Virus record (IMG/VR): IMGVR_UViG_3300047388_000352
Coordinates: 1-23,906 of that record
Reading direction: 5' to 3' (one strand)
Length of the DNA: 23,906 nucleotides
From: a virus
In this document: piece by piece, positions 1 to 23,906 of the stretch
How the letters are laid out: each line of letters begins with the position of its first letter
Position numbering within the stretch: the first letter of the stretch is position 1
Program-made: the position numbers and the translations under genes
Notes under the pieces: generated by a model
Databases searched by the model: none
What the model was told of the DNA's origin: nothing
The model's input: the letters and a program-made list of their open reading frames with translations, nothing else

Positions 1-2
1 GG

Positions 3-1709
3 GCGACCTGCAAGACGCGGCGGGCGGGGGCGACCGCGGGCGGGGTCCGCGAACTGGTCGCGCGCGCGCTCGATACGCCGGGCTTCCGCGCGACCTACGT
101 GTCCAAGACGGGCGTCGATGCGCGCGACAGGGCCTGGACCAACGACAACAAGAGCGGGCTGCTCGACGTCGTGCGCGAGCTCGGCGCGCCCACGAAGAAG
201 CGCGGCCCGAAGCTCGAGCGCTACATCCTCGGCGGCATCGTCGTCACGGTGCGCGACGGCCGGATGAAGCTCGACCTCTCGAACGGCTCGCAGATCGAGG
301 TGTTCGGCGCGAACAACATCGGGCGCCAGAGCTCGAAGCGCGGCGCGGCGAAGCACGTGATCTGGATCGACGAGGCGCAGGACTTCCCGGGGCTCGACGA
401 GTTCATCGCGACCATCACGCCGGCGCTGAACGACTTCGGCGGCGAGTGCTGGCTGACCGGCACGCCCGGTGTCGACTGCGCCGGGCTGTTCTACGAGGTC
501 ACCAAGGAGGAGACCGACGGCGACAAGCGACCCGAGGGCTGGGACGTCCACACGATCGCCCAGGTCGACAACCCGTACTTCGGCCACGTGGTCGCGGAGG
601 TCGACAGCACGGCGCCCGAGGGGACCATCGTCTACTACGTCGAGGACAACCTCGCCCGCGACACGAAGCTGCCGGCCGAGGAGCGCGCGCTGCACAGGCA
701 TGGTCCGTACGCGGATCCCGACGACGCCGATCGTGCCGCGGTCCGGGTCCGATGGGACGCGACCGCCGGCGTCGAGATCCGCGAGAAGAAGATCAAGGGT
801 GACGAGCCGTACTTCGTGCGCGAGTACCTCGGGCGCTGGGTGCGCGCCGACGCGCGCTTCGTCTACCCCGTCCACGCGGTGCCACGCCACCAGCTGCTGT
901 TCGCGCCGCAGCGCCTGCGCGACAACCCGTTCGTCGGCAGCGATCCGCGGTTCGACGGCCACCCGCCCTGGTACGATCACCACGCCGCGGTGCGCGACCT
1001 CCCGCGCAAGGGCCGCGACGGCCGGGTCCACGAGTGGCTCTACTCGCTCTGGTTCGACTTCGGCTTCTGGCCTGACCCGTTCGCGGCGGTGATGTGGGCC
1101 TTCACGCCGACCCTGAACGACGTCTACGAGATGTTCAGCTGGAAGCAGACCAAGGTCCACGCCGACGACCAGGCCAGCTACATCAAGCTGCTGTGGGACG
1201 TCGAGCCGGGGATCGTGTCGTTCGGCGGTGACGCGGCGAACAAGAAAGCCGAGTTCGCGGAGTGGGCTCGGCGCATGAACCTGCCACTGCAGGAGGCCAA
1301 CAAGGCCGGCAAGAACATGCTGGAGGAGCTGCTCGCCGGCGACATCCGCCGCGGTCTGGTTCACCTGCGCGAGGGATCGCCCCTGTACACCGAGATGCGC
1401 CACCTGGTCTACCTGCCGACGGCGCCCGGCAAGCCGCGCATGGTCCACAAGCACCGCGCGGTGGGCGGCGTCGTGCACGGGGATCACTGCGCCGATGCTG
1501 GGCGCTACGGGTACAACGACCTGACCCACTACCTGTCGCAGCTCGGCACCGAGCGCCCCCCGCCGGGATCGCGCGAGGCGTACGCGCTCGAGGAAGCGAA
1601 GATCGAGCGCTCCATCGAGGACGCGGACCGCCGGCGCGAGGAAAGGCTTGTGGAGCAGGACGAACTGGCCGCAGAGTACGGAGCGAGTGGAGACTACGAT
1701 GCGTACTGA
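3..1709 (+). CDS. terL: Terminase large subunit (packaging ATPase-nuclease), 5' end missing
   Basis: Motor protein that pumps phage DNA through the portal and cuts the concatemer. The frame is open from base 3, so the N-terminus lies outside the window; the GTG at 99 is internal, because conserved sequence precedes it. In order: an ATP-binding loop reading KTRRAGAT (bases 12-35), a Walker B strand VIWIDEAQ (Asp codon at 369), a coupling motif LTGTP (near 460), then a RuvC-like nuclease with acidic residues in FDFGF (Asp at 1056), FGGDAANKK (Asp at 1230) and DHCADAGRYG (Asp at 1494). The P-loop has Ala where the usual GKT lysine sits and a Lys six residues earlier, like the deviant Walker A described for lambda gpA. 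The next small gene starts inside its last codons. Family assignment is firm; the packaging type (pac, cos) cannot be told. Confidence 0.94.
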   Translation, partial: ATCKTRRAGATAGGVRELVARALDTPGFRATYVSKTGVDARDRAWTNDNKSGLLDVVRELGAPTKKRGPKLERYILGGIVVTVRDGRMKLDLSNGSQIEVFGANNIGRQSSKRGAAKHVIWIDEAQDFPGLDEFIATITPALNDFGGECWLTGTPGVDCAGLFYEVTKEETDGDKRPEGWDVHTIAQVDNPYFGHVVAEVDSTAPEGTIVYYVEDNLARDTKLPAEERALHRHGPYADPDDADRAAVRVRWDATAGVEIREKKIKGDEPYFVREYLGRWVRADARFVYPVHAVPRHQLLFAPQRLRDNPFVGSDPRFDGHPPWYDHHAAVRDLPRKGRDGRVHEWLYSLWFDFGFWPDPFAAVMWAFTPTLNDVYEMFSWKQTKVHADDQASYIKLLWDVEPGIVSFGGDAANKKAEFAEWARRMNLPLQEANKAGKNMLEELLAGDIRRGLVHLREGSPLYTEMRHLVYLPTAPGKPRMVHKHRAVGGVVHGDHCADAGRYGYNDLTHYLSQLGTERPPPGSREAYALEEAKIERSIEDADRRREERLVEQDELAAEYGASGDYDAY

Positions 1710-1914
1710 CGGCACATTCATCATCTCGCGGCGCCGATTCTACGAGCGAGTTCAGCTCCCGTTCTCGCGTGCGTTCATCGACAAGTACCCGCGCCGTCTG
1801 CGGCGTCGCAACCGGACAGGTCTGCGTCATCAGCTGCTCCGAGCATCCGCGGAACCGGGCGCCCTGCGCGACGCTGCGCGACCCCGAGCCGGAGCCCAAG
1901 ATCGCGCGAGGTGA
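1699..1914 (+). CDS. Small basic protein of unknown function, possibly frameshifted
   Basis: Seventy-one codons from an ATG that overlaps the terminase end by 11 bases and has a good Shine-Dalgarno (GGAGA at 1689-1693, five bases before the ATG). The product is strongly basic, with Arg clusters RRRFYERVQ and RRLRRRNR, and matches nothing I recognise. Third-position GC is high for the first 30 codons (23 of 30 by hand count) but falls to about 60% afterwards, while the neighbouring frame (see 1769-1921) becomes GC-rich at the third position. The start is therefore well supported but the C-terminal half may not be the natural product: either a +1 shift near 1790 joins the two frames, or two genes overlap. 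Confidence 0.45.
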   Translation: MRTDGTFIISRRRFYERVQLPFSRAFIDKYPRRLRRRNRTGLRHQLLRASAEPGALRDAARPRAGAQDRAR

Positions 1915-1921
1915 GGGGTGA
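1769..1921 (+). CDS. Candidate overlapping or frameshifted small ORF, Cys-containing
   Basis: Fifty codons from a GTG, or the distal part of the preceding gene reached by a +1 shift. It has about 80% G or C at third positions by hand count, and its TGA (1919-1921) overlaps the GTG of the next gene as GTGA, the same coupling pattern that links the following small genes. The product has three Cys in CGVATGQVCVISC and a fourth further on, and ends in an acidic/Pro segment PEPEPK. No ribosome-binding site is clear for the GTG, which favours a shift over an independent start. Function unknown. Confidence 0.35.
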   Translation: MRSSTSTRAVCGVATGQVCVISCSEHPRNRAPCATLRDPEPEPKIARGEG

Positions 1922-2187
1922 CCCGCGCGATCGTCGTCCTGCTCGTGCTCTGGTGCTGGTGCGTGCATCGCCACCGCTGCCGTGCCCCGCGCGGCTGGTA
2001 CGTCAACGGCGCGCAGCCGAACGGAGCCTTCGAGCTGCGGCCGGTGCTCGGCCGGCCACAGGATGACCTGCTGGACGCGTGGCTCCGGCGCGAGATCGTG
2101 GGCCCGGCGCCGGTGCGCGGCCGGCTGTACTGCACGGGCGGCGCGACCGCGCGCCAGGACGGCGAGAGCGTGTGGTGCCAGCGATGA
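1918..2187 (+). CDS. Small membrane-anchored Cys-rich protein, unknown function
   Basis: Eighty-nine residues from GTG, preceded by a GAGG very close to the start. Residues 4-16 are an uninterrupted hydrophobic stretch (AIVVLLVLWCWCV), then a basic His/Arg/Cys stretch and a soluble domain of about 65 residues with two more Cys near the C-terminus. The layout fits a single-pass inner-membrane or signal-anchored protein. A lysis role (spanin-like) is conceivable from size and topology, but no lipobox, endolysin or holin partner is visible, so this is only a possibility. It is coupled to the next gene by an ATGA overlap at 2184-2187. High third-position GC supports it as coding. Confidence 0.65.
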   Translation: MTRAIVVLLVLWCWCVHRHRCRAPRGWYVNGAQPNGAFELRPVLGRPQDDLLDAWLRREIVGPAPVRGRLYCTGGATARQDGESVWCQR

Positions 2188-2390
2188 GCGGCTCGTTCCG
2201 CGATGGCGAACTTGACCCGACGCCGCGGTCACCGCAGGTTCCGCGCTGGCCCGCGTGCCGATGCGCGAACGTCGATAAGGGCGAATGCCGATGCGACGAC
2301 GATGGCATGGTCTCGCACGGTGGCGCCCGCCGCGAGGGCTTCGACCACGGCGTCTATCGTGACGGATCGGCGGTACGATGTCGGCAATGA
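2184..2390 (+). CDS. Small protein with CxC-x7-CxC pattern, possible metal binder
   Basis: Sixty-eight residues. The ATG overlaps the upstream TGA (ATGA at 2184-2187), which fixes the start; no strong Shine-Dalgarno is needed if reinitiation is used. Residues 25-37 hold two CxC pairs, CRC and CRC, seven residues apart, followed by an Asp run (DDD). Four closely spaced Cys next to acidic residues suggest a small zinc-type knuckle or a disulphide-held loop; I do not recognise the family. It sits in the coupled set of small genes between terminase and portal, and its own stop overlaps the next start in the same ATGA manner (2387-2390). Confidence 0.6.
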   Translation: MSGSFRDGELDPTPRSPQVPRWPACRCANVDKGECRCDDDGMVSHGGARREGFDHGVYRDGSAVRCRQ

Positions 2391-2677
2391 ACCCCCGCCT
2401 GCCACCGCCCGGCCCTGCCGAGCACGACGAGGAAGGCGACCCGCTGCCGCAGCCGGCCGCCGCATCCGACCTCGCCGACATGATCCAGCTACTCGAATAC
2501 GCCCGCCAGAAGGACTTCCAGATCGGACCGATCGTGCAGGTGGGCAAGATCCGGATCCAGGTCGCGGACATCCGCCAGGCCCGCAAGCTCGGCATGGACC
2601 GCCCGCATGCCGCCGAGCCGGAGCCGTCGATCGGTGAGACGGTCGGCGTGCCCGAGTACAGCCCCGGCAGCGAGTGA
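2387..2677 (+). CDS. Small hypothetical protein, acidic N-terminus with helical core
   Basis: Ninety-six residues from the ATG that overlaps the preceding stop (ATGA). An in-frame ATG nine bases upstream at 2378 is an alternative start. The N-terminal 30 residues are Pro/Ala/Glu-rich and likely disordered. Residues about 30-75 contain a predicted-helical stretch (DMIQLLEYARQKDF), a short hydrophobic strand-like segment (IGPIVQVGKIRIQV) and a second helix (DIRQARKLG). No family is recognised. Between terminase and portal, a small packaging or head accessory role is possible but not shown. Confidence 0.68.
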   Translation: MNPRLPPPGPAEHDEEGDPLPQPAAASDLADMIQLLEYARQKDFQIGPIVQVGKIRIQVADIRQARKLGMDRPHAAEPEPSIGETVGVPEYSPGSE

Positions 2678-2883
2678 TGGACCGCTTGGCGGGGCGGGCG
2701 TACGCTCCCGGCATGCCCAAGCCCCACAGCGAGCCCGACTCCGACCAGCACGGCGGCCGCAGCGACATGGACGCCGACGACACCCGCATGCCGCCGCGGC
2801 ATCATGGCAGCCACGACGTGGCCACGCGGATCCCGCCGCGCCAGCACGGGACGCACGACGCGCCGACGAAGCCGGGCTGTTGA
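2677..2883 (+). CDS. Small His/Pro/Asp-rich protein with an internal 12-residue repeat
   Basis: Sixty-eight residues starting at the ATG within TGATG (the previous stop is 2675-2677); a second possible start is the ATG at 2713. The product is hydrophilic and low in complexity. It carries two near-copies of a 12-residue unit, TRMPPRHHGSHD and TRIPPRQHGTHD, and ends in Cys. His-rich repeats of this sort can bind divalent metals, but nothing proves a function. It is the last of the coupled small genes; the next start (portal) is 145 bases away behind a regulatory block. Confidence 0.5.
   Translation: MDRLAGRAYAPGMPKPHSEPDSDQHGGRSDMDADDTRMPPRHHGSHDVATRIPPRQHGTHDAPTKPGC
2782..2859 (+). repeat. 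Imperfect tandem repeat encoding TR(M/I)PPR(H/Q)HG(S/T)HD
   Basis: Unit 1 is 2782-2817 and unit 2 is 2824-2859, a 42-base period. The amino-acid unit is conserved at 9 of 12 positions, while many third positions differ. The duplication is therefore not brand new and the protein unit appears to have been kept. Confidence 0.7.
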
Positions 2884-2896
2884 GCCGGTGAGCCGG

Positions 2897-2924
2897 CGAC
2901 CGCGTTGTAACGCGGCTTGCATTT
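2897..2924 (+). promoter_or_regulatory. Putative late promoter core, copy 1 (before portal)
   Basis: This 28-base block matches 13075-13102 at 20 of 28 positions: CGnCCG, then TGTA, then CGGCTTGC(A/G)TTT. It lies 105 bases before the portal ATG, after a run of coupled genes ends. TTGCAT could be a -35, but 17 bases on there is no -10 match. A sigma-54 reading fails because -24 lacks GG (it is GT). The class of promoter, or whether it is an activator site, is unknown; the repeated position and orientation are the evidence for a regulatory role. Confidence 0.55.
2900..2915. repeat. Perfect 7-bp inverted repeat inside the copy-1 core
   Basis: CCGCGTT and AACGCGG flank a central GT. The loop is too short for an efficient RNA hairpin, so it looks more like a symmetric protein-binding site. 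The equivalent bases in copy 2 (13078-13093) keep only the outer CCG/CGG, so this symmetry is particular to the portal promoter region. Confidence 0.4.
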
Positions 2925-2963
2925 CGACCCGGGGTGTGGCCATCCTGAGGTCAGATCAGCGAC

Positions 2964-3014
2964 CGGACCACCGGCAGCGCTGACCGAGCTACCCCGTCCA
3001 GCCGTGGGGCCGCG
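2964..3014 (+). promoter_or_regulatory. Conserved leader element, copy 1 (portal 5' leader)
   Basis: Three blocks are shared with 13135-13190: CGGACC (2964-2969), CGGCAGC (2972-2978) and, seven bases later in both copies, GAGCT-n-CCCC-n-TC...AGCCG-n-GGGGCCGCGC (2986-3014). CCCC at 2992-2995 can pair with GGGG at 3006-3009 around a loop carrying AGCCG. It ends 14 bases before the portal ATG, where no clear Shine-Dalgarno is present. It may act in the mRNA leader (translation, stability) or as a DNA site; the function is not known. Confidence 0.55.
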
Positions 3015-3028
3015 CCAAGCGGACCCCC

Positions 3029-5047
3029 ATGGCCAAGGACACCGGCGACCAGTACACGCTCAAGCGCGACGAGCACTGGTTCCGTCTGCCGGTCGGCGCC
3101 CCGGTCCACAAGCGCGTCGTCCCGTACGCGCGCGCGCTCCTCCAGCGCGAGAGCAACTTCCACCGGAAGAATCTGGCGCGCGAGCGTATCTACCGCGGCG
3201 TCGTCCTGCAGCAGTTCCGCGCCGCGCTCCAGCACCTCGAGCGCGGCGGCTACGGGATGGCGCGGCTGAACGTCGTCGGCGCCGTGTGCGACACGTTCTC
3301 GAGCCGCCTCTCCAAGGACCGGCCGATGCCCGGCGTGGTCACCACCGGCGCCGACTGGGGGATGAAGCGGCGCGGCCAGAAGTTCCGCGAATTCGTCGTC
3401 GGCCAGATGCAGGAGACCGAGTTCGACGACCTCAGCAGGTTCGCGCTCGACGACGGGACGCAGCTCGGCGTGGGGTTCACGCGCGTCGACGACAACGAGG
3501 ACGCGGTGTTCGCCGAGCGCATCCCGGTCAACGAGCTCCTGTTCGACCGGCGCGAATGCAAGTACGGCAAGCCCGGCCAGGCGATCCGCATCCAGCGCGT
3601 GGCCCGGCAGTACCTGTGCGAGCTGTTTCCCAAGGCCGAGGACGTCATCGAGATCGCGCCCCAATCGGAGCGCCGCGCCGAGGACACCGACATCGACGGC
3701 GACGGCCCGCACTACGGCGATCTCGAGGATTACGTCGACGTGTTCGAGGCGTGGCATCCACCGACGCTCAAGGACGGCGACGATGGCCGCCACGTCCTGT
3801 GCATCGACGGTGTGAGCGACGAGTGCACGCTGGTCGCCGAGGAGTGGTACGAGCCGCGGTTCCCGTGGGCTCGGTTCCAGCTGCGGCTCCCGCACCGCGG
3901 CATCTACTGCGATGGGTTCGTCGACCTGCTGGCCGACCTGCAGCACCGGCTCAACATGATCGTCCGGGACCTGCAGCTGAACCTGGCGGCGACCGGGCGC
4001 GGGTTCTTCCTGGTCAACAAGGCCAACGACATCCCCGTCGAGAACTTGACCGGCTGGAACCCGTTCAAGCTCAAGTACAGCGGCGGTCCTCCTCCCACAT
4101 ACGAGACACCGCAGCCCTTCCACCCGGCGCAGCTCGCGATGGCCAAGGAGGTCATCGGGTGGATGTACGACCTCTCCGGCGTCTCGCGATCGAATGCGGA
4201 GAGCAAAAGCTCGCTCGGGCCCGGCGCGAGCGGCGTGGCATTGGAGACCCAGTACGACATCGACAGCGATCGGTTCCGCATGCCCCAGGCGAACTACGCC
4301 CGATACCGGCTCGAGGCCGCCCAGCGCTACATCGACGCCGCAGCCCGCGTCGCGCGCCGGCGCGAGGAGAGCAAGGGCAAGAAGCGCAGCTGGATCGCGG
4401 TGTCGTGGAAGGGCCGCGACGCCATCGAGCAGCTCGACTACTCGAAGGTCCAGCTCGACGACGGCGACTACCGCCTGCGCATCGAGCCGATCGGGTTCCT
4501 GCCCGACACCCGCGCCGGCAAGCTCAATATCGTCGACCAGCTCGCGCGCGCCGGCGTGATCCCGCAGTGGTTCGTGCCGGCACTGTTCGACGACCCGGAC
4601 CTGACCGAGGCGATGCGGATCATCCTCGCCCCGTTCAAGAACATCCTGAAGATGATGGACACCCTTGTCGACGCCGACAAGGAGGCGCCACAGCCCGAGC
4701 AGTACCACGACCTCGAGCTCTGCCTGATCGTCGCGACCTCCTACTACAACTGGGTCCAGAGCGAGGAAGCGCCGCCCGAGGTCCAGCAGCGGTTCCGCGA
4801 CTTCATCGACAACACGGTCTACGAGATCCAGCGCAAGAAGTCCGGCACCGCCGCGGGTGCGCCCGGCATGCTCGGCGCGGGTCCGAGCCCGGCCGATGCT
4901 GTTGCGCCGGCGCTGCCGCCGGGCCCGCCACCCACGCCCGCGGGGCCGCTGCCGCCCAACCCCGGCGGCGTCCAGCTCATGCCCTCGGGCCCGGTTCCGC
5001 CGCCGGCCCCGGTCGGAGCGATCCCACCCATCCCGATGGCGGCCTGA
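3029..5047 (+). CDS. Portal protein
   Basis: Forms the dodecameric ring at one capsid vertex through which DNA is packaged and ejected. The 672-residue length is near that of large podovirus portals. Recognisable portal features: an N-terminal region ending in NVVGAVCDTFSSRL (about residues 80-93), the KFREF..QMQETEFDD helix, wing segment RIPVNELLFDRRECKYG (about 165-181), the helical DLLADLQHRLNMIVRDLQLN stem (about 300-320) and the DLSGVSRS...GPGASGVALE segment (about 380-410). The last 60 residues are a Pro/Gly-rich, probably flexible tail with PPNPGG. The start lacks a good ribosome-binding site but lies at a fixed distance from the conserved leader, as in the nozzle gene. The stop is nine bases before the scaffold start. 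Confidence 0.93.
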   Translation: MAKDTGDQYTLKRDEHWFRLPVGAPVHKRVVPYARALLQRESNFHRKNLARERIYRGVVLQQFRAALQHLERGGYGMARLNVVGAVCDTFSSRLSKDRPMPGVVTTGADWGMKRRGQKFREFVVGQMQETEFDDLSRFALDDGTQLGVGFTRVDDNEDAVFAERIPVNELLFDRRECKYGKPGQAIRIQRVARQYLCELFPKAEDVIEIAPQSERRAEDTDIDGDGPHYGDLEDYVDVFEAWHPPTLKDGDDGRHVLCIDGVSDECTLVAEEWYEPRFPWARFQLRLPHRGIYCDGFVDLLADLQHRLNMIVRDLQLNLAATGRGFFLVNKANDIPVENLTGWNPFKLKYSGGPPPTYETPQPFHPAQLAMAKEVIGWMYDLSGVSRSNAESKSSLGPGASGVALETQYDIDSDRFRMPQANYARYRLEAAQRYIDAAARVARRREESKGKKRSWIAVSWKGRDAIEQLDYSKVQLDDGDYRLRIEPIGFLPDTRAGKLNIVDQLARAGVIPQWFVPALFDDPDLTEAMRIILAPFKNILKMMDTLVDADKEAPQPEQYHDLELCLIVATSYYNWVQSEEAPPEVQQRFRDFIDNTVYEIQRKKSGTAAGAPGMLGAGPSPADAVAPALPPGPPPTPAGPLPPNPGGVQLMPSGPVPPPAPVGAIPPIPMAA

Positions 5048-5056
5048 GGTTTCTCC

Positions 5057-6475
5057 ATGGACATGCCCACCGTCACCGAGACCACCAGTCCGAGCCGCGG
5101 CGCCGGACCCGCGCCGGGCAAGGAGCGCACAGCCGACGCGACTCGCTCGGGACGCCCCCAGCTGACCGAGCAGGTCGTCCACGGCGGCGCGATCGACCGC
5201 CCGGACCGCCCGCACGGCCGCGAGGGCGCGGCGACCCACGTCCACGTCCACGGCGGCGCCGCGAACCGGATCCTCAGCAAGAGCGCGCAAGCGATGCTCG
5301 AGAACCTCGACAAGCACGGCGACGTGCGCGGGCCGAGCGAGGGCAAGCCGGATCGCGAGGGGACATCGACGGCGGGCGTCACGGTGGTGGAGACGGCGGG
5401 TGCCCCCGCGGCGGGCGCTGGAGCCGAGAAGCCCGCGGAGACCGTCGAGACCCCGACGGAGCAGCCCGCGGCGGGCGACAAGCCCGCGACCGGCGAGCCG
5501 GCCAAGGACACCCCGGCGCCCGACAAGCCGGTCGAGAAGCCCTCCGAGCCGGCGGCGCCCGACCCGAAGCTCACCGCGGAGCTCGAGCGACTCCAGGCCC
5601 ACAACCGCAAGCTGGTCTCCGAGCTCGAGGCTCGCAGTGGCGCTCCGGCGCTCAGCGACCGGCACAAGGCCCTCGACGAGATCGAGCGGCTGACGATCGA
5701 GGACCCCATCGGCGCGCTCGAGCGCCTCGTCGTCATGTCGATCGGCGCCAAGGACGCGAAGGAGCCCGCCGTGCAGCGGTTTCTCGCCGGTGCGTACGGC
5801 GACTGGACCGAGCGCGAGCTCAAGGTGCCCATGGACAAGGCCGCGCGCGCCGAATTCGGCAGCGAGCGCAACAAGCACCTGATCGACCGCGACCGCCGCG
5901 ACCGCACCGCCGGCGAGACCAGCGCCGCCGAGAAGGCCAAGGCCGCGGAGCGCGAGCGCACCGTGCGCGAGACCGTGACCACGCTCGACCGCCAGCTGGT
6001 CGACGCCAAGCACGGCGAGAAGTTCCCCCACCTGATGAAGGCCGAGCTCCTCGACGGCATCACGCCGGGGCAGCGGCTGTTCACCGCGATCGCTCAGGGC
6101 ATCGCGGCCGGCGACTGGGACAAGGTCCCCGGCGACGACAAGCTCATCGAGCACTACTCGACGAAGATCGACAAGGAGTACGAGGCCCGAGACCAGAAGC
6201 TCCGCGCGCACTATGCGCCGGAGCCGACCACCAGCACTGCGACCCCACCTCCAGCAAGCGAACCGTCGAAGGACAAAGCAGCGGACGCGCCCGCGAAAGC
6301 GGATCACGCCGGCGCCCGCACCACCACCACCGCGAGCGCGCGCCTCGCCCCGCCAACTCCACCCAAAGAGACGGCGGCGACCACAGCGAAAGATCCCAAG
6401 CCCCCGACCTTCCGGAATGAAGCCGAACGCCGGCAGTACCTGGCGCGGAAGTGGTTCGACGAGGCCGGGACCTGA
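5057..6475 (+). CDS. Capsid scaffolding protein
   Basis: Position between portal and coat, charge pattern and lack of any enzyme motif all fit a scaffold, which guides prohead assembly and then leaves. It has 472 residues; GAGG (5046-5049), overlapping the portal stop, is the Shine-Dalgarno. Residues 1-170 are low-complexity Pro/Ala/Glu/Lys and contain an odd HVHVHGG segment near 57. From about 170 a helical, coiled-coil-like part begins (LTAELERLQAHNRKLVSELEA). The middle is Lys/Arg/Glu-rich (AAEKAKAAERERTVRETV). After another Pro/Thr/Ala linker the end is a short amphipathic basic segment, RNEAERRQYLARKWFDE, of the kind that binds coat subunits. Sequence families of scaffolds are too diverse for a closer match. 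Confidence 0.78.
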   Translation: MDMPTVTETTSPSRGAGPAPGKERTADATRSGRPQLTEQVVHGGAIDRPDRPHGREGAATHVHVHGGAANRILSKSAQAMLENLDKHGDVRGPSEGKPDREGTSTAGVTVVETAGAPAAGAGAEKPAETVETPTEQPAAGDKPATGEPAKDTPAPDKPVEKPSEPAAPDPKLTAELERLQAHNRKLVSELEARSGAPALSDRHKALDEIERLTIEDPIGALERLVVMSIGAKDAKEPAVQRFLAGAYGDWTERELKVPMDKAARAEFGSERNKHLIDRDRRDRTAGETSAAEKAKAAERERTVRETVTTLDRQLVDAKHGEKFPHLMKAELLDGITPGQRLFTAIAQGIAAGDWDKVPGDDKLIEHYSTKIDKEYEARDQKLRAHYAPEPTTSTATPPPASEPSKDKAADAPAKADHAGARTTTTASARLAPPTPPKETAATTAKDPKPPTFRNEAERRQYLARKWFDEAGT

Positions 6476-6488
6476 TCGCTGAGCGCGG

Positions 6489-6513
6489 TGCTCTCAACCC
6501 CCACCTGAGAGCA
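6489..6513 (+). promoter_or_regulatory. Perfect 8-bp hairpin covering the coat-gene ribosome-binding site
   Basis: TGCTCTCA (6489-6496) pairs exactly with TGAGAGCA (6506-6513) around a nine-base C-rich loop, and the coat ATG is at 6518. The only Shine-Dalgarno-like bases (GAGAG, 6507-6511) are inside the 3' arm. The hairpin could hold back coat translation, mark an RNA-processing end that stabilises the coat mRNA, or both. There is no U-run after it, so it is not an intrinsic terminator. Confidence 0.6.
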
Positions 6514-6517
6514 GACC

Positions 6518-7795
6518 ATGGCAGCACATACGCTTGCAAACCAAGACGCCTTCCTGAAGGACGTCTACACCGACGAGAAGATCCTCGAGCAGAGCTTCGG
6601 CGACAACCCCTGGCTGGCCTTCGTGCAGAAGGAGCGCGGCTACACCGCGGGTGGCCGGCGCTACGTCCAGCCCGTCGAGTTCGCGAACCCGAGCGGCGCC
6701 GGCGCCGACTACGGCTTCGCGATGACCGACTCGACGGTCAGCCAGTACCAGGACTTCCTGCTGTCCCGGATGAAGCAGTACCAGCGCATCCAGGTCAACA
6801 ACGAGCTCCTGTACGCGACCGAGAAGAAGTCCGATGCGTTCGTCAAGGCGCTCGGCGAGTTCGACCGCGGGCTCCAGTCCCTCGGCGAGAAGATCGGGCG
6901 CCGGCTCTACCGGACCCAGGGCGGCGCGCTCGGCCAGCTGGCGATCGCCTCGACGAACACCACGACGCTGACGTTCACCGACAACGCGGCGACCTTCAAT
7001 TTCACGATCGGCCAGGTGCTGCAGGCCAGCACCACCGACGGGTCCGGCTCGCTGCTCAACGGCGGCGCGACCACGACCGTCACCGCGGTCGACGAGGAGT
7101 CCGGCACCGTCACGATCGCCGACAACCTCGGCGTGAAGTTCGGCGGCAGCGTCACCGCGTCGTCGTTCATCTTCCAGCGCGGTGACTACAACGCATGCAT
7201 CTCCGGCCTGGCCGACTGGCTCCCCGGCGACGTCTCGACGCGGGCCGCGCTGCTCGCCGCGGCGTTCAACAACATCACGCGATCGACGTCGCCCGTGCGG
7301 CTCGGCGGCGTGTTCCTCGACGGCCGCACCATCGGCGACCTCGACGCGATCATCATCAAGCTGACCGCGAAGGTCACGAAGTACGGCGGCAAGACCTCGC
7401 ACATCTTCGCCAACCCCGAGTCGCTCGCGGACCTTGAGCTGGTGTCGAACAGCAAGGTGCGGATCCTGGGCGACGTCAACGGCCAGGTGATGAGCCGCGA
7501 CGGCAACCTGATCGTCGGCTTCAGCGGCTACAAGGCGCTGTGCGGCGGGCGGATGGTCAGCATCTACCCGGACCGCAACTGCCCGAGCAACCGGCTCTAC
7601 GCGCTCATGGCGAGCACCTGGCGGCTCTGGCACACCGGCGAGTGGATCAACTGGACCGGCGAGATGGCCACCGGCCTCCGCCTGCGCCCCTCGGAGAACG
7701 AGGACAGCGTCGAGGCGCGGCTCGGCGCGTACCAGAACCTCGGCTGCTCGGCGCCCGGCTGGAACGGCGTGGCCCAGCTGAACGCGAGCTCGTGA
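6518..7795 (+). CDS. Major capsid protein (HK97 fold)
   Basis: Coat subunit of the icosahedral head, 425 residues. The N-terminal arm (QDAFLKDVYTDEKILEQ) and the segment QVNNELLYATEKKSDAFVKALGEFDRG followed by SLGEKIGRRLYRTQGG resemble the E-loop/spine region of HK97-type coats. Residues about 145-216 are a Thr/Gly-rich beta insertion (from TNTTTLTFTD to SSFIFQRGDY), similar in placement to the extra domains of P22-like and other podovirus coats. The C-terminal half has the A/P-domain pattern HIFANPESLADLEL and GFSGYKALCGGRMVSIYPDRNCP. It is preceded by the hairpin at 6489-6513 and followed seven bases on by a probable decoration gene. Position after the scaffold is as expected. Confidence 0.92.
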   Translation: MAAHTLANQDAFLKDVYTDEKILEQSFGDNPWLAFVQKERGYTAGGRRYVQPVEFANPSGAGADYGFAMTDSTVSQYQDFLLSRMKQYQRIQVNNELLYATEKKSDAFVKALGEFDRGLQSLGEKIGRRLYRTQGGALGQLAIASTNTTTLTFTDNAATFNFTIGQVLQASTTDGSGSLLNGGATTTVTAVDEESGTVTIADNLGVKFGGSVTASSFIFQRGDYNACISGLADWLPGDVSTRAALLAAAFNNITRSTSPVRLGGVFLDGRTIGDLDAIIIKLTAKVTKYGGKTSHIFANPESLADLELVSNSKVRILGDVNGQVMSRDGNLIVGFSGYKALCGGRMVSIYPDRNCPSNRLYALMASTWRLWHTGEWINWTGEMATGLRLRPSENEDSVEARLGAYQNLGCSAPGWNGVAQLNASS

Positions 7796-7802
7796 GGACC
7801 CG

Positions 7803-8207
7803 ATGAGCACCCCCAACGGACAACGGCGACCGATCGAGACCCCGCGGACCTGCGTGGTCGATCTGTTCGCCAAGCTCACCGGCGGCGGCGCCGCGGCCGA
7901 CATGGTCAACGCCGACTCCGGGATCAACGGCGGCGGCGAGATCGCAACCGCCGTGCGGTCCGCGCTCGGCACCTACACGATCACGTTCCGCAAGACGTGG
8001 CCGCAGCTGGTGCAGGCGCCGATCTTCACGTTCGTCGATGTCACTGCGGCGACCATCGCCGGCATCGACGGGAACACCACAGCGATCGACGTGACCGCCG
8101 GCACCGCCACGTTCGTGTTCTCGCAGAACTCAACGACGCTGATCGACATCCCCACCACCACCACCGTCTACGTTCGCTGGGCCGTCCGGTTCACGAACAA
8201 GAACTGA
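7803..8207 (+). CDS. Small beta-rich head protein, decoration candidate
   Basis: It has 134 residues, with GTGAGG just before the ATG as ribosome-binding site. After a short Arg/Pro N-terminal arm and a Gly/Ala segment (LTGGGAAADM), the rest alternates hydrophobic and Thr/Val residues (TYTITFRKTWP, IFTFVDVTAATIAGIDG, TTTVYVRWAVRF), i.e. a beta sandwich-like protein with no Cys-based core. Such small beta proteins directly after the coat gene are often capsid decoration or cement proteins. I recognise no family, so the role is inferred from size, composition and place. Confidence 0.75.
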   Translation: MSTPNGQRRPIETPRTCVVDLFAKLTGGGAAADMVNADSGINGGGEIATAVRSALGTYTITFRKTWPQLVQAPIFTFVDVTAATIAGIDGNTTAIDVTAGTATFVFSQNSTTLIDIPTTTTVYVRWAVRFTNKN

Positions 8208-8215
8208 GGCACACC

Positions 8216-8911
8216 ATGGACCTCGCAACTCTCGGCCGGGTCGGGAACTTCGACCAGGCCACCATCAACCAGCTCGCCGGCGACACCGGCTCCCTCGTCG
8301 AGTCGATCAGCGCGGCGGGCGCGATCGACCCCTTCAAGTTCGCCACCGAGCTGACCGTGAGCGGGACGATGGCGTTCACGCTCGCGGCACCCACGTTCGC
8401 CGGGCAGAAGAAGAAGATCACCTGCGTGTCGGCCGCCTCGACGCCGCTCGGCACGGTCACCATCACGAGTCCGGAGACCCTGGCCGGGTTCGTCTGCGCC
8501 GGATCGTTCTGCTTCACCACGGCCGGCCAGGTGGTTGAACTGGAGGCCACGGCGGGGCTGAAGTGGCGCGCGCGGCGCGTGCACAAGCAGGGCGTCCGCA
8601 CGCTGGTGGTCGGGACGACGGTGACCACCGGATTCAACCTCGAGCACTTCGCGCTATCGGTCACGGGGACCGTGTCGAGCACGACCACGAAGGCGATCCC
8701 CGACGGCTCGGCGCCCGGCGAGATCTTGCTGGTCGGCTGCAGCGTCGCCGCGACGATCCCGAGCGGGACCATCGGACTCACCGCGTTGACCACGCTCGGC
8801 GCGGCCGGGACCACGCTGGGGACGTTCAATGCGACGACCTGCTACGCGTCGCTGCTGTGGAACGGTACCGGCTGGCAGCTCACTGGCAACACCACCGTGG
8901 TGCTCAGCTGA
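8216..8911 (+). CDS. Beta-rich protein with two related domains, head decoration or fibre candidate
   Basis: It has 231 residues; the ATG at 8216 follows the previous stop by eight bases. The longer open frame upstream runs through the preceding gene and is a shadow. Two segments align loosely: residues about 55-120 (AGQKKKITCVSAASTPLGTV...) and about 165-228 (APGEILLVGCSVAATIPSGT...). They share PG/AG-Q/E, a Cys eight or so residues on, an Ala-Ala-Ser/Thr-x-P-x-G-T turn and a W-containing closing strand (GLKWRAR, GTGWQLT). This repeated beta unit resembles those in phage head fibres or decoration proteins. Position next to the coat favours a head surface role; a tail role cannot be excluded. 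Confidence 0.75.
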   Translation: MDLATLGRVGNFDQATINQLAGDTGSLVESISAAGAIDPFKFATELTVSGTMAFTLAAPTFAGQKKKITCVSAASTPLGTVTITSPETLAGFVCAGSFCFTTAGQVVELEATAGLKWRARRVHKQGVRTLVVGTTVTTGFNLEHFALSVTGTVSSTTTKAIPDGSAPGEILLVGCSVAATIPSGTIGLTALTTLGAAGTTLGTFNATTCYASLLWNGTGWQLTGNTTVVLS

Positions 8912-8912
8912 A

Positions 8913-9401
8913 ATGTCGCTGACGGTGACCAGTTCGGATAGCGAGCTAACGCAGCTGTGGGCCGTCGCGCTCGGCGGACTCGATATTCGGCACCCGAACG
9001 GGCGTTCGGAGGTCGAGCTCCGTTTGATGGGTGAGGACCGGCTGCAGCTGTACGTCGGACTCGACCAGACCTGGTGCACGCTCACCGGCGCGCGCAAGGC
9101 GCCGTTCGCGATCTCGACCGTGACGCTCACCTACTGGCCTGGCAGCAGCCGAATCTCGCGCGCGTGGTTCGCGGCAGCATGGGCTGGGTACTGCCAGCAT
9201 GAGGCGCTCGAGCTGGTGACCCTGATCCACGACTGGTCATCGAAGGTGCTCGACCCCCACGCCGAGCCGTATATCTCGAACCCGGCGAACCGCGGGCTGC
9301 GCGATGGCTTCCCGGTGGAGCTCACGCCGACGAGCCTGCTCGATACCCTGGCGCTCGTCATGCCGCGCGCGGATGCCGTGCGGCTCGTGGAGGCAGCATG
9401 A
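8913..9401 (+). CDS. Conserved-looking virion-module protein, unknown function
   Basis: It has 162 residues starting one base after the previous stop, and overlaps the adaptor start by ATGA (9398-9401). The first third looks beta-rich (MSLTVTSSDSELTQLW, EVELRLMGEDRLQLYV). The second part is helical with a Trp/Ala-rich stretch (SRAWFAAAWAGYCQHEALELV), then PHAEPYISNPANRGLRDG and a C-terminal helix. No catalytic motif or membrane segment stands out. Its place between coat-associated proteins and the adaptor suggests a head or neck component, but I do not recognise it. Confidence 0.75.
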   Translation: MSLTVTSSDSELTQLWAVALGGLDIRHPNGRSEVELRLMGEDRLQLYVGLDQTWCTLTGARKAPFAISTVTLTYWPGSSRISRAWFAAAWAGYCQHEALELVTLIHDWSSKVLDPHAEPYISNPANRGLRDGFPVELTPTSLLDTLALVMPRADAVRLVEAA

Positions 9402-10078
9402 CCAAGACCCTCGGCGACCTCGTGACGATCGTCCGCAACCGCGGCGACGCGCGCAACACCGTGCGCTTCCCGGACGCGTACCTCACGGCCGAGATCCAGG
9501 CGGCGTTCGCCGAGGGCTACGAGCTGATCGTCGAGCAGAACAGCGGCTTCTTCGACCAGAACGACAACGTGGTGACGGTCGCGCACCAGGCGTTCGTGGC
9601 GCTCCCCGCCGGGCCGCCGCCGACGTGGATCGTGCGCGCCGTCGACCGCCAGGACGTGAACGACTTCATCCCGCTGCCGCGCGTCGGCATCAAGGACCGA
9701 CTCCGCTACGGCACGACCGAGGGTCGGCCCGCCGCGCACCGGCTCACCGCGCGCGGGATCGACCTGTACCCGACGCCGGACCAGGTCTACACGCTGCGGG
9801 TGCTCCACACGCCCGCGGCGCCCATCCTCGATTCGTCGCCGCGCGAGTACTACAACAGCTGGGAGGAATACGCGGTCTACGGCGCGCTCGTCCGGCTCTA
9901 TAACACCCAGGGCCGCGACCCGTCGCCGTGGACGGAGCAGCTCAATCGCACCGCGCTGCGCATCATGAGCGCCGCCGGCGAGCGCGATTCGAGCGGCCCC
10001 GAGCACCTGAACCTGCGCGAGGGGCCGGGCGGGGACTCGTGGGATGGCGAGCTCGACGCATGGCGTCGGGGGTTCTGA
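9398..10078 (+). CDS. Head-tail adaptor (P22 gp4-like head-completion protein)
   Basis: Binds under the portal and closes the filled head for tail attachment. The 226 residues begin with the typical opening TLGDLVTIVRNRGDARN, then a helix RFPDAYLTAEIQAAFAEGYELIVEQNSG with the first loop FFDQNDNVVTV. A central beta part contains LRYGTTEGRPAAHRLTARGIDLYPTPDQVYTLRVLHTP, and a C-terminal helix EYYNSWEEYAVYGALVRLYNTQG ends in an Arg-rich tail. This helix-beta-helix order is that of adaptor proteins of podoviruses. The start is fixed by an ATGA overlap with the upstream gene. Compared with P22 gp4 (166 residues) it is longer, mainly at the C-terminus. Confidence 0.82.
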   Translation: MTKTLGDLVTIVRNRGDARNTVRFPDAYLTAEIQAAFAEGYELIVEQNSGFFDQNDNVVTVAHQAFVALPAGPPPTWIVRAVDRQDVNDFIPLPRVGIKDRLRYGTTEGRPAAHRLTARGIDLYPTPDQVYTLRVLHTPAAPILDSSPREYYNSWEEYAVYGALVRLYNTQGRDPSPWTEQLNRTALRIMSAAGERDSSGPEHLNLREGPGGDSWDGELDAWRRGF

Positions 10079-10079
10079 C

Positions 10080-10937
10080 GTGCCGGCCCGCCGCATCCCC
10101 AAGCCACCGCGCAACGTGACCGTGGCGTCGCTGGCCGACACCGGCGATCCGGCGACCGACCGCGTGATGATCCAGGCCGAGCAGAACCTCCAGGACCTCC
10201 AGGACAAGGCGCGCGCGGCGACCGCGACCGCGACCGCGCAAAGCGACGCGATCGCGACTCTGCAGGGCCAGGTCTCGGGCCGGCTGCTCGCGCCCACGTT
10301 GACGCTCACCGGATCCGGATCCGACACGCTGCCGGCCGGGACCTGCGTCGTGGTGCTGGACATGATCGGCCAGGGCGGGGGCGGGGGCGGCGCGGTCAAC
10401 GGGTCCGCGGCGGCCAGCGGTGGTCTCAGCGGCTGGCGGCTGCGCACGGTCATCGGGACGCCGGGGGTGCCGCTCTCGACCCTGACCTACTCGTGGTCCG
10501 CGGGCAGCGCCGGCGGTGGTGGCGGATCGGCGGCGGGAGGCAACGGGACCGCCGGAGCCGACACCACGGCGACCGTCAACGGGACCGGATTCACGGCCAA
10601 GGGTGGCTCAGGGGGCATCGGCTCGACCGGCGCGGCCGCGGTGTCGAGCACGCCGATCGCCGCGCCGGGCACCGGCCCGGTCGGTCTCGCGAGCTTCGGG
10701 CAGGCCGGACCGGGGCTGGTGATGGCGCTCGCGACCGCCGGGCTCATCGGCGGCGCCGGCGGCGGGACCGACCTCGGCGCCGGCGGCGAGCCCATCTTCG
10801 GCGTGGCGTCCACCGGCAACGCCGGGTCGTCCGCGGGATTCGGCGGTGGCGGCAGCGGGGCCGTCGCGATCAACCCCGCTGGATTCGTGGGCGGCGCGGG
10901 GGCGCCTGGCGTGGTGCTGCTGACCCCCTACAGCTGA
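10080..10937 (+). CDS. Glycine-rich adhesin-like tail protein
   Basis: It has 285 residues. I choose the GTG at 10080, one base after the adaptor stop with a G-run upstream, because the in-frame ATG at 10044 lies deep in the adaptor gene. Residues 1-60 are a helical part with a coiled-coil look (MIQAEQNLQDLQDKA, then ATATATAQSD). From about residue 75 to the end the chain is extremely rich in Gly, Ala and Ser, with clusters GQGGGGGGAV, SAGGGGGSAAGG, GAGGGTDLGAGG and GFGGGGSGA. This matches the glycine-rich domains found in phage tail fibres, and resembles the polyglycine-sandwich receptor-binding tips of T4-like gp38 adhesins. It is likely part of the host-recognition apparatus together with the next gene. 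Confidence 0.78.
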   Translation: MPARRIPKPPRNVTVASLADTGDPATDRVMIQAEQNLQDLQDKARAATATATAQSDAIATLQGQVSGRLLAPTLTLTGSGSDTLPAGTCVVVLDMIGQGGGGGGAVNGSAAASGGLSGWRLRTVIGTPGVPLSTLTYSWSAGSAGGGGGSAAGGNGTAGADTTATVNGTGFTAKGGSGGIGSTGAAAVSSTPIAAPGTGPVGLASFGQAGPGLVMALATAGLIGGAGGGTDLGAGGEPIFGVASTGNAGSSAGFGGGGSGAVAINPAGFVGGAGAPGVVLLTPYS

Positions 10938-10947
10938 GGAGACGACG

Positions 10948-12138
10948 ATGACGACCTTCCCGAACATGGGCCTGACCCTTCCCACGCGCGGCGCGCCGGG
11001 CTCCGGCATCTGGGGTGACACCGACGATGCCAACTGGGCCAAGGTCGACGCGCATGACCACTCGAGCGGCAAGGGCCTCCCGATCCCCGTCGCCGGCCTG
11101 AACATCAATGCCGACCTGCCGTTCAGCTCGCTGTGGGCGCCGACGCAGCTCCATCGCGTCCAGTTCTCGGCGATCGCCGCCGGCGGGCTCACAGCCGGCC
11201 AGCGCACCAGCCTGTTCGTGTCCGACGGCACCAGCGGCCTCGTTGCCAACGAGCTGTACTGGCACAACAGCGCTGGCAACAAGGTCCAGTTCACCTCGGG
11301 GAACACGCTCAACTTCGCGGCGTTCGTCGGCGGGATCGGCGGCGACTACACGAGCGTCGGCGCCACGCTGAACTACGTCGATGCCCAGAAGGCGTACGAG
11401 TTCCGCGAAGGGACCGGGGATTCGAATCGCTGGGCCCGGCTGCGCAGCGGCGACCTGCGGCTGTTCCCGTTCAACGGCGCCGGGTCAATCTTCGTCGGGC
11501 AGGCAGCGCCAGCGGCGATCGCGGGCTCGTACACGATGACGTGGCCGCTGGCGCTGCCGGGGGCGCAATCGCTCCTGCAGGTCGACAACATTGGTCAGCT
11601 ATCATTCTCGACCACGACACCAACGCTGACCGGCGGGATCGTCGTGACCGGCGGCGGCAACATCACCGGCAACTTAACGGTGACCGGCAATCTGAGCGTC
11701 ACCGGAACGCTGACCTACGGCGACGTGGAGAGTTACTCGGTCGCGTTCGGGATCGTATTCGCTCCGGCCGCGTTCACCGCCGGGAGCAGCGCTGGTGCCG
11801 TGTCGATCTCGCTGGGTGTCAGTGGGACGGCAAATCTCCCGCTGCGCCCGCGCGGCGGGACCACGATCACGGCGTGGAATGTTCGATGCCAAAAACTCAG
11901 CGGCGCCGGGAACACATTGACCGCCAAGTTATGGAAAGTGACGTCAGGGATTGCCGCTGCCGTCCCTACCCAGATCGGAGCCACGCAGACGAATTCCGCA
12001 GCATCTCCGGGTGCGATCAATCTTGGACAGAGCTCGCTTAGCGAAGTGGTCGCTACAAACACGAGCTACTTCGTCGAGGTGCTCAGCAGCGCGTCCGGAT
12101 CGGAATTCGTCGTCGACTATCAGCTGACCACGGCGTAA
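10948..12138 (+). CDS. Tail fibre protein
   Basis: Host-recognition fibre, 396 residues, with a strong GAGGAG ribosome-binding site. The N-terminus carries a familiar fibre attachment pattern: GLTLPTRGAPGSGIWGD, then DAHDHSSGKGLPIP and NINADLPF (residues 8-60). The shaft contains short repeats NITGNLTVTGNLSVTGTL (about 235-255) typical of trimeric beta fibres. Residues about 260-396 form a separate Thr/Ser/Ala-rich tip. The DNA for the tip is lower in GC: bases 11881-12060 have 103 G/C of 180 by hand count, whereas a stretch such as 22021-22080 has 46 of 60, which suggests tip exchange. The stop TAA directly abuts the stop of the convergent lipoprotein gene, with no spacer. Confidence 0.86.
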   Translation: MTTFPNMGLTLPTRGAPGSGIWGDTDDANWAKVDAHDHSSGKGLPIPVAGLNINADLPFSSLWAPTQLHRVQFSAIAAGGLTAGQRTSLFVSDGTSGLVANELYWHNSAGNKVQFTSGNTLNFAAFVGGIGGDYTSVGATLNYVDAQKAYEFREGTGDSNRWARLRSGDLRLFPFNGAGSIFVGQAAPAAIAGSYTMTWPLALPGAQSLLQVDNIGQLSFSTTTPTLTGGIVVTGGGNITGNLTVTGNLSVTGTLTYGDVESYSVAFGIVFAPAAFTAGSSAGAVSISLGVSGTANLPLRPRGGTTITAWNVRCQKLSGAGNTLTAKLWKVTSGIAAAVPTQIGATQTNSAASPGAINLGQSSLSEVVATNTSYFVEVLSSASGSEFVVDYQLTTA

Positions 12139-12585
12139 CTACTGATTCGTGGCATCGGCGCAGGTCGCCCACGCGTTCACGACTGTGATCCACGACTCGT
12201 GGTGACCCCATGCCGTCGATACAACGAAGATGGACGTCGAACCGCTGGGGTTATCCACGAACCTCCATGGACCGGTCTGGCTGCCGTTGGGGTTGGTTGT
12301 GATGTCCCATGCCGGTATCGTCGGCAGCGCCCCGCATGACGTCGCGATCGGTGCCGCGCATTTGCTCCACGACTGCATGGCCGCCGTCCACGTGACGTGG
12401 TCGTTCCACTGACCGGCGATGGGAAACGTCACGTCGGCCCCAGCGGACTCCACGTGGAGTTGCGGCTCGACCGGCGACCAGCCGCACGCAGACAGGACCG
12501 TCCTGGGGCGTGGCATCGGAGCCGGATCGATCGGCGAGTCGGCGCAGGCGGTCAGGATGGTCAGGAGAAGTAGCGCTCGGTTCAT
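12139..12585 (-). CDS. Lipoprotein with repeated HxxW...WxxCA segments (moron gene 2)
   Basis: It has 148 residues on the strand opposite to the virion genes. I choose the ATG at 12585, which puts a lipoprotein signal at the very N-terminus: MNRALLLLTILTAC, lipobox L-T-A-C with Cys14. The mature part starts with a Pro-rich linker. Two copies of a similar segment follow, HVTWTAAMQSWSKCAAP and, at the C-terminus, HESWITVVNAWATCADA. Between them are two Trp-containing strands and NPNGSQTGPW. The residue after the lipid Cys is Ala, not Asp, so by the E. coli rule it would go to the outer membrane. I recognise no family. As a phage-borne lipoprotein it could block receptors or DNA entry (superinfection exclusion) or alter the host surface, but this is inference. 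Confidence 0.72.
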   Translation of the reverse strand: MNRALLLLTILTACADSPIDPAPMPRPRTVLSACGWSPVEPQLHVESAGADVTFPIAGQWNDHVTWTAAMQSWSKCAAPIATSCGALPTIPAWDITTNPNGSQTGPWRFVDNPSGSTSIFVVSTAWGHHESWITVVNAWATCADATNQ

Positions 12586-12660
12586 ATCGCCTATGCTGCG
12601 CACGACCCGACCCGAGTTCAAGTGCCGTAGAACGCGGCACCGGTCTGCCGACAGCAGCGG

Positions 12661-12993
12661 TCAGTGGCACTGCAGGAGACTCATGAACGATGCGGAGCAA
12701 TCGCAGTCCGCGTTGCCCTTCGCTGGGCTAGGGACACGGGCGTTGCAGACCAACCAAGCATCGAGCTCATCTCTGCACGAGTCCGGGGTCTGCGCCGAGT
12801 TCGTCTGGCACTGGCCGATGTAGGTCGCTGCCGGGATAGGGGTCGGTGGGTTGGTCGTGGTGTCGAAGTACGAGCACCCTGCCGAGTAGTAGTGCTGGAT
12901 CGCGTCCTGGCAGCTCGGAGGCGGGGAATCGCTCGCGCCGCAGGAGATCGCCGAGGCAACCACCGAGAAGGCCACCACCAGAAGTCGCTTCAT
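12661..12993 (-). CDS. Small Cys-rich lipoprotein (moron gene 1)
   Basis: It has 110 residues and is read first in a two-gene minus-strand unit; 75 bases separate it from the next lipoprotein. The start at 12993 gives a clean signal: KR then LLVVAFSVVASAISC, lipobox-like A-I-S-C with Cys18. The remaining 92 residues hold eight more Cys (28, 40, 62, 73, 83, 97, 99, 109), an even number that suggests four disulphides in the periplasm or outside. There are also aromatic spots HYYSAGCSYF and a DELDAWLVC helix. Longer in-frame extensions upstream overlap the nozzle gene and are not real. A promoter-like core lies 39 bases before its start. Small Cys-rich lipoproteins are common in Myxococcota genomes, which hints at the host. 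Function is unknown; superinfection exclusion is a candidate. Confidence 0.72.
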   Translation of the reverse strand: MKRLLVVAFSVVASAISCGASDSPPPSCQDAIQHYYSAGCSYFDTTTNPPTPIPAATYIGQCQTNSAQTPDSCRDELDAWLVCNARVPSPAKGNADCDCSASFMSLLQCH

Positions 12994-13020
12994 GCCCCAC
13001 GGTACGCATTGAGCCGCGGG

Positions 13021-13048
13021 TAACGCAAGCCGTCGTATCGCTGCACCG
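13021..13048 (-). promoter_or_regulatory. Putative promoter core, copy 3, facing the lipoprotein genes
   Basis: Read on the minus strand, this holds CGGCTTGCGTT (13032 down to 13022), identical over 11 bases to copy 2 and 10 of 11 to copy 1, with a TA at the matching upstream place. The rest of the 28-base block is less alike. It points at the lipoprotein ATG at 12993, so core and gene direction agree as in the other two copies. It lacks the CCCC/GGGG leader. Confidence 0.45.
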
Positions 13049-13101
13049 ATGCGCAGGGGCGCCGTCCGGATTGGCGTCCGATCTGTATGCCGGCTTGCGT
13101 T
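13022..13101. repeat. 11-bp perfect inverted repeat spanning the divergent regulatory region
   Basis: AACGCAAGCCG at 13022-13032 and CGGCTTGCGTT at 13091-13101 are exact reverse complements with 58 bases between them. The arms are the cores of the two divergent promoter candidates. They may therefore be two independent sites in opposite orientation rather than the arms of one hairpin. Confidence 0.6.
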
Positions 13102-13102
13102 T
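13075..13102 (+). promoter_or_regulatory. Putative late promoter core, copy 2 (before nozzle)
   Basis: It matches 2897-2924 at 20 of 28 positions, including TGTA at the same place and CGGCTTGC(A/G)TTT. From GGCTTGC to a shared TGTGG is 26 bases in both copies. The core begins 113 bases before the nozzle ATG, against 116 in copy 1 (measured from CGGCTTGC). It would restart plus-strand transcription beyond the reversed lipoprotein genes. Confidence 0.55.
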
Positions 13103-13134
13103 GGCGATGAACTGTGGTCGCATGGGTCAACCCA

Positions 13135-13190
13135 CGGACCGAGGCATCGGCAGCCGTAGGTGAGCTTCCCCATCAGCCGCGGGGCCGCGC
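13135..13190 (+). promoter_or_regulatory. Conserved leader element, copy 2 (nozzle 5' leader)
   Basis: CGGACC (13135-13140), CGGCAGC (13148-13154) and GAGCT-n-CCCC-n-TC-AGCCG-n-GGGGCCGCGC (13162-13190) repeat the portal leader, with the same seven-base gap between the second and third blocks. CCCC 13168-13171 can pair with GGGG 13181-13184. It ends 13 bases before the ATG at 13204, which supports that start over the upstream GTG. Confidence 0.55.
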
Positions 13191-13203
13191 GACCAGCGCC
13201 GCC

Positions 13204-16200
13204 ATGCCCCCGGAAGCCGTCCAGGCGTTTCGATTCGCCCAGGGCCTGCAGACGAAGCAGGACCCCAAGAGCGTCGCGATGCCGGCCCTGCTGGTCCTCG
13301 AGAACGGCGTGTTCTCGCGGGCGACCTCGATCAGGAAGCGGAACGGTTGTGAAGATCTCGGGCAGCAGATCGAGGGCACCAGCGCCGAGGTGACCAACGC
13401 GATCCGCATGGGCAAGCGCGGCACCGAGCTCCTCGAGTTCACGTCGAACCGCTGCTACTCGCGCGAGAGCGGCGCCGCGCAGTGGTCCGATGCCGGGGCC
13501 GTGTTCAGCGCCGTCGGTGCCGATCGGCCGCTGCCCACCACCGGCACCGACCAGACCATGATCGACGCGGCTTCGCTTGCCGGCGTGACGGTGTGCGCGT
13601 GGGAGGATTCGGCGGGCGGGGTCTGGTGGTCGGTCGTCGACGCCGCCAGCGGCCGAGTGTACCGCGCCGCGACCCAGGCCGACGCCACCGGCATCTCGCC
13701 GCGGTGCGTGGCCGTCGGGGTCAACCTGCACGTGTACTGGGCGAACGCCGCGGGCGGGACGCTCAACGTGATCGTGGTCAACCCCCAGCTGCCAGCGGCC
13801 GCGGCGACGCCAGTCCAGCTCACCCCCGACCTGGCGGCCGCCGACCCGATCTACGACGTCACGCCGACCACGCGCACCGACAGCCCGGCAATCCTCGCGT
13901 GGGCCGAGTCGGGCAGCGCGAACATCCGGATCGGGTACATCGACCAGGGCGGCACGATCTCCTCGCCGCTGCTGGGCGACCCGCCGTCGATCACGTTCGC
14001 GGCGGCGCGCACCGCGAGCACGCCCATCGGGCTATCGCATGTCCTCGTGGACGGCGCGAACGGCGACCGGATCGCGCTCGCGTACGTCACCGGCGGCGGA
14101 ATCGGCAGCGCCAAGGTCCAGTTTCTCTCGGGGGGCAATGGCAACATCAGCCCGATCGCCGCGGTCGCGAGCGCCATCGCGTACGCGCCGACCGCGGCGT
14201 TCCTGCGCTGCGGGGTGACCGTGCTGCGCGACCAGGCCGCCGGAACGATCACTGCCTGGACAGCATGGGAGGAGACCGCGGCGGCGCCCACGAACCACTA
14301 CGTCCGCGTGGTCTCGGTCGAGGTCACGGCCGGCTCGAGCGGCATCCTCGGGACGCTCAAGTCGGTCGGGCTGGTCGCGAAGCCGTTCGCGATCGGCACC
14401 GACGTGTTCGTGACCACGGTCCACCCGACCACCTCGTTCAACGTCTACCTCACGTTCAAGATCAGTGGCATCGGTTCCGACGGCAATGTCCCGGTCGGCC
14501 GCCACCTGCCGGGCTCCGCCGCCGGCCTGCCGGCGCGAACGCACCTCGCGTCCGCGTACGTCGCCGGCTCGATCGCGAGCATCGCGCTGCCGATGCGACA
14601 GCGCCTGGTGAGCGAGAACGACGACAAGTTCCTCGAGACCGCGCCGCGCCTGATCACGATCGACTTCGACAACGACCAGAGCCACCAGTCTGCGGAGTTC
14701 GGCAAGGGGCTCTACCTCGCCGGTGCCTGCCCGATGCACTACGACGGCCGCTCGTGGACCGAACTCGGGTTCCATGTCGGCCCCGAGGTCATCACCGCGA
14801 CGCCCGCCGGTGGCGGCTCGATGACCTCGAGCACGGTCTACGAGTACCGCGCCTGGTACGAGTGGACCGACGCGCAAGGCGAGGTCCACCCGGGCCCGAC
14901 GTCGCCCGGGATCCTCGTGACGATGGGCCCGGCCGACACCCAGGTCACGCTGAGCCTGCCGACCTGCCGGCTCACTCGCAAGCTCGGTGTGCGCATCATG
15001 GTCGCGCGCTCGCTGCCCGGCTCGGACGGCAACGCGTCGGAACTGTTCCGTGTGACCTCGCTCGACACCACGACCGTCGGCGCCGCCAACGGCTACGTCG
15101 CCAACGTCCCGGCGAGCGACGCCGTGTCGTTCCTGGACCGGATGAACGACACCACGCTCCAGACGTTCGACGAGCTCTACACCGACGGCGGGATCCTCTC
15201 GAACGATCCGACACCGCTCGGCCCCGCGATCGCGCGCGGCAAGAACCGGCTGTTCGCCAGCGACCCGAGCGATCCGACGCTCGTGCGCTACTCGCAGCCC
15301 ATCGCCGACGGGATCGGCGTGCAGTGGCCGCCGGACCTGTTCCTTCGCGTCGACCTGCAGGGCGGCAGCGTGCAGGGCCTGGCGAGCATCGACAACCGGA
15401 TCATCATCTGGACCGAGCGCCAGATCTGGACGTTCGCCGGTGACGGCCCGGACCAGACCGGCGGCACCGACACCAGCGGCTTCTCGCAGGCGCAGCTCGT
15501 GCCCAGCGGCGACATCGGCTGCACCGATTCGCAGTCGATCGTGTTCACGCCGCGCGGCTACCTGTTCATGAGCGCGCAGGGCATCTTCGAGCTCGGCGGC
15601 GACAGCAACATCAACTACCGCGGCGCGCCCGTCGAGGCGTTCAACAGCCAGCGGATCCGCCGCGCCCTCCAGCTCCCGGACCGCACGCAGATCCTGTTCC
15701 TGACCGACAGCGGATCGACCCTGCTCTACGACTACTTGTTCGACCAGTGGTCGACCTTCACGAACTACGAGGGGCGCGACTGCGCGGTGGTCGATGGCCG
15801 ACTCTACTACCTGCGCACGGACGGGCGCATGTTCGCCGAGACCATCGGCGTCTACTCGGATGCCGGCGCGCGGATCCGGCTGCGCCTCGAGACCGCGTGG
15901 ATCAAGATGGTCGAGTACCTGCAGGGGTTCCAGAAGTTCAACCAGTTCCATCTGCTCGGCACATGGGAGTCGGCGCACCAGCTCGGCGTGCAGTACCAGA
16001 CCGACTACACGCACGGCTGGACCGACGCGGTGTGGCTCGACGCGACCGGTGCGAGCAGCGGCGCGGGATGGATCAGCGGCTCGAACGTCGTTGGCGTCGA
16101 GCCGATCAGTGGCTCGAACTACAATGACGGGCAGTACAACGTCGGCGAGTACGGCGGCACGGCGCCGGGCGAGTACGCCTGGCGGCTCGACCTGTGGGAG

Positions 16201-16344
16201 GTCGGCCAGTCGATCCAGTTCCGGTTCGAGGACTTCGAGGCCGCCGGATTCTTCGGTCCCTCGTTCGAGCTCACCGAGCTCGTGATCACCGGGCAGGTGC
16301 TCGGCAACGTGCGCCGTCCGATGACGGCGGGAAGGTCAGGCTGA
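13204..16344 (+). CDS. Tail nozzle / DNA-stabilisation protein (P22 gp10-like), very long
   Basis: It has 1046 residues from the ATG placed by the conserved leader. The N-terminal segment FAQGLQTKQDPKSVAMPALLVLENGVF...SIRKRNGCEDL (about 9-50) is the hallmark opening of podovirus tail-nozzle proteins that plug the exit channel and hold packaged DNA. The long middle is beta-rich, as expected for beta-propeller blades. Near residues 785-880, GYLFMSAQGIFELGG, YRGAPVEAFNSQRI and LLYDYLFDQWSTFTNYEGRDC form the second typical block, followed by a C-terminal beta domain. It is more than twice the 472 residues of P22 gp10 and longer than T7 gp12 (about 790). It overlaps none of the lipoprotein genes; longer frames upstream are spurious. 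The ejection genes follow after two bases. Confidence 0.85.
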   Translation: MPPEAVQAFRFAQGLQTKQDPKSVAMPALLVLENGVFSRATSIRKRNGCEDLGQQIEGTSAEVTNAIRMGKRGTELLEFTSNRCYSRESGAAQWSDAGAVFSAVGADRPLPTTGTDQTMIDAASLAGVTVCAWEDSAGGVWWSVVDAASGRVYRAATQADATGISPRCVAVGVNLHVYWANAAGGTLNVIVVNPQLPAAAATPVQLTPDLAAADPIYDVTPTTRTDSPAILAWAESGSANIRIGYIDQGGTISSPLLGDPPSITFAAARTASTPIGLSHVLVDGANGDRIALAYVTGGGIGSAKVQFLSGGNGNISPIAAVASAIAYAPTAAFLRCGVTVLRDQAAGTITAWTAWEETAAAPTNHYVRVVSVEVTAGSSGILGTLKSVGLVAKPFAIGTDVFVTTVHPTTSFNVYLTFKISGIGSDGNVPVGRHLPGSAAGLPARTHLASAYVAGSIASIALPMRQRLVSENDDKFLETAPRLITIDFDNDQSHQSAEFGKGLYLAGACPMHYDGRSWTELGFHVGPEVITATPAGGGSMTSSTVYEYRAWYEWTDAQGEVHPGPTSPGILVTMGPADTQVTLSLPTCRLTRKLGVRIMVARSLPGSDGNASELFRVTSLDTTTVGAANGYVANVPASDAVSFLDRMNDTTLQTFDELYTDGGILSNDPTPLGPAIARGKNRLFASDPSDPTLVRYSQPIADGIGVQWPPDLFLRVDLQGGSVQGLASIDNRIIIWTERQIWTFAGDGPDQTGGTDTSGFSQAQLVPSGDIGCTDSQSIVFTPRGYLFMSAQGIFELGGDSNINYRGAPVEAFNSQRIRRALQLPDRTQILFLTDSGSTLLYDYLFDQWSTFTNYEGRDCAVVDGRLYYLRTDGRMFAETIGVYSDAGARIRLRLETAWIKMVEYLQGFQKFNQFHLLGTWESAHQLGVQYQTDYTHGWTDAVWLDATGASSGAGWISGSNVVGVEPISGSNYNDGQYNVGEYGGTAPGEYAWRLDLWEVGQSIQFRFEDFEAAGFFGPSFELTELVITGQVLGNVRRPMTAGRSG

Positions 16345-16346
16345 AC

Positions 16347-17282
16347 ATGGCGAACTGGGGAGCTGCTGGAACTGGCGCCGTGGGTGGCGCTGCCACGGGA
16401 GCCGCGATCGGGTCCGTGGTCCCAGGATGGGGAACCGCGATCGGCGGCGCTGTCGGTGGCGTCATCGGCGGCCTCGGCGGCCTGTTCTCGGGCGGCGATG
16501 CTCCAGGGCCACCGCCGCCGAACCCGTTCGCGACGTCCATGCTCGGCGACATCGCAGGCGGCGCCCAGGGTCGCGCGGCGCCGACGATGTACGGCTCGCA
16601 GTTCACCGTCGATCCGACCGGGCGCCAGGGTATCATCGACACCACCGGGCGGCTCGGCGCGATCGCCGCCGGGACCCAGCAGGGCGCTGGTGAGATGGCG
16701 GTGAACGCGCAGGTCGGGCGCGCGAACGCCGCGCAGATGGCCGCCGCGCGCGCGAGCCGCGGCGCGAACGCCGCCCTCGCGTTCCGCAACTCGATGCGCA
16801 ACCAGGCGGACATCGGCCTCGCCGGCGCGGGCCAGGCCGGCGCGGCGCGACTGCAGGACCAGGCCGCGGCGAACCAGCAGCTCGGCGGCCTGTTCTCGAA
16901 CCTGTACGGCCAGGACACCGCCGTCGCCGCCCAGAATGCACAGCTCTCGCAGGCCGCGCAGCAAGCCAACCTCCAGGCGCAGCTCCAGCAGCGCCAGCTG
17001 AACGACGCCTATCAGATCCAGGCGCTCGGGCAGATGCAGGGCTGGTCGCAGCAGCAGATCGACGCGTATCGGGCCCAGCTCCAGCAGCAGCAGATCGACC
17101 TCCAGAAGCCCAACGTGCTCGGCAACCTCGCCCAGGGCGCGGGGACGTACATGCAGCTGAAGGCGATGGGCGCCTTCGGTGGGGCCGGCCCCGGCGGCGC
17201 GCCGCCCCCCAACCCGGGCGGCCTCGCGGCGATGTACCCCCACGGGGACCAGGGCAACGGCCCGGTCACCATGCCGAGCTGA
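16347..17282 (+). CDS. Ejection-type internal virion protein with glycine-zipper N-terminus
   Basis: It has 311 residues; the ATG is two bases after the nozzle stop, and the longer open frame upstream is a shadow. Residues 3-50 are a hydrophobic Gly/Ala segment (GAAGTGAVGGAATGAAIG, then GTAIGGAVGGVIGGLGGLF) with GxxxG spacing, a glycine zipper able to enter or span membranes. A Pro-rich turn GPPPPNPF follows. Residues about 150-270 are Gln/Ala-rich and coiled-coil-like (QLSQAAQQANLQAQLQQRQLN). The C-terminus is Gly/Pro-rich with PPPNPGG. Composition and place next to the nozzle match ejection proteins that leave the virion ahead of DNA and build a channel through the envelope (compare P22 gp7/gp16/gp20). 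No sequence family is recognised. Confidence 0.72.
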   Translation: MANWGAAGTGAVGGAATGAAIGSVVPGWGTAIGGAVGGVIGGLGGLFSGGDAPGPPPPNPFATSMLGDIAGGAQGRAAPTMYGSQFTVDPTGRQGIIDTTGRLGAIAAGTQQGAGEMAVNAQVGRANAAQMAAARASRGANAALAFRNSMRNQADIGLAGAGQAGAARLQDQAAANQQLGGLFSNLYGQDTAVAAQNAQLSQAAQQANLQAQLQQRQLNDAYQIQALGQMQGWSQQQIDAYRAQLQQQQIDLQKPNVLGNLAQGAGTYMQLKAMGAFGGAGPGGAPPPNPGGLAAMYPHGDQGNGPVTMPS

Positions 17283-17285
17283 TCC

Positions 17286-19652
17286 ATGCCCCTCTACGAC
17301 GGCGACATGGTCAACCTGCTCACGCCCGACGGGCGCGCGGTCTCGATGCCCTCGGGCCTTGCCGCGAACTTCCCCGGGCTGCAGCCCTTCCCGGCACCGC
17401 CGCCGATGCCCGCGGCTCCCGCGCCGGATCAGACCGGCGTCCCGACTCCCGCGGCGCCGCCGATCGTGCCCCCCACGCCGCAGGCCCCCGGGGAGGGCCC
17501 GATCACGGACCCCTCGCAGTTGCCGCCGGCAACCGGGTCCCCTTCGATCCCACAGGGCCCCGTGACGTCCCCCGCGGAGGACGCCGGGGTCCCGCGGCGG
17601 CCGGCCCCGGAGCCCTCGCCGACGAGGGCCCAGCTGATCAAGGAGGGCCCCGCGGGGACCCTCGCCGCGCAGAACACCGCGATCGACAAGCAGCAGGCCG
17701 CGATCGATCGTTCGGCGCAGGTTGAGGCCGACGCCGCGACGCAAGAGGGCCACGCCATGGCCCAGCGCGACGCGCAGACCCAGCAGATCCTGGCCGAGCG
17801 CGCGAAGCAGGCGGCCGCGAACGAAGCCGAGCTCAACGCGCGGATCCAGGCGCGCGACCAGCTGGCCGACCAGATCGCCAAGACGCGGATCGACCGCAGC
17901 GTGGACCACCCGATCTGGGCGCAGATCGGGCTCGTGCTCTCGATGCTCGGGACCGCCATGACCCGCCGGCCCGGCGAGGCATGGAACGATCCGGCCTACA
18001 ACACGCTTCAGCAGCTGCTCGACAAGAAGGTCGCCGGGCAGATGGCCGACGTCGAGCAGAGGCGGATGGCGCTCGCGCAGATGAACGTGGGCGTCACCGA
18101 GCAACGCCAGCACAACGTCGACCGGCTCACCGAGATCGACGCGCGCAAGGACGCGGCGATCCAGCAGGCGCAGCAAGCCGTGCAGACGATCGCGATGCAG
18201 ATGAAGTCGCCGGCCGCGCTCGCCGGCGCGCAGCAGCTCAACGCGAAGCTCGACGAAACGCGGGCCGACCTTCGAGGCCAAGCCGGACAGCGCTACCAGG
18301 ATCAGATGAACGTGGAGGCCGCGCGCGCGCAGGCGGTGCAGATGCATCGCGAGTCGCTGGGAATGCAGTACCGGATCCACAGCGAGACCATGGCGGCGAC
18401 CGAGCGCGAGAAGATGGCGGAGGTCGCGCAGCGCGCGCTCGCGGCCGGCGACAAGGCGACCGCGGAGCGCGCCAAGGCCGTGCAGGAGCGCGCGATCGGT
18501 GACCCGCGCACCGGCAGCGCGCTCCTCACCCCCGCCGGTCAGGCGAAGATGGACCAGGCCGACAAAGCCGAGGCGCAGGCGCGCCAGCAGCAGGACCCGG
18601 CCCAGGCGCAGAAGCTCCGCGACTACGCCGGCACGCTCCGCCAGAGCGCCACGCTGAACGATGCCGCGCTCGCTCCGACCACCGAAGCGCAGAAGGAGTT
18701 GACCAAACAGGTCACCTCCGCGCAGGACATCACGGATCGCATCGGCGACACGATCGACAAGCTCCAGGCCGGGCCGGGCGTGCTGAACCGCGAGGCGTGG
18801 TCGTCGATCACCACCGATCTCGGCAACATCGCCGGCAAGTACCAGCAGGCGATGGGCGAGCGCGTCTCGACCAAGGCGTTCGAGCAGACGATGCAGCATA
18901 TCCTCAACTTCGATCCGGACAGCCTGTTCCAGCGTGCGGCGAGCAAGGACAAAGCGATCGAGTCGCTCAAGACGCTCAAGGGCATGGTGGCGAGCGATGT
19001 CGATGCGGCCCTGAAGGGGAACCGCATGCAGACCGGGTGGAAGCCGCAGACCAAAACCGAGCGCGGGACCTCGTTCGGCGCCGACGAGAAGACGGCCGCC
19101 GAGCTCGCGAACGATCGGACGCTGGGCTACCTCACGCCGGGGCATTACACCGATGCAGAGGACCAGGCCAAGGAGCAGGCGATCAGCGACGCGGAGGCGC
19201 GCCCCGGCAGCGAGGCCGGGCTCTCTCCGAACGCCACGACGCACATCAAGGCGCTTGCCGCGCGCGCGGCGACCGCCGGCGATGCCGAGCACGATCGGAT
19301 CGTGCAGGCGCTGGCGAACCCGATCAGCGACGGGCTCAGGGAGGGTGGGCGCAACACGGTCTCCATGGGCATGCTCGAGGTCCTGCGCAACAGCGCGCCC
19401 GCCGTCTACGAGGACGTCGTGAAGTCGCTGCCGGCTAGCGACCAGAAGGAGATCCGCGGGATCGAGGCGTCGATCCGCAAGGCGCCCAACGTGCCGAACG
19501 TGCCCAGCCGGTTCGACCCGAGCGCACCCGAGGAAGAGGATCCGGACGTGGTCGCGCGGCGCGCGGCGGCGTTCGCGCCGTTCCAGCCGGGCGCTCCCCT
19601 TCGCAACAGTCCCGGGGCCGGGCCGTCGCTCGGGCTGAGGACGAATCGGTAG
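17286..19652 (+). CDS. Large Gln/Ala-rich coiled-coil internal virion protein
   Basis: It has 788 residues. The N-terminus has a short segment LLTPDGRAVSMPSGLAANF (about 11-29), which resembles the start of the next gene product. Then comes a Pro-rich linker (30-120) and a long charged helical part (about 125-440) rich in Gln, Ala, Lys and Glu with no predicted membrane segment. The C-terminal part (from about 470) contains mixed helices (DITDRIGDTIDKLQAG, SLFQRAASKDKAIESLKTLKGM) and a disordered acidic/Pro end. It lies between two other ejection-type proteins, three bases after the first and directly abutting the third. Structure and place point to an internal or ejected virion protein; no enzymatic motif is seen. 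Confidence 0.75.
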   Translation: MPLYDGDMVNLLTPDGRAVSMPSGLAANFPGLQPFPAPPPMPAAPAPDQTGVPTPAAPPIVPPTPQAPGEGPITDPSQLPPATGSPSIPQGPVTSPAEDAGVPRRPAPEPSPTRAQLIKEGPAGTLAAQNTAIDKQQAAIDRSAQVEADAATQEGHAMAQRDAQTQQILAERAKQAAANEAELNARIQARDQLADQIAKTRIDRSVDHPIWAQIGLVLSMLGTAMTRRPGEAWNDPAYNTLQQLLDKKVAGQMADVEQRRMALAQMNVGVTEQRQHNVDRLTEIDARKDAAIQQAQQAVQTIAMQMKSPAALAGAQQLNAKLDETRADLRGQAGQRYQDQMNVEAARAQAVQMHRESLGMQYRIHSETMAATEREKMAEVAQRALAAGDKATAERAKAVQERAIGDPRTGSALLTPAGQAKMDQADKAEAQARQQQDPAQAQKLRDYAGTLRQSATLNDAALAPTTEAQKELTKQVTSAQDITDRIGDTIDKLQAGPGVLNREAWSSITTDLGNIAGKYQQAMGERVSTKAFEQTMQHILNFDPDSLFQRAASKDKAIESLKTLKGMVASDVDAALKGNRMQTGWKPQTKTERGTSFGADEKTAAELANDRTLGYLTPGHYTDAEDQAKEQAISDAEARPGSEAGLSPNATTHIKALAARAATAGDAEHDRIVQALANPISDGLREGGRNTVSMGMLEVLRNSAPAVYEDVVKSLPASDQKEIRGIEASIRKAPNVPNVPSRFDPSAPEEEDPDVVARRAAAFAPFQPGAPLRNSPGAGPSLGLRTNR

Positions 19653-22600
19653 ATGCCGGCGTTCCGCGGTCCAGACGGGCGGGTAATCTACGCCCCCGAC
19701 GACGAGGCCGATCGGTACCGCGCGGGCGGCGAGTACCAGGAGATCGGCGGCGCGGAGGCTGGCGCGACGCAGAACCGGATCGCACCCACCGACAACGGCG
19801 TCCTCGGGTCGATCGGCGCGACGGTCAGCGGTGCGCTCTCCGGCGCGACACTGGGCGCCTCGGACTGGTTGCTGAAGGGCGTCCTCGACAAGGGGCAGTT
19901 CGATCAGCTCGCGCAGGACCGCGCCGACAACCCGATCCTTGCCGGGGCCGCGCAGACCGCCGGCATGGTTCTCCCTGCGCTCGTGAGCGGCGGCGCCGCG
20001 ACACCAGCCGGCGCGCTCAGCCGGGCGGCGGCCGGCAGCATCGAGGCCGGGCGGGCGACCGGCGGCGCGCTTGGACTCGCGCAGCAGCTCGGCGCGGCCG
20101 CGGGCGAGGGGGCGATCGCCAACGCCGGGATCTACCTGTCCGACGTGGCGCTCGGCGACCGCAACCTGACCGCCGAGGGCATCAACGGCGCGCTCGGCAC
20201 CGGCCTCTTGTTCGGCGCCGCGGGCATCCCGATCGCGCACGGCATCGAGGTCGGCACGATCGCGGCCCGGCGCATGTTCGCGCGGTACGCCGAGGGCGGC
20301 GCGCAGGCAGCGGATGCCGCGGCGGCGACCTGGACCGAGCAGGCTCAGAAGCACCTCGAAGGATTCGACCAAGCCGCCGAGCTCGCGAAGGCGAGGCTCG
20401 CGGAGGCGAGGCTCGCGGAGGCCCAGACCGCGCGCGAGGCCGCGAACCTGCAGCGGCTCCGCGCCGGCGCCGAGATGGCGGATGCGCGCGCGTTCACCCC
20501 GCCGGCCGAGTTCCCGGGCTCGCCCGCTGGCGCACCTGCAGTGCCCGGAACCGCGGCCGAGACCGCTGGTGTTGCAGCGCCGGGCCCGCCGGCTACCCCC
20601 GCCGAGCCGCCGGAGGTCGCGATGGCCCGCGCGCTGCGCGACCGCGCCAGAGCCTTGGGCGGTGAGCCGATCACGCCGGGCGAACTACCACCGGGGGCGC
20701 CGGGGTTCCAGCGGGACTACGTCATCCCAGGCGCCCGCGGCGCTCCGGCCCCGGTGAACGCCCTCGATGCGCTTGCCGGGGAGTCAGGCGTGGCCAGCAT
20801 GGGGCCGGAGACCAGCGTCCAGAGGCTCGGCCTCCGCCGCGTGCCGGTGACCGCCGATGAGGCCGAGCTCGGCGCGCGGCTCGCCGAGTACCAGGACGCC
20901 CGGCGCGCGTTCGACGAGATCCACGCGCAGGTTGACCCCGACCTCGATGCGATCCTCCGCGGCGTCCAGCCGGGCGACATCCAGCGCCCGCCGGTGCCGA
21001 TCGGCGAGTTCGGCGCGCCCGGCGCGCGCGGGATCAAGACGCCGGACGAGCTCGCGCGGATCGCCGCGGGGACCGGGCGCGAGGAAGGCGCGCAGGCGGT
21101 GTCGCTCGCGTCGGCGGACGCCACCGGCGCCGGCGGCCCGCGCGCATTGCGATCCCAGGGCACGCCGCCCGCGCGCTCGCTGGGCGAGGTCGCCGCCGAG
21201 CAGGCTCCGGTGCCCGTCGAGCAGCCCGCGACCGCGGTGGGGAAGCGGCCGGCGGAGCCCTCAACGAGCGCGACATCGGCCGCATCGGCCGAACCAGGCA
21301 TCCCCGATCGCGCGCGGATCGTCGGCCGCTACGGCAAGGGCGCGGCGCCACTTCCGGAGAGCGAGGTGCCGGATCACGCCGCGCTCGATCGGTATCTCAA
21401 CCGCACCGGCAAGGACTACGCGGAGGCAACGCTGCCGGCGCGGTCGATCGGCGATCGGGGCTACTACGAGCCGCCCGGCGGCGGGACGGACGCGGTGCGC
21501 ATCACGAACGCCCGCAAGGCAATCGCCGAGGGTCAGCGCGAGCCGATCAAGCTGGGGGTCTCCCCCGAGGGCAAGATCATGGTGACCGATGGCCGGCATA
21601 GGCTCGCCGCCGCGATCGAGGCCGACGCGCCGATCAAGGTGAAGTGGACCACCAGCACCGAGCCGGTCGAGAGCGACGTGCTCCGCGGCGGGACGCGCGC
21701 GCCAGCCACCGACACGCTCACTGGCCAGCTCCGCGGGACGGCGGCCAGGCTCGGCGCTGGCGAGAGCCTCGCGGAGATGGGGCGCGCGCCCGCCGCGGCA
21801 ACTCGGGCGACGCAGGCCGAGCGCGCCGCGGCGGACGCCGGGCGCTTCCGTGCCAAGGCGCTGGCTGGGCGCCCATTCGAGGGTCCGGCGCGCCCGCCGG
21901 GCGGTCATCCCTTCGAGGTCAAGCGCCTCGAGATGGCCCACGACGAAGCGCTCGAGCGCGCGGCGACCGCGGCGAACCCGGCCGAGCGCGCGGCCGCGAC
22001 GCAGGAGGCCCAGGCGATCGAGAAGCAGATCGCCCAGGTCGGTGCCCGCCCCGGGGCCGTCGAGGACATCGCGGCCCTGGCGCCGGCCGTGACCCGCATC
22101 GAGAAGGCGGCCGCCGCGCTGACCGAGGCGCTCGGCGACGTCGCGCCAGCGGTCGCCAAGGAGCACGCCGCCGCGTTCCGGGCCGCGGAGGACGAGGTGA
22201 ACCGCAAGACGGTTGCACGCATCGGGCAGGCCGCGGACGACGCAGCTGGCGGCCGCGCCGCTGCGCAGAGCCGCGATCCGCTGGCCCCGCCGGCGCGCGC
22301 GGACGACGATCTGCTGCTCGGGCCGAGCCAGAAGGAGCAGCGGATCGCCGCCGCCCAGAAGGCCCAGCGCGAGGCCGGCGCCGTCTACGCCAAGGCGCGG
22401 ATCGCCGAGGCCGAGGCGCAGATCGGCGCGAAGCAGGCCGCCGGCGCCGCCGCGGAGGCGCGCGCCAAGCTCGGCCCCCCGCCGCCGACCCCTGGCGCGG
22501 CGCCGCGCGGGCATGGGGTCGGCGAGCGCGCGCTCCATGCCGCCCACGTCGTGGGGTACGCCGCCGAGCTCGGCTCCGACCTGGGCATCCCCGGCGTCCC

Positions 22601-23534
22601 GCGCCCGCATGACATCCCGGTGATCGGCCCCCTGCTGAGCGGCTACCTGAAGTACCGCGCGCTCCGCGCCGCCGCCGGTCGGTTCATGGGGCGCGTACCG
22701 GCCACCGCGGAGACCCGCGCGGCCGCGCTGGCGGCGCGCACCCGCGATGGCATCGCACGAGCCGTCGATCGATCGCTGGGCGTCATCGAGCGCAACTCGA
22801 ACACGGTGCGCGCCGCGCTGACCGTCGGGACCCTGAAGGCCACCGACGCGCTCGGCAAGCGCCTGGTCGACGACGGCGGGCCCGATGCGCCGGCCAAGGC
22901 ATCGCTGCCCGAGCAGGCCGCGGTGAGGATGCGCGAGGTCGCCGCGGTGATCGCGAACCCGGCGCTCATCCACGATGCGATCCGCACGCAGGGCCGCGCG
23001 CTGACCGATCCGGACCTGATCGACGCGCTCTCCAACCACCTCGTCACGATGTTCCAGCGGCTGAACGAGATCGCCCCCAAGGGCCCGCCGCCGAACCCCT
23101 TCACCGGGAAGCAGTGGACGCCATCGCCCGCTGACGCGATCCGCTTCGGGCAACAGGTCGCCATCGCTCGCGATCCGCAGGTCGCGTTCCAGATGCTCGA
23201 GGCCGGGACGCTCACGCCGACCGGCGCGGACACGCTGCGGAAGTGCTACGAGCTGCTGTACCGCGATGGCCAGCAGCGCGTGATCCAGCGCGCCGCCGAG
23301 CTCAAGAACCCGGTCGACTACACGCAGCTTGTCCGGCTCGGCCGTCTGTTCGATCTTCCGCTCCACCCCAGCCAGAATCCGGAGCACGCCGCGGTGCTCG
23401 CCGGGGCGCACACGCCCGCCGCGAAGCCCTCGCCGGCGGCATCGGCGCAGGGCGCCCCGCCGACGCCATCGATCGCCGGGCCGACGACCCTCAGCAACCT
23501 GTACCAGCCATCGGGCGAGCGCGCCCAGAGGTGA
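19653..23534 (+). CDS. Giant internal virion (ejection) protein with embedded ParB-like domain
   Basis: It has 1293 residues, starting immediately at the previous stop (TAGATG). The first 30 residues hold FRGPDGRVIYAPDDEADRY, related to the start of the previous product. Residues about 45-215 contain four Gly/Ala-rich hydrophobic stretches (GSIGATVSGALSGATLG, AGMVLPALVSGGAATPAG, GALGLAQQLGAAAGEGAI, GALGTGLLFGAAGIPIAHG) that could insert into membranes. Ala/Glu-rich helices, long Pro-rich linkers and, at about 545-672, a folded segment follow: ITNARKAIAEGQREPIKLGV, then EGKIMVTDGRHRLAAAIEA with Asp646-Gly-Arg-His-Arg650. This is the pattern of ParB/sulfiredoxin-like domains. More coiled coil and a helical C-terminal part (about 970-1240) complete it. 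It is likely ejected with the DNA; what the ParB-like part does is unknown. Confidence 0.78.
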   Translation: MPAFRGPDGRVIYAPDDEADRYRAGGEYQEIGGAEAGATQNRIAPTDNGVLGSIGATVSGALSGATLGASDWLLKGVLDKGQFDQLAQDRADNPILAGAAQTAGMVLPALVSGGAATPAGALSRAAAGSIEAGRATGGALGLAQQLGAAAGEGAIANAGIYLSDVALGDRNLTAEGINGALGTGLLFGAAGIPIAHGIEVGTIAARRMFARYAEGGAQAADAAAATWTEQAQKHLEGFDQAAELAKARLAEARLAEAQTAREAANLQRLRAGAEMADARAFTPPAEFPGSPAGAPAVPGTAAETAGVAAPGPPATPAEPPEVAMARALRDRARALGGEPITPGELPPGAPGFQRDYVIPGARGAPAPVNALDALAGESGVASMGPETSVQRLGLRRVPVTADEAELGARLAEYQDARRAFDEIHAQVDPDLDAILRGVQPGDIQRPPVPIGEFGAPGARGIKTPDELARIAAGTGREEGAQAVSLASADATGAGGPRALRSQGTPPARSLGEVAAEQAPVPVEQPATAVGKRPAEPSTSATSAASAEPGIPDRARIVGRYGKGAAPLPESEVPDHAALDRYLNRTGKDYAEATLPARSIGDRGYYEPPGGGTDAVRITNARKAIAEGQREPIKLGVSPEGKIMVTDGRHRLAAAIEADAPIKVKWTTSTEPVESDVLRGGTRAPATDTLTGQLRGTAARLGAGESLAEMGRAPAAATRATQAERAAADAGRFRAKALAGRPFEGPARPPGGHPFEVKRLEMAHDEALERAATAANPAERAAATQEAQAIEKQIAQVGARPGAVEDIAALAPAVTRIEKAAAALTEALGDVAPAVAKEHAAAFRAAEDEVNRKTVARIGQAADDAAGGRAAAQSRDPLAPPARADDDLLLGPSQKEQRIAAAQKAQREAGAVYAKARIAEAEAQIGAKQAAGAAAEARAKLGPPPPTPGAAPRGHGVGERALHAAHVVGYAAELGSDLGIPGVPRPHDIPVIGPLLSGYLKYRALRAAAGRFMGRVPATAETRAAALAARTRDGIARAVDRSLGVIERNSNTVRAALTVGTLKATDALGKRLVDDGGPDAPAKASLPEQAAVRMREVAAVIANPALIHDAIRTQGRALTDPDLIDALSNHLVTMFQRLNEIAPKGPPPNPFTGKQWTPSPADAIRFGQQVAIARDPQVAFQMLEAGTLTPTGADTLRKCYELLYRDGQQRVIQRAAELKNPVDYTQLVRLGRLFDLPLHPSQNPEHAAVLAGAHTPAAKPSPAASAQGAPPTPSIAGPTTLSNLYQPSGERAQR
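20391..20420 (+). repeat. Perfect 15-bp tandem repeat (two copies) in the giant ejection gene
   Basis: GCGAGGCTCGCGGAG occurs twice in a row (20391-20405 and 20406-20420), preceded by a partial copy, and adds ARLAE units to a coiled coil. Being a multiple of three, it can expand or contract without breaking the frame. Confidence 0.85.
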
Positions 23535-23537
23535 CCC

Positions 23538-23906
23538 ATGCACGGATCTCGACGCTACCTCGTACCAATCGACACCGCCGACGGAAGCTCGCCAGCGGAG
23601 ACTGGACACGGCATCTACACGCTGACCGCTGGCCATACGTACGTTTTCATCGTGCCGACAAGCGACACCCCGTTCACGAGCATCGACATCACCGGCTATG
23701 ACGCCGGGCTGGCCTTCACATCGGCAACGGTACAGGACACCGATCATGCAGGGCCCACGGCCGGCGGTGGGCCCACATCGGGCGATGTCGCCGACACGAG
23801 CGTGATCGTCGGCGAGTGGAAGAACGAGCGACCCACCAATGGATACGTGGCCGCCGACGGCACCGGCTGGAGCGTCGGCTCCGGCGCCACCGCGTGCGTG
23901 GTCGCC
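23538..23906 (+). CDS. Beta-rich virion-module protein, 3' end missing
   Basis: The frame is open from the ATG at 23538 to the last base (123 codons, no stop), so the gene is cut by the window edge. An AGAGG eight bases before the ATG is a good ribosome-binding site, and the start is three bases after the preceding stop. The visible chain alternates hydrophobic and Thr/Ser/Asp residues (GIYTLTAGHTYVFIVPTSD, TSIDITGYDAGLAFTSATV), then a Gly/Pro/Asp turn and WKNERPTNGYVAADGTGW. It looks like a beta-sandwich structural protein; no family is recognised. GC is somewhat lower than in the ejection genes before it. Confidence 0.75.
   Translation, partial: MHGSRRYLVPIDTADGSSPAETGHGIYTLTAGHTYVFIVPTSDTPFTSIDITGYDAGLAFTSATVQDTDHAGPTAGGGPTSGDVADTSVIVGEWKNERPTNGYVAADGTGWSVGSGATACVVA

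Follow-up and report, generated by a model that had tools for sequence, protein, structure and literature searches.

T4 phage uses MotA-type sigma appropriation at its middle promoters, where the host σ70 holoenzyme works with an off-consensus −35 region. The locus described here, a cassette present twice in the genome of an uncultured virus, also has an off-consensus −35 region, which could be served by a phage activator in the same way; however, no relative of MotA or AsiA was seen, and the only candidate is an isolated sigma region-4 protein found in just two genomes. Closer parallels come from phage RNAs. HK022 carries two put RNAs, putL and putR, which are similar to each other, ~70 nt long, made of two stem-loops each and located downstream of two early promoters (PMC9378689). 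The cassette resembles them in having two stem-loops directly after the promoter core and two copies per genome (hairpins A and B in the window, G000, and in its relative G001). It differs in that put acts on the polymerase for early genes, binding the β′ zinc-binding domain and suppressing termination, whereas the cassette serves virion-protein genes, and in that the cassette structure ends on a start codon and its hairpin A is dispensable. In lambda, binding of RNase III to the cIII leader relieves a structure that inhibits translation (PMC2777011). There the likeness would be that of a 5′ leader whose translation-inhibitory conformation can be changed; for the cassette, mutually exclusive folds are predicted, one of which, hairpin C, would mask the start and is much the more stable in most copies. 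Unlike the cIII leader, the cassette leader occurs twice, in front of two virion genes, and both copies follow the same kind of putative promoter. The lambda cIII leader and HK022 put may serve as the closest working analogies. Literature searches, which had partial coverage, returned nothing specific on phage leaders of this kind, and the cassette is a real cis-acting unit, conserved in a clade of uncultured phages and apparently undescribed so far.

The window and its relatives

The window is the whole virus record of 23,906 bases, with ~71% G+C, and is labelled G000 in comparisons. Its genes run from the large terminase (99-1709) through small genes to the portal, the major head protein (6518-7795) and more virion genes. 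After this first virion block comes a gap with a reverse-strand ORF, followed by the genes at 13204-16344, 17286-19652 and 19653-23534. The reverse-strand ORF occupies 12661-12993, after the first virion block and ahead of cassette 2, and G001 has reverse-strand genes there too; it may be because of such genes between the two blocks that a second promoter is needed. A 96-aa protein encoded between the large terminase and the portal (2387-2677) is kept in nearly every relative and gave no clear PHROG match. A gene that follows the head genes in the window (8829-9401) is found directly upstream of the portal in G004 (L043:19473-19892), an apparent relocation.

Relatives were found in IMG/VR (G001, G002, G003, G004, G005, G006, G007, G009, G012, G015, G016 and G017). 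G001, at 58,657 bp, has a direct repeat common to both ends, seen as a repeated protein stretch, and is therefore essentially complete. Neither a near-identity search (megablast) nor tblastn of the portal and capsid found a relative among 50,697 phage records, and a portal alignment found none in the bacterial genome collection.

The duplicated cassette

Cassette 1 (2897-3028) recurs at ~13060-13203 (Table 1). As the sequence-only reading had reported, the 28-base core at 2897-2924 is identical to 13075-13102 at exactly 20 of 28 positions, a figure not attained by any other 28-mer of the window on either strand. When the two cassettes are aligned locally the score is 42, the best of 1,242 other same-length comparisons within the window being 32. 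The three leader blocks and the CCCC/GGGG stem of that reading are present in both cassettes as described, and so are the distances from the C of CTTGC to the ATG, 116 and 113 bases with the ATG included. One block had been missed, namely a third hairpin, C, which abuts or includes the AUG. The genes behind the cassettes had been named portal and nozzle; the first name holds (phrog_156), and the second is a putative label, the PHROG matches of 13204-16344 being to virion structural or internal virion proteins.

Table 1. Positions in the window of the parts of both cassettes and of the genes that follow them; hairpins are predicted.
Feature	Position	Strand	Remarks
Upstream box GTAACG, cassette 1	2907..2912	+	GTAACG/GTATGC/GTAATC kept in 9/9 strong cores
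GCTTGCAT box, −35-like, cassette 1	2915..2922	+	CTTGC in all strong cores; G003 ortholog TTGACT
TGTG and −10-like region TGTGGCCATCC, cassette 1	2935..2945	+	Exact N14 from CTTGC to YGTG; hexamer uncertain
Hairpin A, cassette 1	2956..2983	+	Outer arms 2956-2961/2978-2983, inner arms 2963-2966/2971-2974
Hairpin B, cassette 1	2992..3009	+	CCCC 2992-2995 / GGGG 3006-3009; conserved CAGCCG in loop
Hairpin C, cassette 1	3001..3033	+	GCCGUGGGG-CCGC-GCCAA-GCGG-(A/C)-CCCCAUGGC; covers AUG (3029-3031); minimum-energy fold
Portal gene behind cassette 1	3029..5047	+	phrog_156 portal, E 6.9e-10
Upstream box GTATGC, cassette 2	13085..13090	+	
GCTTGCGT box, −35-like, cassette 2	13093..13100	+	
TGTGGTCGCAT, extended −10-like, cassette 2	13113..13123	+	17 bp from TTGCGT to TCGCAT
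Hairpin A, cassette 2	13132..13160	+	
Hairpin B, cassette 2	13168..13184	+	CCCC/GGGG, loop ATCAGCCGC
Hairpin C, cassette 2	13183..13203	+	GGC-C-GCGC-GACCA-GCGC-C-GCC; ends at ATG
1,046-aa virion structural protein gene behind cassette 2	13204..16344	+	phrog_3287 and phrog_511, E ~1e-6

The cassette stands before the same genes in G001, G002, G005, G015 and G016, and parts of it precede the portal in G003, G004 and G017; its carriers include records that are only ~60-70% identical in protein. The pair is no accident of one genome, and that the observation itself is real is practically certain. Its two modules also occur separately: the core is found without a leader at G001:49946 and with B and C but without A in front of the G015 portal, and G003 has the leader with a diverged core. 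This supports the earlier description of the cassette as two-part.

Sequence and distribution of the core

The consensus of the core is GTAACG-N2-GCTTGCA-N13-YGTG-N-TCGnAT, and the nine strong copies give G...TGTAacgcgGCTTGCAtTTC...TGTG.TCg.aT, with the exact register CTTGC-N14-YGTG in every one of them. Copies lie upstream of the portal in G000, G001, G002 and G015/G016 and, in diverged form, in G003, G004 and G017; the second virion gene is preceded by the core in G000, G001, G005 and G015/G016. Matrix scans were run leave-one-genome-out, the matrix being built without the genome under test. In G001 the best matches score 46.6, 37.3 and 37.2 bits (second virion gene, third core at 49946 and portal, respectively) and the next one 11.3; in G000 they score 39.8 and 35.2, followed by 10.2, and in G015 27.4 and 12.2 at the same two genes, followed by 9.2. 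The 58.7-kb and 50.6-kb relatives scanned have the core only before these two genes, plus one extra copy. A position-matrix scan had been proposed together with the sequence-only reading, for which many matches inside genes in random orientation would have been damaging; the opposite was found, with two or three sites per genome, outside genes, on the coding strand and all before or near virion genes. To this extent the distribution bears out the promoter-like part of what had been called a phage-specific late promoter. A sequence-pattern scan of viral contigs for the core matched G001 and G005 only. The third core of G001 (L039:9946-9991, or G001:49946-49991), which has no leader, precedes a small ORF between the gene of the sigma4-like protein described below and the portal.

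Recognition of the core

Judged from its sequence, the core is quite probably a promoter. As the sequence-only reading had stated, neither the σ70 nor the σ54 consensus fits. For σ70, both hexamers are off-consensus, with TTGCAT/TTGCAA against TTGACA and with TCGnAT lacking the A that σ70 needs at position 2, and a consensus scan gave no match at either cassette site. In six of the nine strong cores, 17 bp separate TTGCAn from TCGnAT, within the 16-18 bp of the σ70 type, and YGTG occupies the position expected of an extended −10. In the window lineage, the portal copies fit TCGnAT poorly (CCATCC, CTTGCT and TCACCT). At the orthologous portal site, G003 has TTGACT-N18-CACACT, and G004 has TTGCAA-N16-TATCCT, both nearer the σ70 consensus; it is by these two sites that the box behaves as a −35. 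Exact TTGACA followed at 16-17 bp by −10-like hexamers occurs in intergenic regions of G001, G004 and G006, though the score averaged over all such regions is close to what shuffles give. Such sequences suggest that σ70-type promoters are used by these phages, and we infer that the core is read by the host RNA polymerase.

A phage activator, also considered in the sequence-only reading, has one candidate, which is present in G001 and G004 and absent from G015/G016 with their good cores. In G001 it is a protein of 173 aa that combines a Cys/His-rich stretch with sigma region 4 (PF04545, 34.8 bits, above cut-off), and the stop codon of its gene (G001:49433-49954, or L039:9433-9954) overlaps the third core. 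The G004 homolog (L043:13276-13548) is 58-61% identical, and no clade record other than these two contains the protein. As a general reader of the core it was rejected, since it is missing from G015/G016 and G003; in part of the clade it may act as an activator. The family also occurs in 14 other environmental viral contigs, in which there is no convincing core and a single chance pattern match, in L097; no relative was found in the bacterial genome collection. Elsewhere in G001, the genes L038:779-1537 and L039:186-1001 match zf-HC2 and a cpYpsA SLOG family, zf-HC2 being a putative zinc finger and a domain of many anti-sigma factors.

Hairpins A and B

Covariation was assessed in six copies of the window lineage, with 6+4 bp in A and 4 bp in B. 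Standard pairs are formed in 97.6% of the cells of A and B, and 7 of the 14 pairs are changed on both sides (5 of 10 in A and 2 of 4 in B), a count in which related changes enter more than once because the six sequences form two paralogous groups. None of 500 shuffles reaches the pairing or the double-change figure, and slid partners, a control that keeps the relatedness, pair in 24-49%. The compensatory changes in A and B uphold the view that the leader acts as RNA, and an RNA structure made of these two hairpins is very likely on the strength of the aligned copies. Elsewhere the B stems are CCCC, GTCC, GCCC and CCTC. The covariance model of the six copies also finds copies outside the model, namely those of the G003 portal (8.6e-5), G015 (1.2e-3) and G016 (4e-3); the latter two are second-site copies, and one G015 match of similar score elsewhere looks like chance. 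The G015 portal leader has no hairpin A, and in G003 this hairpin is altered. An Rfam covariance-model search of the window, L001 and L003 gave no match up to an E of 1.

Hairpin C and the start codon

In the predicted folds of all copies, hairpin C adjoins the AUG or includes it. It reads GAGG-C-UCCGC-GACAA-GCGGA-A-CCUC-C-AUG in G001, GGGG-U-AGCGC-UGAA-GCGCU-U-CCCC-AUG at the second site of G015, GGGG-CCUCA-CCCC-AUG in G004 and GGAC...GUCC-U-AUG in G017. With arms aligned in nine copies, 65 of 65 cells pair in C and 40 of 40 in B, against ~74% and ~73%, respectively, when arms are exchanged between sequences; 0 of 5,000 permutations reach the observed values, a result that is supportive and not independent because the arms were chosen by hand. 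The 5′ arm of C is wholly or partly the 3′ arm of B, so that the two hairpins exclude each other. C is the more stable, and forcing B costs ~6-15 kcal/mol relative to the minimum in most copies (1 in W2, the second-site copy of the window). With B formed, the AUG region is mostly open in six of the eight leaders outside the W2 group; this is not so in the second-site copies W2 and G005_2. Given this cost and the AUG that is not opened in W2 and G005_2, equilibrium switching without a ligand is unlikely. The joint B/C test is loose, being passed by 10-15% of shuffles for most leaders and by 30 of 242 natural starts (12%), and the leaders G002p and G003p fail the strict B-plus-C test. When start regions are ranked by minimum free energy, that of the portal is the most structured in the window and the third in G001, and is not an outlier by itself.

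The two cassette genes had been said to start without a clear Shine-Dalgarno sequence, and neither has one of at least 4 nt; such sequences occur at 8 of 15 starts in the window, or more safely 7, one counted gene being cut by the start of the record, and at 39 of 64 starts in G001. Translational control by hairpin C has an even chance on the basis of the modelled folds, and a B/C switch is a more doubtful proposal. In G005 (8997), G015 (21263) and G016 (11779), all on the reverse strand, the cassette ATG opens an Arg-rich leader ORF of 28, 21 and 21 aa, respectively, ending in an overlap of exactly 14 nt with the beginning of the virion gene. This arrangement suggests that the leader ORF and the virion gene may be translationally coupled.

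Proposed mechanism

The best explanation of the whole, to which we give slightly better than even confidence, is a late promoter read by the host polymerase and joined to an RNA leader that restrains translation. Each cassette would be a late-gene expression unit of two modules. In the first, the host polymerase would use a σ70-type arrangement consisting of the −35-like GCTTGCA, a 17-bp spacer with YGTG, the −10-like TCGnAT and the upstream GTAACG box; since both hexamers are off-consensus, it probably needs a phage or host activator and would be weak early in infection. The second module would be a 5′ leader of ~75-85 nt comprising hairpins A, B and C, with C pairing across or against the start codon. 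Transcription from the core would start a few bases before hairpin A, and B would form first, leaving the AUG region open in most portal copies. C would then take the G-rich strand from B and hide the AUG of genes that have no Shine-Dalgarno sequence. Only early loading of ribosomes, or a factor that keeps B in place via its conserved loop, would lift the restraint on translation, and in this way the leader would restrain or time translation of the portal and the second virion block. A fuller version is tentative: the cassettes may form a duplicated RNA switch, in which C hides both starts until a factor recognising the CAGCCG loop of B holds the open form, and which, with a dedicated late promoter class, would co-ordinate the head and second virion blocks.

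Alternative explanations

The core might belong to a phage-encoded polymerase or a complete phage sigma factor, the former having been raised in the sequence-only reading. The off-consensus boxes and the small number of sites in a genome, each of them before or near virion genes, agree with such a reader, but PF00940, the domain sought for a single-subunit polymerase, is absent from G001 and the other records searched (the T7 control was found at 1e-109) and sigma region 2 was not found, which makes this reading very unlikely. Still less probable is a σ54-type promoter. When TTGTAACG-CGGC-TTGCA is set against YTGGCACG-N4-TTGCW, the spacing (10 bp between GG and GC) and the TTGCA half are correct and 9 of the 11 specified consensus bases agree; the −12 GC is present, but in all nine strong copies GT stands in place of the −24 GG, YGTG-N-TCGnAT would lie inside the transcript with its conservation unexplained, and G003 and G017 have no upstream half. 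An intrinsic terminator of the upstream genes is hardly credible: in cassette 1 a scan flags CCGCGTTGTAACGCGG with the CTTGCATTTC that follows it as terminator-like, but the stem is not kept in cassette 2, in G005, at the second site of G001 or in G015, and only the sequence motif is kept.

For the leader, an unlikely reading is that of a conventional 5′ hairpin structure whose sole role is to stabilise the mRNA, the hairpin near the AUG being a by-product of high G+C. Gene starts are often structured in genomes of ~70% G+C, as also reflected in the natural starts that pass the B/C test; against this stand the compensatory changes in A and B, the conserved loop, and a hairpin C that is kept at a fixed place with quite different sequences (GGGG/CCCC, GAGG/CCTC and GGAC/GTCC). 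As regards hairpins A and B, the strongest competitor is a put-like antitermination RNA, whose two hairpins would bind the host polymerase and allow read-through of a long virion operon. In its favour, two similar leaders with A and B follow two cores and precede long operons. However, A is missing from the G015 portal leader and changed in G003, the structure has a fixed end at the start codon, which C includes, and antitermination needs neither; moreover, put acts on early genes and the leader has no Rfam match. A put-like function is slightly less probable than simple stabilisation.

Meaning for the clade

For a clade of phages that has no cultured relative, a cis-acting unit obtained from sequence alone, reproducible across genomes and marked by compensatory changes, resolves into a small set of testable parts. 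These are a putative promoter class represented two or three times per genome and an RNA covering start codons that have no Shine-Dalgarno sequence. The cassette probably governs the timing and the level of particle-protein synthesis. If the leader gates translation, these phages would use paired RNA leaders to balance the head proteins against the second virion block.
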